From contig JALWTA010000030.1 in assembly GCA_027082955.1 (NCBI GenBank), positions 62,001 through 126,000 on the forward strand: a DNA stretch of 64,000 nt, in the 5' to 3' direction. Positions 1 through 64,000 of the stretch are shown piece after piece. This stretch comes from Sulfurovum sp. GTDB lineage: Bacteria > Campylobacterota > Campylobacteria > Campylobacterales > Sulfurovaceae. Numbering within the stretch: the stretch's first letter is position 1; each line of letters begins with the position of its first letter. Made by a program: the position numbers and the translations under genes. The notes below the pieces were generated by a model, which ran no database searches, was not told the DNA's origin, and saw only the letters and a list, made by a program, of their open reading frames with translations.

Positions 1-348
1 CTTGCCAAATATATGCGTATCCTTACCCCGACGTTTGTTGCGGCATACCCTGAGAAGATCATCAACATTCACCACTCTTTCCTTCCGGCATTTATCGGTG
101 CCAACCCCTACAAACAAGCCTATGAACGCGGTGTGAAGATCATCGGTGCGACGGCACACTTTGTGACGAACGATCTTGATGAAGGACCGATCATCGCGCA
201 GGATGTCATCCCCGTCAATCACCGTTTTGACTGGAGAGATATGCAGCGTGCCGGGCGTGATGTGGAGAAAGTGGTACTCTCCCGTGCACTCAATCTTGTG
301 TTGCATGACCGTGTTTTTGTCAATGGCAACAAAACGATTGTGTTTTAA
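1..348 (+). CDS. purU: Formyltetrahydrofolate deformylase PurU, 3' part
   Basis: The reading frame is open from the first base of the window, so the 5' part of the gene lies outside. The visible 115 residues form the C-terminal formyltransferase-fold domain: [14 protein letters not shown], then GATAHFV and DEGPIIAQD, the family's active-site region with the catalytic Asp in DEGPI. PurU hydrolyses 10-formyl-THF to formate and THF, supplying formate for purine synthesis and balancing the one-carbon pool in the cytoplasm. The N-terminal ACT domain is not in view. The TAA stop is followed at once by a heptamer repeat and a REP hairpin. Identification is confident. Confidence 0.93.
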
Positions 349-380
349 ATGAGGAATGAAGTATGAGGAATGAGGAACGG
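349..380. repeat. Imperfect heptamer tandem array (unit ATGAGGA)
   Basis: Starting on the base after the purU stop codon, four 7-bp units can be read: ATGAGGA, ATGAAGT, ATGAGGA, ATGAGGA, then a decayed ACGGATA. It is one of five such 7-bp-period arrays in the window, each with a different unit. Confidence 0.7.
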
Positions 381-389
381 ATAAGATCT

Positions 390-411
390 GTAGGGTGCGT
401 AATCACGCACC
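390..411 (+). repeat. REP-like element, GTAG foot plus 7-bp hairpin
   Basis: GTAG is followed by a perfect 7-bp stem GGTGCGT / ACGCACC closed by the loop AATC. Five more copies occur at 4311, 4430, 6052, 12504 and 12576. A GTAG tetranucleotide at the foot of a short hairpin is the hallmark of REP sequences mobilised by RAYT (TnpA-REP) transposases; no RAYT gene is in the window. Confidence 0.85.
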
Positions 412-444
412 AAAATCAGCGTTTGCTGTGATGATGGATTATCA

Positions 445-933
445 ATGTTTAATATAGTATTGGTGGAACCTCAGATCCCGCAAAATACAGGGACGATCGG
501 GCGGTTGTGTGTCAATCTTGGGGCGACGCTGCATCTGATCAAGCCGCTTGGATTTGACATTGACGACAAAGCGGTCAAGCGGGCGGGGCTTGACTACTGG
601 AAGCAGCTTGATCTTGTTGTCTGGGAGTCGTTTTCAGAGTTTCTTGCTGCCCATCCTGTAGATACCCATACCCATATGGCAACGACAAAGACAGACAACC
701 TCTACTTTGATGCCAAGTTTCAAAAAGGGGATTATATTCTTTTTGGTTCCGAGACCAAAGGGATCGATGAACGTGTGCTTTTAGAGCACCCCCAGCAGTG
801 CATTACTATCCCCATGGGCGGCAAGGGAAGAAGTCTCAACCTTGGTGTGAGTGTCGGTATTGTCACTTATGAGGCACTGCGTCAAAACTATGCAGGGTTT
901 GAGAAGATCACTATCCCTTTCAAGGAGTCCTGA
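445..933 (+). CDS. trmL: tRNA (cytidine(34)-2'-O)-methyltransferase TrmL
   Basis: A SPOUT-class methyltransferase of 162 residues, the usual length of TrmL. Visible landmarks are the N-terminal VEPQIPQNTGTIGRLC motif, the GSETKGI loop near residue 110 and the C-terminal knot segment with IPMGGKGRSLNLGVSV, which binds S-adenosylmethionine. The enzyme 2'-O-methylates the wobble base of tRNA-Leu isoacceptors as a dimer. The start is the ATG at 445; no strong ribosome-binding site is seen. Its TGA overlaps the ATG of the next small gene, so the two are probably co-translated. Confidence 0.92.
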   Translation: MFNIVLVEPQIPQNTGTIGRLCVNLGATLHLIKPLGFDIDDKAVKRAGLDYWKQLDLVVWESFSEFLAAHPVDTHTHMATTKTDNLYFDAKFQKGDYILFGSETKGIDERVLLEHPQQCITIPMGGKGRSLNLGVSVGIVTYEALRQNYAGFEKITIPFKES

Positions 934-1076
934 TGTCATTTGGAGACATTGTCTATATTTTCGCTGCGCTGCTTTTTGCCTATATGACCTTTGTAATCGT
1001 ACGCAACAATTTCCGTTCAAAGTTCGATGATGAGTGGCGACGCAAAGACCTCAAAGAGGACGAAGAGGAACTATAA
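933..1076 (+). CDS. 47-residue membrane microprotein
   Basis: This short gene begins inside the stop codon of trmL (TGATG overlap) and runs 47 codons to TAA. The product has one hydrophobic segment at about residues 6-23 (IVYIFAALLFAYMTFVIV) and a highly charged, acidic tail ending KEDEEEL. Translational coupling to trmL and a clean transmembrane plus charged-tail layout argue that it is real rather than a random frame. I do not recognise a family. It lies 62 bp upstream of glyS and could be an inner-membrane small protein with the charged tail in the cytoplasm (positive-inside rule, residues VRNNFRSK follow the segment). Confidence 0.6.
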   Translation: MSFGDIVYIFAALLFAYMTFVIVRNNFRSKFDDEWRRKDLKEDEEEL

Positions 1077-1138
1077 CCCCCTATTTACCAACTTTTGGGT
1101 AAAATATCCTCCATTATCTCCTTAGAGGATCTTTTACG

Positions 1139-3187
1139 ATGACACAACCACTACTCATAGAGATCGGTGTGGAAGAACTGCCCGCCATTCCGCTTCTGAA
1201 AATTGTTACCAACATTGAAAATGCATGGCGCAAACTGCTTGAAGAGTACAAACTCTCGTGCGATTTCCGTTTTGTCTATACGCCAAGACGTCTTGTACTG
1301 ATGCACGATGCCATGCCGCTTACACAGGAAGACAGCACTATCGAGCTGATGGGACCTCCGGTTGCAGCGGCGTTCAAAGACGGTGAGCCTACCCCTGCCG
1401 CGCTTGGGTTTGCAAGAAAGTGCGGTGTGGATGTGAATGAACTGGGTCGAGCGCAAAAAGGCAAAAGTGAAGTGCTCTACTTCAAAAAAGAGGAGAAGGG
1501 TGAAGAGACTGCTTCTTTGCTTGAAGAGATGATAGCAAAATGGATTGCCTCTATGGCGTTTGGCAAGATGATGCGCTGGGGTGACAGAAGCGATGAGTTC
1601 ATCCGCCCGGTACGCTGGCTGCAGGTCAGACTGGGAGATACTTCCGTACCTGTAGAACTCTTTGGTGTTAGCTCAGATACCAAGACCTATGTGCACCGTA
1701 TGGTAAGCTATGATGCAGTCGAAGTACCGAGCATTGAAGCCTACACAGGAGTGCTCAAAGAGGGAGCAGTGACGCTTGAGCCTTCAGATCGTGAGGCACG
1801 CATTCTTGCCGAGTTTGATGCGCTTGAAGCAGAACACGGCATTGTGATCGAACGTGACGGTGCACTCTTGGCAGAAGTGGTTGCCATTACTGAGAACCCC
1901 AAAGCGCTGGTAGGGAAGTTTGACGAGATGTTCCTCGAACTGCCGCCAGAAGTGATCATCACTTCTATGAAAGAGCATCAGCGCTACTTTCCTGTCTTTG
2001 AAAACGGCAAGATCACCAACAAATTTGTGGTAGTCTCCAACGCCTACACTAATGACTACGCCAAAGTGGTTGCAGGAAATGAGCGTGTGCTTAAACCAAG
2101 ACTGGCTGACGGGCTTTTCTTCTACCGTAATGACCTGCGAAACGGACTGAGTACAGCGGGACTTGAGAAGGTACAGTTCATTGACGGACTGGGAACGCTG
2201 GCAGACAAGATCAAGCGTGAAAAGGGCATTGCGCTTAGGCTGCTTGCGCTCTACATGGACAAACTTGAAGCACAAACGGGTAAAACGCCTGCGGAACTTG
2301 AAAAACTCATAGACAGAGCCCTCACACTTGCCAAGGCAGACCTGATGAGTGAGATGGTGTATGAGTTTACAGAGCTTCAGGGGCTTATGGGGTACTACTA
2401 TGCCAAAGCGCTTGGAGAAGATCCGCTGGTTTACAATGCGATCAAAGAGCAGTATATGCCTGTGGGTGAAGGTGCGGAGCTTCCAAGTTCACTCTTCTCG
2501 GCGATTGTGGCGATGAGCATTAAGCTCGATACGCTGCTTGGACTCTTCAGTGTCGGCAAGATCCCTACCGGAAGCAAAGACCCGTTCGCGCTCCGCCGTG
2601 CGGTAAATGGTATCGTGCGTATTGTTATTGACAACGATATTGCATTTAACATCGACAATATGCTGGAGTTGCTTAAAGATGCGTATGAGAGTTTTGATAT
2701 CGCACAGCTTAAAGCCTTTATCATTGAGCGTATCAACAAGAGCCTTGATGCCAACCCGTCAGTTATTGCCGCAGTGCTTGCAAGCGGAGAGGCAGACATC
2801 AATGAGATCGCCAAAAAGGTAGCTGCACTCAATGAGATTGTCGCAGATGAGAGTTTCAAAGAGCAGTTTGCCACTTTCAAACGTGTGGCGAACATCTCCA
2901 AAGATGTCGATCTGGATGGCGATCTGAGCATCGATGTGAGCCTCTTTAAAGAGGATGCTGAAGTGAGCCTCTATAATGCCTATGAAAAGGTGATCAATCA
3001 GGCGTTTAACGACTACAAAAGCAGACTGGAGGCACTCTTTGGACTCAAGCGAGAACTCGATGCGTACTTTGATGATGTGCTGGTCAATGCCGAAGAGGAA
3101 GCGCTGCGTAAAAACCGTCAGCATATGATCGCTTCTATCTACAAAACCTTCCGGGATATTGCGGATATCAAAGAGATTACGGTTTAG
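1139..3187 (+). CDS. glyS: Glycyl-tRNA synthetase beta subunit
   Basis: The 682-residue product begins MTQPLLIEIGVEELPA, the signature of the GlyRS beta chain, and contains the HD-like core (MKEHQRYFPVF, KTDLMSEMVYEFTELQG-type segment seen here as LAKADLMSEMVYEFTEL) and a C-terminal tRNA-binding helical region. The beta subunit binds tRNA-Gly and joins the alpha subunit (GlyQ) in an alpha2-beta2 enzyme that charges tRNA-Gly. glyQ is not in the window. The ATG at 1139 is preceded by AGAGGA at a suitable distance. The next gene starts 6 bp after the stop, so the two are likely co-transcribed. Confidence 0.95.
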   Translation: MTQPLLIEIGVEELPAIPLLKIVTNIENAWRKLLEEYKLSCDFRFVYTPRRLVLMHDAMPLTQEDSTIELMGPPVAAAFKDGEPTPAALGFARKCGVDVNELGRAQKGKSEVLYFKKEEKGEETASLLEEMIAKWIASMAFGKMMRWGDRSDEFIRPVRWLQVRLGDTSVPVELFGVSSDTKTYVHRMVSYDAVEVPSIEAYTGVLKEGAVTLEPSDREARILAEFDALEAEHGIVIERDGALLAEVVAITENPKALVGKFDEMFLELPPEVIITSMKEHQRYFPVFENGKITNKFVVVSNAYTNDYAKVVAGNERVLKPRLADGLFFYRNDLRNGLSTAGLEKVQFIDGLGTLADKIKREKGIALRLLALYMDKLEAQTGKTPAELEKLIDRALTLAKADLMSEMVYEFTELQGLMGYYYAKALGEDPLVYNAIKEQYMPVGEGAELPSSLFSAIVAMSIKLDTLLGLFSVGKIPTGSKDPFALRRAVNGIVRIVIDNDIAFNIDNMLELLKDAYESFDIAQLKAFIIERINKSLDANPSVIAAVLASGEADINEIAKKVAALNEIVADESFKEQFATFKRVANISKDVDLDGDLSIDVSLFKEDAEVSLYNAYEKVINQAFNDYKSRLEALFGLKRELDAYFDDVLVNAEEEALRKNRQHMIASIYKTFRDIADIKEITV

Positions 3188-3192
3188 GCAGC

Positions 3193-4314
3193 ATGCCTGA
3201 GAGTTACGATACCATTGTTATCGGTGCAGGGATTGCCGGGTGCTGTGCGGCGTTTGCATTGAAACAGCAGGGACAGGATGTCTTGCTTGTGGATAGAAGC
3301 GGTATGGCAGCCACAGGCGGTTCTGGCGCGGCTGGTGCATTTGTTTCTCCCAAGATCGGCAAAGGTGGACCGCTTCAGGCATTAACCAATGAAGCCTTTG
3401 CCTATGCCAAAGATTTTTACCTAAAATACTTTCCCGACTATTTCCACCAGAGCGGTGTGATCCGTATCCCCAAAGATGCAGAGGATGCGAAGAAGTTTTC
3501 ACTTTACGAACCGCACAATGAAGCAAAGTATCGCTGGATAGAAAAAGAGCAGTTGCAAAGACTCGGTATCAAAGAAAACAATGCAAGTTTTCTCTTCGAA
3601 GAAGCAGGTGTCTGTGATGCACCAGAGCTGTGTAATGCTATTCTAAAACAGCTTCCCTTTCAACAGTTTGCAGTAGAAAAACTGATCTACAACAACGGAA
3701 GTTGGACTCTCCTCAATGCTCAGTGCTCAGCGCTCAACGCTCGACACATCGTGCTGGCAACCGGACATGAGAGCGATCTTCTTGATTTGCGTTACATGGG
3801 CATACGCGGTACCTGGGGTTCACGGGGAGATTACTACAGCGCGTTGAAACTTGATGTGAGCATGCACAAAAAGATCTCAGTTTCTGCCAATATTGACGGC
3901 ATTATTAAACTTGGTGCCACCCATGTCAAATCCAAAAGTCCCTGTATACTCTGTGAGGGTAAACCGCTTGCATCACTCGAAGTGCAGGCAGCCCAGATGG
4001 TTGATACCACCGATTTTAAGCTCAAAGAGACTTTTTGTGGTATGCGTGCAGGCAGCAAGGACTACTTTCCTTTGGTAGGCAGTGTGGTTGACGTACCCCA
4101 CATGGAAGCACACCACCCCAATGTCTTTCGCGGTGCCAAACCACCGCTGAAACATCTGGAAAACCTCTATATCCTAAACGGTGTAGGCGGACGTGGATTT
4201 GTCTTTGCACCGCTGATGGCAAAGTGGCTTGCCGAGCTGATAGTAGAGGGGAAAGCTGTTGACAGACGTGTCGATCCAGACAGGCTTTTTTTGAAGTGGG
4301 CGAGGAAGCTGTAG
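3193..4314 (+). CDS. MnmC-type FAD-dependent oxidoreductase
   Basis: This 373-residue protein has an N-terminal dinucleotide-binding motif GAGIAG at residues 11-16, a GGSGAAGAFVSPKIG segment where MnmC proteins carry their SGNxxGxxxP motif, and a C-terminal GVGGRGFVFAPLMAKWLAELI stretch split here as GVGGRGF and APLMAKWLAE that closes the FAD site of the DAO fold. The best fit is the oxidoreductase half of MnmC, which converts cmnm5s2U34 to nm5s2U34 in tRNA; the methyltransferase half is absent here, so another DAO-family role is possible. Residues about 174-185 are encoded by a heptamer repeat, and the TAG stop belongs to a REP element. Confidence 0.7.
   Translation: MPESYDTIVIGAGIAGCCAAFALKQQGQDVLLVDRSGMAATGGSGAAGAFVSPKIGKGGPLQALTNEAFAYAKDFYLKYFPDYFHQSGVIRIPKDAEDAKKFSLYEPHNEAKYRWIEKEQLQRLGIKENNASFLFEEAGVCDAPELCNAILKQLPFQQFAVEKLIYNNGSWTLLNAQCSALNARHIVLATGHESDLLDLRYMGIRGTWGSRGDYYSALKLDVSMHKKISVSANIDGIIKLGATHVKSKSPCILCEGKPLASLEVQAAQMVDTTDFKLKETFCGMRAGSKDYFPLVGSVVDVPHMEAHHPNVFRGAKPPLKHLENLYILNGVGGRGFVFAPLMAKWLAELIVEGKAVDRRVDPDRLFLKWARKL
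3712..3746. repeat. Imperfect heptamer array inside the FAD oxidoreductase gene
   Basis: Five successive 7-bp units CTCAATG, CTCAGTG, CTCAGCG, CTCAACG, CTCGACA lie in the coding sequence and are translated as part of LLNAQCSALNAR. All differences between units are point changes. Confidence 0.7.
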
Positions 4315-4332
4315 GGTGCGTAGTCACGCACC
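4311..4332 (+). repeat. REP-like element supplying the stop codon of the FAD oxidoreductase gene
   Basis: GTAG plus the stem GGTGCGT / ACGCACC with loop AGTC. The TAG of the GTAG foot (4312-4314) is the stop codon of the gene ending at 4314. It faces a second, inverted copy at 4430-4451, forming a 141-bp pair between two convergent genes. A partial copy of the hairpin's 3' arm with its flank (CACGCACCTTTTAAGCG) lies between them near 4371-4389. Confidence 0.87.
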
Positions 4333-4429
4333 TTTAAAGCGTTGTTTAGAGCTGAGCGTTAAGATTGGGGTACACGCACCTTTTAAGCGTATGGTGATAG
4401 TAATGGTTATTTCCGATCAATGGTTTGAA

Positions 4430-4451
4430 GGTGCGAAATATCGCACCCTAC
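4430..4451 (-). repeat. REP-like element supplying the stop codon of bpt
   Basis: Read on the minus strand this is GTAG, GGTGCGA, loop TATT, TCGCACC. The last stem pair is T-A in other copies and A-T here, a compensated change that keeps the hairpin. The TAG of the foot (4448-4450) is the stop codon of bpt. The flank TTCAAACCATTGAT after the hairpin is shared with the copy at 12504. Confidence 0.87.
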
Positions 4452-5203
4452 GGCTGTTCCCACTTTTCCCACGAAGCCGGTTCTGTTATATGTGGGAATC
4501 CGTCCAGGATCTCCTGCGGCTGGAACTTCGGTTTGTAGGCAAAGGCTTTGCAGCCATCCACCCAGTAGCCGAGGTAGATGTAGGGCAGTTCAAGTATCTT
4601 TGCCAGTTTGATCTGGTAGAGCAGGGAATAGGTGCCTAAAGAGAGTTTGCCGTAATCGGGGTCGTAGTAGAAGTAGATGGCGCTGATGCCGTCATCGAGA
4701 ATATCGATGAGATCAACCCCTACCAGTTTTCTGTCAACGATGTAGAGTACCTCTTTGCCAAAGTCGTGTGCACCGTCCACAAAGTTCTCATGGTACTCAC
4801 GATGTGAAATGTTGCGGTGGCTCCAGCCGTCTTTTTTGTGTTTGTAGGCGTGGTATTTGTTGTAGAGGTCAAGGTGTGACTGGGTCATGGTTGGTTTTTG
4901 TACGATGATCTGGGTATGTTCGTTGCGTCTGATGGTACGGCGTTCGGATTTGCTGAAGGTGTAGTCTGTCGCATCGATACGCAGACTTTTGCACTCGTTA
5001 CAGCCATTGCAGATGGGGTGGAAGAAGTATTTCCCAAAACGGCGCCAGCCTCTCTGTATGACGGCAGTCGCAAAGGTTTTGGAAGCATTTTCCACATATT
5101 TGTAGTGCATCCGTACACTGCGTCCGGGCAGGTAGGCACATTCGTAGTCGAGCATGGAAAAGTCAGTAGAGGGAGGGTTGAGCAGGTCGAGTTCTTCGTT
5201 CAT
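4448..5203 (-). CDS. bpt: Aspartate/glutamate leucyltransferase Bpt (Ate family)
   Basis: The 251-residue protein belongs to the bacterial ATE-like family. It has the N-terminal cysteine cluster CNGCNEC near residues 63-69 with SLR following, and the C-terminal GNAT-like domain with YLGYWVDGCKAFAYKPKF. These enzymes transfer leucine from Leu-tRNA to proteins whose N-terminus is Asp or Glu, marking them for ClpS/ClpAP degradation in the N-end rule pathway. The start at 5203 is preceded by a strong AAGGAGAGG. It converges on the FAD oxidoreductase gene, and its TAG stop lies inside a REP hairpin foot, so the last residues may have been set by the repeat. Confidence 0.92.
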   Translation of the reverse strand: MNEELDLLNPPSTDFSMLDYECAYLPGRSVRMHYKYVENASKTFATAVIQRGWRRFGKYFFHPICNGCNECKSLRIDATDYTFSKSERRTIRRNEHTQIIVQKPTMTQSHLDLYNKYHAYKHKKDGWSHRNISHREYHENFVDGAHDFGKEVLYIVDRKLVGVDLIDILDDGISAIYFYYDPDYGKLSLGTYSLLYQIKLAKILELPYIYLGYWVDGCKAFAYKPKFQPQEILDGFPHITEPASWEKWEQP

Positions 5204-5287
5204 GGTGCCTCTCCTTTACTGTAATATCATCGCGATTATACAGAAATTATTGTAAAATCACCATACATTGGAATTTCAGGAGTGCAT

Positions 5288-5992
5288 GTGTTTCTCTATC
5301 AGCCGACAAGCGGATACTGTTATAACAGTGATTCGATCTTTCTGTATGATTTTATCTGCCGTTTCTCTCCCAAAGGGAAACTGCTTGATGTCGGCTGTGG
5401 TGTGGGGATCATCTCACTGCTGCTCACGCGGGATTTTGGAACACAGACGCACATCATCGACAAGCAGGAGACGATGCTCTCTTATGCGGTACACAACTTT
5501 AAGCTCAATAGTCTTAATGTGACATCGCATCTTGGGGATTTTACCGAGTTTCAGAGTGAGGAGCGGTTTGACTACATTGTCTCAAACCCGCCCTTTTATG
5601 ATCCCAATGTGACACAGAGTGAAAACACACACCTAAATATCGCCCGTTATGCGCACCATTTGCCTGTTGAACGGTTTATCAGACGTGTAAAGACCTTTTT
5701 GCGTCCTAAAGGGTGGTTCATTTTCTGTTATGATGCCAAACAGATCGACCTGCTTATGCAGTGGCTCAAACACTACGGCATCAACCCTGAAAAGATACAG
5801 TTTGTCCACTCCAAGATCGACCGTGAATCCAAGCTGGTGATGATTGCAGCACGCAACAACTCAAAGTCGATGACACAGGTGTTGCCGCCGCTGATCGTCT
5901 TTGATGAGCAGAGCAACTACCTTCCTGCGGCACAACAGGCGTTTGAGAGGGCGGGGACGCATAGTATCAAAGCGGAACGCGATGAGAATTAA
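5288..5992 (+). CDS. TrmN6-like tRNA (adenine-N6)-methyltransferase
   Basis: This Rossmann-fold methyltransferase of 234 residues has the SAM-binding motif DVGCGVG at residues 34-40 and the N6-adenine catalytic motif NPPFY at 100-104. It starts FLYQPTSGYCYNSDSIFL, typical of TrmN6/YfiC, which methylates A37 of tRNA1-Val. A substrate other than tRNA1-Val cannot be excluded. I chose the GTG at 5288 because AGGAG lies 5 bp upstream; the GTG at 5282 would overlap that site. The TAA stop is contained in the first unit of a heptamer array. Confidence 0.83.
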   Translation: MFLYQPTSGYCYNSDSIFLYDFICRFSPKGKLLDVGCGVGIISLLLTRDFGTQTHIIDKQETMLSYAVHNFKLNSLNVTSHLGDFTEFQSEERFDYIVSNPPFYDPNVTQSENTHLNIARYAHHLPVERFIRRVKTFLRPKGWFIFCYDAKQIDLLMQWLKHYGINPEKIQFVHSKIDRESKLVMIAARNNSKSMTQVLPPLIVFDEQSNYLPAAQQAFERAGTHSIKAERDEN

Positions 5993-6023
5993 AAGTTAAA
6001 AATTAGAAATTAAAAATTGTGGT
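5989..6023. repeat. Imperfect heptamer array (unit TTAAAAA) overlapping a stop codon
   Basis: Units TTAAAAG, TTAAAAA, TTAGAAA, TTAAAAA, TTGTGGT. The stop TAA (5990-5992) of the methyltransferase gene lies in the first unit. A REP copy follows 29 bp later, the same order of array then REP as after purU. Confidence 0.7.
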
Positions 6024-6051
6024 ATGCATTGCTTTGCAATGCTTTTATTAT

Positions 6052-6073
6052 GTAGGGTGCGTAATCACGCACC
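6052..6073 (+). repeat. REP-like element just upstream of the ykgJ-type gene
   Basis: GTAG, GGTGCGT, loop AATC, ACGCACC: identical to the copy at 390. It ends 15 bp before the ATG at 6089, immediately upstream of its ribosome-binding site, so the hairpin sits in the leader or just upstream of it. Confidence 0.85.
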
Positions 6074-6088
6074 ATAGTGAGGTGGAAA

Positions 6089-6469
6089 ATGAATGAAAAT
6101 CTGATGGAAAAAGAAGGCTATAACTACAAGTTTGATCCCTCTGCGTGTGAGGCGTGTGGTGGGCATTGCTGTACGGGTGAGAGCGGGTATATCTGGGCAA
6201 AATATGACGAGATTGTCAACATGGCGGCGTTTGTTAACCTTTCGGTGGAAGAATTTGCTACAATGTATCTTAGAAAAGTCAAACACCGTTATTCGCTTAC
6301 AGAGAAGATGCTGGCGCCGGACAATTATGCCTGTATCTTTTTTGACGAAACAAAAAACCGCTGTTCCATCTATCCGGTTCGGCCGCTTCAGTGCCGTACC
6401 TTTCCATTTTGGGAACAGTTCAAACATGATGAAGAAGAGGTAAGAAAAGAGTGTCCTGGAATCGTATGA
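6089..6469 (+). CDS. YkgJ-family cysteine-cluster protein
   Basis: A 126-residue protein with CxxCxGxCC (CEACGGHCC, residues 20-28) and a later C-S-I-Y-P-x-R-P-x-x-C motif. This is the UPF0153/YkgJ family, thought to bind zinc or an iron-sulfur cluster; the biochemical role is not established. The ATG at 6089 is chosen because GAGGTGG lies 5 bp upstream; a GTG at 6077 is in frame but would destroy that site. The last codon overlaps the start of the TPR gene (ATGA), indicating co-translation. Confidence 0.85.
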   Translation: MNENLMEKEGYNYKFDPSACEACGGHCCTGESGYIWAKYDEIVNMAAFVNLSVEEFATMYLRKVKHRYSLTEKMLAPDNYACIFFDETKNRCSIYPVRPLQCRTFPFWEQFKHDEEEVRKECPGIV

Positions 6470-7719
6470 TTTTGATGCTGGCAGCAGCATTGACCATTAG
6501 CAGTACTACTGCAGCAGCCAAAGAACTGCGGATGCTCAGCGAGGATACGCTGATTATAAGCGGATTGCTTTTTAATGAATATGGTGCCTATGAAAACAGC
6601 AGAGAGGTATTTGCCAAACTATATGATATGACTGGAGAGAGGGTTTATCTTTTTAAAGAGGTGGCGGCTTCTCTTTTGGGGAGAACACATATTCCGGAAA
6701 GTATAAAACGCTTAAAACATTATGATTCAATACACCCGAATATCCTTGATGTTAAACGGCTGTTGATACCGCTTTACCTTACCAACCAGCAAATTGGTGA
6801 GGCAAAAGAAGAGGCAGATTATCTTTTGGAACGTTCTGATAAAGCAACTGATCTTGATCTGGCATCCAACCCATATCTCTATTCCGGTGATTTTAAAAAG
6901 GCACTTTCGCTGCTTCAAAAAGCATATGAAAAATCATCAAGCGAACAGGTATTGCTGCGTATGGTATCGATTATGGATGAATATACCGGAGAGCGGAAAC
7001 GGGCGATTCAAATGCTGGAAACTCATCGACGTATGCATGTAGTAAGCAGCAACACGCTTTTCTTCAAACTGCTTACCCTGTATGTCAAAGAGAATGATGT
7101 TGACGGTGTACTTTCGGTCTATAAAGCATTGTATGAAAAAGATAAAAATGATGAGTATCTTGAACGTATTGTCAAAGCGTATGCCTTTAAGGGTGACATC
7201 GATGGTGCAATTGATTTTCTGGAGAAGCATAAACCTGTCTCCAAAATACTCTACCAGCTCTATAAGGTTAAAAAAGCGTATGGCAAAGCACTGGTTTTGG
7301 CACAAAAATTCTACAATATAAAACATGATCCAAAATGGCTGGCGGAAATAGCGATTCTTACCTATGAAAAGGCCAAAGACAAAAATGACAAAGCCATGAT
7401 CGCAAAAGTTGTCAGTACCTTTGACAAGGCTATTTCAATGGGTGTAGATGACAGTATCTATCTGAACTATTATGGTTACACATTGATTGATAAAGGAATT
7501 GATGTGAAGAAGGGGATGAAGATTCTCAAAAATGCATTACACCAGCAACCGGACAATACCTACTATCTCGACTCTTTGGCATGGGGATACTATAAGGAAA
7601 AAGAGTGTAAAAAAGCGTACGATACCATGCAACAGGTTGTTGCACAGGAAGGGCTTTCCGAACCAGAAATTGCCGAGCATTGGAAGTTGATAAAGGCGTG
7701 CAGCAAAGTTCAGCATTGA
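6466..7719 (+). CDS. Exported TPR-repeat protein
   Basis: The 417-residue product starts MILMLAAALTISSTTAAAKE, a plausible Sec signal peptide, and continues with a long series of helical pairs typical of tetratricopeptide repeats (for example YLERIVKAYAFKGDIDGAIDFLEKH split as YLERIVKAYAF and GDIDGAIDFLE, and NTYYLDSLAWGYYKEKECKKAY near the end as TYYLDSLAWGYYKE). It is probably a periplasmic or membrane-attached scaffold. The ATG at 6466 forms an ATGA overlap with the upstream gene; a GTG at 6451 is an alternative start. No catalytic domain is seen and the partner is unknown. Confidence 0.75.
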   Translation: MILMLAAALTISSTTAAAKELRMLSEDTLIISGLLFNEYGAYENSREVFAKLYDMTGERVYLFKEVAASLLGRTHIPESIKRLKHYDSIHPNILDVKRLLIPLYLTNQQIGEAKEEADYLLERSDKATDLDLASNPYLYSGDFKKALSLLQKAYEKSSSEQVLLRMVSIMDEYTGERKRAIQMLETHRRMHVVSSNTLFFKLLTLYVKENDVDGVLSVYKALYEKDKNDEYLERIVKAYAFKGDIDGAIDFLEKHKPVSKILYQLYKVKKAYGKALVLAQKFYNIKHDPKWLAEIAILTYEKAKDKNDKAMIAKVVSTFDKAISMGVDDSIYLNYYGYTLIDKGIDVKKGMKILKNALHQQPDNTYYLDSLAWGYYKEKECKKAYDTMQQVVAQEGLSEPEIAEHWKLIKACSKVQH

Positions 7720-7770
7720 ATGAAACAGCTTCGGGTATAATGCGGTTAAAATTTTTTGGAAGAGACAGGC

Positions 7771-8568
7771 ATGGCAGATATTTTAGATGAGATTATCAAA
7801 AAGACTAAAGACGATCTTGAAAAACGCAAGGTTGAGTATCCGCTAGAGTGGTTGGGGCGTTCTCTGGCATTCAACCCTTTTGTACCCAAGGATGTTAAAT
7901 CATTTCTACGCTCAACCGAAGAAAACCCCTATCGTATTATTGCTGAAGTGAAAAAAGCAAGCCCGAGTAAGGGAATCATCCGTGAGGATTTCGATCCGGT
8001 GGAGATTGCACAAGCTTACGAGAAGGGTGGTGCAGACGCCCTCTCTGTGCTAACAGAGCCGCACTGGTTCAAGGGTGATAAAGAGTATCTGGGGATGATC
8101 CGCCGCTATGTGGGTATCCCGCTGCTGCGCAAAGACTTCATCGTCGATAAATACCAGATCGTCGAAGCACTGGCGTACGGTGCAGACTTCATTTTGCTCA
8201 TTGCCAAAGCACTCTCTCGCAAAGAGCTTAAAGAGCTTTACGAATATGCACTCCATCTTGGACTGGAAGTGCTTGTAGAGATACATGACAAGAGTGATCT
8301 GGTCAAAGCGATGTTCGCCGGAGCCAACATCGTCGGCATCAACCACCGCAATCTTGAGACCTTCGAGATGGATATGAGTCTGAGCGAAAAGCTCATCCCT
8401 CTCATCCCAAACGGCAAGATCATCGTTGCCGAATCCGGCATTAACGACCATGAAACAGTCGTAGAGCTTAATAAAGTTGGTGCCGATGCGTTCCTTGTTG
8501 GTGAACACTTTATGCGGCAGGATGACATCACTGCGGCGATTAAAGCGGTGAAGTATGGTGAGGTGTAA
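7771..8568 (+). CDS. trpC: Indole-3-glycerol phosphate synthase TrpC
   Basis: A TIM-barrel enzyme of 265 residues that closes the indole ring in tryptophan biosynthesis. Clear landmarks are [11 protein letters not shown] (catalytic Lys), [46 protein letters not shown] and ESGI. The ATG at 7771 follows AAGAGACAGG; an in-frame TTG at 7756 is less likely. No other trp gene is adjacent, so the trp genes are dispersed in this organism. Confidence 0.95.
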
Positions 8569-8979
8569 CCTAAATCTCGAAATAAAAATTCATGACTTTG
8601 CATCATCATGGCATTGGTGGACTTCGCATAAAATTATCGTCGAACCTACAGGTGCGACTTAAATTTTTTGAAAACCAAAGTAGATGCGTGCATAACGCAA
8701 ATTCAAAGAATCTTATTTTAAGATTCGGGTATAAGGTTGTGTACTCTGAAACAAAATAGGTAAAATTAAAGTAGGATATTATTTTTCTTACTATGAAAGT
8801 AACTGAGACAGTGTGTAATTTTGTTTTTTGACCCAATAAGAATAGATGTAAAAGTATTGCCATTAAGGTTTATTTACTTTTTTGTATGTATAATTTATTA
8901 TATCAAAGTTAAAGGAATGGTATGAAAATAGTGAATGAAGTAGGTGGAATTTAATCATCTTGCAAACACATTAGAGGTG
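8569..8979. other. AT-rich intergenic stretch with small hairpins
   Basis: About 420 bp between trpC and the next gene contain no convincing protein gene. Two small hairpins are visible: GTCG(A)ACC-TACA-GGT(G)CGAC at 8639-8658 and GAATCTTA-TTT-TAAGATTC near 8709-8727. The second half carries a possible promoter and a ten-codon frame described separately. Base composition is clearly richer in A+T than trpC, which suits an acquired or decaying segment. Confidence 0.5.
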
Positions 8980-9018
8980 GGGACTGGTGGACTTATGTTC
9001 CATCAGTCCCTTTTTTTT
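8889..9018 (+). ncRNA. Candidate short transcript with a 10-residue frame
   Basis: A TATAAT box at 8889-8894 is followed by AAGGA, an ATG at 8922, ten codons (MKIVNEVGGI) and TAA at 8954, and then a strong intrinsic terminator at 8980-9018. Promoter, ribosome-binding site, mini-frame and terminator in 130 bp look like a small RNA or leader-peptide unit, or the remnant of a gene whose body was lost. No -35 box is convincing. This is a tentative call. Confidence 0.3.
8980..9018 (+). terminator. Strong intrinsic terminator, plus strand
   Basis: A 12-bp stem (GGGACTGGTGGA with TCCATCAGTCCC, one G-U pair) has a 7-base loop and is followed by eight T. The stop codon of the opposing gene lies in its loop and the right arm and T-run encode that gene's C-terminus (KKGTDGT). 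It would end plus-strand transcription entering from 8889 or from trpC. Confidence 0.8.
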
Positions 9019-9790
9019 GTTCAAATTTTTCTATAACTCCTTCATAGACTTTACAAATTTCTTCTAAAATTACGGCAAAATTTGGAGAATCATGTTCATC
9101 TCTTTGATGTTTGATATAGTTTTCAAAGAATTTATAATTTTTAATAATTGATGATCTAAGATAATCTTCTACAATATCGCTGTCAAATATTTGGTATTTG
9201 ACATTAATGGCAATACTTTCATATGTATTGATTATTTTAGTAACATAATGTATTATAAGAGAACCGTTTGGTGTTGTTTTTATGGTCTTATTTCCCTTTT
9301 GGTCTACAATGCATACAAATTGATTTGTTTCTGGATCTTTTTCGCCTACCCAATTATGAAATTCATTTGAATCTAATCCTCTTGCATTAGTACTTTTTGC
9401 ATTGAAAAAATTTATTCTATCAGTAAAAGATATATATCTTCCATCATATTTAATAATTTCATTTTGACTAGTAAGGTTGTCAAGCTCTTGACGTATATCT
9501 TTGATTTTGTCTATATATTCTTGTAACTTAATTGCAGTAAGAGATCTCCTATTCCAATCATGGTTGGCACTAAGTTGAAGTAAACCAAACATAATACCTT
9601 CAATAGATAGAATTAAAATACTTATTTTAAGACTTTTGTCAATTAAATTGCTATGATAATAAAACAATAAAATGTTTGCTAAGACAACAAATAAGATTGT
9701 TGAAAAAAATACAATATAGCGATTCGATATCAGCCACTGTACAAGTATATACATTTTTGTTTTTTGTATTGACATGGTTTGTTGTTTCAT
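8993..9790 (-). CDS. Two-TM membrane protein, DUF4760-like
   Basis: The 265-residue product has two hydrophobic segments near residues 25-45 and 55-75, then a mainly helical cytoplasmic part with NWNRRS, a YESIAINVKYQIFDSDIV segment and FFENYIKHQRDE. This order (two membrane helices, Arg-rich turn, helical tail with phenylalanine-rich motif) resembles DUF4760 proteins, whose function is unknown; the match is by eye. The gene is distinctly AT-rich compared with trpC and yqeY and stands alone with opposite orientation, which suggests horizontal acquisition. AAGGA lies 11 bp before the ATG; an internal ATG at 9775 is possible. Confidence 0.6.
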   Translation of the reverse strand: MKQQTMSIQKTKMYILVQWLISNRYIVFFSTILFVVLANILLFYYHSNLIDKSLKISILILSIEGIMFGLLQLSANHDWNRRSLTAIKLQEYIDKIKDIRQELDNLTSQNEIIKYDGRYISFTDRINFFNAKSTNARGLDSNEFHNWVGEKDPETNQFVCIVDQKGNKTIKTTPNGSLIIHYVTKIINTYESIAINVKYQIFDSDIVEDYLRSSIIKNYKFFENYIKHQRDEHDSPNFAVILEEICKVYEGVIEKFEQKKGTDGT

Positions 9791-10009
9791 AAAAGTTTTA
9801 TCCTTCTTTGATATAGATCAAATTTTATTATACTAAAATTAACATCAAATATAGGAGAGTACACCAACATGGTATCCACTTGAAGTATCAAACGATACTC
9901 AAACAAGCGGGTATAATTTATCCAAGATTTCCCCGTCATAAAAAGGATAAACACCATGTTTTCTTGTCCCCATGTTGAACGAGAGTGAGATTATCTAAGA
10001 AGTTGTTGC

Positions 10010-10453
10010 TTAGCCCAACAACCCCTTAACCATCTTCGAAATCGTACCGCCATCCGCACGGCTGCCGACTTTTGCCTTGGCAGCACCCATCACTTTTCCC
10101 ATATCTTTCATACTCTCCGCACCGGTCTGGGCAATGATCTCTTTGATGATAGTTTCAAGCTCTGCTTCGCTGAGCGGTTCAGGCAGGTAGCTTTTGACGA
10201 TGGCAAGTTCGGCTTCCTCTTTGGCAACAAGGTCGTCACGTCCGGCATCGGCAAACTGTGCTTTGGCATCTTCACGCTGTTTGGCGTACTTCATCAAGAT
10301 CGCCTCCACATCGGTATCACTCAACTCTCTTCGTTCATCGACTTCGATTTGCTTGATCGCTTGCTGTAAGTTGCGCAAGGTATCGCGTTTGGCTGTATCT
10401 TTGGCACGCATCGCCTCTTTAATGTCGTTCTTGATTTGTTCTTTTAGGCTCAT
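10010..10453 (-). CDS. GatB/YqeY domain protein
   Basis: The 147-residue protein consists only of the YqeY domain found at the C-terminus of GatB: MSLKEQIKNDIKEAMRAKD, a central KSYLPEPLSEAELE, and the C-terminal MGKVMGAAKAKVGSRADG signature. Stand-alone YqeY proteins are thought to bind tRNA and assist tRNA-dependent amidation, but their exact job is not settled. It is transcribed away from the 87-residue gene at 10493, with a 39-bp shared promoter region. Confidence 0.88.
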   Translation of the reverse strand: MSLKEQIKNDIKEAMRAKDTAKRDTLRNLQQAIKQIEVDERRELSDTDVEAILMKYAKQREDAKAQFADAGRDDLVAKEEAELAIVKSYLPEPLSEAELETIIKEIIAQTGAESMKDMGKVMGAAKAKVGSRADGGTISKMVKGLLG

Positions 10454-10492
10454 AGTTTCCCTTTTTTTATACGATTATACTATAATGAGCCT

Positions 10493-10756
10493 ATGATAAT
10501 TACCATTGAAAACAAAGAGTTTGACACAAAAGAGATCACGCAGCTCTACCCTGCTGCCGTGATCAAGACAGGATATGAGGATGAGACCACACAGGCGAGT
10601 CTTGAGTGGCTCGACATTGAGGCAAAAGGCAAGGTAGAAGTGGTCGGATATGGCATTTTTGTGCATGTTGGTGAAGAGGAGAAACACTCTTTTATCTTCC
10701 CGACACGTGAAGAGATGGATGAAGCGGTCGGCAGGATCGCTGCACAGTTACAGTAA
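10493..10756 (+). CDS. Conserved-looking 87-residue protein, function unknown
   Basis: A small soluble acidic protein beginning MIITIENKEFDTKEITQLYP, with no signal peptide or membrane segment and an alternating beta-strand pattern (KVEVVGYGIFVHVG). I do not recognise a family. It is followed 8 bp later by the exported repeat protein gene and probably shares its transcript. The divergent yqeY gene lies 39 bp upstream with a TATACTATAAT-like promoter stretch between. Confidence 0.6.
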   Translation: MIITIENKEFDTKEITQLYPAAVIKTGYEDETTQASLEWLDIEAKGKVEVVGYGIFVHVGEEEKHSFIFPTREEMDEAVGRIAAQLQ

Positions 10757-10764
10757 GGAAAACG

Positions 10765-11565
10765 ATGAGACGATACCTATTGATCACAGTGCTGCTGTGC
10801 AGCATCAGTACGGTTTGGGCAAGCAATGCAGCGTATGAGGCTTCACACTACAAATATATTGGTGTCTTTAACAAAACATCAAAGTCACAGGTTGTCAAGA
10901 GCAGCATGGCACTTGAACCGTTCCGCAAGATCATCAAAGAGCAGTGGCAGTCCGGACATGATCTTGTCGAGATGAAGTATGGCAATGGGTACTGGCTCGG
11001 AATCTTTGGCAAGGCAAATACAAAGAGCCATCAGACCTATGTGGTGGCTTCAAGATGGGAAGCCATAGACAAGATTGTAGATCAGTACTGGGAAGAGGGC
11101 TATTTTATTACCAATATCGAACATGGTCTGGCAAACTGGATCGTCTTTTTTGAAAAAGGTACCGGTTACGGAAGTCAGGCGTATGAGGCACGTGCCAAAC
11201 GGGATGATTTTATCCGTGCGGTGAATGCACGATGGGAAGCTGGCTATGATATGGTCGATTTTGAGTATGGAGAGGGGCATTATGTGGGGATCTTTGCCAA
11301 ACATACTGACTACAGCACACAGGCACTTGCAGTACGGTCCACATGGTATACGACGGCAAAGATGATTGAAAGTTACTGGAAAGAGGGGTATGGCATTACC
11401 AATATCGAGTACACGCTTGGACGCTGGATGGTACTCTTTTCCAAAACAGCACACCGGCCGCAGCAGGGCTTTGAAACGGCACCAACGGTCGAAGCGTTTA
11501 AAAAGGTATTTTCAAAGCGTCAACAAGCAGGCTACGGAGTGGTCGATCTTGCCGAAGGGTGGTAG
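10765..11565 (+). CDS. Exported protein with five W-x-x-G-Y repeats
   Basis: A signal peptide (MRRYLLITVLLCSISTVWA) precedes about 245 residues made of five repeats of roughly 45 residues. Each has a Trp or Arg-Gln helix end, then GY/GH, a hydrophobic strand and YG-x-G-x-W. The repeats alternate: DLVEMKYGNGYWLGIF, FITNIEHGLANWIVFF, DMVDFEYGEGHYVGIF, GITNIEYTLGRWMVLF, GVVDLAEGW. This resembles the repeat seen in DUF7477 proteins, known mainly from eukaryotic kinases; the assignment is tentative. The likely location is the periplasm or cell surface. AAGGAAAACG precedes the ATG. Confidence 0.65.
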   Translation: MRRYLLITVLLCSISTVWASNAAYEASHYKYIGVFNKTSKSQVVKSSMALEPFRKIIKEQWQSGHDLVEMKYGNGYWLGIFGKANTKSHQTYVVASRWEAIDKIVDQYWEEGYFITNIEHGLANWIVFFEKGTGYGSQAYEARAKRDDFIRAVNARWEAGYDMVDFEYGEGHYVGIFAKHTDYSTQALAVRSTWYTTAKMIESYWKEGYGITNIEYTLGRWMVLFSKTAHRPQQGFETAPTVEAFKKVFSKRQQAGYGVVDLAEGW

Positions 11566-11625
11566 GACTTTCTTGTCCTTTAAGGTGGATTATCCTATGA
11601 TTCGGCATTCAATTTTGGAGTATCT

Positions 11626-12267
11626 ATGACAACCTTTCAACTTTTTTTACTGATTGTCGCAGGAGGGGTTTTCTACCTCTTTTTCAAACAGCTTTTTTCA
11701 GGAAACTACCCCAAGCGCGGTGTCGATTTTGAAGCGAAGGTACCCAATGAGCGCATTGGCGGTGTCAGTCGCCCCGATAAAGTCTTTGCCAAACCAAAGC
11801 AGGAGGTTTCACGTATCGAGCAGCTTATCGAGATGGCTGACGATGCGGTCAAAAAAGGAGACCTGCTTGAAGCACGCAAAGCGGTACAGAGTGCATTGAT
11901 CCTTGATGAGAACAACATTGAAGCCCTGCGTCGGGAGGGGTACCTTTACCTTGAAGATAGAGAATTTGAAGAGGCAAAAAAGGTTTACGACAAGATACTC
12001 TCTCTTGATCCTGATGATGACATCGCCCATGATTCACTGGCAAACACACTGCATAAACTGGGGGAAGATGAAGCTGCGATGCAACATCACCAAAAAGCGA
12101 TCGAACTCGATCCGGAGTATGCACCGCACTATTTCAACTATGCTAACACACTCTACGATCTTGGGCGTCATGATGAGGCGCTGAAGCAGTACCAAAAAGC
12201 CTATAAGCTTGACTCTGAGATAGAGGAAGCCAAAGAGATGATCAAAAAGCTGGAGGAGAACCGATGA
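11626..12267 (+). CDS. Membrane-anchored TPR protein
   Basis: The 213-residue product has an N-terminal transmembrane anchor (residues 4-20, FQLFLLIVAGGVFYLFF), a charged linker and at least three tetratricopeptide repeats from about residue 65 to 205, for example EAARREGYLYLEDREFEEAKKVYDKIL seen as ALRREGYLYLEDREFEEAKK, and two near-canonical units ending in DP-x-x. It is probably an inner-membrane scaffold with the repeats in the cytoplasm or periplasm. It overlaps the following Cys-rich gene by 4 bp (ATGA), which implies a shared function; the partner is unknown. Confidence 0.78.
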   Translation: MTTFQLFLLIVAGGVFYLFFKQLFSGNYPKRGVDFEAKVPNERIGGVSRPDKVFAKPKQEVSRIEQLIEMADDAVKKGDLLEARKAVQSALILDENNIEALRREGYLYLEDREFEEAKKVYDKILSLDPDDDIAHDSLANTLHKLGEDEAAMQHHQKAIELDPEYAPHYFNYANTLYDLGRHDEALKQYQKAYKLDSEIEEAKEMIKKLEENR

Positions 12268-12491
12268 GCAGCAACTGTTTTGTAACACAGGTAGCGACAA
12301 AAGATATTTTACTGCGTGTCACCAATGTCTGCGGCGAGTGCTATGCCGACCTCAAAGAGGGCGATACCATTCACTACGATATGCAAAACTACCGCTTCTT
12401 GTGTGACTGCTGCCAGCAGAAACTTTGTTCGATGATGAATGAGCAGTGTGAAGTTGTCTATGATGAGGCGGAACCGTCGCTGTTTTGTTAA
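12264..12491 (+). CDS. Small Cys-rich protein with CxxC pair
   Basis: A 75-residue protein with two cysteine knuckles, CGEC (about residues 23-26) and CDCC plus a later C (about 47-55), spaced like a zinc ribbon. It starts with ATG inside the ATGA overlap with the TPR gene. It has no signal peptide. Metal binding is likely; the function is unknown. A REP copy begins 13 bp after its stop. Confidence 0.6.
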   Translation: MSSNCFVTQVATKDILLRVTNVCGECYADLKEGDTIHYDMQNYRFLCDCCQQKLCSMMNEQCEVVYDEAEPSLFC

Positions 12492-12503
12492 CATCGTTTT
12501 ACT

Positions 12504-12525
12504 GTAGGGTGCGTATTCACGCACC
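12504..12525 (+). repeat. REP-like element, left half of an inverted pair
   Basis: GTAG, GGTGCGT, loop ATTC, ACGCACC, followed by TTCAAACCGTTGAT, a flank shared with the copy at 4430. It forms a 94-bp tail-to-tail pair with the copy at 12576-12597 between convergent genes. Confidence 0.87.
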
Positions 12526-12575
12526 TTCAAACCGTTGATAAAAATCAATGTTTACTACCGGAATATGTGGTAAAA

Positions 12576-12597
12576 GGTGCGTGATTACGCACCCTAC
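12576..12597 (-). repeat. REP-like element supplying the stop codon of pdxA
   Basis: On the minus strand: GTAG, GGTGCGT, AATC, ACGCACC. The TAG of the foot (12594-12596) is the pdxA stop codon, the third case in this window in which the REP foot ends a gene. Confidence 0.87.
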
Positions 12598-13544
12598 GGT
12601 TTTGTAATATATCTCACCGCATTCAAATAACTCAACGCATTCAACTTTACACCCCTGTAGGCAATATCAAATGCCGTGCCGTGATCAACTGATGTGCGCA
12701 GTATTGGCAGATTGAGAGAGACGTTGATGCCTTCATCAAAGTAGAGTGCCTTAAGCGGTGCGAGTCCCTGGTCGTGGTACATGGCGACGTAATGGGTGTA
12801 GTGTTTGCGTACATTGGGAGTGAAAGCGACGTCGGGCACCAGAGGTGCAGTGAAGAGTGAAGAGTGAATAGTGAATAGTGAGGGGTTTTCCTTTTTTAAT
12901 ACAGCGGTTGCATTGTCTATGGCTTTTTGGATGACCTGCTCTTCATTGCCGAGTACGCCGTCGTCTCCTGCGTGGGGGTTGAGTCCGAGGACGGCTACGG
13001 TGGAGGTGGGTTTGGCGGTGTTGTAAAAATCAATCAGGAAGCGTGTCAGATCTTTTTCGTTGATACTGTCAGCTACTTCTCTAAGGGGAATGTGCTCGGT
13101 AAAGAGGGCGACATACATCTTGGGGCATCCGAGCATCATAATAGCATCAGCATCAAAAAAATCACGCAGGGCGTCGGTGTGTCCTTTGTATTTCACCCCT
13201 GCCTCTTCCCACGCTTTTTTGTGGATGGGGAGTGTGGTGATGGCATCGACCTTTCCTTCACTTGTCAGTTCGACTGCCTTGACAAAGGAGGCATAGGCGT
13301 AGGCTCCGCTTGACGCGGAGACAATGCCGGGTTCAATGGTAAAGGCAGGGGCAACATCTTCTACGGTCTGAAAATCATTGGGTATTGTTATCTGCAGCAG
13401 ATCGGCTGAGCGTTGCAGCATAGTGTTGTCTATGCAGTAGATCGGATCGACCATGGTTGCAATCTGTGTGTGGTTTTCAAGTGCGAGTTGGATACCGATA
13501 CCGTTGAGATCGCCGATGCTTATTGCTACTTTTTTCTTTTGCAT
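12594..13544 (-). CDS. pdxA: 4-hydroxythreonine-4-phosphate dehydrogenase PdxA
   Basis: The 316-residue enzyme oxidises 4-phosphohydroxy-L-threonine in the DXP-dependent pathway to pyridoxal phosphate. Visible features are the N-terminal ISIGDLNGIG, the metal-binding histidines in KGHTDAL, LNPHAGDDG and AMYHDQGLAPLK, and LPILRTSVDHGTAFDIA. Residues near 220-232 (PSLFTIHSSLFT) come from a heptamer repeat inserted in frame where relatives have a short surface loop, so the protein is probably still functional. pdxJ lies upstream in the same direction, separated by 186 bp that hold a pair of hairpins. Confidence 0.95.
   Translation of the reverse strand: MQKKKVAISIGDLNGIGIQLALENHTQIATMVDPIYCIDNTMLQRSADLLQITIPNDFQTVEDVAPAFTIEPGIVSASSGAYAYASFVKAVELTSEGKVDAITTLPIHKKAWEEAGVKYKGHTDALRDFFDADAIMMLGCPKMYVALFTEHIPLREVADSINEKDLTRFLIDFYNTAKPTSTVAVLGLNPHAGDDGVLGNEEQVIQKAIDNATAVLKKENPSLFTIHSSLFTAPLVPDVAFTPNVRKHYTHYVAMYHDQGLAPLKALYFDEGINVSLNLPILRTSVDHGTAFDIAYRGVKLNALSYLNAVRYITKP
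12850..12884. repeat. Heptamer array inserted in pdxA
   Basis: Five 7-bp units on the plus strand: GTGAAGA, GTGAAGA, GTGAATA, GTGAATA, GTGAGGG. It lies inside the pdxA coding region and is translated on the minus strand as part of PSLFTIHSSLFT. Confidence 0.8.
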
Positions 13545-13605
13545 TTTATTTGCCTTTGTTGCTTAAAGGGATATACTTTGTTTCATCTTTGTTTCCAACC
13601 CCTTT

Positions 13606-13680
13606 GGAATCGGAGGCTTCAGCCCCGCCCGACGATTTTCTATAATTTGATGTTTTACCGAAGCTAAAGCTTTCGGTTCC
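13606..13680. repeat. Inverted pair of GGAA-foot hairpins
   Basis: Two 24-bp segments, 13606-13629 (plus) and 13657-13680 (minus), align at 16 of 24 positions; seven of the eight differences are transitions. Each can form a stem with a bulged A and a four-base loop (CGG-A-GGC-TTCA-GCC-CCG and CCG-A-AAGC-TTTA-GCTT-CGG), and several differences are compensatory. It looks like a second REP-type family, arranged as a tail-to-tail pair between pdxJ and pdxA. Confidence 0.6.
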
Positions 13681-13730
13681 AGGTAGGATTTAAGATTTGT
13701 ATTAGGCAAACCATGAAAAATTTCTACCTT

Positions 13731-14513
13731 CTACCGTATCAACAACGCCTTCATATCCAAAATCGCCTGCTCAAGTCCCGTATAGACGGAACGGGCGATG
13801 ATACTTTGCCCGATATTGAGTTCTTCGATGGTTTCGATCTCTACGATAGATTGGACATTTTGGTAGTTCAGTCCGTGCCCGGCAGCGACTTTGAGACCCA
13901 GTTCCATGGCATCACAGCTGAGCAGTCTGAGGTTGCGCAGTTCGTCATCAAGCATCTGTTTGAGTACCTTTCGGGGCAGTTCAAGCGCTTTGATGGTGTG
14001 GTGGGTTTTGCCAAGGTTGCTGTAAAGCATGGCATAGATATTGGCATACTTGCCGGTATGAAACTCTATCCACTCTACATGCAACAGGGCTGCGGCACGC
14101 ACGGCATCAAGGGTTGGATCGATGAAGAGTGAAACCTCTATCTCTTCAGCCTGCAATCGTTTGATTGCCTCTTTGAGTTTGGGTTGTGCTCCGGTGACGG
14201 CAAGTCCCCCTTCAGTTGTGACCTCTTCACGCTTTTCGGGTACAAGGGTCACACGGTGCGGACGAAGAGTGCAGGCGATATCGATCATGCCGGGTTCGAT
14301 GGCACACTCGAGGTTGACAGGCAGTGCAGAGAGTGCGATGATGTTTTTGGCATCACTGTCTTGCATGTGGCGTCTGTCTTCTCGCAGGTGGATGGTGATC
14401 TGATCGGCTCCTGCTCGCTTGCAGATGCTTAGTGCATCGAGGGGATCAGGGTCGGCAACCTTTCTGGCTTCTCTAAGTACTGCAATGTGGTCAATGTTGA
14501 CACCGAGTTTCAT
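13731..14513 (-). CDS. pdxJ: Pyridoxine 5'-phosphate synthase PdxJ
   Basis: A TIM-barrel of 260 residues that condenses 1-deoxy-xylulose 5-phosphate with the PdxA product to form pyridoxine 5'-phosphate. Signature segments are MKLGVNIDHIAVLREAR, ADQITIHLREDRRHMQD, LNLECAIEPGM-like VNLECAIEPGM, TLVPEKREEVTTEGGL and VAAGHGLNYQNV. TAAGGAAA precedes the ATG. Together with pdxA downstream it covers the last two steps of the DXP-dependent vitamin B6 pathway. Confidence 0.96.
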   Translation of the reverse strand: MKLGVNIDHIAVLREARKVADPDPLDALSICKRAGADQITIHLREDRRHMQDSDAKNIIALSALPVNLECAIEPGMIDIACTLRPHRVTLVPEKREEVTTEGGLAVTGAQPKLKEAIKRLQAEEIEVSLFIDPTLDAVRAAALLHVEWIEFHTGKYANIYAMLYSNLGKTHHTIKALELPRKVLKQMLDDELRNLRLLSCDAMELGLKVAAGHGLNYQNVQSIVEIETIEELNIGQSIIARSVYTGLEQAILDMKALLIR

Positions 14514-14573
14514 AAGTGGTTTCCTTAAGCATGTTTGGATAGATTATAGCCAATAATCGATTAGGAGAGCGAA

Positions 14574-14912
14574 ATGGCAGAACGCCAGCCTATGCCTGTA
14601 AGCGAATACAAAAACATCAAGCACAACATCGGAAACGGCAAACCGACCATTTTGGCATTTGGGATGAGCCACTGCTACAGTTGTATTGCAATGTCCAAAG
14701 TCTTTGCACAGGTACTTGAGGAGCATCCGGAGTTTCAGATCTATGCGATAGACGGACAGAAAGAGCGCATCATTAGCCGGGATATCTACAAACTCAAAGA
14801 GATGCCTACGCAGATCTTTTTTGATGCCGAGGGCAATGAAGTGTTTCGGCATACGGGAGCGTATAAGAAGCCGGTGCTGGATATTATTTTGAAGAAATGG
14901 GGGTTTGTGTAG
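14574..14912 (+). CDS. Thioredoxin-fold protein
   Basis: The 112-residue protein has a thioredoxin fold with the redox motif CYSC at about residues 36-39 (preceded by FGMSH instead of the usual WCGPC context), the cis-proline segment KEMPTQIFF, and a GNEVFRHTG strand. There is no signal peptide, so it is probably cytoplasmic. It may reduce or relay disulfides, but its partner is unknown. AGGAGAG lies 5 bp before the ATG. The gene diverges from pdxJ and ends next to the 274-bp structured element. Confidence 0.8.
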   Translation: MAERQPMPVSEYKNIKHNIGNGKPTILAFGMSHCYSCIAMSKVFAQVLEEHPEFQIYAIDGQKERIISRDIYKLKEMPTQIFFDAEGNEVFRHTGAYKKPVLDIILKKWGFV

Positions 14913-14914
14913 CC

Positions 14915-15188
14915 TTAAGGGCAAATCCTATAACCCTAGATGCTCATAACATTGCCAGCTTTGTTCTATACAAGGCACACTTTTGCAGTTCTAGCCGTAG
15001 CTAAGTCAAAAAAGTGCAACGCCGTATAGGGCGAAGCTGGCATTGCCCGAAGGGTGGGCTTTGCAGACACGATCTTTCACAAGATGCTTCCTTCATCTTA
15101 GCTTTGGCTAGGACTTGAAAGCCTCTTGCAAAATCTCACATCTGCAAAACCCATTATGAGCGTCTAGGATTATTGGAGGTGTCCTTAA
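14915..15188. mobile_element. 274-bp element with 35-bp terminal inverted repeats and two long internal hairpins
   Basis: The ends 14915-14949 and 15154-15188 are inverted repeats matching at 29 of 35 positions, both bounded by TTAA. Inside lie two further long imperfect hairpins, 14951-15044 and 15055-15153, so the single strand would fold into a compact three-way junction. No frame of useful length is present. It may be a MITE-like non-autonomous element with a TTAA target or, alternatively, a structured RNA. Its right end lies 12 bp before a TAAAAT box (15201-15206) that probably serves argG. Confidence 0.6.
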
Positions 15189-15239
15189 CCAAAATTACGC
15201 TAAAATCGCGGCAATATTATTTTTTTAGAAGGCTGAAAA

Positions 15240-16583
15240 ATGGCAAAAAGAGAGATCAAAAAGGCAGTTCTTGCGTACAGCGGCGGACTTGATACGAGTA
15301 TCATTCTCAAGTGGCTTCAGGATGAGTACAACTGTGAAGTGGTAACCTTCACTGCCGATCTGGGGCAGGGTGAAGAGGTGGAACCTGCACGTCAGAAGGC
15401 ACTTGATATGGGCATCAAGCCTGAAAATATCTTCATTCTTGACCTGCGTGAAGAGTTTGTTAAGGATTTTGTATTCCCAATGTTTAGAGCCAATGCGATC
15501 TATGAAGGGGAGTATCTGCTTGGTACCTCCATCGCACGTCCGCTTATTGCAAAAAAACAAGTTGAAATTGCACATGAGACCGGGGCAGATGCTGTCTCTC
15601 ACGGTGCGACAGGCAAAGGAAATGACCAGGTACGTTTCGAGCTTGGATACCTTGCACTCGATCCGGATATCGCGGTGATCGCACCGTGGAGAGAGTGGGA
15701 TCTCAACTCCCGTACAAAGCTTTTGGAGTATGCAAAAGCACATGGTATCGACATCGACGGCAAAGGGAAGCCTAAACCCTACTCGATGGATGCCAACCTG
15801 CTGCACATCTCTTACGAGGGTGAGTGGCTGGAGAACCCTTACAACGAACCTGAAGAGGATATGTGGCTCTGGTCTGTCTCTCCTGAGAAGGCACCGGACA
15901 AGGCAGAGTACATTACCATCACCTACAAGCACGGTGACCCCGTAGCGATCAACGGTGAGGAGATGACACCGGCGACGATCCTTGAGACACTCAACACCTA
16001 CGGTAAAAAACACGGTATCGGGCGTATTGATATCGTAGAGAACCGTATGGTAGGGATGAAAGCGCGCGGATGTTATGAGACACCGGGTGGGACGATCATG
16101 CTCAAGGCACACCGTGCTATTGAGTCGATCACGCTTGACCGTGAAGAGGCACATGCCAAAGATGAGATGATGCCAAAGTATGCCAAGCTTATCTATAATG
16201 GTCTGTGGTGGTCACCTGAGCGCAAGATGATGCAAGCAGCCATCGATGCGACACAAGAACAGGTCAACGGTGAAGTACGCCTCAAGCTCTATAAGGGCAA
16301 TGTGATCGTGGTGGGACGTAAGTCTGAGAACTCACTCTACTCCGAAGAGCATTCGACCTTTGAAGCGGATGATGTTTACAACCAGAAAGATGCAGAAGGG
16401 TTTATCCGCCTCAATGCGCTGCGTTTCATCATTGAGGGCAAGAAGCAGCCGGAGCGCATTAAGACGCTTGTAGGTGATTTTGAAGAGACGGAAGTGTGTC
16501 GCATTGAGACAGGGTCGATGACTATTTGTGAACGCATCAAACGTTTCTTCGGGTTTGGGAATACCAGTACACCAAAGAAATAG
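15240..16583 (+). CDS. argG: Argininosuccinate synthase with a C-terminal extension
   Basis: The enzyme joins citrulline and aspartate using ATP in arginine synthesis. The PP-loop AYSGGLDTS is at residues 11-19; [22 protein letters not shown], and YETPGGT are also intact. The core ends near GKKQ at about residue 403, the usual length, but 44 extra residues follow (with [20 protein letters not shown] and a basic tail), which I do not associate with the family. The frame ends at a TAG that is also the first arm of a hairpin. SD-like AGAAGG precedes the ATG. Confidence 0.95.
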
Positions 16584-16605
16584 AGATTTTTCCTAAAAAT
16601 CTCTA
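16581..16605. terminator. 11-bp perfect hairpin at the argG stop
   Basis: TAGAGATTTTT, loop CCT, AAAAATCTCTA: a perfect inverted repeat whose first three bases are the argG stop codon. It lies between convergent genes. There is no T-run after the stem on either strand, so it is terminator-like rather than a classic intrinsic terminator; transcript-end protection is also possible. Confidence 0.5.
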
Positions 16606-16614
16606 AAATATGTG

Positions 16615-17130
16615 TCACTTCAAAAGGTGACGCATCTCCTCCAATACCCTTGACGGGGTAAACTTCAGAAAATTTTCTCTGTAAATAATGCTCGGAATAA
16701 ACTCTAAAAATACATAGGCAACCCAGAACATCGGGTAGAAGATGTAGTATTCGTACTTAAACGACTTGAAGGTGTAACGGGCTTCAAACCACTCTATGGC
16801 ACTTTTGAGGTGATGGTAAAAGAGCAGTATCTGCATGGCAAAGATGGAGCCCCATGTAATGTAGGTGAGCACCACAACCAGCACAGCCCCTTCTACACCA
16901 TAAATGCCCATGACTGCAGCAAGAAAGATGGCACCGTAGATTGCAAATGATCCAAAGCAGATGGTTGCGAAGATCACCAGTGCAGAGAAGACAAAGAGGA
17001 GGGCACCGCTGAGGTAAAAGAGTTCGAGAAAGCTCTTCTGCTCTTCGAAAGTGGGACTAAAATAGGCTCCGGTCAGGATGATCCCAAAGATAGCGATAAT
17101 GGTAAGCAGCAGATAACCGTACTCTTTCAT
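16615..17130 (-). CDS. Four-helix integral membrane protein, function unknown
   Basis: A 171-residue protein with about four or five hydrophobic helices (residues 5-22, 38-60, 64-88, 90-110, and a shorter one near 132-150) and a basic C-terminus ending RVLEEMRHLLK. CGGAGAAA precedes the ATG. It lies 24 bp downstream of the M3 peptidase gene and is probably co-transcribed with it. I do not recognise the family. Confidence 0.65.
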   Translation of the reverse strand: MKEYGYLLLTIIAIFGIILTGAYFSPTFEEQKSFLELFYLSGALLFVFSALVIFATICFGSFAIYGAIFLAAVMGIYGVEGAVLVVVLTYITWGSIFAMQILLFYHHLKSAIEWFEARYTFKSFKYEYYIFYPMFWVAYVFLEFIPSIIYRENFLKFTPSRVLEEMRHLLK

Positions 17131-17154
17131 ATATTTCTCCGTAAGGACAACATC

Positions 17155-19104
17155 CTACGCTATCTCATAGAGTTTGAGCAGACTTTCTACCTGTGGTTTG
17201 CGTCCAAGCCACTCTTGGTAGAGTGTACTCATCTCTTCAGCGCCACCGTTGGAGAGGATGTAGTGCTTATAGCCTTGGGCTTTTGCTTTGTCAAACCCTT
17301 CCTGCTCATCCAAACAGGCAAAAAAGGCATCGGCACTGAGTACCTCTGCCCATTTGTAGCTGTAGTATCCTGCCGCATAGCCACCGGCAAAGATGTGGGC
17401 AAAGCCATGCTGGAAACGGTTGTAGTTTGGCGGCTTGAGCAGGGCGGTTTTCTCTCTGATGCTGTCAAGCAGCTGCTGGACTTCGTCGCCCTGATAAAGC
17501 TTTTGATGCAGCATAAAATCAAAGAGGGAAAACTCAACCTGACGGAGAATGCCAAGGGCTGCCTGGAAGTTCTTTGTCGCTTTGATCTTCTCCATCAGTG
17601 TCTCTGGGATAGGTTCACCGCTCTCATAGTGAAAGCCAAAGCGTTTGAGGATTGCCGCTTCATAGGCAAAGTTTTCCAAAAACTGTGAAGGGAACTCTAC
17701 CACATCCCACGCCACACCGTTGATGCCTGAGATGGAACGCTCTTTGCATTTGCCAAAAAGGTGGTGGATGGCATGTCCCATCTCATGAAAGAGCGTGACC
17801 ACATCATCATGGCGAAGCAGTGAGGGAGTATGCTCGGTAGCCGGAGCGAAGTTGCACACCACAAATGCAGAGGCAAGGTGTGTTTTGCCTTTGGTATCGA
17901 CAAAATGTGTCTCCCAGTCATGCATCCACGCACCGCCGCGTTTTTCTTTGCGTGCTTCAAGGTCAAAGTAGATACGTCCGCTAAGTTTGCCCTCTTCGTA
18001 TATGTCATAGGCTTTGACACAGGCATGCCAGACGGGTACGTCTGCCTCTTGAAAGTTTACGCCAAAGAGTTCGGAGACGATCTCAAGCAGACCATTTAAA
18101 ACACGTTCCTGTTCAAAGTAAGGTTTGGTCATCGTATCGTCAAAGTTAAAGCGTGCTTTTTTGAGTTTTTCGCTGTAGTATGCCACGTCATGGCTTTGTA
18201 GGTCTTCTATGCCGTCTGTTTCTTTGGCAAAGGCTCTTAGCGCTTCAAGCTCCTCTTTCGCCTGTGGCAGCGCGGCATCGGCAAGGGTGTTGAGAAATGA
18301 GAGTACCTCCTCCTGTGAAGAGGCATCACGTGTCTGCAAAGCATATTGGGCATAATTTTCAAAGCCGAGCAGTTTGGCTTTCTCCTGTTTAAGTGCAAGG
18401 ATACGGTCGATTACCTCTGCATTTTGCGGTGCGCGTGTACTGTAGGCTTTGGAGAGCTCCTGTCGGTATGAGCGGTTGGGACCATAGGTCATATAGGCAA
18501 GATAGCTTGGCATCTGAAGGGTAAAACGGTAGACACGCTTACCGTCTATTTCTGTTTTTGCCGCTTCAATGTCAGATGCAGGCATACCCTCCACATCTTT
18601 TGCCTCTTCGATGATCAGCTCATAGGCATTTGTAGCATCGAGCAGGTTTTGTGAAAAGCTGTTGGAGAGGTTGGAGAGTTCAAGATTGATCTCCTCAAGC
18701 CGCTTCTTTTTGCTCTCTTCCAGGTCGATACCGGAGAGTTTAAAATTACGGATATCATTTTCAAGCACTTTTTGCTGCTCTTGCTCTTCAGCGTTGAGAG
18801 AAGCGATCTTTTGATACAGCGGGACATTTTGCGCCATCTCCGAGCCAAATTTGCTCAGCATCGGTAAAGATACCTCATACGCCTTTTGTGTCTCTTCGGA
18901 GTTCATCACCGAGTTGAGGTGTGAGAGGGGTGTAAAGAAGAGATCGAGCTCCTCATCGAGGTCTTGCAGCGGTTTGAGTACATCAGCATAGGTTGCCGGT
19001 GCATGTTGTGTGATCTCGTCGATCTTTTGCCGCTGTTGGTTCAGCAGTGCCTCAAGTTGTGAAGGAAAATCGTCTAAGTTGTCTATTTGAAAGGTTTGAA
19101 ACAT
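17155..19104 (-). CDS. M3-family oligopeptidase (PrlC/OpdA-like)
   Basis: A zinc metallopeptidase of 649 residues. The HExxH motif appears as FHEMGHAIHHLFG, with the third ligand in the SQFLENFAYE helix about 25 residues on, and the C-terminal HGFAHIFAGGYAAGYYSYKWAEVLSADAF region seen here as FAHIFAGGYAAGYYSYKW forms the substrate cleft. Cytoplasmic M3 peptidases of this type degrade short peptides and released signal peptides. The frame is open further upstream, but MFQTFQIDNLDDF at 19104 matches the family N-terminus. It diverges from rplI. Confidence 0.9.
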   Translation of the reverse strand: MFQTFQIDNLDDFPSQLEALLNQQRQKIDEITQHAPATYADVLKPLQDLDEELDLFFTPLSHLNSVMNSEETQKAYEVSLPMLSKFGSEMAQNVPLYQKIASLNAEEQEQQKVLENDIRNFKLSGIDLEESKKKRLEEINLELSNLSNSFSQNLLDATNAYELIIEEAKDVEGMPASDIEAAKTEIDGKRVYRFTLQMPSYLAYMTYGPNRSYRQELSKAYSTRAPQNAEVIDRILALKQEKAKLLGFENYAQYALQTRDASSQEEVLSFLNTLADAALPQAKEELEALRAFAKETDGIEDLQSHDVAYYSEKLKKARFNFDDTMTKPYFEQERVLNGLLEIVSELFGVNFQEADVPVWHACVKAYDIYEEGKLSGRIYFDLEARKEKRGGAWMHDWETHFVDTKGKTHLASAFVVCNFAPATEHTPSLLRHDDVVTLFHEMGHAIHHLFGKCKERSISGINGVAWDVVEFPSQFLENFAYEAAILKRFGFHYESGEPIPETLMEKIKATKNFQAALGILRQVEFSLFDFMLHQKLYQGDEVQQLLDSIREKTALLKPPNYNRFQHGFAHIFAGGYAAGYYSYKWAEVLSADAFFACLDEQEGFDKAKAQGYKHYILSNGGAEEMSTLYQEWLGRKPQVESLLKLYEIA

Positions 19105-19216
19105 CGTTATTTGTATCCATTTATGATATTGATTTGTGATTGTAGCACAGAGGCTGTTAAGAGTATTAACAAACTTTCGATAAAATAGGGATAATTTATA
19201 TCCAAGGATAGCAACA

Positions 19217-19660
19217 ATGAAGGTTTTATTGGTCAAAGATGTCAAATCTCTCGGAAAAGCCGGAGAGATCAAAGAGGTCAAAGACGGTTACGGACAGAAC
19301 TTCCTGATCAACAAAGGGCTTGCAAAACTGGCAACCCCTGAAGTAGTAGCCAACTGGAAAGCGGAACAGGAGCAAAAAGAGGCAGAGCTCAAAGCGGAGC
19401 TGGAGCGTCTTGAAAATGAGAAAAAAGCACTTGAAGCGGCAACCATTCGCATAGAGAAGCAGGCAGCCCCTGTGGGCATCAAAGGTTCTGTAGGGAACGC
19501 CGATATTGCCAAGGCAATTGAAGCGCAGTTGGGCATTGAGATCGACAAAAAACATATCAATCTCAAAAAAGCGATCAAGTCAACCGGTATCCACGAGATC
19601 GATGCCAAGCTTGGTCACGGTATTCATGCAGCACTGAAAGTAGAAGTGGTTGGTGTCTGA
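19217..19660 (+). CDS. rplI: 50S ribosomal protein L9
   Basis: The 147-residue protein shows the L9 signature [21 protein letters not shown] followed by [13 protein letters not shown], a long central helix (residues 45-80, rich in Glu and Lys) and the C-terminal RNA-binding domain. It binds 23S rRNA near the L1 stalk and limits frameshifting. Its stop overlaps the hslV start (TGATG), so a ribosomal gene leads the hslVU-era operon. Confidence 0.97.
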
Positions 19661-20190
19661 TGTTTGAAGCGACCACGATACTTGGCTACAAAAGTGACGG
19701 CAAAGCGGTCATTGGCGGTGACGGACAGGTAACCTTTGGCGATACGGTACTCAAAAGCAATGCAACCAAGATACGCACGCTCTATAACGGAGAGATCCTT
19801 GGCGGCTTTGCCGGTTCGACAGCGGATGCGTTCAACCTCTTTGATATGTTCGAGGGGTTTTTGAATGAGAAGAAGGGTGACCTTTTCAAGTCGGTGATCG
19901 CTTTCTCCAAAGCGTGGCGCAAGGACAAGCATCTGCGTCAGCTTGAGGCGATGATGATCGTGCTCAACCGTGAGCACATTTTTATCCTCTCGGGTACGGG
20001 TGATGTAGTTGAGCCCCAAGATGGCAAGATCGCCGCGATTGGCAGTGGAGGAAACTACGCCATCTCTGCGGCACGGGCGTTGGACAAACATGCCGACCTT
20101 GAGCCGAGGAAGCTGGTGGAGGAGTCTTTGCAGATTGCAGGGGAGCTTTGTATTTATACCAATACGAATATCAAGATTTTGGAATTGTAG
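19660..20190 (+). CDS. hslV: ATP-dependent protease proteolytic subunit HslV
   Basis: The 176-residue proteasome-like subunit begins [20 protein letters not shown]; removal of the first residues exposes the catalytic Thr. GDGQVT and the [11 protein letters not shown] helix are also typical. Two hexamers of HslV are capped by HslU hexamers in the cytoplasm. Start is fixed by the TGATG overlap with rplI. Confidence 0.96.
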
Positions 20191-20211
20191 GTTTGTATTG
20201 ATGGTTGTTCA

Positions 20212-20249
20212 TTTCTTTTTTCTTTGTAGCAGTACAAAGAAAAAAGAAA
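20212..20249. repeat. 17-bp perfect inverted repeat between hslV and hslU
   Basis: Arms at 20212-20228 and 20233-20249 are perfectly complementary (pyrimidine-rich TTTCTTTTTTCTTTGTA and its complement) around the four-base loop GCAG. No T-run follows on either strand. Lying inside an operon it may tune the amount of hslU relative to hslV, or be another dispersed hairpin. Confidence 0.65.
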
Positions 20250-20348
20250 AACTGAAGGGCTGACGCGTTGTCAATTATCTACCTCTGCTAAATAGTGGGA
20301 AGGACAACAGAAAAGCCTTGTGAAAATAGAGAATTAATAGGAGATAGT

Positions 20349-21677
20349 TTGGATAACTTGACACCAAAAGAGATTGTGGCACATCTTGACAGGTATGTGA
20401 TTGGGCAGGATGATGCCAAGAGGACGATTGCTGTGGCACTGCGTAACCGTTACAGACGGATGCAGCTAAGCGAAGAGATGCAGCAGGATGTGACCCCAAA
20501 AAATATCTTGATGATCGGAAGTACCGGGGTAGGAAAGACCGAGATCGCAAGACGTTTGGCAAAGATGATGCGGCTTCCCTTTATCAAGGTAGAGGCGAGC
20601 AAATATACCGAAGTAGGGTTTGTCGGGCGTGATGTAGAGTCGATGATCCGTGATCTGGCGACAACTGCGCTTTCTCTTGTCAGAGAAGAGGAGAATGAGA
20701 AGAACAAAGAGAAGATCGCCAATTATATTGAGAACAAAATCATCGAAAAGCTGTTGCCGCCGCTGCCGGCAGGGGCGAGTGAGCAGAAGCAGGCGGAGTA
20801 TGATGCTTCGTTTGCACGTATGCAGGAGAAGTTTGCACGCGGTGAACTTGACCATTTGATGATCAAAGTGCATATGCCCGCACATACCGATCTGCCCGAA
20901 GACGGTCTGCCGCCTCAAATGATACAGGTGCAGGAGAGCATCGTCAAGGTGCTTGGCGGTTATGGCAAGAAGGGACCCGAAAAAGAGGTCACGGTTGCCG
21001 AAGCGAAAAAGATCCTCGAACAGGAAGCCAGTCAGGAGCTTCTCGATGAAGAGAAGCTCAAAGCATTGGCAAAAGAGAAAGTAGAAAAGGGCGGTATTGT
21101 TTTTCTCGATGAGGTGGACAAGATCGCAGTCTCTGCCAATTCTCAAAGCAGACAGGACCCAAGCAAAGAGGGGGTACAGCGTGACCTGCTGCCTATCGTT
21201 GAAGGGTCTGCTGTGAGTACGAAACTGGGGATGGTCAACACGGACCATATTCTCTTTATCGCCGCCGGGGCATTCCATCTGAGCAAACCGAGTGACCTGA
21301 TCCCAGAACTGCAGGGGCGTTTCCCGCTGCGTGTGGAGCTTGAGAGCCTCAATGAAGAGACGCTTTATCGCATTTTGACAGAGCCTAAAAATTCGCTGAT
21401 CAAACAGTATCAGGCACTGCTGAAGGTAGAAGATGTTGAATTGGTGTTTGAAGAGGAGGCACTGCGTGCCATTGCCCACTACTCACTGTTGGCAAATGAA
21501 AAAACGGAAGATATAGGAGCGAGACGTCTGCATACTGTCATGGAGAAGATCGTTGAAGAGATCAGTTTTGATGCCGATATGCATGCAGGTGAGACGATCA
21601 CGATCACCAAAGCGCTGGTAGATGAGAAGATCGGCAATGTGGTTGAAGATGAAGATATGACCCGCTATATATTATAG
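20349..21677 (+). CDS. hslU: ATP-dependent protease ATPase subunit HslU
   Basis: An AAA+ unfoldase of 442 residues with LDRYVIGQDDAKRTIAVALRNRYRR at the N-terminus (seen as RYVIGQDDAKRTIAVALRN), Walker A GSTGVGKTEIA, the Walker B segment IVFLDEVDKIA, and the C-terminal HslV-docking tail ending MTRYIL. I place the start at the TTG 20349 because AGGAGA lies 5 bp upstream and MDNLTPKEIV is the family N-terminus; the longer frame from 20295 has no such site. Confidence 0.96.
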   Translation: MDNLTPKEIVAHLDRYVIGQDDAKRTIAVALRNRYRRMQLSEEMQQDVTPKNILMIGSTGVGKTEIARRLAKMMRLPFIKVEASKYTEVGFVGRDVESMIRDLATTALSLVREEENEKNKEKIANYIENKIIEKLLPPLPAGASEQKQAEYDASFARMQEKFARGELDHLMIKVHMPAHTDLPEDGLPPQMIQVQESIVKVLGGYGKKGPEKEVTVAEAKKILEQEASQELLDEEKLKALAKEKVEKGGIVFLDEVDKIAVSANSQSRQDPSKEGVQRDLLPIVEGSAVSTKLGMVNTDHILFIAAGAFHLSKPSDLIPELQGRFPLRVELESLNEETLYRILTEPKNSLIKQYQALLKVEDVELVFEEEALRAIAHYSLLANEKTEDIGARRLHTVMEKIVEEISFDADMHAGETITITKALVDEKIGNVVEDEDMTRYIL

Positions 21678-21710
21678 TGATAGTGACAGAATATAAAGTA
21701 ATGGAGCAGC

Positions 21711-22613
21711 ATGTTTAACGAAGGAAAAGAGAATACCAAAGCGGGGTTTGTCGCAGTTGTAGGGCGTCCCAATGCGGGCAAGAGTACGATGTTGAACCAT
21801 CTAGTGGGTGAGAAGCTGGCGATGGTATCGAAAAAAGCACAGGCGACGCGTAAGCGGATGAATATCATTGTCATGCACAAAAACGCACAGATCATCTTTG
21901 TCGATACTCCAGGTATCCATGAAAAAGAGCGTTTGCTAAACCAGTTCATGCTCGATGAAGCACTCAAGGCAATGGGTGACAGTGACCTGATTCTGTTTTT
22001 AGCACCCGTAACGGATAAGATCAAAGAGTATGAGAAGTTTCTCTCCCTGACAGAAGCCAAAGGGGTGAAGCATATTATCGTACTGACTAAGATCGACCAT
22101 GCCAAACAGGGGGATATTCTTAAAAAACTGGGAGAGTACCAAAAGTATCAGGATCGTTTCGAAGCGATCATCCCTTTCTCTGTCAATAAAAAAGTAGGCA
22201 AGGATCAGCTGCTTGATGAAATTGCCAAACACCTGCCTGACTCCCCATGGCTTTTTGACCCGGAAATTCTGACTACAGACAATATACGTGATATCTACAA
22301 AGAGCTGATCCGGGAATCGATCTTTGAAAATATGAGTGATGAGATACCGTATGAGAGTGATGTACTGATAGAGAAGATCTATGAAGAGGATCATATCGAC
22401 AGAGTCTATGCGACGATCGTGGTGGAGAAAGAGACACAAAAAGGGATGATTGTCGGACAAAAAGGAACAGGGATCAAACGGATAGGCAAAAGTGCACGTG
22501 AACTCATGGAGAAATTTGCCGGCAAAAAGATCTTCCTTGATCTACATGTTTCGGTAAAAAAAGGATGGAGCAAGAACAGAGAGAGTTTGGAAGAGTTTGG
22601 GTATATTCTATAA
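21711..22613 (+). CDS. era: GTPase Era
   Basis: The 300-residue protein has a Ras-like GTPase domain (G1 GRPNAGKST, G3 DTPG, G4 LTKID) followed by a KH domain with GMIVGQKGTGIKRIG. Era binds the 3' end of 16S rRNA and helps assemble the 30S subunit. It starts 33 bp after hslU, so it is likely the last gene of the rplI-hslV-hslU-era operon. Confidence 0.96.
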   Translation: MFNEGKENTKAGFVAVVGRPNAGKSTMLNHLVGEKLAMVSKKAQATRKRMNIIVMHKNAQIIFVDTPGIHEKERLLNQFMLDEALKAMGDSDLILFLAPVTDKIKEYEKFLSLTEAKGVKHIIVLTKIDHAKQGDILKKLGEYQKYQDRFEAIIPFSVNKKVGKDQLLDEIAKHLPDSPWLFDPEILTTDNIRDIYKELIRESIFENMSDEIPYESDVLIEKIYEEDHIDRVYATIVVEKETQKGMIVGQKGTGIKRIGKSARELMEKFAGKKIFLDLHVSVKKGWSKNRESLEEFGYIL

Positions 22614-22727
22614 AGATTAGAGCAGTAGCTGTTTCTCTACAAAATATTACAATATTTGACAATTAAAAAAAATTATATTTTTACTCTTTTTTTTACTTTT
22701 GTAAGATATTCTTAATATTATAACATA

Positions 22728-22733
22728 TATAAT
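22728..22733 (+). promoter_or_regulatory. Predicted -10 box of the MSHA-type operon
   Basis: TATAAT at 22728-22733, preceded by a long T-rich tract (22660-22700) of the kind that replaces the -35 box in Campylobacterota promoters. AAGGAAG and the ATG at 22760 follow. Confidence 0.55.
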
Positions 22734-22759
22734 AGGTCAACAAACAAGGAAGTTTAGAC

Positions 22760-24301
22760 ATGTTTTCGAAAAAGAATGGATCACAAGGCTCACAGTCGGC
22801 CATAAAAAATATCGTTACGTTGAATGCCTATACTGGGAAGAACTATATCTTTAAAGGTGATAAGTTCCAACCGTTGAGTAAACTGACTTACAACACTGCA
22901 AACTTTATCACATCCTATCTAAGCAACAAAGATTTCATAACCACGACGACCAATATCAGCAGAAGTATACCTGAAGAAGACCTCTCTGATATTTTAGAGA
23001 TCAAGGCATATGAAGAACTTGGTCTTGATCAGGCAAGCAGTTATGTTATCTCCTCTGTTGAAGCTGAAAGCAGCGGAGAGGATAGGGAGTTTCACCTTTT
23101 TGTCGCTGAGTCAGAAACGCTCAATCAATTGTACCTTCCTATTAAAGAAGAGACAAAGTATCTGGACCTGGTTGTTCCTGCACCACTACTTTTTAAAGCA
23201 CTCTACCATAAAGAGATATTGAGTGATACGGGTACTCATTGTTTCGTCTATTTCACGCGTTATGATGCTTTTGTGACTTTCTATCGTAATGGAGAATATC
23301 TCTACTCTAAATCGATTGATTTTTCTTTGGAACAGATTTATGAAAAATTCTGTGAGATTGAAGGCGAACAGGTAGATCGTAAAGAATTCTATACGACGCT
23401 GGAAACCGAAGGACTGAAAGCAACAGACAATAAGTATCAGCAGAACTTCATGAAGATTTTTGGTGAAGTCTTTATCACCATTAATGATATTATCATTTAC
23501 ACCAAAAGAGCATTCCAGCTCGATACGATAGATCATATGTATATCGGGAGCGTGCAGGGACCTATTGTAGGATTGGATGAATACAGCAATAACTACTTGG
23601 GACTGCCATCAGCTGATTTTAACTTTGACTATAATATTGACAGTGATGAATGGTATACGGATCAGCTTCAATACCTGATGCTGCTTACTTCTATGGAATA
23701 TATGGAAGGTGAAAGCGATGTTTTGAACCTGACAATGTTCCCGCGTCCGCCATCTTTTGTAAACAGAGCAAGTGGACAGTTTATTATTGCAACATTTGCT
23801 GCCATATCCATAGGACTTGCATATCCTCTTTACCATCTTGTTAGCTCTTATGCCAATGAGGCGAAAATATTTGCATTGACAAAACAGAATAATGCATTAA
23901 GTTCAGAAGTCGGCAAGTATAAAAAAATACTTGGAGAGAAGAAGAAACAAATCAGTACACTTGATAAAGAACTTGCGCAACTTGCAAAACTTTATGGCGG
24001 AAAAACAAAAACACTTTCATCCATTTATAAAGAAAAGGTAGATTATCGTCTTAAGTCAGGAATTTTTTATACGATCGCAGAAGAGTTGAACAAGTTTGAT
24101 GTTCATGTAGATAAGCTGTACACTAAAGAAAATACTGTGTGGATGTCACTGGTCAGCTCAGATGACCGGAAATTGACAGAACTAATCAAGTATATATCGA
24201 GTACGCATGGTGGTGAGATTAAAGAGATTGATATCAAAATGATCAAAAAAGACTCTGACAGTGACCACTACAGAGGATTGTTAAAGGTTGAATTACGATG
24301 A
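22760..24301 (+). CDS. MshI-like fused PilM/PilN-type pilus assembly protein
   Basis: The 513-residue protein combines an N-terminal cytoplasmic part of about 335 residues in the position of PilM or the GspL actin-like domain, one transmembrane helix at about 340-362, a coiled coil at about 365-412 and a periplasmic PilN-like ferredoxin domain. It is therefore the inner-membrane linker between the cytoplasmic ATPase and the periplasmic PilO and PilP-like proteins. Sequence similarity to MshI is weak by eye; the assignment comes mostly from architecture and position at the head of an msh-ordered operon. AAGGAAG precedes the ATG. Confidence 0.75.
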   Translation: MFSKKNGSQGSQSAIKNIVTLNAYTGKNYIFKGDKFQPLSKLTYNTANFITSYLSNKDFITTTTNISRSIPEEDLSDILEIKAYEELGLDQASSYVISSVEAESSGEDREFHLFVAESETLNQLYLPIKEETKYLDLVVPAPLLFKALYHKEILSDTGTHCFVYFTRYDAFVTFYRNGEYLYSKSIDFSLEQIYEKFCEIEGEQVDRKEFYTTLETEGLKATDNKYQQNFMKIFGEVFITINDIIIYTKRAFQLDTIDHMYIGSVQGPIVGLDEYSNNYLGLPSADFNFDYNIDSDEWYTDQLQYLMLLTSMEYMEGESDVLNLTMFPRPPSFVNRASGQFIIATFAAISIGLAYPLYHLVSSYANEAKIFALTKQNNALSSEVGKYKKILGEKKKQISTLDKELAQLAKLYGGKTKTLSSIYKEKVDYRLKSGIFYTIAEELNKFDVHVDKLYTKENTVWMSLVSSDDRKLTELIKYISSTHGGEIKEIDIKMIKKDSDSDHYRGLLKVELR

Positions 24302-24954
24302 TGAAATTTGTTGAAGAAAAACTGGAAGTACTTGATGATTATTTCGCTCCGAAAAAAGAGAGTGAAAAATGGCTGATCATTTTGGGTATTGCTGGAGTTA
24401 TTACTTATATGGCATATGCTTATCTGCTCCCATATACAGAGCAGATGCATAAAAAAAGTGATATAGAAAAGCATGCAATAGAAAAGAAGATTAAGGATAA
24501 TACAATTTATCTTAACAGTATCACCGTTAATGGCGACAGAGACTTCTATGTAAAAAAGTATACACAGGATATTGAAAGGAAACAGCAGCAGGTCAAGAAG
24601 ATGCATCATAAGATTGCCTTTATTGATGAGAACCTTAATAAACTTTCCGATATGCTTTTTAACCAAAAAAACTGGTCGATCTTTTTAAATTCACTGACTG
24701 ACAAAGCAGAAGTACAAAATGTCGATCTGCAGTATATACGCAATACATATACAAACAGTCAGGGCAGTTTCGGACATGTTTTGGAAGTAGGGATTGGCTG
24801 TAAAGGAGACTATAAGAATATTGTAAAATTCATGAATGAATTGGAACAGAATGTTCTTGTTACAGATATCTATGGATCGCAAATGCATATGGATGAAAAT
24901 TCATCCAAAATCGTTGCAGATATCAATATCTCAGTATGGGGGATCAACCGATAA
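24298..24954 (+). CDS. MshJ/PilO-like inner-membrane assembly protein
   Basis: The 218-residue product has a short cytoplasmic N-terminus, a transmembrane helix at about 25-43 (WLIILGIAGVITYMAYAYLL), a coiled coil to about residue 120 and a C-terminal ferredoxin-like domain (NLQYIR... ending VVADINISVWGIN). This is the PilO/GspM/MshJ layout; the protein pairs with the PilN-like domain upstream. It overlaps the previous gene by 4 bp and the next by 1 bp. Confidence 0.78.
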   Translation: MMKFVEEKLEVLDDYFAPKKESEKWLIILGIAGVITYMAYAYLLPYTEQMHKKSDIEKHAIEKKIKDNTIYLNSITVNGDRDFYVKKYTQDIERKQQQVKKMHHKIAFIDENLNKLSDMLFNQKNWSIFLNSLTDKAEVQNVDLQYIRNTYTNSQGSFGHVLEVGIGCKGDYKNIVKFMNELEQNVLVTDIYGSQMHMDENSSKIVADINISVWGINR

Positions 24955-25367
24955 TGAAAAAGTTGTTAATAATCGTGCCTCTATGTGTCACGGCGATCTA
25001 TGCTGATCTCTCTGTAAAGCAGATTGAACAGATGATTGAAAAAATACATCTCAAACGAGAGGGAATTGGTCTAGATATTTTAGAAAAGACCAGTGAACCT
25101 TTTGTTAAAATTGAGAAGAGTGAAGACAATAAAACTGTCATAAAAGTACCAGATGAGACACCTGATGTCAAATTGTCACTGCATGCAATTATGGGTAAAC
25201 GTGCCTACATCAATGACAAATGGGAAAAAGTCGATGATGTAATCATGGGTTATACAGTGAAATATATTGGGAAAAGGGGCGTTGTGTTAAGAAATGGCAA
25301 TACAATTAAAACTTTGTTCCTTGGTAAACCTAAAGGAAATTTAATTATGTTAGAAGAAAGGGATTAG
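24954..25367 (+). CDS. MshK/PilP-like periplasmic protein
   Basis: A 137-residue exported protein (signal peptide MKKLLIIVPLCVTAIYA) with a C-terminal beta domain, HAIMGKRAYINDKWEKVDDVI and VKYIGKRGVVLRNGNT, the fold used by PilP, GspC HR and MshK to contact the secretin. The start is the ATG in the TAATG overlap with the upstream gene. It links the inner-membrane platform with the secretin encoded immediately downstream. Confidence 0.78.
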   Translation: MKKLLIIVPLCVTAIYADLSVKQIEQMIEKIHLKREGIGLDILEKTSEPFVKIEKSEDNKTVIKVPDETPDVKLSLHAIMGKRAYINDKWEKVDDVIMGYTVKYIGKRGVVLRNGNTIKTLFLGKPKGNLIMLEERD

Positions 25368-25368
25368 G

Positions 25369-26982
25369 ATGAAAAGCATACGATACAAGGGGTTAAAATT
25401 TGCTATAACCGTTGCAATGGTTTTGGGACTCTCAAGCAATGCATGGGGAAGCGGATGTTCAGAAAAACTTTTCTCTGTGACAATTGACAGCAAGTTGAGC
25501 ATCGGTGATGTCATTGAAAATCTTGCAGATACTTGCGGACTGACTGTTGAGGTACGTGATGAAGCGGCAAGAAAGCGAATGAATAAAAAACTCTTTTATG
25601 TAAAACTGAAGAACAGTACATTAAAAGGTTTTTTAAATACGATCCTTCGAGATAATGACCTGCATTATACACTGGAAGGCAGTAAGCTTAAGATTTCATA
25701 TCTTATCACACGTACATTCAAAATACATTATATCGCTGGTCAGAGAAGCGGTAAAAGTACAGCGAATGTAACGATTGCTAACTCACAAAACTCTGCTAGT
25801 TCTACTGGTGGTGTCGGAGGTGGAGGTGCCGGTGGCAGCGGCGGCGCAGGTGGCAGTGGGTCCAATGTTTCTAAGACTGGTATCTCTATCGTAAGTGATG
25901 ATGAGTTCCAATTCTGGAAAACTGTTGAAAAAGAGGTACAGCGTATTTTGATCGGTGCAGCTGATGGCAGTACACACTATACCCGAACTGGCGATACATG
26001 GACAGGTCCGAATGGTCAGGTATGGGAGTACAATCCGTTAGCTCCTATCGTAAATCCGGAAGCGGGAATGATTACTGTTACAGGAACAGAACGCCAGATC
26101 AACCGTGTAGCACATTACATTCATACTTTGGCAAGGCAGATCAAGCAGCAAGTATTGATTGATGTAAGAATTCTTGCTGTGAACTTTGATAACAGTCGAA
26201 CAACCGGTGTTGACTGGTCACAGTTGTACAGCTTGCAAAATGTTGCCGTGCAGTCACTGAGAATGGCACAGAAAAATGTTTCAACCTATACCTTTGATGC
26301 ACTGCAGGGGATCACTGATGCGACATTTGCACAAAATACAAAACCTACAAATGCAGGTATAGTACAAATTACCGGAAATACCAAGATACAGGATGTTGTG
26401 AAATTCCTTGGTACACAAGGTGATGTTAAAGCAATTTCAAGTCCAAGAGTGATGACGCTGAACAATCAGCCTGCACTGATCAGTGTCGGTCGTGAACTCT
26501 TTTATAAAATACAGTCTGCAAGTACAGCATCAGGTGGTGGTGGTGCAGTTGCTGCACAGGGTGAACTTGTAGATTCTGTGTTTGCCGGTATTTTGCTTGA
26601 CATTACCCCTGAAATTGATGATCACGGATATATTACACTCAAAATAAATCCGTCGATTTCTGAGACTGTTGACAATGTAAGTGCGAAGAATAATACAAGA
26701 AAGATTCCGCCTGATCTCATTAGACGTCAGATTGCGGCAGTTGTCAAAGTAAAAGATGGGCAGCATGCTATTTTGGGTGGACTTATAACATCAAAAACAG
26801 GTTATAAGGTCAATAAGGTACCTTTGCTTGGTGATATTCCACTGCTTGAATATGCTTTCAAGCATGAAGAGAAAATTGAAACTGTGGAAGAATTGGTGCT
26901 TATTATTACACCGTATATTGTAAAAAATGACAAATCAGTCTCTTTAAAAGATTTGGGATATACAAAAGTTAATGAAAAGTAG
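25369..26982 (+). CDS. mshL: MshL-type secretin
   Basis: An outer-membrane secretin of 537 residues: signal peptide, STN/N0 domain (about 35-115), an N-domain interrupted by a glycine-rich loop (about 147-165), a second N-domain region, and the C-terminal beta-barrel domain with VKAISSPRVMTLNNQPA, GILLDITPEID and VPLLGDIPLLEYAF, the classic secretin signature. It forms the gated channel for pilus or pseudopilus export. It starts 1 bp after the PilP-like gene, and its end overlaps the next gene. Confidence 0.9.
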   Translation: MKSIRYKGLKFAITVAMVLGLSSNAWGSGCSEKLFSVTIDSKLSIGDVIENLADTCGLTVEVRDEAARKRMNKKLFYVKLKNSTLKGFLNTILRDNDLHYTLEGSKLKISYLITRTFKIHYIAGQRSGKSTANVTIANSQNSASSTGGVGGGGAGGSGGAGGSGSNVSKTGISIVSDDEFQFWKTVEKEVQRILIGAADGSTHYTRTGDTWTGPNGQVWEYNPLAPIVNPEAGMITVTGTERQINRVAHYIHTLARQIKQQVLIDVRILAVNFDNSRTTGVDWSQLYSLQNVAVQSLRMAQKNVSTYTFDALQGITDATFAQNTKPTNAGIVQITGNTKIQDVVKFLGTQGDVKAISSPRVMTLNNQPALISVGRELFYKIQSASTASGGGGAVAAQGELVDSVFAGILLDITPEIDDHGYITLKINPSISETVDNVSAKNNTRKIPPDLIRRQIAAVVKVKDGQHAILGGLITSKTGYKVNKVPLLGDIPLLEYAFKHEEKIETVEELVLIITPYIVKNDKSVSLKDLGYTKVNEK

Positions 26983-27784
26983 GTATGAGTCTGCCAAAAA
27001 TGTTTTTATCGATTCAGTAGATCTTGAAGATTATATTGAATTAGAATCCTCCCAAGCTGCTTACAGGCAGCTTGAACATAGTATCGGCAAACCTTTAAAA
27101 ATGATCCTTCTCTTCGGACGCCCTGGAACAGGGAAGAGTATTCTTTTAAATCGTCTGCAGAACAAATTGGAACATCAACGTGAAATTCACTATTTTGATA
27201 CTCCCGCGGTGAATGAGAAAGAGTTTTTTCAAAAGCTTTTTAAAGTTTTGACAAAAAAGTCATTGCCGCAGAATACAGAAGTCAATTTTTCAGCATTGGT
27301 AAACTATTGTAAAAAACTGCGAGGTAAACGTGAAATCATCATCATTTTAGATGAAGCACAGATGTATGGTGCTGAGATGATGGAGAAGATACGTTTGCTT
27401 TCAGACAGCAGAGCAGTTAAATTTATTGTTTCTTTGCACAAAACAGATGATGAAGACCTGATTGCGAAAGAACATTTCCAGTCAAGAATATGGGAGGTAG
27501 TTGAACTGAAAAATGCCTCTTTTCAAGACCAGTCATCCTATATTCACAAAAAACTTTTAAAGAAGAACCTTTTTGAAATTGCAAACAGTATCAAAGTAAG
27601 AGATTTAAAGTTAATCCATAAATTTACACGGGGTAATTTTCGTGAATGCAATAAGATGATGTATACCATATTTGAAATATGTGAGTATTATGATAAAAAT
27701 GAACCGACAAAGATCACATATGAGAGAATACCGGTTAGAATCATTGAAATGGCTGCATTGAAATTAGGATATATCAATGTATGA
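26972..27784 (+). CDS. mshM: MshM/ExeA-like AAA ATPase
   Basis: A 270-residue P-loop ATPase with Walker A FGRPGTGKS near residues 46-54, Walker B IIILDEAQ near 125-132 and sensor-like SRIWEVVELKNASF. ExeA/GspA/MshM proteins help insert or assemble the secretin across the peptidoglycan. It lacks the peptidoglycan-binding C-terminus of ExeA. It overlaps mshL by 11 bp and the next gene by 8 bp. Confidence 0.8.
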   Translation: MKSRYESAKNVFIDSVDLEDYIELESSQAAYRQLEHSIGKPLKMILLFGRPGTGKSILLNRLQNKLEHQREIHYFDTPAVNEKEFFQKLFKVLTKKSLPQNTEVNFSALVNYCKKLRGKREIIIILDEAQMYGAEMMEKIRLLSDSRAVKFIVSLHKTDDEDLIAKEHFQSRIWEVVELKNASFQDQSSYIHKKLLKKNLFEIANSIKVRDLKLIHKFTRGNFRECNKMMYTIFEICEYYDKNEPTKITYERIPVRIIEMAALKLGYINV

Positions 27785-28445
27785 GATTAAAAAACTCGAA
27801 GAGGAATGGCGGAAGTACAGACGTAAAAAGCGTCTTCCATGGATGATTGCAGTCTTGTTTATTGCTGGAAGTACGCTCTTTGGCTATTATTGGTGGCAGA
27901 CACATGTGTCTCTTAATGGAAATACTTCTAACGTTGTGGAAAAGAAAAAAGTACCAGTGGCGTTACAAATGCATGAGTCAAGCGTATTCCTTGATACCCA
28001 AATAGATGAACTTGCTACATATCCAAAAAAAATCGTATCGGATAATCCTCTGCCTGAAGAGATAAGTGTGCAACCATCTGCAAACAAAGTTGAAACTACT
28101 TCTTCAAAACAGGGCTTGGCAATTGAAGTTGTGGATATTGGGAAAAACGATAAAGCATACGAAGAGGTTGCCAAACGTTTTCGATTGGGTCATGATACGG
28201 ACGATTCGCTTTTTTTGGCTAAAGCATATTATTTAAAAGGGAATTATAAAAAAGCAGAATACTGGGCATTACAGACCAATACTGTCAATCCTGACATTGA
28301 GGAGAGTTGGCTCATTTTTGTTAAAGCAAAATATAAACAGGGAAAAAGAAACGAAGCGATACATATTTTAGATACATATATTCGAAAGACACAGTCTCCT
28401 GAGGGGAAAACTCTTCTCAAAAAGATAAAAAAGGGTGAAATTTAA
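27777..28445 (+). CDS. MshN-like membrane-anchored TPR protein
   Basis: The 222-residue product has an N-terminal basic segment, a transmembrane helix at about 20-41 (PWMIAVLFIAGSTLFGYYWW), a low-complexity linker and a C-terminal TPR pair (AKAYYLKGNYKKAEYWALQTN followed by KAKYKQGKRNEAIHILDTYI). Position between the MshM-type ATPase and the MshE-type ATPase and this layout match MshN of the Vibrio MSHA locus. Confidence 0.72.
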   Translation: MYEIKKLEEEWRKYRRKKRLPWMIAVLFIAGSTLFGYYWWQTHVSLNGNTSNVVEKKKVPVALQMHESSVFLDTQIDELATYPKKIVSDNPLPEEISVQPSANKVETTSSKQGLAIEVVDIGKNDKAYEEVAKRFRLGHDTDDSLFLAKAYYLKGNYKKAEYWALQTNTVNPDIEESWLIFVKAKYKQGKRNEAIHILDTYIRKTQSPEGKTLLKKIKKGEI

Positions 28446-28514
28446 GCCATACTTAGCTCTAAAGTATTGGTGAAATGCTATACTAATCTTAAAGAAATAC
28501 CGAAGGATGTACGA

Positions 28515-30257
28515 ATGGTTAAGCTGATCGAAATGATGCTGGATGAAGGTCTTGTAACCAAAGACGCCATTTCAAAACTTGTAAAAAGCAGACCTCCCAA
28601 AAAGATTTCCTTTGCAAATCTTATTGCCGAAAAGATGATCGATGTCCAGGTAGTTGAGAATTTTTTGGTAAAAAAGATCAGACAAGGTGTATTGACCTTA
28701 TCCAGACTGGAAAAGATAGAAGGTATTGATATTGTTCCCATTTTGAGAGAAGTTGCAAAAGAGCTTCATGTAGAGTATGTCGATCTTGATGATATGGAGA
28801 TCGACATGAAGCTTTTTGCGACTATTCCATACAAACAGTTGATAAAATACAATGTTATTCCTATTGAAGAGACTGAGCTTCATGTCTTGATTGCTTTTGA
28901 TGATCCTTTGGATATGGGGGCACAGGATGCTATTCAGCGTCTATTCCCCAAAAAACCGATCAAAATTGCTATTGCCAAACCAAGTCAGATCCATCAGCAT
29001 CTTCAGCGTTTGGAGATCAATGAAAGTGTCAAAGGCCTGATTCAGGATATTCGAAAAGATCTGAGTCAGGAGAGTAGTGTCGATATTGACGACGATGGCG
29101 AATCTTCCGCAGTATTGAAACTTATCGATATCATTCTTAAATCAGCAATTTTTATAGGTGCGAGTGATATTCACATAGAGGCGACGGAAAAAAGCTGTAT
29201 TGTCCGTGAGCGTGTTGACGGGATGCTCAGGCAAAGTTTTACGTTCGATAAAGATATTTTCAACCCGCTCTCGTCTCGTATGAAACTGCTTTCCAATCTT
29301 GATATTGCGGAGAAGAGAAAACCGCAGGATGGACGTTTCTCCACAACGATCTCAAAAAGGGAATTCGATTTCAGGGTTTCTACTTTGCCAACAATTTACG
29401 GTGAATCAATCGTATTGAGGATTTTGGATAAATCAAAGGCGATGATCCGTTTGGAAGATGCGGGGATGAGCCAGTTTTGCTATGAACGTTTTTCCAATGC
29501 GATTAAAGCCCCTTATGGTATTGTTCTGGTAACTGGACCTACCGGTTCTGGTAAGACGACCACACTGTATGGTGCGTTAAATGCGATCAAAGACGTGAAA
29601 GATAAGATCATCACGGTAGAAGACCCTGTAGAATATCAGATGGCTGGGCTTCAGCAGGTCCAGGTTCGTCCAAATGTCGGACTTGGCTTTGCTGATGCGC
29701 TTCGATCCATACTCCGTCAAGACCCTGACAAAATTATGATCGGAGAGATACGCGATAAAGAAACATTGCGTATTGCGATTCAGGCAGCATTGACTGGACA
29801 CTTGGTACTTTCAACACTCCATACCAACGATGCTATCTCGGCGGTAACAAGAATCTTGGATATGGGTATTGAAGAGTATTTGGTCAGCGGTGCACTTGTT
29901 GCCATTCAGGCTCAGAGACTGGTGCGGAAGATATGTCCTCACTGTAAACGAGAAACAGTCTTGCCCGAACGGTTATTGAAGGATGTGAGACAGTATTTGC
30001 CAGAACACCCTACTTTTTATAAGGGCGAAGGCTGTAAAGAATGTGGGCATAGTGGATACAAGGGACGAGAGATGATCTCTGAGGTACTTGTTGTCAGTGA
30101 AGTGATGTCGCGTATGATTGCAAGAAACGCTTCAAAGGAGGAGTTAACTCAGCAGGCAATAGAAGAAGGATTTATCAGTATGTTCGAAGATGGTGTACAT
30201 AAGGCGTTGGAGGGTAAAACCACAATTGAAGAAATTTATAGAGTAGCGAGATTGTAA
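28515..30257 (+). CDS. mshE: MshE/GspE/PilB-type assembly ATPase
   Basis: A 580-residue secretion ATPase: N-terminal GspE-N domain, Walker A GPTGSGKTTTLYGAL, Asp box around TVEDPVEYQ, Walker B ILRQDPDKIMIGEIRD, the His box LTGHLVLSTLHTND, and a zinc-binding tetracysteine (CPHC ... CKECGH). It powers pilus extension. The ATG at 28515 is chosen because GAAGGA lies 7 bp upstream; an in-frame TTG at 28467 has none. A TATACT at about 28478 could be an internal promoter. Confidence 0.93.
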   Translation: MVKLIEMMLDEGLVTKDAISKLVKSRPPKKISFANLIAEKMIDVQVVENFLVKKIRQGVLTLSRLEKIEGIDIVPILREVAKELHVEYVDLDDMEIDMKLFATIPYKQLIKYNVIPIEETELHVLIAFDDPLDMGAQDAIQRLFPKKPIKIAIAKPSQIHQHLQRLEINESVKGLIQDIRKDLSQESSVDIDDDGESSAVLKLIDIILKSAIFIGASDIHIEATEKSCIVRERVDGMLRQSFTFDKDIFNPLSSRMKLLSNLDIAEKRKPQDGRFSTTISKREFDFRVSTLPTIYGESIVLRILDKSKAMIRLEDAGMSQFCYERFSNAIKAPYGIVLVTGPTGSGKTTTLYGALNAIKDVKDKIITVEDPVEYQMAGLQQVQVRPNVGLGFADALRSILRQDPDKIMIGEIRDKETLRIAIQAALTGHLVLSTLHTNDAISAVTRILDMGIEEYLVSGALVAIQAQRLVRKICPHCKRETVLPERLLKDVRQYLPEHPTFYKGEGCKECGHSGYKGREMISEVLVVSEVMSRMIARNASKEELTQQAIEEGFISMFEDGVHKALEGKTTIEEIYRVARL

Positions 30258-31510
30258 TGATGAAATATTTTAGTGTTACCGTAATGGAGAAGGGGAAAAA
30301 GCGTCAGGAAGTCATTAAGGCAGAGAATAAAATAAGTGCGATAAAACTTGCGCGCCAAAAGTTTCCCCGTTCGATGGTTACAAAAGCAGTAGAGACATCT
30401 GCACCATTAGAGGAGACACTTTCGGAACTTTTCTCAGGTCTAAAACGATCAATGAAGTCCAAAATTCCAATCAATGACAAGATCTCTACCATTCGTCAGA
30501 TAGCAGTCATGACCGATGCAGGGATTGCCATTAATGATACGCTTGAAGATGTTGCTGACAATACCCATAATCAGCGCTTAAAGGATATATATACCAGGAT
30601 AAATAATGATATCAATGCAGGACACAGTATGTCGGATGCTATGGAACCATACACTGAAGAGTTCGGACATGTTGCCCTTGCGATGACAAAATTGGGAGAA
30701 CGTACAGGAAATATTTCCGAGTCATATCATAAGCTTGCTGATATTCTTGAAAATATTAGAGATAACACAGCAAAGTTCAAAAAAGCGATTCGTACGCCAT
30801 TGATTACTTTAGCAGCTATGGCGATTGCATTTACAATTTTGATTATGGTCGTTGTGCCAAAGTTCAAAGATATATTTGACAAATTTAAAACAGATCTGCC
30901 TATACCTACACAGATCCTTTTAAAGTTAGAATGGGCATTCAATAATTATGGTCTTTATATTTTAGCGGCGATTATTCTTGGTATTTTTCTGCTGAAGTTC
31001 TTCTATAAGAATAACGAAGATTTCCAGTATCAGGTGGACAAACTTCTAATCCATCCAAAATTTTATCTGATTAACAAAGCGATCTTTCTTTCTACTATGC
31101 ATAAGTACAATCTTGTTTTTGGTGAGCTTGTACGATCTGGTATCCCAGTTTCAGAGGCATTAGATACTGCTGTCGGTATGGTTGACAACCTTGCGATTAA
31201 GGAACAGCTTGTCGGTGTGAATGCAAATATTGGAAGAGGTATGAACCTTGCTGAAGCATTTGAACTGACAGGACTATATGAAAATATGCTTTTACAAATG
31301 ATAAAGGCAGGAGAAGCGGGTGGACAATTGGATGCGATGCTTGCAAAAGTTACGCAATATTATGATATGCAATTTCAGGACCTTATTGACAATCTTGCAG
31401 CATATATTGAACCTATTATGCTCTTTTTCATTGCTGCACTTGTACTTCTTATGGCACTTGGAATCTTCATGCCGATGTGGGATCTTGGAAAAGCGGTTAA
31501 GAACGGATAA
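30257..31510 (+). CDS. mshG: MshG/GspF/PilC-type platform protein
   Basis: The 417-residue inner-membrane platform protein has a short N-terminal domain, then two T2SSF repeats with three transmembrane helices near residues 185-205, 230-250 and 385-408 (ending LGIFMPMWDLGKAVKNG). It binds the ATPase and drives pilin assembly. TAATG overlap with mshE. It is the last gene of the operon; no prepilin, pilin or prepilin peptidase gene follows. Confidence 0.92.
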   Translation: MMKYFSVTVMEKGKKRQEVIKAENKISAIKLARQKFPRSMVTKAVETSAPLEETLSELFSGLKRSMKSKIPINDKISTIRQIAVMTDAGIAINDTLEDVADNTHNQRLKDIYTRINNDINAGHSMSDAMEPYTEEFGHVALAMTKLGERTGNISESYHKLADILENIRDNTAKFKKAIRTPLITLAAMAIAFTILIMVVVPKFKDIFDKFKTDLPIPTQILLKLEWAFNNYGLYILAAIILGIFLLKFFYKNNEDFQYQVDKLLIHPKFYLINKAIFLSTMHKYNLVFGELVRSGIPVSEALDTAVGMVDNLAIKEQLVGVNANIGRGMNLAEAFELTGLYENMLLQMIKAGEAGGQLDAMLAKVTQYYDMQFQDLIDNLAAYIEPIMLFFIAALVLLMALGIFMPMWDLGKAVKNG

Positions 31511-31520
31511 GAATTAATCG

Positions 31521-31548
31521 TTTTGGCAGAAAACAGTTTCTGCCAAAA
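31521..31548. terminator. 12-bp perfect hairpin between convergent mshG and kdsB
   Basis: TTTTGGCAGAAA, loop ACAG, TTTCTGCCAAAA: perfect 12-bp stem at the shared 3' end of two convergent genes. On each strand the stem begins with TTTT and ends with AAAA, so a U-tract does not follow it; it may act as a transcript-end barrier in both directions. Confidence 0.55.
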
Positions 31549-31551
31549 TAG

Positions 31552-32271
31552 TTAAAGCCTGTGATGCCTAATAGCTCTCTCCAGATCTTCCGGTGTATCA
31601 ATACCAAAACTCTCAGTTTCCACTTCAACCATCGCAACCTCATATCCGTGATAGAGTGCGCGCAGCTGCTCGAGCTTTTCGATCTCTTCAAGCGGTGCAG
31701 GGGAGAGTGCACAAAATTGGGAAAGCGATCTAACCGTAAATCCGTAGATACCCAGATGTCCTTTGTAGCTGTCGAAGTGGTGGTCTCTTGGGTAGGGGAT
31801 CTTTGCACGTGAGAAGTAGAGTGCAATGTCGTCTGTGTCTGTGACCACCTTGACGATATTGGGATCGTCCGCTTCAGGGTTGGTGATGCGTTTGTAGCAT
31901 GAGTTCATCAGGATTTTGTCATTTTTGCTGTTCTTTTTTGTCAGATCATAGATGGTCTGTACCACCTCACTCTCTATGAAGGGTTCATCTCCCTGTACAT
32001 TGATAATGATCTCATCGTTAGGAAGCTGTAGCTTCTGTGCCGCCTCATAGATACGGTCTGTACCGCTTTGGTGTGTGTCTGATGTCATGACTGCATGGAT
32101 GTCATGCTGTGCGGCGATGTCGATGACCTCCTGTGCGTCTGTTGCGATAACCACCTTGTCAATGTCTTGTACGGTCATTGCCGTACGTACCACCATGGGC
32201 ACCCCTCCTATGTCTGCAAGAACCTTGTTTGGGAAACGGCTTGAGCCTATACGTGCCGGGATTATGATCAT
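31552..32271 (-). CDS. kdsB: 3-deoxy-manno-octulosonate cytidylyltransferase KdsB
   Basis: A 239-residue nucleotidyltransferase that activates Kdo as CMP-Kdo for lipopolysaccharide core synthesis. Features: MIIIPARIGSSRFPNKVLADIGG-type N-terminus (here IIPARIGSSRFPNKVLADIG), the TSDTHQSGTDRI motif, NVQGDEPFI, and HLGIYGF. Other lipopolysaccharide genes are not adjacent. Confidence 0.95.
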   Translation of the reverse strand: MIIIPARIGSSRFPNKVLADIGGVPMVVRTAMTVQDIDKVVIATDAQEVIDIAAQHDIHAVMTSDTHQSGTDRIYEAAQKLQLPNDEIIINVQGDEPFIESEVVQTIYDLTKKNSKNDKILMNSCYKRITNPEADDPNIVKVVTDTDDIALYFSRAKIPYPRDHHFDSYKGHLGIYGFTVRSLSQFCALSPAPLEEIEKLEQLRALYHGYEVAMVEVETESFGIDTPEDLERAIRHHRL

Positions 32272-32345
32272 AAGAAGCCTTTTGTGTTGAAGTTATGTAT
32301 GATTTTACACTCTCTATGCTAAAATAGCAACCACTAAGGGGTAAC

Positions 32346-33290
32346 ATGAAACAGGCACTACTACTTCTCAATATGGGCGGACCAAACACTGTCGAAGAGG
32401 TCGAACTCTTTTTGCGCAATATGTTTGCAGACAAGCATATATTGCCCATGAATCCATACTTGCGAAGGTTTATAGCCAACAGAATCATTGCCAAACGTAT
32501 TGATGAAGTAGAGGAGAACTACCGCCTGCTTGGAGGGGCTTCGCCACTGCCTGCTATTACCAACAAACTGATTGCAAAAATCAAGCAGCGGGTTGATATG
32601 CCGGTTTATGCGGCTATGCGCTATGTGCCGCCGTTTGCACAGGAGGCACTTCTTCGATGCAAAGAGAAGGGAGTAGAGGAGTTGATTCTTTTTCCGATGT
32701 ATCCGCAGTATTCAACTACGACAACCCTCTCCTCTGTCGAAGATGTTGAGCAGCAGTGTGAAGCACTTGGGTATGCGCCGAAAATACGGGTGGTTGATCC
32801 GTACTATGATGATTATGACTATGTCGAAGCGTGCGGCATGAAGATTCTTGAGGCGATGGAGAGTAAAAAGACACAGGAGTATGACCTGCTGCTTTCTGCC
32901 CATGGTCTGCCTGTAAGCATCATCAAGGCGGGAGATCCTTATGAGAAGCAGATAGAGGGCAATGTCTCTGCTATTAAAACATGGCTGGCTTCCAAGGGAG
33001 TGTCATTTCATGATATTAAACTGGTTTATCAGTCCAAAGTAGGCAAATCAGCATGGCTGGAGCCAAACCTTGCCGATGTGCTGCGCAACCCGACACACAG
33101 AAAAGTGCTGATTTATCCGCTTGCCTTTACCATCGACAACTCCGAAACTGTGTTTGAACTCGATATTGAACACCGTGAGATTGCAGACAAGTTACACTAT
33201 GAAGACTATGTGGTTGCACGTTGCTTTAATGATGATGAGCGTTTTGTGGATCTGATCACAAAACGGGTGTCACAGATTGCTGACAGATGA
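32346..33290 (+). CDS. hemH: Ferrochelatase HemH
   Basis: The 314-residue enzyme inserts iron into protoporphyrin IX, the last step of haem synthesis. It has MKQALLLLNMGGPNTVEEV at the N-terminus, the invariant metal-binding His in LLLSAHGLPVSII and the acidic segment near FTIDNSETVFELDIE. AGGGGTAAC precedes the ATG. ATGA overlap with the next gene. Confidence 0.94.
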   Translation: MKQALLLLNMGGPNTVEEVELFLRNMFADKHILPMNPYLRRFIANRIIAKRIDEVEENYRLLGGASPLPAITNKLIAKIKQRVDMPVYAAMRYVPPFAQEALLRCKEKGVEELILFPMYPQYSTTTTLSSVEDVEQQCEALGYAPKIRVVDPYYDDYDYVEACGMKILEAMESKKTQEYDLLLSAHGLPVSIIKAGDPYEKQIEGNVSAIKTWLASKGVSFHDIKLVYQSKVGKSAWLEPNLADVLRNPTHRKVLIYPLAFTIDNSETVFELDIEHREIADKLHYEDYVVARCFNDDERFVDLITKRVSQIADR

Positions 33291-33847
33291 AAACAGTTCT
33301 GACCTCCTGCAGTGCAGAAACGGTGGTAAACCGTTCTAAATTTCTAAGTTTTTTGGTACCGTATGTAGATTTTGAAGGCTTGCAAGAGAAGCTCAAAAAA
33401 GAGCATCCCAAAGCCAACCATGTTGTCTATGCCCTCCGGTATCTAAATGAATTTGAACAAATTGTAGAACAAAGTACAGATGACGGAGAGCCAAAAGGGT
33501 GCGCTGGAGTGCCTGCGCTCAATGTACTGCGCGGAGAGGAGCTTGTCAATGTTGCGGTATTGATCGTGCGCTATTTTGGCGGGATCAAGCTGGGTACAGG
33601 CGGTATGGCACGTGCCTATGCACAGGCGGTGAAAGATGTGTTGGAAGTTGCTGATTTGGTGCCTTATGAGAAGCAGGTGCAATATGTGTTTGAGACCAGT
33701 TATGCAGATGTTGATAAAACACTCTATCAGTTAAAGCAGATTGGCATCAATCAGTTTGAACGTGATTTTGGTGTTGATGGGGTTCAGTGGCGTGTAACAG
33801 GAAGTCAGGAACAGGTTGACGCTCTTGTAAAAACGGGGATCAAATAG
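33287..33847 (+). CDS. YigZ/IMPACT family protein
   Basis: The 186-residue protein has the IMPACT N-terminal fold (VVNRSKFLSFLVPY, DDGEPKGCAGVPALNVL, VRYFGGIKLGTGGMARAY) and a small C-terminal DUF1949-type domain. The cytoplasmic role in bacteria is not established; a link to translation is suspected because of the eukaryotic IMPACT relation. It overlaps hemH by 4 bp. Confidence 0.88.
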   Translation: MKTVLTSCSAETVVNRSKFLSFLVPYVDFEGLQEKLKKEHPKANHVVYALRYLNEFEQIVEQSTDDGEPKGCAGVPALNVLRGEELVNVAVLIVRYFGGIKLGTGGMARAYAQAVKDVLEVADLVPYEKQVQYVFETSYADVDKTLYQLKQIGINQFERDFGVDGVQWRVTGSQEQVDALVKTGIK

Positions 33848-33896
33848 AGATCAATTTTTCTGCTGGAAAGATAGGAGAGTTCTCTAAAAAATTACC

Positions 33897-33980
33897 GGTT
33901 TCACTCGATAGCTCTGGCAGTCGTGAACGAAGCGCCCCTTTCAGGGGTTGGACACTCCCTTGTCGCCATCGAGTGAAACC
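33897..33980. repeat. 84-bp element with terminal inverted repeats
   Basis: The ends GGTTTCACTCGATAGC (33897-33912) and its complement at 33965-33980 match at 15 of 16 positions, the outer 13 perfectly. Inside is a small hairpin CCCC-TTTCA-GGGG. It lies between convergent yigZ and glnK and has no T-run. It could be a mini-transposon remnant, a structured RNA 3' end or a bidirectional barrier. Confidence 0.6.
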
Positions 33981-34015
33981 TATGCTGATAATTGTTCAAA
34001 GGCCTAAAGATGTCT

Positions 34016-34369
<354 letters not shown>

Positions 34370-34377
34370 TTATTGGG

Positions 34378-35550
34378 TTAAATGCTGCGTTTAAATTCGG
34401 GATAGGCTTCGATACCGCACTCGATGGCATCGATCCCCTCCAGTTGTTCTTCATCACCGGCACGCAGTGTAAAGATCTTGTTGATACTGTAAATTATAAC
34501 AAAAGAGAGCGGAAAAACAATAGCAGCAACTACAGCCACCCCTTTAAGCTGTGTCAGGAAGCTTACATCTGTGAAGATGCCGACAGCCAGTGTACCCCAG
34601 ATACCGTTGACCAAGTGAACGGAGAGTGCTCCGACGGGATCATCCATCTTCAGTTTGTCAAAGAATGGAACAAAGAGAACAACCAGAGCACCACCAATGG
34701 CACCGACAAGAATAGGCGTATAGATATCATACAAGTCAGGACCTGCTGTGATCGCAACCAAGCCGCCCAGTGCACCGTTTAGGATCATCGTAACGTCAAA
34801 CTTTTTGTAGCGTACATAGGTCATGAGCCATCCTACAATTGCTCCTGCAAGTCCTGCAGTATTGGTGTTCATAATAGTCAATGAAACGGCATCGGCATTC
34901 TCTTTGGTAGAGATGGCACCGACAGATCCGCCATTGAAACCAAACCAGCCGATCCAGAGTAAAAAGGCACCCAGTACAACCAGAGGAATATTAGAAGCGG
35001 GGATAACTTGCACTGTACCGTTCTCTTTATATCGTCCTCGTCGTGCTCCCATGATCAAAATGGCAGCAAGCAGCGCCCAGCCGCCTGTAGAGTGTATGAC
35101 AGTCGATCCTGCAAGGTCATGCATACCGGAGATGTCAAACATGGTTCCAGAGAGGAAGTTGGCTCCCCATGTAATGTTGACGATGGTCGGATAGAGAAAG
35201 GCTCCGACAATAATGGTGAAAAGGACAAGTGGAATGATACGTGAGCGTTCACTGACACCACCACTCATAATGTTGACCACTTTCCCCACAAATGCCATTT
35301 GGAAGAGGAAGAAGGCATATTTGTTGATGCTGTCCTGATGATCCCAGCTTCCAAATGCATAGGTGTAGCCTACAAGCAGAAAAGCCAATGATGCTACTGC
35401 ATAGATCATTACGTTGACCGTGAGTACTGATGTAACGTTTTTGGTACGTACAAGACCGGCTTCAAGCATGGCAAAGCCGGGTACCATCAAAATGATCAGT
35501 GTCATGGCAAATAGAGAAAAGAATGTGTCAATGACATAGTGCATTTCCAT
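34378..35550 (-). CDS. amtB: Ammonium transporter AmtB copy 1
   Basis: A 390-residue channel with eleven hydrophobic helices and AMT signatures: GFAMLEAGLVRTKNV, DLAGSTVIHSTGGWALL (the pore His), and a second pore-His region VGALSVHLVNGIWGTLAVG. There is no cleaved signal peptide, unlike copy 2. The C-terminal tail that binds GlnK ends GIEAYPEFKRSI. It lies downstream of a 258-bp intergenic region with a 17-bp palindrome (35675-35691). Confidence 0.95.
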   Translation of the reverse strand: MEMHYVIDTFFSLFAMTLIILMVPGFAMLEAGLVRTKNVTSVLTVNVMIYAVASLAFLLVGYTYAFGSWDHQDSINKYAFFLFQMAFVGKVVNIMSGGVSERSRIIPLVLFTIIVGAFLYPTIVNITWGANFLSGTMFDISGMHDLAGSTVIHSTGGWALLAAILIMGARRGRYKENGTVQVIPASNIPLVVLGAFLLWIGWFGFNGGSVGAISTKENADAVSLTIMNTNTAGLAGAIVGWLMTYVRYKKFDVTMILNGALGGLVAITAGPDLYDIYTPILVGAIGGALVVLFVPFFDKLKMDDPVGALSVHLVNGIWGTLAVGIFTDVSFLTQLKGVAVVAAIVFPLSFVIIYSINKIFTLRAGDEEQLEGIDAIECGIEAYPEFKRSI

Positions 35551-35808
35551 AGAGACTCCTTTGAGAATAAAATGAATGGTATAAGTGTATCAGATTTGAA
35601 TGTTAGTAGTTTCTCTATGAATGATGATAAAATAGGCAGAAATATGATGAAAAAAAATTTAGCACAGTTTTTTTTGATTAAAATTTAATCATTTTGCAAG
35701 TAGAATACAGAAGAGATTTGCAGCAATATACCCTATACAGGGCTTTGCTGGGAGTATGTTTTGCATGCAGCAGGCATACTTTTTTCAAAGCATGCTTGCA
35801 ACAATAGA
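35551..35808. other. amtB copy 1 upstream region with palindrome and hairpins
   Basis: This gene-free stretch holds the TGATTAA-N3-TTAATCA palindrome, a hairpin at 35721-35750 (CAGCAA, CCCT-ATAC-AGGG, TTGCTG) and a second imperfect hairpin around 35753-35800 with AGTATG/CATACT and TGCATGC/GCATGC-type arms. The hairpins lie just downstream of glnK copy 2 on the transcribed strand and may separate the two amtB-glnK units. Confidence 0.5.
35675..35691. promoter_or_regulatory. 17-bp palindromic operator candidate upstream of amtB copy 1
   Basis: TGATTAA-AAT-TTAATCA, a perfect 7-bp dyad 125 bp upstream of the amtB ATG. The same dyad with another 3-bp centre precedes amtB copy 2, and a degenerate version lies in the leader of the NtrC-like gene. 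A candidate -10 (CATATT on the minus strand, 35641-35646) would put the dyad near -49. Confidence 0.6.
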
Positions 35809-36171
<363 letters not shown>

Positions 36172-36193
36172 TTACTCGTCATAGGTGAACCCT

Positions 36194-37501
36194 TTACAGG
36201 TTCATCCCTTTTTCACCGTGAACTGCTTCATCAAGACCGATCTCTTCTGTTTCGGCATCAACTCTCGCACCGCCTGTAAGGGCACTTGCAATGAAGTAGA
36301 CAATAACAGTACCAATGAGTGTCCAGAGACCGACAACGACAACAGATTCAACCTGTACCATGAACTGTCCCATTCTGTCTCCACTGGCTTTCAGCGGTCC
36401 GTCCCAAAGAAGGTCTTTGTCGTTCAGTGCAAGCAGACCAGTCATCAGTGCTCCCCAAAGACCTGCAAGGAAGTGAACACCGAATGCATCGAGGGAGTCG
36501 TCATAACCAAATATCTTTTTGAGCTTGACAACACCGAAGAATCCGATCAGTGCACCACCGATGCCTACGATGAATGCACCGCCTACAGAGACAAATCCTG
36601 CTGCCGGTGTAATAGCAACCAGACCTGCAACGATACCAGAAGCGATACCGAGCAGTGTCGGTTTTTTATAGACAACCCACTCTACAATCAGCCATGTAAG
36701 ACCTGCAGCAGCAGTTGCAACAGTCGTAGTCAGCAGTGCTACACCGGCAATGGCATTGGCACCGAATGCGGAACCGGCGTTAAATCCGTACCACCCAAAC
36801 CACAGTAGTGCCGCACCCGCAGCGGTAAATATGATGCTGAAAGGTTTCATAGGCAGTTTTGGATAACCGGCTCTTTTACCTACCAGAATAGCCAGAACCA
36901 GACCTGCAAGACCACCGTTCATGTGGACAACAGTACCACCGGCAAAGTCAAGCGCACCGGCATCAAAGAGCAGTGCACCGTCTCCACCCCATACCATGTG
37001 TGTAATAGGTGCGTAAACAATCAGTCCCCAGAGAGCCACAATGACCATCCATGTAGAGAACTTCATACGACCGATAACAGAACCTGAAGCGATCGCTACA
37101 GTAATAGCAGCAAAAGTTCCTTGGAATGCGATAAATACGAAAGTTGGGTAAGTTCCGCTAAGGTCTGTCCACTTGATACCGCTTAAGAATACGTTACCAA
37201 GACCACCGACAAATTTCTGGATACCTGCAGATTCAGCTGTACCGAATGCCAGTGAGTAACCTGCAATGACCCATACGACGAATGCCAGTACGAATGCACC
37301 CATTACCATTGCGTAGGTGTTGAGCGCATTTTTTGTTCTTGACATACCTGCGTAAAAGAGTGCGAGACCCGCAGGTGTCATCAGTAGTACGAGTGCGGTG
37401 GAGATCATCATCCACGCTGTATCACCCGAATCGAGTTTGTCTTCTGCCATAGCGGCAATAGGCATCAGCGATGCCAGTAGAGCGAAAAGTTTTAACTTCA
37501 T
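36194..37501 (-). CDS. amtB: Ammonium transporter AmtB copy 2 with signal peptide
   Basis: A 435-residue ammonium channel that begins with a cleavable signal peptide (MKLKLFALLASLMPIAAMAE), as in E. coli AmtB. It has LFYAGMSRTKNAL, DFAGGTVVHMNGGLAGL and the second histidine region DAFGVHFLAGLWGALMTG. It is clearly divergent from copy 1, so the two are not a simple recent tandem duplication. The palindrome at 37572-37588 lies 71-87 bp upstream; a TATGAT -10 (minus strand, 37535-37540) sits between. Confidence 0.95.
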   Translation of the reverse strand: MKLKLFALLASLMPIAAMAEDKLDSGDTAWMMISTALVLLMTPAGLALFYAGMSRTKNALNTYAMVMGAFVLAFVVWVIAGYSLAFGTAESAGIQKFVGGLGNVFLSGIKWTDLSGTYPTFVFIAFQGTFAAITVAIASGSVIGRMKFSTWMVIVALWGLIVYAPITHMVWGGDGALLFDAGALDFAGGTVVHMNGGLAGLVLAILVGKRAGYPKLPMKPFSIIFTAAGAALLWFGWYGFNAGSAFGANAIAGVALLTTTVATAAAGLTWLIVEWVVYKKPTLLGIASGIVAGLVAITPAAGFVSVGGAFIVGIGGALIGFFGVVKLKKIFGYDDSLDAFGVHFLAGLWGALMTGLLALNDKDLLWDGPLKASGDRMGQFMVQVESVVVVGLWTLIGTVIVYFIASALTGGARVDAETEEIGLDEAVHGEKGMNL

Positions 37502-37571
37502 GCTGTTTCCTTTATATGTTTTGATTGCAGAGGTATCATAACATGGATAAAGAAAAAAATATAATGATTGT

Positions 37572-37588
37572 TGATTAATTTTTAATCA
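37572..37588. promoter_or_regulatory. 17-bp palindromic operator candidate upstream of amtB copy 2
   Basis: TGATTAA-TTT-TTAATCA, a perfect 7-bp dyad that ends one base before the stop codon of the PAS-protein gene. With the -10 at 37535-37540 the dyad lies near -45 to -60, a usual place for an activator. No -24/-12 sigma-54 promoter is seen. Confidence 0.62.
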
Positions 37589-38290
37589 TTACTGGATCAG
37601 AGGAATATCGAGTTTAATGCTGCGTTCACCAAGTGAGCAGTTGATATGGCAGTGTTCTGCAAGTGTACGTATCTCACCATCTGCATCGCTGTAGCGTCCA
37701 TTTGCTTCTATGGAGAGCTGGGCAATGGGTGTACGTTTCCCGTCAATGATGACATGTTCTCCAACAAGCAGTTTTAAAACGATGCGTATGGAGTCAGAAG
37801 CCCTATAGGCATCAAGCACTTTTCTCAGCAGCTTGGAAAACCTGTTTTGGTCAATTTTCAGTGAGGGTAAATCGGGATCTGTCAGAAGCTGAAGTGTGTT
37901 GCTGTTTTTTGTCTGAAAGAGTGCAATGTTGGCTTCAAGCAGCAGGTTGATGTCTGTGGTCGCGAACTTCTCTCTCTCGATAGGAGTGGCATTTTTAATG
38001 CGTGGCGCATGATAGAAACGTATGGAGAGCTGCTCTTCATTCTCATAGCCTACAGTAATGGCATAGAAGTTGAATGTATCATAGGTTAGAGTGACCGTTG
38101 TCGTTTTGTAGCCGAAGTTTTGCGGGGCGTAGGTCAGTGCAAGGTCGTAGAGCTCTTTTTTGGAAACATACCCGAAAAGAATCTCTGCACTGTTGTTTAG
38201 ATAGAGAATCTTCCCTGTCGGATCAAAAAGGATGAAGGGACTGTTATCCCAGTCTACAAAGGGCTGAAAGTCAATCGATGTCGTGTTCAT
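37589..38290 (-). CDS. Degenerate NtrB-like PAS protein
   Basis: The 233-residue protein has an N-terminal PAS domain (residues about 10-95, FILFDPTGKILYLNNSAEILFGY) and a C-terminal part that follows the layout of a histidine-kinase ATPase domain (LKIDQNRFSKLLRKVLDAYRAS ahead of RIVLKL) but has no recognisable phospho-accepting His box, no N-box Asn and no glycine-rich G boxes. It is best read as a pseudokinase or ligand sensor related to NtrB. It overlaps the NtrC-like gene by 20 bp and lies upstream of amtB copy 2, so it probably reports nitrogen status to that regulator. Confidence 0.65.
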   Translation of the reverse strand: MNTTSIDFQPFVDWDNSPFILFDPTGKILYLNNSAEILFGYVSKKELYDLALTYAPQNFGYKTTTVTLTYDTFNFYAITVGYENEEQLSIRFYHAPRIKNATPIEREKFATTDINLLLEANIALFQTKNSNTLQLLTDPDLPSLKIDQNRFSKLLRKVLDAYRASDSIRIVLKLLVGEHVIIDGKRTPIAQLSIEANGRYSDADGEIRTLAEHCHINCSLGERSIKLDIPLIQ

Positions 38291-39002
38291 GGATCTTCTT
38301 CCTTAGTGTATTGCGGTTGATACCGAGTACCTGCGAGAGCTGAAGCTGGGATTTGAATTTTGCAAGTCCCGCTTTGATCAGCGGTACCTCATAGAGATTG
38401 AGATGTTCTTTGTAGCCGTTATTACCGCCAAGGTTTTCCATAAGATAATGGTAGACAGCCTGTTGTATTGTCTCTTTTCCCATATATCGGGTAGTAAGGT
38501 ACTGATAGACAGAGCGTTTCAGTGTTCTACTGTTGTGAGATAGATTGACGGGGATTTCATCGATATCTATCTCCTCATCGATCATGAGATCATCGCAGGC
38601 ACGCTTCAGGAACTTCTGTTTTAAAAATTGTGTATCTTCCGGACGTTCTTTGAGAGAGGGGAGATGGTAGATAAAGGCAAAAAGAGAGTCTATCGTATGC
38701 TGGTTGCCGATGTAGTTCGCGGTTGCGATGATACGTTTGTTGTCAAAATCGAGTCTTTCCATATTTTTCAGTTTTTCAAAATCGGTAATGATAAGCTCGT
38801 CACTCTCTTCCATCAGTGTCTCGACAGCATCCTGATCCTCACCTGAAACAGAGGGAGCATCCGGGAAGAGGTAGGAGGCCAATGTTTTTTTCCCGGTATT
38901 GGGCTCACCGATGATGATGGAGGAGACCAAAAGGGTCTTGGTAAGATTGAGCCCTTTGATGATATGGCGTACTTGTTCAGAATCTGTATAAAATAGTTCC
39001 AT
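38271..39002 (-). CDS. Reduced NtrC-like AAA+/Fis regulator lacking receiver and GAFTGA
   Basis: The 243-residue protein resembles the middle and end of an NtrC-type activator: Walker A GEPNTGKKT at about 34-42, Walker B LIITDFEKL, sensor I RIIATANY, YHLPSLKERPEDTQFLKQKFL, and a C-terminal Fis helix-turn-helix (LAKFKSQLQLSQVLGINRNTLRKKI seen as LQLSQVLGINRNTLRKKI). There is no receiver domain and the stretch between Walker A and B is too short to hold the sigma-54-contacting GAFTGA loop. It may therefore act as a plain DNA-binding switch at sigma-70 promoters. The ATG at 39002 is chosen because a TATAAT lies where the upstream ATG (39062) would be. Confidence 0.72.
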   Translation of the reverse strand: MELFYTDSEQVRHIIKGLNLTKTLLVSSIIIGEPNTGKKTLASYLFPDAPSVSGEDQDAVETLMEESDELIITDFEKLKNMERLDFDNKRIIATANYIGNQHTIDSLFAFIYHLPSLKERPEDTQFLKQKFLKRACDDLMIDEEIDIDEIPVNLSHNSRTLKRSVYQYLTTRYMGKETIQQAVYHYLMENLGGNNGYKEHLNLYEVPLIKAGLAKFKSQLQLSQVLGINRNTLRKKIHEHDID

Positions 39003-39028
39003 AAGTGAGACTTTTTGTAGATATTGAA

Positions 39029-39045
39029 TGATTAAAAAATAACCA
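39029..39045. promoter_or_regulatory. Degenerate copy of the amtB palindrome in the regulator's leader
   Basis: TGATTAA-AAA-ATAACCA: left half identical to the amtB dyads, right half with two mismatches. It lies between the predicted -10 of the NtrC-like gene (minus strand TATAAT, 39061-39066) and its ATG, a position suited to autorepression. Confidence 0.45.
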
Positions 39046-39060
39046 TTTTTGCTTAAAGGC

Positions 39061-39066
39061 ATTATA
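39061..39066 (-). promoter_or_regulatory. Predicted -10 box of the NtrC-like gene
   Basis: TATAAT on the minus strand, 59 bp upstream of the ATG at 39002. It overlaps the alternative upstream ATG, which argues against that start. Confidence 0.5.
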
Positions 39067-39113
39067 TCAAACTTATGTTAAACTATGCGTAACCAATAGA
39101 AGCGAGGAAAGGT

Positions 39114-40013
39114 ATCATCAAAGAGGCATTCAGAGATTTTTGTCGTGCATACCCCTATTTGTCGTTTGAAAGTGCTATTGAGTACTTTTCCATACTGGGT
39201 GGAAGTCGGCAAAGCGCAGAACTTGACTACTTTGAAAGTCTGGATGCCATGGTTACATCCAACTTTGTGTACCACTTTTCAACCTTTCAGCAGATGGTCT
39301 CCCCTTCCTATCTGTTAGAGAACCCCTATCGTGACGTACTTGTTGCTGTGGCACGAGGTGACGGTAAATACTATACGGTACTGCGTAAAGCGAAACTGAG
39401 TGAGCAGACGGGTGAACGCATTGTAACTGAGCTTGTAGAGATGGGGGTGCTCTATATTGAAGCAAGCCGTGAACAGCCGCTTAAAACACACCCCAAACAT
39501 AAACTGAAAAAAGCGCTTCGAAGTTACCGTATTCAGGATAAACTCCGTTTTCATGCACCGTTTATGCGTTTTTGGTTTGGATTTGTCGCTCCATATGCTC
39601 ATGCACTCTCTTTAGGACAGGGAGAGCGGTTTATGGAAAATTTCAGAAACCACTATGAACGTCTTCGTACATTGGTCTTTGAACAGCTCTGCGATGCTTT
39701 TCTGACAGACTACTTTGCCAGAAAAGATACACCGTTGCTAAGCCACGGAAGCTACTGGAACCGCCACAGCGAATTTGACATTCTTGCTGTTACAGCAGAT
39801 AAAAAAGTGGTACTGGGGGAGTGCAAGTACAAAGACCGGAAAGTGTGCAAAAATGAGTTGAACAAGCTCAAAGCCAAAGCAGAGCAGTCGGGTATCAGAG
39901 CAGACATTTTTGCACTCTTTTCCAAAGACGGGTTTTCCAATGAATTGCTTGGGATGCAGAGTGAACAGTTGCTGTTGTTTGATTTGGGGGATTTGCAGCG
40001 GTTGTGTGAATAG
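39114..40013 (+). CDS. DUF234-type PD-(D/E)XK nuclease-like protein, unusual start
   Basis: The protein matches the C-terminal DUF234 region of archaeal-type AAA proteins but has no ATPase domain. Near the C-terminus EFDILAV followed by VVLGECKYKD gives the D and E-x-K of a PD-(D/E)XK nuclease core. The first ATG/GTG/TTG in frame is the TTG at 39159, yet the frame upstream (IIKEAFRDFCRAYPYLSFE) reads as real protein and a strong GAGGAAAGG lies at 39104-39112, just before ATC ATC (39114-39119). I therefore start it at 39114; a non-standard or mutated start is inferred. It converges on thiI. Confidence 0.7.
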   Translation: MIKEAFRDFCRAYPYLSFESAIEYFSILGGSRQSAELDYFESLDAMVTSNFVYHFSTFQQMVSPSYLLENPYRDVLVAVARGDGKYYTVLRKAKLSEQTGERIVTELVEMGVLYIEASREQPLKTHPKHKLKKALRSYRIQDKLRFHAPFMRFWFGFVAPYAHALSLGQGERFMENFRNHYERLRTLVFEQLCDAFLTDYFARKDTPLLSHGSYWNRHSEFDILAVTADKKVVLGECKYKDRKVCKNELNKLKAKAEQSGIRADIFALFSKDGFSNELLGMQSEQLLLFDLGDLQRLCE

Positions 40014-40046
40014 GTAAGCTTCACTTCAATCAATCAATGCAAAATT

Positions 40047-40081
40047 TCCTCAATCCTCAATCCTCAATCCTCAATCCTTTA
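40047..40081. repeat. Heptamer array (unit TCCTCAA) overlapping the thiI stop
   Basis: Four perfect units TCCTCAA and a fifth TCCTTTA whose TTA is the thiI stop codon on the minus strand. It is the most regular of the arrays. Confidence 0.8.
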
Positions 40082-41572
40082 TTCCGGTCTATACACCTTC
40101 ACATCCGCTCCCTCCGCATCTTTAAGATACTGCGCATGCAGGCGGCTCATAACCCCTTTGTCGCAGTAGAGCAGGTAGGTTTTCTCTTTGGGGAGTTTTT
40201 TGAACTCGGTTTTGAGACGGTAGAAGGGGATTTTCAGGGTTTTGCATGGTGTCTGTACCGTCTCCTCTTCTGCCCGGATGTCAATGATGACATGGCTGTC
40301 TGGGTCAGGGGTCTGTACGACATCAATGGGAGCGTTTTGGGTGATGTCCTCTACGATCTCGTCTACATAGATGCTTTTGGCGTCACTGACAGCTTTGTCC
40401 AGTACGGTATAGTCAAACCGTTTGGCTTCGCGTTCCATGCGTTTGAATGAGCCGTGGGTGATGGGGTTTTTGGAGATGACGCCGCAGTATTCGGGCATGT
40501 TTTCTGCAAAGCGGCGGGTGCCTATCTGGTCGGCGATACGGATGATTTCGGGTTTGTTGGTCGTAGCCAGCGGGCGGAGTACCAGTTTGTTGGTCACCTG
40601 GTCGATGAGTGCGAGGTTGCGCAGTGTCTGGCTGGAGACCTGTGCTACGCTCTCACCTGTTAGCAGTGCATCGATCTCCATATTGTCGGCAATCTTCTCT
40701 GCAGCCATGAGCATAAGCCGCTTGAGGGTTACCCCCATGTAGGTTTCAGCAGTAGAGCGGAAGATCTCGGCAACCACATCTTCAAACCCAATGGTGATGA
40801 ATTTGACACGGTGAGAAGCTCCGTATTTGCTCCAGAGGTACCATGCGACCTGTTTGACACCGATCTCATGTGCCGTACCGCCGAGGTTAAAGAAAATGAA
40901 GTGGGTCTTGATGCCCCGTTTCATGGTAAGGAAGCTTGCTACTGTAGAGTCAAACCCGCCAGACATCAAAGAGAGGATGTCCCCCTGTGTACCGATGGGA
41001 AATCCGCTCAATCCGTCATATTTGGCGGTAATGATGTTGAGCTGATGGTTGATCAGCTCGATACGAACAGTGACATCAGGGTGATGGAGGTCTACCTTTT
41101 TGGCATCGGTGTGTGCGAGTGTGTAGCCGCCGACAACACGTTCGATTTCGGAAGAATTGAATGGGTGGCTGCCGGTACGTTTGGCACGGACAACAAAGCT
41201 TTTGCCTGCGATCTCGTCGGCAACAGTTTTGGCAACCTGTGCTTTGATGGCATCGAGGCTCTCCATGTGGTCAAACTGGAGCGCTTCAAGCACCTGCTCG
41301 ATACCGGGTGTGTTGAGCAGTATGGTGCGTACCTTCTCAACCTTTGCAACCGGTGTGACGACCTCTATTTTGTCTGAGAATTTTTTGATCTGAATGGTGT
41401 CATCTACAGGTTTGAAGAGGGTTTGCAGGTTTTGAAAGAGCTGGTTGACCATCTGCTTTTTAGCACTGCTGCCTTTGACCATGATCTCCGGAAAGAGCTT
41501 GAGGATGAATTTTTGGGTTTGGATACTGGTGTGTGTCACGGTTTGTTCCTGGCATACTATTTTAGGCGGCAT
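40079..41572 (-). CDS. thiI: tRNA 4-thiouridine synthase ThiI with rhodanese domain
   Basis: A 497-residue enzyme with an N-terminal ferredoxin-like and THUMP region, the PP-loop LSLMSGGFDSTVA, and a C-terminal rhodanese domain whose sulfur-carrying Cys is in TYLLYCDKGVMS. ThiI moves sulfur from IscS persulfide to U8 of tRNA and, through the rhodanese domain, to the thiazole of thiamine in some bacteria. The stop codon falls in a heptamer repeat. Confidence 0.93.
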   Translation of the reverse strand: MPPKIVCQEQTVTHTSIQTQKFILKLFPEIMVKGSSAKKQMVNQLFQNLQTLFKPVDDTIQIKKFSDKIEVVTPVAKVEKVRTILLNTPGIEQVLEALQFDHMESLDAIKAQVAKTVADEIAGKSFVVRAKRTGSHPFNSSEIERVVGGYTLAHTDAKKVDLHHPDVTVRIELINHQLNIITAKYDGLSGFPIGTQGDILSLMSGGFDSTVASFLTMKRGIKTHFIFFNLGGTAHEIGVKQVAWYLWSKYGASHRVKFITIGFEDVVAEIFRSTAETYMGVTLKRLMLMAAEKIADNMEIDALLTGESVAQVSSQTLRNLALIDQVTNKLVLRPLATTNKPEIIRIADQIGTRRFAENMPEYCGVISKNPITHGSFKRMEREAKRFDYTVLDKAVSDAKSIYVDEIVEDITQNAPIDVVQTPDPDSHVIIDIRAEEETVQTPCKTLKIPFYRLKTEFKKLPKEKTYLLYCDKGVMSRLHAQYLKDAEGADVKVYRPE

Positions 41573-41652
41573 TATAACATAAGCAGCATATGCTCAAAAG
41601 CTCTATTTAAAGAAAAGTAGAAGATGATAGAAAAAAAGAAGAGGCAGTGCCG

Positions 41653-42423
41653 ATGCATGATATGGAGAAACTCAAAGCATGGCTTGAGAGGGAAGCGGCA
41701 GCAAGAAACCGTCTGGATGAACTCTCCTACAGCCGTCCCGATCCGCTGCTTGTGGCTTCCAGATATAAAGATGAACGTATCGCCTTGATATGTGCACTGT
41801 TTGCCTACGGCAATGCCAGACAGATCGTTGCGTTTCTTGACAGACTCGATTTTTCGCTATTGGAAGAGAAAGAGGATGTGATTGTTGCCAAGACAGATGC
41901 ACTTCTCTACCGTTTCCAAAAGCCGATGGATGTGGCGGCACTCTTTATTGCATTGAAGCGGCTTGGTGAGATTGATACGATAGAGAATCTCTTTTATGAA
42001 GGGTACAGAAAAGAGGGCAGTATTCTGGACGGACTGCACCATTTTCTCTCTGTGCTCCATCGGGTCTATCCGCATCAAAGTTACGGCTACCGGTTTCTAA
42101 CGGGAAGTATCCCCAAATCATGGATGCAGGCAGGTACCTATAAGCGCTATATGATGTATCTGCGGTGGATGGTGCGCAGTGATGCGCTCGATATGGGGCT
42201 GTGGCGCAAGATTGATAAAAAAGATCTTCTGATGCCGCTGGATACACACACTTTTCAAACAGCACGCGCTTTGGGACTGCTGCATCGCAAAAGCTATGAT
42301 ATGAAAGCCGTCCTTGAACTGACAGAACGCTTTAGAACATGGGACAGTACAGACCCGGTCAAATATGACTTTGCGCTCTACCGTATCGGTCAGGAAAAAA
42401 AGCGATATATTTGTTCTGATTAA
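41653..42423 (+). CDS. TIGR02757 family protein
   Basis: A 256-residue helical protein of the DUF2400/TIGR02757 family: SRPDPLLVASRYKDERIALICALFAYGNARQI, LKRLGEIDT, MYLRWMVRSDALDMGLW, and the C-terminal PLDTHTFQTARALGL with VKYDFALYRIGQ. The fold resembles helix-hairpin-helix DNA glycosylases (PLDTH-x-x segment), but no function is established. I start at ATG 41653 with AGAAGAGG upstream; 41662 is possible. Confidence 0.85.
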   Translation: MHDMEKLKAWLEREAAARNRLDELSYSRPDPLLVASRYKDERIALICALFAYGNARQIVAFLDRLDFSLLEEKEDVIVAKTDALLYRFQKPMDVAALFIALKRLGEIDTIENLFYEGYRKEGSILDGLHHFLSVLHRVYPHQSYGYRFLTGSIPKSWMQAGTYKRYMMYLRWMVRSDALDMGLWRKIDKKDLLMPLDTHTFQTARALGLLHRKSYDMKAVLELTERFRTWDSTDPVKYDFALYRIGQEKKRYICSD

Positions 42424-42480
42424 CCGGTAATTTAGTGCTTTTTATGTAAAATACAACAAATTATTTCGAGAGGACTTTTT

Positions 42481-43206
42481 ATGGAAGGTGTATTTACTTA
42501 CCTTGGCGGTGTTTTCGGCGAGCATAACCATATCAGTGTTATGATCGCACACTTGGTATTGGTTGCTGCAATTACGATTTTTATTGCAAAGGCGGCAACA
42601 AAAAGCTTCAGAGCGGTTCCAACCGGTGCGCAAAATGTGATGGAAGCTTATCTTAGCGGTGTGATTGCAATGGGAAAAGATGTGATCGGCGAAGAGTTGG
42701 CACGCAAATATTTGCCGTTGGTTGCTGCAGTAGGTTTGTTTATCTTTGTTTCGAACGTTATCGGTATTATCCCCGGTTTTGAGTCACCTACGGCGAATAT
42801 CAATGTGACACTGCCTCTGGCGCTAATGGTATTTTTCTACTACAATTTCGAAGGTATCAAAAAGCAGGGTGTGGTACACTACTTCGCACACTTTGCAGGT
42901 CCTGTAAAACTGCTTGCACCGTTGATGTTCCCAATTGAAGTTGTATCCCACATCTCCCGTATCATCTCTTTGAGTTTCCGACTCTTTGGTAACATCAAAG
43001 GGGATGACCTCTTCCTCTGGGTACTCTTGATGCTGGTACCTGTCATTGCGCCGCTGCCTGCATATGTATTGCTGACGTTCTCTGCATTGCTTCAGACATT
43101 TGTCTTTATGATTTTGATCTATGTCTATCTTGCAGGTGCCGTGGCAGTGGACGAAGCACATGAAAAAGCACCGGATCCCGTCATCGATACAATGGGAGCC
43201 GTATAA
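42481..43206 (+). CDS. atpB: ATP synthase F0 subunit a
   Basis: The 241-residue membrane subunit a forms the proton half-channels against the c-ring. The essential Arg is in [11 protein letters not shown], and the last helix contains [19 protein letters not shown] (seen as [14 protein letters not shown]). As usual in Campylobacterota it stands apart from the main atp operon. GAGAGGA precedes the ATG. Confidence 0.95.
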
Positions 43207-43211
43207 GTTTT

Positions 43212-43475
43212 ATGCGCTTTAATAGCAAGCTGCTCAGCTTTGTTATCAACTTTCTTCTTGGCGTCTCATGGGCACTGGTGCTCATAGGGGCGGTGACATC
43301 ATTCCTCTCTTTCTATCATCACAGTTTTATCTTTGCGTTTTTTTCTGCTGCTGTAGGTGCCATGCCCGGTCTTGTCGGTGTACTGCTTCTTGAGTATTTT
43401 ATTACAGATAAAGAAAAACTGCGTGAGCTGAAAAAACAGACAGCACTGCTTGAAAAGATTGCTAAAGGGCGTTAA
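43212..43475 (+). CDS. Two-TM protein downstream of atpB
   Basis: An 87-residue membrane protein with two hydrophobic helices (about residues 8-30 and 38-62) and a basic, coiled-coil-like tail (KEKLRELKKQTALLEKIAKGR). It starts 5 bp after atpB, so it is co-transcribed and may help assemble F0, but this is only inferred from position. I do not recognise a family. Confidence 0.7.
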   Translation: MRFNSKLLSFVINFLLGVSWALVLIGAVTSFLSFYHHSFIFAFFSAAVGAMPGLVGVLLLEYFITDKEKLRELKKQTALLEKIAKGR

Positions 43476-43558
43476 TAGCGCTGCTTCAGCACATACAAAT
43501 AACCAAAACGCTATAATAATTACCACTATAACCCCACCATTTCTTAAGGAAAAATGCC

Positions 43559-44992
43559 ATGTTTGAAACCGTGATCGGTCTTGAAGTACATGTTCAGCTA
43601 AATACCAAAACAAAACTTTTTTGTGCGTGTCCAACCTCATTTGCCCAGCATCAGAACACTAATACTTGCCCAACTTGTCTTGCGCTGCCTGGGGCTTTGC
43701 CTGTGGTCAACAAAGAAGCTGTTATTAAAGCGATGCGCTTTGCCAATGCTGTCAATGCCACGATCAACGAAGCAAGCCGTTTTGACCGAAAGTCCTACTT
43801 CTATCCGGACTCACCAAGTGCCTATCAAATTACGCAGTTTTATGAGCCTGTCTTGAGAGATGGAGAGATCACGATAGATCTTGAAGACGCTTCCCAAAAA
43901 ACAATCAGGATTACTGAAGCACATCTTGAAGCGGACGCCGGAAAGAATATGCATGAAGGAGACCACTCGAAAGTTGACTTGAACCGGGCGGGGACACCGC
44001 TGCTTGAGATTGTATCGGCACCTGATCTGCGTAGTGCAGATGAAACAGTTGCCTATTTGAAGAAGCTTCACAGCATGGTACGCTATCTGGATATCAGTGA
44101 TGCCAATATGCAGGAGGGATCGTTCCGGTGTGATGTGAATGTTTCGGTCCGTCCAAAGGGTCAGGAGAGTTTTGGGACACGTGTTGAAATCAAAAATATG
44201 AACTCTTTTCGTTTTATAGCGCAGGCAATCGCTTATGAAGTACAGCGCCAGATTGAAGCGTATGAAGATGGTGTATATGAAGAGGAGGTCTTTCAGGAGA
44301 CCCGTCTTTTTGATGTGAATAAAGGGGAGACACGGTCTATGCGGGGGAAAGAGGAGGCAGCAGACTACCGCTATTTTCCAGAGCCGGATATCCGTCCGGT
44401 CATTGTCACCCAAGAGATGAAAGAAGCGTCACAACACATCCCGGAAATGCCTGATGAAAAAGTAGCACGTTATGTCAATGAACTCGGCATCAACCGTTAT
44501 GATGCATTAGTGATCACCTCTTCAAAGGAGATGGCAGCGTACTTTGAAGCGATGCTTGAACATGGTGCGGCAGCGAAGATGGCAGTAACGTGGCTTACCT
44601 CTGAACTGTTAGGACGTTTGAATAAGGCAGGAGTGGAAATTGCAAATTCTCCTGTGGATGCCAAAACACTGGGAACCCTTGTCTCCAAGATCGAAGACAG
44701 CACAGTTTCCGGTAAAGGTGCCAAAGAGGTTCTGGATCATATGATGGCGCATGGAAGCAGTGATGTGGATGCAATCATTGAAGAGCTGGGATTGGTACAA
44801 ATCAGTGATGACAGTGCAATTCTTGCGATGATCGATGAGATTCTTGCAGCAAATGAAGAGAAGGTCGCCGAGTACAGAGGCGGTAAAGAGAAACTATTCG
44901 GCTTTTTTGTCGGTCAGACAATGAAAGCAAGCAAAGGTTCAGCAAACCCTGCTAAAGTCAACGAACTGCTGCATCAAAGGCTGGATGCCTGA
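43559..44992 (+). CDS. gatB: Asp/Glu-tRNA amidotransferase subunit GatB
   Basis: A 477-residue subunit of GatCAB, which converts Glu-tRNA-Gln and Asp-tRNA-Asn to the amides. Features: [14 protein letters not shown], cysteines CACP ... [13 protein letters not shown] (zinc), [20 protein letters not shown], and a C-terminal YqeY domain. gatA and gatC are not nearby. AAGGAAA precedes the ATG. Confidence 0.97.
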
Positions 44993-45016
44993 AATGTCTG
45001 ATAGAGGGAAAATGCT

Positions 45017-46558
45017 ATGCAAAAGCTGATCTTGAATGCGGCACTTTCCCTTCAGCGTTCAAAACGTTATCGTCATGCAAAGGAGAAAGCAAGGGATCTT
45101 TTTGAAAATGATCACAATCCCTACAAGCGTTTTCTCGATCTTTTTATCATCTTTCTGATCGTTTCGTCAGTGTTTATTTTGGTTTACGAAGTAGACCATC
45201 CCATTCCTTCCTGGCTGGACAGTTATGATATCTATTTTGTTTCATTTGTTTTTTTTGTAGAATACATAATACGCCTTTGGATTCACAGTGAGTGGTCTGG
45301 AGAGCTTGTAGATGAGTATCAAAATGCCTGTTTTCTCCATAAAAAGTTTGATTTCTGGTCCGCTTTTTGGCGTGCAACAAGGAACAAGCTCAAATATCTT
45401 ATCACACCTGCAGCAATCATTGACCTTTTGGCCATTTTGCCTGCCTACCGTCCGCTGCGTGTATTGCGAATATTTGTACTCTTTAGAGTATTAAAACTCT
45501 TACGCTATACAAAAAGTATTAATCAGTTTGTAGATGTCGTTGTTAGCAAACGGTTTGAACTCTTGACACTGCTTTTTTTACTGGCCTTCATTGTGATCAC
45601 GGCTGGGATTGCACTGTATGTACTTGAAGAGCGTATCAATCCCCAGATCAATTCACTTTTTGACGCGATCTACTGGGCACTTATTACAATTTCAACTGTC
45701 GGCTATGGAGATATAGCTCCGGTAACGGATATCGGTCGTATGATCTCTATGTTTATTATTATCAGCGGTATTGCTATTATCTCTTTTGCAACTTCTGTGA
45801 TCGTATCGGCTTTTTCTGAAAGACTTTCTGAACTCAAAGAGAACAGGATCATAGAACAGGTCAATAAAAGCCGTGCTTTTCTCATTATTTGCGGCTACGG
45901 ACAGATGACCAAGATGCTCTTGAGACAGCAGCAGGATGAGATCGGTGATTATGTGATTATGGATATGGACAAAGAACGGGTCGCACAGGCAAGAAAAGAT
46001 GGATATGTGGCTATCAAAGACGATGCCAGCCGTTTTGAAACACTAAGCCGGTTCAATACTGATTATACGGACGTAACCGTGTTGTGTCTGACAGGGAATG
46101 ATATTGAGAATATCTATATTACGCTCAATGCAAAGAGTATTTCCCGGCGCATCAAAGTGATTGCACGGGTCAATAATGTCGAGCTCGCAAACAAATTCAA
46201 CTATGCAGGTGCTGACCATCTTCTCATGCCCAATGAAGTGGTCAATACCATGATCCGTACTGCTATTACACAGCCGGCAACCTATAAAGCAGCGCATGCG
46301 ATATTGACAGGGAAAACCATTGCCAAAATCGATGAGATGTATATGTATGAACAGCACGGTCTCATTGGAAAACGGATTGGGGATATTGATTTTAATACAG
46401 GAAAACTTATTTTGATCGGTATTGAACGAAACGGTGAGTTCCTTTTCAATCCGCATCAGGATGAGATCGTGATGAAACATGATGTATTGCTTGTTATGGG
46501 AAAACAGATCAGTATTGACTATTTTCAAGAACAGTACAGGGCAGGGAACCGCTCATGA
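45017..46558 (+). CDS. Six-TM voltage-sensor-type K+ channel with RCK domain
   Basis: A 513-residue channel: six transmembrane helices, an S4-like helix with regularly spaced arginines (R145, R148, R151, R157, R163), the selectivity filter TVGYGD at 227-232, and a cytoplasmic RCK region of TrkA-N type (ICGYGQMTK, MDMDKERVAQARKDG) plus TrkA-C. It probably lets K+ move across the inner membrane under control of a nucleotide or ion. It overlaps the next gene, which encodes a second RCK protein, by 4 bp. Confidence 0.88.
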   Translation: MQKLILNAALSLQRSKRYRHAKEKARDLFENDHNPYKRFLDLFIIFLIVSSVFILVYEVDHPIPSWLDSYDIYFVSFVFFVEYIIRLWIHSEWSGELVDEYQNACFLHKKFDFWSAFWRATRNKLKYLITPAAIIDLLAILPAYRPLRVLRIFVLFRVLKLLRYTKSINQFVDVVVSKRFELLTLLFLLAFIVITAGIALYVLEERINPQINSLFDAIYWALITISTVGYGDIAPVTDIGRMISMFIIISGIAIISFATSVIVSAFSERLSELKENRIIEQVNKSRAFLIICGYGQMTKMLLRQQQDEIGDYVIMDMDKERVAQARKDGYVAIKDDASRFETLSRFNTDYTDVTVLCLTGNDIENIYITLNAKSISRRIKVIARVNNVELANKFNYAGADHLLMPNEVVNTMIRTAITQPATYKAAHAILTGKTIAKIDEMYMYEQHGLIGKRIGDIDFNTGKLILIGIERNGEFLFNPHQDEIVMKHDVLLVMGKQISIDYFQEQYRAGNRS

Positions 46559-47313
46559 AGAAACAACGGATTTTGCTTTTCGGATATGGTGACCATGGCA
46601 GACATATTGCCAAGGGATTGGCGGAAGACGGCTTTGAGATCAAGATCGTTGAATCTGACCAGACATACTTTAGGAAAGCAAAAGAGGATGGCTGGATCGA
46701 TGTTGAGATAGTCGATGTTAAAAGCGATGCGCTGTTGAAACTGCTTGAACCGGAAACCTTCGACCAGATCGTATGTGTGATGCAAGATGAACACCTGAAC
46801 GTCTTTTTGACACTTTCACTGCGTTCACTTTTTAAAGAGTCCTATATTATATCTATTTCTGACTCTATCCATACGACCAAAAAATTGAAAATGGCTGGTG
46901 CGAACAAGGTAATAGATTTGTATGAAGTGAGTGCGAATAAGGTGTTCAATATCATGAAAAAACCGGTTTCGACAAAAATACTGGAAGGATTTATCCGCAA
47001 TAGAGAGGGGATTATCCTTAAAGAGATGACGATCCCTAAGGATTCTTTTCTCGATGGTATGCATACAGATGCACTGGATATCTCTTCTTACGGCATACTG
47101 CTTATCGGGATGATCGATGAGGAACTTGGACATGGATTTATGTTTATCACAACGGGGATCGATCATAAACTGGATGTAGGAGATACGATCGTTTGTCTGG
47201 GACCTCATGAAAAGCTTCATGCTTTTGAAGCGGCCATCGCAAAGTCGACAGAGACAGAAGCGATTGCCTATTTTGAGAATATGCTCAAGAGAGTAACGGA
47301 GGAAGAGGAATGA
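46555..47313 (+). CDS. Stand-alone RCK (TrkA-N/TrkA-C) protein
   Basis: A 252-residue soluble protein with a Rossmann motif GYGDHGRHIA near residues 10-19, a following acidic strand (IVESDQTYFRKA), and a C-terminal TrkA-C domain. Encoded directly after the channel with an ATGA overlap, it likely forms a mixed gating ring with the channel's own RCK domain, similar to KtrA or TrkA subunits. ATGA overlap with gpsA. Confidence 0.85.
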   Translation: MKKQRILLFGYGDHGRHIAKGLAEDGFEIKIVESDQTYFRKAKEDGWIDVEIVDVKSDALLKLLEPETFDQIVCVMQDEHLNVFLTLSLRSLFKESYIISISDSIHTTKKLKMAGANKVIDLYEVSANKVFNIMKKPVSTKILEGFIRNREGIILKEMTIPKDSFLDGMHTDALDISSYGILLIGMIDEELGHGFMFITTGIDHKLDVGDTIVCLGPHEKLHAFEAAIAKSTETEAIAYFENMLKRVTEEEE

Positions 47314-48197
47314 ATATTGCAGTCATAGGTGCAGGGAAATGGGGACAGGCGCTTTATCATGCCTACAGTCAGAAAAATGATGTGGTCATTACTTCCAGAA
47401 CAGTACGAAAGATGGCACATTTTGTGACACTGGATGAAGCACTCAATTGTGAGTATCTTATTATGGCAATTCCGGCACAGCATGTGCGTGAATGGATGCA
47501 GAAACATTTTCAAGATAAAGGACAAAAGATCCTTGTTGCCGCAAAAGGGATAGAGACAAGCACCGGTGCGTTTCTCAATGAGATATACGGAGAGTTCGTA
47601 CCCGAAAACAGACTTGCGTATATTTCGGGTCCCTCTTTTGCTGCAGAGGTGATGCAGTCGCTTCCGACGGCACTGATGATAAGCTCTACCAACCTGCCGC
47701 TTGCCGAGACATTTGCCGATGCACTGCCCGATTTCATCAAAGGGTATGTGAGTGATGATGTGGTTGGCGCGGAGGTATCCGGTGCCTACAAAAATGTCAT
47801 TGCTATTGCTGGCGGGGTGAGTGACGGATTGGGGCTTGGCAACAATGCCAGAGCAGCGCTTATCTCGCGCGGACTGGTTGAAATGACCCGTTTTGGTGAA
47901 GCCTTTGGTGCGAAAGCGGAGACCTTCCTGTCATTGGGCGGAGCAGGTGACCTCTTTTTGACTGCCAGCTCTACGCTGTCACGAAACTACCGTGTCGGAC
48001 TTGGACTGGCAAAAGGTCAAAGTATGGAAGAGATACTTGATACTCTTGGCGAGGTAGCCGAAGGGGTGCCTACCGCAAAGGCACTGCATATGATCGCAAA
48101 AGAGAAGGGACTCTACCTGCCTATTGCCGAGGAGGTATATGCGATGATAGAGGAGGGGAAAGATCCTCATAAAAGTGTGCAGGATCTTTTGTCGTAA
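47310..48197 (+). CDS. gpsA: Glycerol-3-phosphate dehydrogenase GpsA
   Basis: The 295-residue NAD(P)-dependent enzyme reduces dihydroxyacetone phosphate to sn-glycerol 3-phosphate for phospholipid synthesis. Features: VIGAGKWGQAL at the N-terminus, MAIPAQHVR, SGPSFAAEV, AYKNVIAIAGGVSDGL with the catalytic Lys, NARAALISRGLVEM and GAGDLFLTA. It starts inside the RCK gene's stop (ATGA). Confidence 0.96.
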   Translation: MNIAVIGAGKWGQALYHAYSQKNDVVITSRTVRKMAHFVTLDEALNCEYLIMAIPAQHVREWMQKHFQDKGQKILVAAKGIETSTGAFLNEIYGEFVPENRLAYISGPSFAAEVMQSLPTALMISSTNLPLAETFADALPDFIKGYVSDDVVGAEVSGAYKNVIAIAGGVSDGLGLGNNARAALISRGLVEMTRFGEAFGAKAETFLSLGGAGDLFLTASSTLSRNYRVGLGLAKGQSMEEILDTLGEVAEGVPTAKALHMIAKEKGLYLPIAEEVYAMIEEGKDPHKSVQDLLS

Positions 48198-48283
48198 GTG
48201 TATGCTGATAAACAGCATTTTTGCGTCTGTCAAGGCTACTCTCAACATAGTATTGTTAAAGTATGTTACAGAGTATCAACAGA

Positions 48284-50083
48284 ATGGTAAACATGAACAA
48301 CGATAGCAGCACGGCAAAATATATACTGATTTTTATATCTCTTTTTCTCATACAAAACAGTATTGCCTTTGCACAGGAGCAGGAACCTGTAGTACTTCCA
48401 ACAAAAAAAATTGTTGTAGAAGGTACGGAACACTTCGATCCTTCAGACATCTATGAAGCGGTGAGTGCAGATACGCCCGGATTTTTCTCTTTTGGGAAAA
48501 AAGAAGCAACCATCAAAGAAAAACTCATTCCCTCCATCGAACCCTCCCTGCGTGCTTTTTTTGATTCGGAGGGGTATTATGATGCAACATTTTTGCTCAA
48601 AGAGAACAATGAGACAGTTTCGATTTTGGTTAAAGAGGGAGAACCTGTCAGGGTAGGGGATATCAATATCACTTCCGATTTTGATCTGGGTGACCTTGTC
48701 AACTTTCACAAGGGAGATATCTTTCGGGCAAAAACCTTCATAGCAACAAAAAGCAGGATCATCGAAGCACTGCTGCATGAGGGGTATTGCAGTTATGACC
48801 TTGACACAAAAGCCTATGTCGATCTGGATAAGCACATAGCGAACCTTGTGTTCAAACTTAAAAAAGGGGGTGTCTGTACCTTTGGCAAAGTGACGGTCAA
48901 GGGGCTTGAAACCATCGATGAACGTGTGGTCAAATCACGCGTACGTGCCAAAGAGGGGGCACGTTTCAATACCGAACTGGTACAGAATACCTCGTCGGCA
49001 CTCTACGGACTGCATGCGTTTGATTCGGTCTTGATCGATGTCGATAAAAAGTTCTACAATGTCGTACCGGTCGATATTGCCGTCAAGGAGATGGAGGAGC
49101 CTTACCATGTCGAGCTTGGTGCAGGGTACGATACCTATGTCGGGCCGCGTGTACACGGTACATTTACCAAGCACAACTTCCTTGGCAATGCGCAGCAGCT
49201 TTCGCTTGAACTCTCATGGTCGTCGCTGGAACAGGTAGCGATTTTGGACTTTTATAAACCGGTCATTGCCTCTATCTACGGTATCGATGTGGATCTTGGT
49301 ACGAGCATGGGCTACTCCAACCTTGAGTATGACGGCTTTCGCGAAACGAAAACATTTGCAAAAGCCTATCTGCAATATGAAGATGAGGTATGGAAAGTTG
49401 TTGGCGGGTTTGCATTGGAGAACATAGATATTTCCAGGCTCTCCGATGGAGAAAACCTGCTGCCTGAGTATGCATACGATACTTTTTTGCTGGCGTATCC
49501 CTATCTTGACATCACCTATGACAAAAGAGACTCCAAGCTTAACCCCAAATACGGATACTATCTCTCAGGATATGTTGAAATGGGTGTGCCTACCAACAGT
49601 GAAGCAAGTCTTTACCTTAAAAGCCAGCTGGAAGCTAGAGCGATCTACACGGTCTCGCAGCTGACTATGGCGGTGGTTGGAAAGATCGGTGCGATCGATA
49701 TTCAGACCGATTCGCTTCGCGGCATACCGGAATCGAAAAAGTTTTTTGCCGGTGGTGCCTACTCCAACCGCGCCTATGGGTACAGGGAGATCGGGGTGAT
49801 CGTTTCTCCTACTGAAGATCTGATCAACGGTGCTTTAAGTATGGCAAACCTCTCTGTAGAGATGGACTATCCTATCTGGGGCGATGCCCTTTATGGCGCC
49901 GTTTTCAGTGATAACACGATGCTGACAGACAAAAGCTATGACTACAGCGGAAAGATCATTTCCTCTGCCGGCGTTGGGGTACGCTACATAACACCGGTAG
50001 GACCGTTCAAGCTTGATATCGGGTTCAATACACATGACCCTTCTATATACGGTATCTCATTTCAGATAGGGCAGTCATTCTGA
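48284..50083 (+). CDS. tamA: TamA-like Omp85-family outer-membrane protein
   Basis: About 600 residues: signal peptide (hydrophobic KYILIFISLFLIQNSIAFA), three POTRA-like domains (about 40-270) and a 16-strand barrel domain with the Omp85 features GVGVRYITPVGPFKLDIGF split as GVGVRYITPVG and FKLDIGF, FFAGGAYSNRAYGYRE (loop 6) and a C-terminal aromatic ending FQIGQSF. With TamB it forms the translocation and assembly module. ATG 48263, 48284 and 48293 are all in frame; none has a clear ribosome-binding site. TGATGA overlap with tamB. Confidence 0.88.
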   Translation: MVNMNNDSSTAKYILIFISLFLIQNSIAFAQEQEPVVLPTKKIVVEGTEHFDPSDIYEAVSADTPGFFSFGKKEATIKEKLIPSIEPSLRAFFDSEGYYDATFLLKENNETVSILVKEGEPVRVGDINITSDFDLGDLVNFHKGDIFRAKTFIATKSRIIEALLHEGYCSYDLDTKAYVDLDKHIANLVFKLKKGGVCTFGKVTVKGLETIDERVVKSRVRAKEGARFNTELVQNTSSALYGLHAFDSVLIDVDKKFYNVVPVDIAVKEMEEPYHVELGAGYDTYVGPRVHGTFTKHNFLGNAQQLSLELSWSSLEQVAILDFYKPVIASIYGIDVDLGTSMGYSNLEYDGFRETKTFAKAYLQYEDEVWKVVGGFALENIDISRLSDGENLLPEYAYDTFLLAYPYLDITYDKRDSKLNPKYGYYLSGYVEMGVPTNSEASLYLKSQLEARAIYTVSQLTMAVVGKIGAIDIQTDSLRGIPESKKFFAGGAYSNRAYGYREIGVIVSPTEDLINGALSMANLSVEMDYPIWGDALYGAVFSDNTMLTDKSYDYSGKIISSAGVGVRYITPVGPFKLDIGFNTHDPSIYGISFQIGQSF

Positions 50084-53000
50084 TGAAAAAGTTTATTTAT
50101 ACACTCCTGACACTCTTTGTACTGCTTATCGCCATCATTGTTGTTGCCGCCAATTCATCCTACGTGATCAAAAAGGTTGCAGATATCTATGCGCCCGATT
50201 ACAACATCTCCTATGGTGCGATTGAGGGAAACGTTTTGACGGGGGTGAAGGTTGTCAGACCAAAGTACAAAGGTGCTTTGCTTGCTGATGAGATACGGTT
50301 TTCATGGAATCCTTCAAAGCTCCTCTACAAACGTATCGCTATCAATTCGATAGATGTAAAAAATGTAGATGTCGATACTGTAAAAGCATTTGTGGCACAT
50401 TTGAGTGATGATAATCAGAATGCCACGATGCAGCAGGAAGAGGAGAATGCATCATCGGCACCGATTGACCTTTCACTTGCTGTCAAATATGCATCTGTTT
50501 CGTTTAAACCTTTCAGCATAGAGGGTGTTTCTCTCTCGAAACTCTCTTTGCATGCAAAAAAAATGCTCTATCGTACGGATGGACTGGAAGTAGCGAATGC
50601 TACACTGGAGTCTATTGGCAATGTTGGTGAGGTTGCGCTGTCGGCATCGTTAAAGAACCGGACACTCTCCTTTGAGACGATCAGGCTTGCAAAAGTTGAC
50701 ACCAAAGCCATAGAGAAGATCGTTGCAGATATTGCACAGACGCCTTCGCAGGAAGCAGAGAAACAAACGAAAAAACAGGAGCCCAAGAGCCCGTTGATAC
50801 CCAAGATCATCACAGCACGATCACTTCATGTTGATCTGCTGCCTGCAGTATTTGATCCGATGCATCTGCATACTGCCGTACTCGATGCTGATGCGATACA
50901 GTTTGATATGGACAGTTTGATACTAAGCGGAAAGCAGGTCGATCTGAATGTAACGACCAACTTAAGCAATGTGGTTGAACACGGCAGTATACAGGCAAAC
51001 CATTTTGGAGGCAATATTGTCATCACACCGCACCAGAGGCTCTACAAACTCTATCAGCTTCCGTTACGCAAAAAGGCAATAGGCAACGTCCAAGTCGATT
51101 TCAATGCAAGCCGTGAAAAAATCAGTGCAGATATCCGCTCCAAAGCGAAAAATATTTTGGAACTGCCAAAGAGTGGGGAGGGCAACCGTACAGAAGTTCG
51201 TATTGATGTAGATTCGCTTGTAAGCCATGTTGTGTTTGATCTTCCAAGCAAACAGCTCAAAGCCGATACGCGGATAGCGGTAACGACACCTTACACCGAA
51301 AAGATGGGTCTTTCCAACCATTTTGAGATGGATGAAAACAAAGAGATACGCTATACCGGAGATCTATCCATACCACAGCTTAAAGGGATGGATGCGAACC
51401 TGACCAAGCCGCTTAAAGACTTTCAACTGCACTATCGTGGTACACTGCATGAAGTATCTGCTACACTGAATGCAGATGCCCTGGAGGGCAGTTTCGTTTC
51501 CAATGATCTTAAAACAGGGATGCTGCATCTACAGACCAAAGCCCCTCTTTTGCTTAAAGATCTTGTCGCAGTACCGGAAAAACTTTCAGAGGGTGCAGTG
51601 GAAGCGGCTATCGATTTGCCTATTGATTTTGCTAAACCTTTGCCTCTGAAGGCGAATGCGACACTCACCTCCAATCTTGCCGATATCAAGGCAAAGGTAC
51701 TTTATGGCGACCATGCCGATCTTTCTTTGGTTGCAACTGTACCGGAAAACGCTTTGTTAAAAGAGTTGGCGCCCAAAGTAAAATGGGATGCCCTTTCACC
51801 TATGCATGCCAAGGTTGCGCTCAAAGAGCATGCCTACCGTCTAAACCTGAAGACACATACACTCAAGGCAGAGGTTTCAGTGCCGACAAAAGAGGGTAAG
51901 ATTTTGGGCAAAGTGATACTCCCCGGTTTGCAGGCAGATATCAAGGGTAAACTTGGCAGCGATATTGTGCTGCACAGTGAGGTAGATTCTGCCAAGCAGC
52001 TTTTTGATGCCGTAAACAGTTTCTATACGCTTGAGCAACTCCCAAAAATAAAAGGGGCACTCTCGCTCGATGCCACCCTTGATGCAGAAAAGAATGTAAC
52101 ACTGCGTTTACACTCACCCCAAATACGCTACTATGCAGACAGAGATACTGAACACACGATTGATGATATTAATGTTGTCGTGTCAAAACGAGGGGCACGT
52201 ATTGCACTTGATACGTACAGTTTTGTCTACAATGGTACAAAGCTCTATTCTAACAAACCTTCTGTAGTTCTATTTGAAGATGACACCTTCTCCATTGAAC
52301 AGTTCTGGCTGAACGATCAGCTTAACATATCGGGAGGGCTCGATCTTAAGCAGATGAAAGGGCAGATCGATGCCAAAGCTCAGAAGTTCCATGTTTCTCA
52401 CGAATTTGCCGACATTGACAGCAATATAGACCTCAAAACAGTGTTTGACGGAAACAGTACGGATATTCAGGGAAAGATAATCCTTTTAGGAGGGAAACTG
52501 CACTACGATCTTGACACGAAAACCTTTCCAAGTGACAGTGACATAGTGATTGTACAGCAGCACAAAGAGGTAGATGAAAACAGTTTTGTAAACAATCTCA
52601 GTATGCTTGTCAATGTAGAGAGCAAAAAGCCGCTTATCTACAAGGAAGGACCTGTAGATGTGAAGGCAAATCTCTCTCTTGTCGTTCACAAAGCAGCCGG
52701 AACAGACCCTGTTGTTTTGGGTTCTGTGGACATTGTAGACGGCAGCAGTTATCGCTTTCAAGGGAAAAAGTTTGTGCTTGAAAAGAGCCATATCTATCTG
52801 ACGGGTGACCCGCTTAAGCCGCTGCTTGATCTTAAGGTCAAGTACAAAGGACTTAAGCACCTCATTACCGTGACGATTACAGGTACACCCGCTGTACCTA
52901 ACATTATGTTCTCCTCTGTTCCGAGTCTAAGCAAAGAGCAGATCCTCTCGATCATTCTGTTTGATTCTGAAGAGGGAGCCGGTACGAATGATGCCAATGC

Positions 53001-53289
53001 GATGATGAAGATGATGGGTGGTGCCATGGCAAAATCTGCGTTGAATGACCTCGGTGTGAAGATCGACCATCTTGTGATCGGTGCGGGGAGTATCGAAGTG
53101 GGTAAAAAACTGACCGATAAGATTACAGTGATCTATATTAACGGAGAGATTCCCGAAATGAAGATGAAATATGAATATAATCCGAATGTAGATGTGGTTA
53201 TCGGTGCCAGTGAAAAATCAGAATCTGCAGATATTGTTTACAAGAAAGATTTTAATATGAATGACTCTGATATTGTGATCAAAAAGTAA
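50083..53289 (+). CDS. tamB: TamB-like translocation/assembly module protein
   Basis: A 1068-residue protein anchored by an N-terminal signal-anchor (residues 7-25, TLLTLFVLLIAIIVVAANS), followed by a long beta-helical periplasmic region and the C-terminal TamB/DUF490 domain (YRFQGKKFVLEKSHIYLTGDP, LIIL-type FSSVPSLSKEQILSIILF, KITVIYING). TamB spans the periplasm to TamA and is linked to outer-membrane protein assembly and phospholipid transport. It overlaps tamA by 1 bp. Confidence 0.9.
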   Translation: MKKFIYTLLTLFVLLIAIIVVAANSSYVIKKVADIYAPDYNISYGAIEGNVLTGVKVVRPKYKGALLADEIRFSWNPSKLLYKRIAINSIDVKNVDVDTVKAFVAHLSDDNQNATMQQEEENASSAPIDLSLAVKYASVSFKPFSIEGVSLSKLSLHAKKMLYRTDGLEVANATLESIGNVGEVALSASLKNRTLSFETIRLAKVDTKAIEKIVADIAQTPSQEAEKQTKKQEPKSPLIPKIITARSLHVDLLPAVFDPMHLHTAVLDADAIQFDMDSLILSGKQVDLNVTTNLSNVVEHGSIQANHFGGNIVITPHQRLYKLYQLPLRKKAIGNVQVDFNASREKISADIRSKAKNILELPKSGEGNRTEVRIDVDSLVSHVVFDLPSKQLKADTRIAVTTPYTEKMGLSNHFEMDENKEIRYTGDLSIPQLKGMDANLTKPLKDFQLHYRGTLHEVSATLNADALEGSFVSNDLKTGMLHLQTKAPLLLKDLVAVPEKLSEGAVEAAIDLPIDFAKPLPLKANATLTSNLADIKAKVLYGDHADLSLVATVPENALLKELAPKVKWDALSPMHAKVALKEHAYRLNLKTHTLKAEVSVPTKEGKILGKVILPGLQADIKGKLGSDIVLHSEVDSAKQLFDAVNSFYTLEQLPKIKGALSLDATLDAEKNVTLRLHSPQIRYYADRDTEHTIDDINVVVSKRGARIALDTYSFVYNGTKLYSNKPSVVLFEDDTFSIEQFWLNDQLNISGGLDLKQMKGQIDAKAQKFHVSHEFADIDSNIDLKTVFDGNSTDIQGKIILLGGKLHYDLDTKTFPSDSDIVIVQQHKEVDENSFVNNLSMLVNVESKKPLIYKEGPVDVKANLSLVVHKAAGTDPVVLGSVDIVDGSSYRFQGKKFVLEKSHIYLTGDPLKPLLDLKVKYKGLKHLITVTITGTPAVPNIMFSSVPSLSKEQILSIILFDSEEGAGTNDANAMMKMMGGAMAKSALNDLGVKIDHLVIGAGSIEVGKKLTDKITVIYINGEIPEMKMKYEYNPNVDVVIGASEKSESADIVYKKDFNMNDSDIVIKK

Positions 53290-53297
53290 GGCTGTCT

Positions 53298-54437
53298 CTA
53301 AGAGAGTCTCTCTTTAAAATCCTCATACCCAAATTCTCTGAGAATCTCTATTTTTCCATCGCTTTTTTCTACAGCGATAGCGGGAAGTTTGATACCGTTG
53401 AAGGTTGTGGCTTTGACCATGGTATAGTGCATCTGGTCTTCAAAGATGATCTTGTCACCAATCTGTAACGGTTTGTCGAAACTGTAATCTCCCATAATGT
53501 CTCCTGCAAGACAGGTATTACCGCCCAGACGGTAGGTGTAGGGTTTTTCACCCGCTTCCCCGGCCCCGCGTACTTCGGCACGGTAGGGCATGATGATGGT
53601 ATCTGGCATATGTGCTTCTGCAGAAGTATCGAGTATGGCAATATCGATACCGTTATGGACAATATCGAGAACGGTAGCGATCAGAACACCGGTTTCCCAT
53701 CCGACAGCTTCACCAGGTTCAAGATAGACTTCAACATTGTATTTTGCTTTAAACCGTTTGATAAGTGCGATCAGTTTGTCAATATCGTAACCCTTTCTTG
53801 TAATGTGGTGCCCTCCACCAAAATTGATCCATTTCATCTGCGGCAGGTAGCTTCCAAATTTTGATTCGAAGTGCTCCAGTACTGCTTCGAGTGCACTGCT
53901 GTCCTGTTCACACAGTGCGTGAAAGTGCAGACCGTCAAGATAGGGAAGCAGAGTGTCATCGAAGTTTTTCAAGGTTGTGCCCAGTCTGGAGTAGAGACCG
54001 CAGGGATTGTAGATCTCTTGCGGTGAAGCCGAGTGTTCGGGATTGATACGTAGCCCCAGAGACAGGTTTGGATTGATCTTTTTTGCAGTAGCAGCGAAAC
54101 GGTGAAACTGTGAAGGGGTATTGAACACCATATGGTGCGAGATGGCGGCGATTGCTTCAATCTCTTCTGCCTTGTACGCAGGTGAATAGGTGTGTACCTC
54201 TTTGCCAAACGTTTCGTCTGCCAGTTTCGCTTCATACAGTCCGCTGGCACAGCAGCCGTCAAGATAGGGACGTATGGTATCAAAGCTTTTCCAGAGGGCG
54301 TATCCTTTGAGGGCGAGAAGTACTTTTGCACCGCTTCTCTCTTTGACATCGTGGAGTATTTCGAGGTTGCGTATGAGCTTTTTCTCTTCAAGCAGCCAAC
54401 AGGGAGAAGGAAGGGTATGGAGGTTTTTTTCAGTCAT
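53298..54437 (-). CDS. nspC: Carboxynorspermidine decarboxylase NspC
   Basis: A 379-residue fold-III PLP enzyme. LLALKGYALW carries the PLP lysine, followed by HFHALCEQ, INFGGGHHITRKGYD, LEPGEAVGW and GGNTCLAGD. It decarboxylates carboxynorspermidine or carboxyspermidine in the alternative spermidine route common in Campylobacterota. The partner dehydrogenase is not in the window. It converges closely (8 bp) on tamB. Confidence 0.93.
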   Translation of the reverse strand: MTEKNLHTLPSPCWLLEEKKLIRNLEILHDVKERSGAKVLLALKGYALWKSFDTIRPYLDGCCASGLYEAKLADETFGKEVHTYSPAYKAEEIEAIAAISHHMVFNTPSQFHRFAATAKKINPNLSLGLRINPEHSASPQEIYNPCGLYSRLGTTLKNFDDTLLPYLDGLHFHALCEQDSSALEAVLEHFESKFGSYLPQMKWINFGGGHHITRKGYDIDKLIALIKRFKAKYNVEVYLEPGEAVGWETGVLIATVLDIVHNGIDIAILDTSAEAHMPDTIIMPYRAEVRGAGEAGEKPYTYRLGGNTCLAGDIMGDYSFDKPLQIGDKIIFEDQMHYTMVKATTFNGIKLPAIAVEKSDGKIEILREFGYEDFKERLS

Positions 54438-54516
54438 AGCGAATTATAACAGCAGAAGCTAAAAAATTTTGATATAATTGTTTAAGATTTGATTTTTTTA
54501 TAAATGGAGCAGACAA

Positions 54517-54993
54517 ATGATAACGAGAGAGAATGAGAAGCAGGGACATATCCGGTTTGACGGAAATGATATTGCACTGGCGGCAGCCATGCTTGAGAGG
54601 CTTTCCACGACGATAGAGATAGTGTATTATCTCATGTCAAGAGGTGAAGAGCGTTCATTTGTCCTTATGCTCGTGACAGCACAGAATGCCGATATAGCTG
54701 CCTTGATGGATGCGGAAAAACGCAATACTGACATCTTGTTCGAGATAGACAAAGAGAGAGCGATATATGCTGTGATATGTCAGGATACAAAAATAGACGG
54801 TGGATATCATTTTGGTGAACGTGTCATGTCACATCTTCAGAAGATAGGTGCAGTCGAACCCTATTGTGTGGAACTTGAAGTGCGTACAACGACCTATGAT
54901 ATAAAATATCTTATTTTTAAAGTTATTGAGGAGATGTTACGTGCCCAAAAAGAGGAGCGCTGTGGAGAGATTGTCTTCCGTACACTTCATTAA
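54517..54993 (+). CDS. 158-residue soluble protein, function unknown
   Basis: No signal peptide or membrane helix. The middle (about 85-112: IYAVICQDTKIDGGYHFGERVMSHL) recalls the strand-turn-helix of degenerate GGDEF-like folds in which relatives have QDT-x-x-x-G, but the catalytic GGDEF motif is absent, so I do not assign the domain. GGAG precedes the ATG at 54517, and a TATAAT lies at about 54473. It is immediately upstream of the rpmH promoter region. Confidence 0.6.
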   Translation: MITRENEKQGHIRFDGNDIALAAAMLERLSTTIEIVYYLMSRGEERSFVLMLVTAQNADIAALMDAEKRNTDILFEIDKERAIYAVICQDTKIDGGYHFGERVMSHLQKIGAVEPYCVELEVRTTTYDIKYLIFKVIEEMLRAQKEERCGEIVFRTLH

Positions 54994-55035
54994 TGAAGCA
55001 AGGGGTACTGGTTGTGAAGCAGTCACCTAAACAGA

Positions 55036-55069
55036 TATAATCCGCATTTAAGGCGATTTCAGATACAAT
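55036..55069 (+). promoter_or_regulatory. Two -10 boxes upstream of rpmH
   Basis: TATAAT at 55036-55041 and TACAAT at 55064-55069 could both drive the rpmH operon. No clear -35 boxes are visible. Confidence 0.45.
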
Positions 55070-55085
55070 CGCGTCCAAATAAATA

Positions 55086-55110
55086 GGGCTTTGGCAGAAA
55101 GAAGCCCTTT
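55086..55110 (+). promoter_or_regulatory. Hairpin in the rpmH leader
   Basis: GGGCTT, a 10-base loop, AAGCCC and TTT, 20 bp before the rpmH ATG. It looks like a weak attenuator or leader hairpin that could tune the high expression of the ribosomal protein gene. Confidence 0.45.
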
Positions 55111-55129
55111 ATCACGAAGGAAAAAGAGC

Positions 55130-55264
55130 ATGAAAAGAACATATCAGCCACACAATACACCACGTAAAAGAACACACGGTTTCAGAACAAGAATGAAAAC
55201 AAAAAACGGAAGAAAAGTCATCGCTGCAAGAAGAGCGAAAGGCAGAAAGAGACTGGCGGTATAA
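55130..55264 (+). CDS. rpmH: 50S ribosomal protein L34
   Basis: A 44-residue basic protein, [19 protein letters not shown] followed by [22 protein letters not shown], the full length and signature of L34. AAGGAAAAAGAGC precedes the ATG. It heads the rpmH-rnpA-yidC-jag-mnmE block conserved in many bacteria. Confidence 0.97.
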
Positions 55265-55275
55265 CCATCGCGCAT

Positions 55276-55623
55276 ATTAAACATTTTACGCGAATAAAGA
55301 CCAGTAAAGAATTTAACAGGATATACAATCATCCTGAAAAGACCTGGCACACTCCCTATTTCGTACTTTTTTACCAAAAGTCAGATCAACACAAAGTAGG
55401 ATTTGTTGCCAGCAAAAAGATCGGCAATGCAGTCCACAGAAACAGGGCAAAACGACTACTGCGCGCACATTTTATTGCACATATCGATACAGTGCGGGAA
55501 GGAAATTATATACTTGTCGCAAAACCGGCACTTCTGGAAGAGTCATTTCCAAAAGTACAGAAGGCATATCTATATGCACTGAAGCGATGCGGCGCGCTTC
55601 TCCCGCATTACAACAAAATTTAA
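55276..55623 (+). CDS. rnpA: Ribonuclease P protein component without a standard start codon
   Basis: The frame after rpmH encodes RnpA: FTRIKTSKEFNRIY near the N-terminus, then KVGFVASKKIGNAV and the RNA-binding signature HRNRAKRLLR, ending GALLPHYNKI. It binds the RNase P RNA and aids tRNA 5' processing. There is no ATG, GTG or TTG in this frame between the rpmH start and the conserved part. Possible initiators are ATT 55276 (giving 115 residues, the usual size), ATC 55267 or ATA 55261, the last overlapping the rpmH stop. The gene is certain; the exact start is not. Confidence 0.88.
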   Translation: MKHFTRIKTSKEFNRIYNHPEKTWHTPYFVLFYQKSDQHKVGFVASKKIGNAVHRNRAKRLLRAHFIAHIDTVREGNYILVAKPALLEESFPKVQKAYLYALKRCGALLPHYNKI

Positions 55624-55668
55624 ATCAAATAGGACTATACTGTCACTCTCTGATATAAAGGTATTATT

Positions 55669-57282
55669 TTGGAACAACAAGATCTGAACAAACGGTTACT
55701 TCTCGCATTGGCACTCTCATTTTTGGTATTTGTAGCATACAGCTATCTGTTTCAGCCTAAAGCAGGGCTTGAAGCAGAACAGAATCTGACTGCAGCATCT
55801 GCGCCGGCATTGGCAGATAAATCTGTTCCTTCACAGGCGGCTAAAGATGTAGCGCGCGAAGATACAAAAAGAGTATCTAATGCACCCAAAACACATCAGG
55901 ATGTTTTGACAACCATAGTCTCACCCACATTTAGGATGTCGATTGATACACTTGGACGTATTGGACAGTTTGAGCTTTTGGAGCAAAAATATCAGAATGC
56001 CGAGGGGCACAATCCTCAAATTCTGGCTGCTGACAAGCCAAAGCCGCTTGAAGTGCGTTTTGCCGATAAAGCACTGAACGATGAGGCCTTTAAAACACAT
56101 TATACGGTTTCAACTCCGGGAGAGATTGATCTTACTGACAAACCTGTTACACTGATTTTGACTCAGAAACTTTCTACTGTGACTTTGACCAAAACACTGA
56201 CCATTCAGCCAAACGGTGCCTACAGTGTTGATGTTGAGACATCTTCCAGCGTGCCTTATTTTATTACACCCGGACACCGTCCTATGGCCGACAGTTCAAG
56301 ATATATGATTGTGCGGGGAGCATTGATCAAGGGGGCTGACGGTGTGATTACTACCATCGAAGATGGCAAGGCGAAAGGCGATGAAGTGGTTAAACATGCC
56401 AAAATTGCTTCGGCGTTTGACCGTTATGTTGCCTCTTTGTTCTATAATTTCAAAGAGGGTATGAATGTCTCTGTGCTTAAAGAAGCAAATGGCGATCCGC
56501 TGCTGTTTGTGGAAGGTGCGAAAAAACTGCACCTTGGCGGATATATCGGTCCTAAGGAGTATCATGCACTGGCTTCCATCAATCCTGAATTGACAGATGC
56601 AATCGAGTTTGGTTGGTTCACATTCCTTTCAAGACCATTCTTTAAAGTACTGCTGTGGATACACGGTGCCATAGGAAACTGGGGCTGGGCGATCATACTC
56701 TTTACGCTGCTTGTGAAACTGGTGCTCTTCCCGCTCTCCTACAAGGGGATGATGTCTATGCAGAAACTCAAGGATCTCGCACCCAAGATGAAAGAGCTTC
56801 GCGAGAAGTATAAAGACGATCCGGCAAAACTCAACATGAAAATGATGGAGATGTACAAAAAACACGGTGCCAACCCGATGGGCGGTTGTCTGCCAATGCT
56901 GTTGCAGATCCCTGTTTTCTTTGCACTTTATCGTGTATTGCTCAATGCTGATGAACTTCAGGGAGCAGCATGGATTCACGGCTGGATTGAAAATCTTGCT
57001 GTTGCAGACCCATATTATATTCTGCCTGTTCTTATGGGAGCGAGTATGTGGTTCCAGCAGAAGATCACACCCAATAACTTTACCGATCCGATGCAGGAGA
57101 AAATCTTTAAGTTTTTCCCCGTTTTGATGGCTGGTATGTTCATTATTATGCCATTCCCATCAGGGCTGGTACTTTACTGGGTGGTCAATAACCTCTTTAC
57201 TATTGGGCAGCAGTATGTCATCAACACTGCCTATCAAAAACAAAAAGCGATAGCAGCACAAAAGAAAAACAAGGACGCATAA
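55669..57282 (+). CDS. yidC: Membrane protein insertase YidC
   Basis: A 537-residue insertase: N-terminal transmembrane helix (residues 9-26), a large periplasmic beta domain, and the C-terminal five-helix core (GNWGWAIILFTLLVKLVLFPL, seen as GWAIILFTLLVKLVLFPL; YKKHGANPMGGCLPMLLQIPVF; FPSGLVLYWVVNN). It inserts proteins into the inner membrane alone or with SecYEG. The start is the TTG 55669 with AAAGG 7 bp upstream. The yidD gene that usually lies between rnpA and yidC is missing: only 45 bp separate the two. Confidence 0.96.
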   Translation: MEQQDLNKRLLLALALSFLVFVAYSYLFQPKAGLEAEQNLTAASAPALADKSVPSQAAKDVAREDTKRVSNAPKTHQDVLTTIVSPTFRMSIDTLGRIGQFELLEQKYQNAEGHNPQILAADKPKPLEVRFADKALNDEAFKTHYTVSTPGEIDLTDKPVTLILTQKLSTVTLTKTLTIQPNGAYSVDVETSSSVPYFITPGHRPMADSSRYMIVRGALIKGADGVITTIEDGKAKGDEVVKHAKIASAFDRYVASLFYNFKEGMNVSVLKEANGDPLLFVEGAKKLHLGGYIGPKEYHALASINPELTDAIEFGWFTFLSRPFFKVLLWIHGAIGNWGWAIILFTLLVKLVLFPLSYKGMMSMQKLKDLAPKMKELREKYKDDPAKLNMKMMEMYKKHGANPMGGCLPMLLQIPVFFALYRVLLNADELQGAAWIHGWIENLAVADPYYILPVLMGASMWFQQKITPNNFTDPMQEKIFKFFPVLMAGMFIIMPFPSGLVLYWVVNNLFTIGQQYVINTAYQKQKAIAAQKKNKDA

Positions 57283-57283
57283 T

Positions 57284-58111
57284 ATGACAAAAGTAGAAGC
57301 ATCTACCCTTCAAGAGGCGTATGCGCTTGCTGCATCAGAGTTGTCATGTTCCGTTACACAATTACAGTGTGAGGTTATACAGTACCCATCCAAAGGTCTG
57401 TTTGGCCTATTTCAAAAGAAAGCGATCATTGTAGCGACACGCAAAACAGAAAATGATATAACTGTTCCAAAAGAGTCAGTGAGTCCTGAAGAAGAGAAAG
57501 ATGTTCCTGCAAGTATGCCCGAGGCTGTGATTGAAGAAAAACCTATGGAAGAAGCGTATAGCAAAACTCCTCTTCCTGCCTCAGAAGATACGATCGTAGA
57601 AGGTTTTTTTGAAACAGATCAGGAGAACAGCGCTATAGAGAGAGACAATCTGCTCTCTGAAAGTATCGAAGAGAGTCTTAAACATCTTTTTGAGGTTTCC
57701 TGCTTTGATATTGATGTCGTAGAAGTGGATGTTGTAGACAATACAGCATTGATCTTTATCGATGGTGAGGATGCTGCATTGCTTATCGGTAAAGAGGGGT
57801 ACCGATACAATGCCCTCTCTTATATGCTTTTTAACTGGCTACACAGCAAATATCAGCTTTACATCAAACTTGAGATCGCAGCGTTTTTAACATCTCAGCA
57901 AGAGATGATACGCAACTACCTGCAGCCTGTTATTGAGAATGTGCATCGGTATGGCAAGGCAAAAACACGTTTCCTTGACGGTATTCTTGTGCAAATCGCA
58001 CTTGAACAGCTAAGGGAAGCTTTTCCGGACAAGTATGTCGCCATCAAAACGGCACGTTCAGGCAAACGTTTTGTCGTGGTGAATGCATTTAACGCCAAAC
58101 ATCATGCATAG
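57284..58111 (+). CDS. jag: Jag/KhpB-type RNA-binding protein
   Basis: The 275-residue protein has an N-terminal Jag domain (about 1-50, ending YPSKGLFGLFQKKAIIV, seen as SKGLFGLFQKKA), an acidic low-complexity linker, a KH domain (about 130-195 with ALLIGKEGYRYNALSYM) and a C-terminal R3H domain (about 205-270). KhpB-type proteins bind RNA and affect cell shape and division. It starts 1 bp after yidC and overlaps mnmE. Confidence 0.9.
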   Translation: MTKVEASTLQEAYALAASELSCSVTQLQCEVIQYPSKGLFGLFQKKAIIVATRKTENDITVPKESVSPEEEKDVPASMPEAVIEEKPMEEAYSKTPLPASEDTIVEGFFETDQENSAIERDNLLSESIEESLKHLFEVSCFDIDVVEVDVVDNTALIFIDGEDAALLIGKEGYRYNALSYMLFNWLHSKYQLYIKLEIAAFLTSQQEMIRNYLQPVIENVHRYGKAKTRFLDGILVQIALEQLREAFPDKYVAIKTARSGKRFVVVNAFNAKHHA

Positions 58112-59444
58112 TACCATTGCTGCAATTGCAACTGCACACGGTGTTTCGTCCATTTCGATCATCCGTGTCAGTGGCACTGCCGCATTTAAGATTGCACAAA
58201 GGGTTGCGCACAAAGACAAGATCGTCCCACGGCATGCGTATTTGAGCTCCATTTACAATCAAGATGACATTTTGATCGATCAGGCGATTATCATCTATTT
58301 TGCTGCCCCCAATAGTTTTACGGGAGAAGATATCGTAGAGTTCCAGTGTCATGGCGGAGTGGTTGTTGCTCAGGAAGTTCTTGATACCGTATTGGCATAC
58401 GGTGCACGACTGGCAGAACCCGGAGAGTTCTCCAAACGTGCATTTTTAAACGGTAAAATAGACCTGACAGAAGCGGAAGCTATTTCAAAACTGATCGAAG
58501 CCAAAAGTCTTGATGCCGCCAAAATACTTGCCAAACAGATGAAAGGTGAGCTTAGAGGATTTGTTGAAGAGAGCAGAGAAGCTCTCCTACGTTCTCTTGC
58601 TTATTCTGAGGTGATGATCGATTATGCTGAAGAGGATATTCCTGAAGATATATTGGAGAGTATACTTTCACAATTGCATGCGCTTACAGAAAAGATTACA
58701 AAGATTGTAGATACAAGTCATAGACGTCGTGGGCTGATAGAAGGATTCAAGGTAGCTATTGTCGGGAAACCCAATGTCGGGAAAAGCTCTCTGCTCAATG
58801 CGCTGCTCTCCTATGAGAGGGCGATTGTAAGTGATATCGCCGGTACGACACGGGATACTATTGAGGAGCAGGTGCGGATAGGTTCTCATGTGATCCGTAT
58901 GATCGATACAGCCGGTATCAGAGAATCACAAGATACGATTGAAAAGATTGGTATCGACCGTTCGATACGTTCTGTAGAAGATGCAGATGTGATCATTGCG
59001 TTGTTCGATGGTTCTCGCCCTTTCGATGAAGAAGATGAAAATATTGTATCGATTATAAGAAATCACCGAGAAAAACAGAGTATAGTTGCTATTAACAAGT
59101 CTGATTTGCCCCAGGTTTTGGAAATGACGCATCTTGAAAAGTATGCTCCCATTGCAGTAAGTGCAAAACGTGGTTTTTCAAGATTGACCGATGCCCTTAA
59201 AAAATTGCTCGACAGTATTGGCGAAGGAGAGGAGCTTATGTTAGTTACCACACGGCAGATAGAGGCGGTCGAACGTGCGAAACAGGAGATCCTGAATGCA
59301 AAAGAACCTCTATTATCCGGTGAACTGGAATTTTTCTCCTATCATTTGCAGGAAGCTGTGAAGGCAATTTCTTCGATTTCGAAACCTTTTGACAGTGAGG
59401 AGATTCTCGATCGAATGTTTGGGGAGTTCTGTCTTGGAAAATAG
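58104..59444 (+). CDS. mnmE: tRNA modification GTPase MnmE
   Basis: A 446-residue GTPase: N-terminal folate-binding domain (TIAAIATAHGVSSISIIRVSG split as IAAIATAHGVSSISIIRVSG), helical domain, G domain with GKPNVGKSSLLNAL, DIAGTTRD, DTAG and NKSD, and the catalytic C-terminal Cys in FGEFCLGK. With MnmG it adds carboxymethylaminomethyl to U34. The ATG at 58104 overlaps the jag stop by 8 bp. Confidence 0.96.
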   Translation: MHSTIAAIATAHGVSSISIIRVSGTAAFKIAQRVAHKDKIVPRHAYLSSIYNQDDILIDQAIIIYFAAPNSFTGEDIVEFQCHGGVVVAQEVLDTVLAYGARLAEPGEFSKRAFLNGKIDLTEAEAISKLIEAKSLDAAKILAKQMKGELRGFVEESREALLRSLAYSEVMIDYAEEDIPEDILESILSQLHALTEKITKIVDTSHRRRGLIEGFKVAIVGKPNVGKSSLLNALLSYERAIVSDIAGTTRDTIEEQVRIGSHVIRMIDTAGIRESQDTIEKIGIDRSIRSVEDADVIIALFDGSRPFDEEDENIVSIIRNHREKQSIVAINKSDLPQVLEMTHLEKYAPIAVSAKRGFSRLTDALKKLLDSIGEGEELMLVTTRQIEAVERAKQEILNAKEPLLSGELEFFSYHLQEAVKAISSISKPFDSEEILDRMFGEFCLGK

Positions 59445-59790
59445 CGAGTGGTACGAAAAACTGCTGCATATCTTTCGTGAGATAGGCAAGCATGAAGATT
59501 TTGAAATATATCTCTTTATCGGACTGTTACTGTTTACGCTCTGGTTCATTCGAAGTACCGTAAAATATTATTATGGGCAGAAGCGTAAACTAAGGCATAT
59601 GCATCGCTTCGCACGAGAAGGTGATGTGGATGCTCAGAGGCATCTCGCCGCACGGTATAGAAAGGGAGATATTCTTCCCAAAAGCTGTGAGAGGGCAGCG
59701 TACTGGTATCATAAAGTTGCACTCACAGGCGATGAAGAAGCAAAAGGATACCTGCAGAAGTTTTTGGAAAGTCATCGAAAAAAATGTTGA
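59434..59790 (+). CDS. Membrane-anchored Sel1-like repeat protein
   Basis: I start this at the TTG 59434 because GGGGAG lies 7 bp upstream (59421-59426), inside the end of mnmE. The 118-residue product has a transmembrane helix at about 27-45 (YLFIGLLLFTLWFIRSTV) and a C-terminal Sel1-like pair (DAQRHLAARYRKGDILPKSCERAAYWYHK, seen as AQRHLAARYRKG and ERAAYWYHKVAL). It is probably an inner-membrane scaffold; its partner is unknown. Confidence 0.7.
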   Translation: MENSEWYEKLLHIFREIGKHEDFEIYLFIGLLLFTLWFIRSTVKYYYGQKRKLRHMHRFAREGDVDAQRHLAARYRKGDILPKSCERAAYWYHKVALTGDEEAKGYLQKFLESHRKKC

Positions 59791-59840
59791 GTAGTATTCG
59801 CATGCTATAATGACACAACAATTTCATAAAGGGAAAGAGA

Positions 59841-60479
59841 ATGAAGAGACACTACATTATCATTGGATTTATATCGGTATTTTTTGCGTGGTTTGCGACA
59901 GGATGTGTACAGCGTGGACTTCCCGCACTTCCCGGAGATCAAGGCTACACACATGGATGGAGCAGCAGTGAAGAGCAGGAAAATATCGATATTTCCGATC
60001 TTGACAAGAATTTGACAGAGAGTGGCGCTACCATAAACACGGAAGCTGAAAAAGTACCCCGTATTCCATTCCCGGTAGATGAGTACGCAAGACTGCACAG
60101 AATGGGAAAAGGTACTGTCAAAGGACAGATATATCTCTCTGACGGATATGACAGAAAAGTGTTTGGGAAGGGAACACGCCTTTATCTGAACCCTAGAACC
60201 AGTTATTCAGATCAGTGGTACCGTGAAAGTTATATCGGTGGGCACAAGATGCAAAAAGCCGATGACAGACTCTTTAACTATCTGCGTTTTACCTCTTCTG
60301 ATCAAAACGGGAACTTTGCCTTCTACGGTGTGCCTTCCGGAAGTTACTATATGATAGGTACCGTTACCTGTGGAGCAGAATGCGGCTATGACAGACCTAA
60401 GCAAGTCCGCATTGCGACACTGGTAACGATCAGAGGTAATCAAGTAATTAACAAGGATCTTGTCGGACCGATGTACTAG
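59841..60479 (+). CDS. Putative lipoprotein
   Basis: A 212-residue exported protein with a lipobox (FATGC at about residues 18-22) after a hydrophobic signal. The mature part has a proline-rich start and a beta-rich domain (GTVKGQIYLSDGYDRKVFG, GNFAFYGVPSGSYYMIGTV) that resembles carboxypeptidase-regulatory-like or prealbumin-like folds. AAAGGGAAAGAG precedes the ATG. I do not recognise its function. It converges on the dUTPase gene. Confidence 0.75.
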   Translation: MKRHYIIIGFISVFFAWFATGCVQRGLPALPGDQGYTHGWSSSEEQENIDISDLDKNLTESGATINTEAEKVPRIPFPVDEYARLHRMGKGTVKGQIYLSDGYDRKVFGKGTRLYLNPRTSYSDQWYRESYIGGHKMQKADDRLFNYLRFTSSDQNGNFAFYGVPSGSYYMIGTVTCGAECGYDRPKQVRIATLVTIRGNQVINKDLVGPMY

Positions 60480-60530
60480 TGTATCCTTGTCAATGGGTAC
60501 GTAAAAATTTTATCTCGGAGAAGGTAGTAT

Positions 60531-61211
60531 TTACTTTCCGGGATAATATCTCTTCAATGCTTCATAGAGGGCACTGGGTGTAATGTGAGGTGTCTTATCA
60601 AGGATTCTCTGCATTGTGACATTGTCCTCTTCTCCATCCCACTCTTTGATGTAACTGCCTTCCTTGTAACCATGATCTTGTCTGAACTGGTTGAGGATGT
60701 TTTTGCCTATATAGAGTTTGTAGAGACTGTCAAGATTGAGCCCCGACTGCATGGCAATATCGAAAAACTGCATGACCAGTTTTTCGGTCGATCCGCCGCA
60801 AAGCAGGGTACGCATGAGTTCTTCGACTGTTTCGATCTGTTCGTAATTGTCTTTTTCAGTTGCAACTGTAGGTTCTCTAAACGCATCGAAATTGGGCAGA
60901 TTGACGATATTGTCTGCTAAATCTTCTATGGTACCAAGCGCTTTGTTTTGGTAGTCTGCAAGTGCCTGCGACATGATAAAGTGCCAGATATCCACCGCTT
61001 CAATTTTGATGTTTTCATAGTCAGGATCGGCATCGATGTTCTTCCAGTGTTTCCACGGATAGCTCTCTATCAGTTCTGCACATTCAAGGTAGGCACAGCG
61101 TTTCCAGTCGATCAGCTTTCCGTTCTTGGTAATGCCGTTCTCCCATCCTTCGCCATTGGTGGCATCATTGAGCTGCTGCTGGAGTTTGAGCATTTGCACG
61201 ATCATTTTCAT
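60531..61211 (-). CDS. dut: Dimeric dUTPase (Campylobacter type)
   Basis: A 226-residue all-helical pyrophosphatase of the dimeric dUTPase family, as in Campylobacter jejuni. Conserved motifs include LNDATNGEGWENGITKNGK, KRCAYLECAELIESYPWKHWK (seen as YLECAELIESYPWKHWK) with the metal-binding Glu pair, and IEAVDIWHFIMS with the Asp. It hydrolyses dUTP to dUMP. I choose the ATG at 61211, because AAAGG is 7 bp upstream; the ATG at 61217 lies too close to it. Confidence 0.9.
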   Translation of the reverse strand: MKMIVQMLKLQQQLNDATNGEGWENGITKNGKLIDWKRCAYLECAELIESYPWKHWKNIDADPDYENIKIEAVDIWHFIMSQALADYQNKALGTIEDLADNIVNLPNFDAFREPTVATEKDNYEQIETVEELMRTLLCGGSTEKLVMQFFDIAMQSGLNLDSLYKLYIGKNILNQFRQDHGYKEGSYIKEWDGEEDNVTMQRILDKTPHITPSALYEALKRYYPGK

Positions 61212-61362
61212 AAACATACCTTTCAGAAGAAATAGATAATGAATAATACCCTAAATGCATTGTTGAATGCCTAAATGAGCATATTTATTCAAAGAGCTTA
61301 ACCATTTTTGGCTAAAATATTTTTTATCCGCTTTATTGAATGTATAAAAATAAGGAATTATT

Positions 61363-63105
61363 ATGAAAAAAAGATATGTTACTTGGTTGTTTGCAATTTT
61401 TTCACTGGTGTTTGCAATAGCCAGTTATACGGCAGTTGATAATGATCTTGTTAAAACATCGTTTTTGCTTGCATTGTATATGGTGTCCCTCTTATTGATG
61501 TATGCGATTTTTTCCAAAAAAGGGGCAACAACACATTTATCAGACCATGAGACACAAGATGCTGAAGAATCGTATAGACAAAAGGCGGAGAAACTTGAGG
61601 AAGAGAAGCAGATGACGGAACTCTTCCTTGCAAGTATGTCCCATGAAGTCAGAACACCGCTGAATGGGATTGTAGGGTTGACTGAGCTTCTTGATGGTAC
61701 AACGTTAAGCCCGGAACAACGAGAATTCGTAACCATGATTCGGGAAAGTTCGAATAACCTGCGTGTTATTGTCAATGATATTTTGGACATATCTAAGATC
61801 AATGCGGGGAAGATGGAACTTGAAACGATCCCATTTGATTTTTTCGGCAAATTGGCATCCTCTGTCGGCATTTTTGTACCAAAGATCGAAGAGAAAGGCA
61901 TTGTGCTTAATTTTTTTACGGATCCAAATATACCGCAAGTGCTTAAAGGCGATCCGACCAGACTTTCACAGGTGGTTATCAACCTAATAAGCAATGCTGT
62001 CAAATTTACGCCTGACGGCGGCAAGATCGATCTTTATGCTGAATATGTAGAAAATACAGATAAACATGTAACCTTTAAGGTTTCTGTCAGTGATTCAGGT
62101 ATCGGTTTGACAGAAGCACAACAGCAAAAGATTTTTGAAGCGTATGGACAGGCAGATGCAAGCACCACAAGGATTGCAGGTGGAACGGGGCTTGGATTGA
62201 CAATCTCCCGCAAAATCATTGAAGCGATGGGCGGCGAGCTTCAAGTCAAGAGCAAAGAGGGGGAAGGGGCAACATTCTATTTTACGCTTACAATGGATTT
62301 CATACCGTCTGAACATGATAACAGAAAAGGTTATTATGCAGGGAAAGAACTTTCACTGATACTGGGTCAAGACAACCCTCTCAGCAAGTGGAAAGATATA
62401 TTGCAAAGATATGGAGACCATTATGGTGCACGGTGTTATTTTGACAGGTATCCGGAAAGGGAGACTGAGATCGTTTTGGTAGAGTTTAGCCAACTGGATA
62501 CATTATCTGATGCATGGTTTGACAACAATCATGCTAAACGAGTGTTGCTTGCTTCCAGTGAATACAGAGACAAAGTTGAAGCAATACGTGATCGGTTTGA
62601 TGCGGTAGTCTATAGACCGATTACGCTTGACAAGTGCGATACTATACTGCAATCATCTGTGCAAACAGAAGTACCTGTGGAAAAAGAAGCAAAAGAGGTT
62701 TTTGAAGAACAACCCTCTGATATTTCCAATACACTGAATATTCTTGTTGCAGAAGACAATCCCATTAATCAAAAACTTATTAAAATCGTACTGGAGAAAC
62801 TTGGTGCAGAAGTTACCATCGTCTCCAATGGACAGGAAGCATTTGAAGCACGTATAGAAAAAGACTACGACATGGTTTTTATGGATGTGCAGATGCCAAT
62901 AATGGGAGGGGTAGAAGCTACACATAAGATTCTCGCTTATGAAGAGAGGCATGAAATGAAACATATTCCTATCATTGCATTGACTGCCAATGCACTTTCC
63001 GGTGACAGAGAAAAATACATGAATGAAGGTATGGATGACTATGCTACAAAACCACTTGATATCAAAGTGATACAACAGCTGATAGAAACATATTGCAATA
63101 CTTGA
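61363..63105 (+). CDS. Hybrid sensor histidine kinase with receiver domain
   Basis: A 580-residue orphan hybrid kinase: two transmembrane helices (about 5-25 and 34-52) with almost no periplasmic loop, a coiled coil, HisKA with His94 in MSHEVRTPLNG, HATPase (VINLISNAVKFTP, DSGIGLT, GTGLGLTIS), a degenerate linker domain (about 330-445) and a receiver with AEDNPINQK and phosphoacceptor Asp508 in MVFMDVQMP. The short loop suggests sensing in the membrane or cytoplasm. No response regulator is adjacent; purL follows. Confidence 0.92.
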   Translation: MKKRYVTWLFAIFSLVFAIASYTAVDNDLVKTSFLLALYMVSLLLMYAIFSKKGATTHLSDHETQDAEESYRQKAEKLEEEKQMTELFLASMSHEVRTPLNGIVGLTELLDGTTLSPEQREFVTMIRESSNNLRVIVNDILDISKINAGKMELETIPFDFFGKLASSVGIFVPKIEEKGIVLNFFTDPNIPQVLKGDPTRLSQVVINLISNAVKFTPDGGKIDLYAEYVENTDKHVTFKVSVSDSGIGLTEAQQQKIFEAYGQADASTTRIAGGTGLGLTISRKIIEAMGGELQVKSKEGEGATFYFTLTMDFIPSEHDNRKGYYAGKELSLILGQDNPLSKWKDILQRYGDHYGARCYFDRYPERETEIVLVEFSQLDTLSDAWFDNNHAKRVLLASSEYRDKVEAIRDRFDAVVYRPITLDKCDTILQSSVQTEVPVEKEAKEVFEEQPSDISNTLNILVAEDNPINQKLIKIVLEKLGAEVTIVSNGQEAFEARIEKDYDMVFMDVQMPIMGGVEATHKILAYEERHEMKHIPIIALTANALSGDREKYMNEGMDDYATKPLDIKVIQQLIETYCNT

Positions 63106-63197
63106 CACCTATCTCTTCGTATGCTTGAAACAGCACCTTTTTAGCACATTTTGAGTAAAATAGTACCCTTATTCTACCTGCACAAAGGACACATTTT

Positions 63198-64000
63198 ATG
63201 TCACAACCAGTTGAAAATTTAGATGAAGTGTTAAAGAGCCACAAGCTCTCCAAAGAGGAGTATGAAGATATTCTGCGTATTCTTGACGGGCGTCATCCCA
63301 ACATTGTCGAGATCGGTATCTTCTCTGCGATGTGGTCGGAGCACTGTTCGTACAAGTCGAGCAAAAAGTATCTCAACGGCTTTCCTACCAAAGCGCCGTG
63401 GGTTATCCAGGGACCGGGTGAAAATGCCGGCGTTATTGATATCGGTGACGGGATGGCAGCGGTTTTCAAGATGGAGAGCCACAACCACCCAAGCTACATC
63501 GAGCCGTTTCAGGGGGCTGCTACGGGTGTGGGTGGTATCTTGCGTGATATCTTTACGATGGGTGCAAGACCGGTTGCCAACCTCAATGCGCTGCGTTTTG
63601 GTAAGGTAAGAGGCAATGATGAGACAGCTAAGTATCAGCGTCACTTGGTACGCGGTGTAGTTGACGGTATCGGAAGCTACGGTAACTGTATGGGGGTACC
63701 TACCATCGGCGGTGAAGTGAGCTTTGATGAGAGCTACAACGGCAATATCCTTGTCAATGCCTTCTCTCTGGGGCTTGTCAAAACCGATGAGATATTCCTT
63801 GGTGTTGCATCCGGTGTGGGCAACCCAGTCATGTATGTCGGCTCCAAAACCGGACGTGACGGACTGGGTGGTGCAGTGATGAGTTCTGACTCCTTTACCG
63901 AAGAGTCAAAATCACTCAGACCAACCGTGCAGGTAGGTGACCCGTTTACCGAAAAACTGCTGCTTGAGGCGTGTCTGGAACTCTTCAAAACCGATGCGAT
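63198..64000 (+). CDS. purL: Phosphoribosylformylglycinamidine synthase PurL, 5' part
   Basis: The frame is open to the window's end, giving the first 267 residues. It shows the small-subunit-type PurL layout: a short helical N-terminus ([19 protein letters not shown]), [56 protein letters not shown] (split: [21 protein letters not shown]) and [14 protein letters not shown]. It uses ATP and glutamine-derived ammonia in purine synthesis together with PurS and PurQ. AAAGGA precedes the ATG. The 3' part lies outside. Confidence 0.95.

What the first reader, a model, noticed from the sequence alone, without database searches (positions are those of the whole stretch)
37589..39002. A stripped-down NtrB/NtrC-like pair: sensor without kinase residues, regulator without receiver or GAFTGA loop
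The NtrC-like protein keeps Walker A, Walker B, sensor I, the LKERPED segment and a Fis helix-turn-helix but has no receiver domain, and only about 45 residues lie between Walker A and B where sigma-54 activators carry the GAFTGA loop. The PAS partner has no phospho-accepting His or N/G boxes. Both genes overlap and precede amtB-glnK twice. Together they could form a phosphorylation-independent nitrogen switch that works at ordinary sigma-70 promoters, a design I do not know as described.
Basis: partly seen in the sequence, partly recalled or inferred. Interest (0 to 1): 0.75.

Follow-up and report, generated by a model that had tools for sequence, protein, structure and literature searches.

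The report
Phosphate-free nitrogen switch of sulfur bacteria
Many sulfur-oxidising and related Campylobacterota carry two stripped-down relatives of the classic NtrB/NtrC nitrogen regulators that have lost their phosphorylation and sigma-54 parts, and a conserved DNA site found almost only in genomes with these genes sits in front of ammonium, nitrite and glutamine genes, so they very probably form an undescribed nitrogen control system.

Summary
REG (38271-39002) is an NtrC-type AAA+/Fis protein without receiver, L1/GAFTGA loop or arginine-finger segment. It keeps Walker A, but the Walker B Asp and sensor II are not conserved. PAS (37589-38290) models as PAS plus an NtrB-like catalytic fold without the histidine helix pair, N box or G boxes. 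In 298 Campylobacterota genomes REG and PAS occur in exactly the same 101, all with P-II, even where unlinked. The window's genome and sampled congeners lack RpoN. A Fis-type palindrome, TGATTAA-N3-TTAATCA, sits upstream of amtB; in the 2.1-Mb genome all three exact copies and the only one-mismatch copy lie at nitrogen genes. Exact copies occur in 56/101 REG+ but 2/197 REG- genomes; a second half-site type replaces them in some families. In 35/35 Sulfurovum amtB promoters an extended -10 lies 30-32 bp after the operator, placing it near -52. So REG is very probably a sigma-70 nitrogen regulator, likely an activator and self-repressor. Gating by PAS through contact (NifL-like) and by P-II is inferred, untested. 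Closest known: GAFTGA-less NtrC and NifL-NifA. I found no description of it.

The parts
38271..39002 (-). REG: receiver-less, GAFTGA-less NtrC-type regulator, 243 aa: degenerate AAA+ domain (about 1-140), lid, Fis-type HTH (195-243, recognition helix NRNTLRKK)
37589..38290 (-). PAS pseudo-kinase partner, 233 aa: PAS fold (1-95) plus NtrB-like catalytic fold (110-230) without DHp helices, phospho-His, N box or G boxes
37572..37588 (-). Operator of amtB1: TGATTAAAAATTAATCA, exact 7-3-7 palindrome, matches Fis consensus GNTYAAWWWTTRANC
37535..37540 (-). Extended -10 (TGTTATGAT) of the amtB1 promoter, 31 bp after the operator, which is thus centred near -52
35675..35691 (-). Operator of amtB2: TGATTAAATTTTAATCA (exact)
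39029..39045 (-). Operator-like site upstream of REG: TGGTTATTTTTTAATCA (2 mismatches), just downstream of its extended -10 at 39061-39066; fits self-repression
36194..37501 (-). amtB1, ammonium transporter (predicted target)
35809..36150 (-). glnK1, P-II protein (predicted target and likely signal input)
34378..35550 (-). amtB2, ammonium transporter, nearest to the 'marine subtype' model TIGR03644 (below its cut-off) (predicted target)
34016..34357 (-). glnK2, P-II protein

Best explanation
REG and PAS are the general nitrogen control system of the many Campylobacterota that carry them, descended from NtrC/NtrB-type proteins that lost phosphotransfer and sigma-54 coupling. REG, a Fis-type dimer with a nucleotide-binding but probably non-hydrolysing AAA+ domain, binds TGATTAA-N3-TTAATCA (TGTATAA-N3-TTATACA in other families), centred near -52 of sigma-70 promoters with an extended -10, and activates amtB-glnK, nirA, narK, glnA and others when nitrogen is short; it binds just downstream of its own start site and represses itself. 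PAS gates REG by direct contact, as NifL gates NifA, and reports the P-II (GlnK) state through its former kinase domain, with the PAS fold adding a second signal. Shown: gene anatomy, co-occurrence, operator, its gene set, spacing and co-distribution. Inferred: REG binding, sign of regulation, PAS-REG and PAS-GlnK contacts.
For: No RpoN in this genome or 6 sampled congeners and no true sigma-54 activator: best PF00158 score 34 bits against 207-265 bits for true ones in relatives. REG and PAS in exactly the same 101 of 298 genomes, all P-II positive, none of the 161 P-II negative ones. Adjacent pair in front of amtB-glnK in the Sulfurovum loci; REG next to glnD and amtB-glnK in another family. 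Operator: all exact or one-mismatch sites of the genome are at amtB1, amtB2 and narK/nirA; in relatives mostly at amtB, glnK, glnA, nirA/narK, urea-type uptake, REG and porins; 56/101 against 2/197 genomes, backward control 1 and 3; absent from amtB of REG-less members of a family whose REG+ members have it. Extended -10 at 30-32 bp after the operator in 35/35 promoters; 6% fall at 31-32 bp in shuffles. The site matches the Fis consensus and REG has a Fis HTH. NtrB catalytic domain 1r62 is among the top structural matches of PAS.
Against: No binding, expression or growth data. The activator sign rests on operator position alone. 45 of 101 REG+ genomes lack the exact operator (some carry variants; one, G096, shows neither type). 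In several families REG lies in a slyD-fabD neighbourhood and PAS beside rpoD, without nitrogen genes. The half-site/helix covariation has an exception (family f4).
Confidence: 0.66

Rival explanations
1. REG is a repressor of the nitrogen genes (or dual), released when nitrogen is short, rather than an activator.
For: It binds downstream of its own -10 in many loci, a repressor position; Fis proteins can do both (own knowledge).
Against: At amtB the operator is centred near -52, does not overlap the -10, and sits in front of extended -10 promoters at fixed spacing, an activator-like layout; it lies about 76-78 bp upstream of the start codon at many narK, nirA and glnA genes too.
Confidence: 0.2
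2. Another DNA-binding protein (for instance a plain Fis or an unrecognised nitrogen regulator) owns the operator, and REG/PAS do something else.
For: Operator and REG are linked only by co-distribution and by motif type; no binding data.
Against: Operator presence tracks REG presence across families and within one family; an operator sits in front of REG itself; half-site type changes together with the recognition helix in most families; the site is a Fis consensus and REG has the Fis HTH.
Confidence: 0.08
3. PAS still takes part in a phosphorelay, or REG needs phosphorylation by another kinase.
For: PAS descends from a histidine kinase fold.
Against: No DHp helices, no conserved His, no N or G boxes in 59 members; REG has no receiver in any genome.
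Confidence: 0.03
4. A decaying, non-functional NtrBC remnant.
For: Catalytic motifs of both proteins are gone.
Against: Open and conserved in 101 genomes, invariant residues, strict co-occurrence, conserved operators.
Confidence: 0.01

Closest known systems
GAFTGA-less NtrC of Rhodobacter capsulatus and Caulobacter
   Same: NtrC-derived, L1/GAFTGA deleted, controls nitrogen genes at sigma-70 promoters (PMC10274813)
   Different: Those keep a receiver, use aspartate phosphorylation and a real kinase NtrB; REG has no receiver and its partner has no kinase core; their site is not this Fis-type palindrome (own knowledge)
NifL-NifA
   Same: Non-phosphorylating kinase-like PAS protein controls an AAA+/Fis activator by protein contact (PMC12998174); NifL takes P-II input (own knowledge)
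   Different: NifA is a sigma-54 activator with GAFTGA; NifL keeps a DHp-like region; NifL-NifA controls nif genes
Canonical NtrB/NtrC with P-II
   Same: Target set (amtB-glnK, glnA, nirA, narK; compare PMC5343134), P-II and GlnD present, PAS plus NtrB-like catalytic fold, NtrC-like AAA+ and Fis HTH
   Different: No phospho-His, no receiver, no GAFTGA, no RpoN in this genome
VpsR-type and TyrR-type AAA+ regulators without GAFTGA
   Same: AAA+/Fis proteins acting with sigma-70 (own knowledge)
   Different: Other signals and targets; no pseudo-kinase partner (own knowledge)
Fis
   Same: Helix-turn-helix NRxTLRKK and the 15-bp site GNTYAAWWWTTRANC
   Different: Fis is a small nucleoid protein without AAA+ domain or nitrogen-specific sites

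Membership tests
Sigma-54 activator (bEBP) | L1 loop with GAFTGA | tested here: not met
   gap at that place in profile alignment with true bEBPs
Sigma-54 activator (bEBP) | sigma-54 (RpoN) in the genome | tested here: not met
   PF04552 absent from own genome and all 6 sampled congeners; present in 250 of 298 genomes of the class
Sigma-54 activator (bEBP) | ATPase core: Walker A, Walker B Asp/Glu, arginine finger, sensor II | tested here: not met
   Walker A met; Walker B Asp 25/76, finger segment deleted, sensor II not conserved
NtrC response regulator | N-terminal receiver with phospho-Asp | tested here: not met
   no N-terminal room or match in any member
NtrC response regulator | AAA+ lid and Fis HTH homologous to NtrC | tested here: met
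   TIGR01818 4.6e-9 (far below its full-length cut-off); PspF/NtrC1/NtrX top folds
NtrB histidine kinase | DHp domain with phospho-accepting His | tested here: not met
NtrB histidine kinase | ATP-binding N, G1, G2 boxes | tested here: not met
NtrB histidine kinase | PAS plus catalytic (GHKL) fold | tested here: met
   AlphaFold pLDDT 90; 1r62 NtrB E 2.9e-6, TM (target) 0.63
NifL-NifA | Kinase-like protein without phosphotransfer paired with AAA+/Fis regulator | tested here: met
   by sequence only; no assay
NifL-NifA | Direct inhibitory complex; P-II input | not testable with these tools
   no complex prediction or assay available
NifL-NifA | Partner is a sigma-54 activator of nif genes | tested here: not met
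Fis-type DNA binding | HTH_8 and a Fis-type 15-bp site | tested here: met
   PF02954 in 71 of 76 members; operator; binding itself not tested

The most novel reading that the evidence does not exclude
A class-wide general nitrogen regulator that works without any phosphotransfer and without sigma-54: P-II acts on a pseudo-kinase that gates a nucleotide-bound, non-hydrolysing NtrC relative at sigma-70 promoters, with the pseudo-kinase possibly touching sigma-70 itself, since in many families its gene directly follows rpoD.
Probability: 0.25. Interest if true: 0.88.

Novelty: new variant of a known kind. Interest (0 to 1): 0.76.

Why it matters
How Campylobacterota control nitrogen assimilation is open: a regulon survey of Proteobacteria left out epsilonproteobacteria because orthologues of its target regulators, a list that includes NtrC, were absent (PMC5343134). 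This pair, its operator and its target list fill that gap with a testable model. It would also show how a two-component system and a sigma-54 activator can both shed their defining chemistry and stay the master regulator, and offers a compact phosphate-free switch for study beside NifL-NifA.

Tried and rejected
Missed GAFTGA or kinase core: searched by family profiles, profile alignment and structure, none found. Remnant or pseudogene: rejected by conservation and co-occurrence. sigma-54 control of amtB: rejected for this genome, no RpoN. A strict one-residue code between recognition helix (N231) and half-site: holds for most families but not for f4 (V with TGATTAA, different helix TLTKK), so kept only as suggestive. 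A cross-clade test of that code in G096 was inconclusive. Clear fixed spacing at amtB2: not found. Literature searches for a description in Sulfurovum, Sulfurimonas or epsilonproteobacteria found none.

Full report
What is there. The window lies in a 2.1-Mb Sulfurovum-type genome (closest loci carry that name; G000:C30). On the minus strand REG (38271-39002, 243 aa) is followed with a 20-bp overlap by PAS (37589-38290, 233 aa), then amtB, glnK, amtB2, glnK2. REG, PAS and amtB/glnK follow each other in the same way in nearly all of the 48 related loci wherever the contig reaches, mostly with a divergent DUF234 gene upstream.

Anatomy of REG. The window copy matches only Fis-type HTH models in Pfam and the lid plus HTH of the ntrC model. 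Its AlphaFold model (pLDDT 92.8) is closest to PspF, NtrC1, NtrX and FleQ. Aligned as a profile with twelve sigma-54 activators of the same class (E 4e-19), REG lacks the ESELFG-EKGAFT stretch and the YYRLN arginine-finger stretch. Walker A is kept (G37 76/76, K38 74/76), the Walker B Asp is Asp in 25/76, sensor II is lost. ATP binding is likely, hydrolysis unlikely (inference). No member has room for a receiver.

Anatomy of PAS. The model (pLDDT 90) has a PAS fold and then, after a short linker, a histidine-kinase catalytic fold with no DHp helices. Full-length kinases align only across a large gap (about 350 alignment columns for 233 residues), and the NtrB catalytic domain 1r62 is a top match. 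None of 59 members matches HisKA or HATPase profiles; no His is conserved, the N-box position is mostly D/E, G1 is absent.

Distribution. In 298 genomes of the class, REG and PAS occur in exactly the same 101 (after removing three weak hits to other proteins), all with P-II; 36 more genomes have P-II without the pair, and none of the 161 without P-II has it. RpoN is missing from the window's genome, the six sampled congeners and most of its family, but present in 250 of the 298. So the pair is not tied to sigma-54. Its own genome has GlnD. Linkage varies: next to amtB-glnK in several families; REG beside glnD and amtB-glnK in family f6; in others REG lies between a slyD-like gene and fabD while PAS directly follows rpoD. 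The strict co-occurrence despite separate loci argues that the two work together. Only this phylum was searched with the profile, and hits stayed within the class; whether the pair exists elsewhere is untested.

The operator. Between PAS and amtB nearly all Sulfurovum loci carry TGATTAA-N3-TTAATCA (36 of 41 with at most 2 mismatches), a perfect match to the Fis consensus GNTYAAWWWTTRANC (own knowledge; the string also occurs in PMC2816674). In the whole genome there are three exact copies and one with a single mismatch: amtB1, amtB2, and two between a NarK-type transporter and a ferredoxin-nitrite-reductase-like gene; a two-mismatch copy precedes REG. Exact copies occur in 56 of 101 REG+ and 2 of 197 REG- genomes; the backward control occurs in one and three. 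The Fisher p of 6e-30 ignores relatedness, but the REG+ hits span at least eight families. Sites in relatives precede amtB, glnK, glnA, nirA/narK, a urea-type ABC binding protein, REG and porins, with a few other genes, also where REG and PAS are unlinked to amtB. In f6 and part of f8 amtB carries TGTATAW-N3-WTATACA instead, with a changed residue in the recognition helix. REG-less genomes of one f6 genus have amtB-glnK without that site at amtB (3-5 mismatches, chance level), REG+ f6 genomes mostly have it (0-2).

Promoter layout. In 35 of 35 amtB promoters an extended -10 (TGnTANNNT) begins 30-32 bp after the operator; 34 at 31-32, against 6% in shuffles. The operator is thus centred near -52, clear of the core promoter, which fits activation at a sigma-70 promoter. 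Upstream of REG the site follows an extended -10 by about 15 bp in many loci, which fits self-repression.

Mechanism. Committed model: REG is the DNA-binding output, PAS the gate, P-II the most likely input. That PAS works by contact follows from its missing chemistry and from the precedent of NifL-NifA, where a kinase-like protein without phosphotransfer binds the AAA+ domain (PMC12998174). The P-II input is inferred from the co-occurrence, the operon and the known binding of P-II to the NtrB and NifL catalytic domains (own knowledge).

Known or new. GAFTGA-less NtrC at sigma-70 promoters is known (PMC10274813), but with receiver, phosphorylation and a true kinase. I found no description of this pair; one regulon survey states that epsilonproteobacteria were left out for lack of orthologues of its target regulators (PMC5343134). 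I rate it a new variant of a known kind.

Noticed in passing
L148-L185 (for example L148:5184-7770): In most families where PAS is not beside amtB, its gene directly follows rpoD (35 of 38 loci), which hints at a tie to sigma-70 itself.
   Followed up: partly
L111:4181-5041, L112:5829-6686, L216:1248-2105: An unannotated membrane-like protein of about 286 aa sits beside REG in family f6, and a similar one in L216 has the operator upstream; possible further part of the system.
   Followed up: partly
L283, L286, L295-L297, L303: Porin-like genes carry an exact operator 36-77 bp upstream of their start; candidates for nitrogen-regulated outer-membrane channels.
   Followed up: no
window 39159-40013: A DUF234-family protein gene lies divergent to REG in nearly all Sulfurovum loci.
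   Followed up: no
window 34378-35550: The second amtB is closest to the 'marine subtype' ammonium transporter model TIGR03644 (below its cut-off), so the genome pairs two transporter types each with its own glnK.
   Followed up: no
L123 (G254), L143 (G096): Two genomes carry a REG whose recognition helix type differs from that of their relatives (NRM, NRI), suggesting horizontal replacement.
   Followed up: partly
L088-L110: In several families REG lies in a conserved slyD-like - REG - fabD neighbourhood without nitrogen genes; reason unknown.
   Followed up: no
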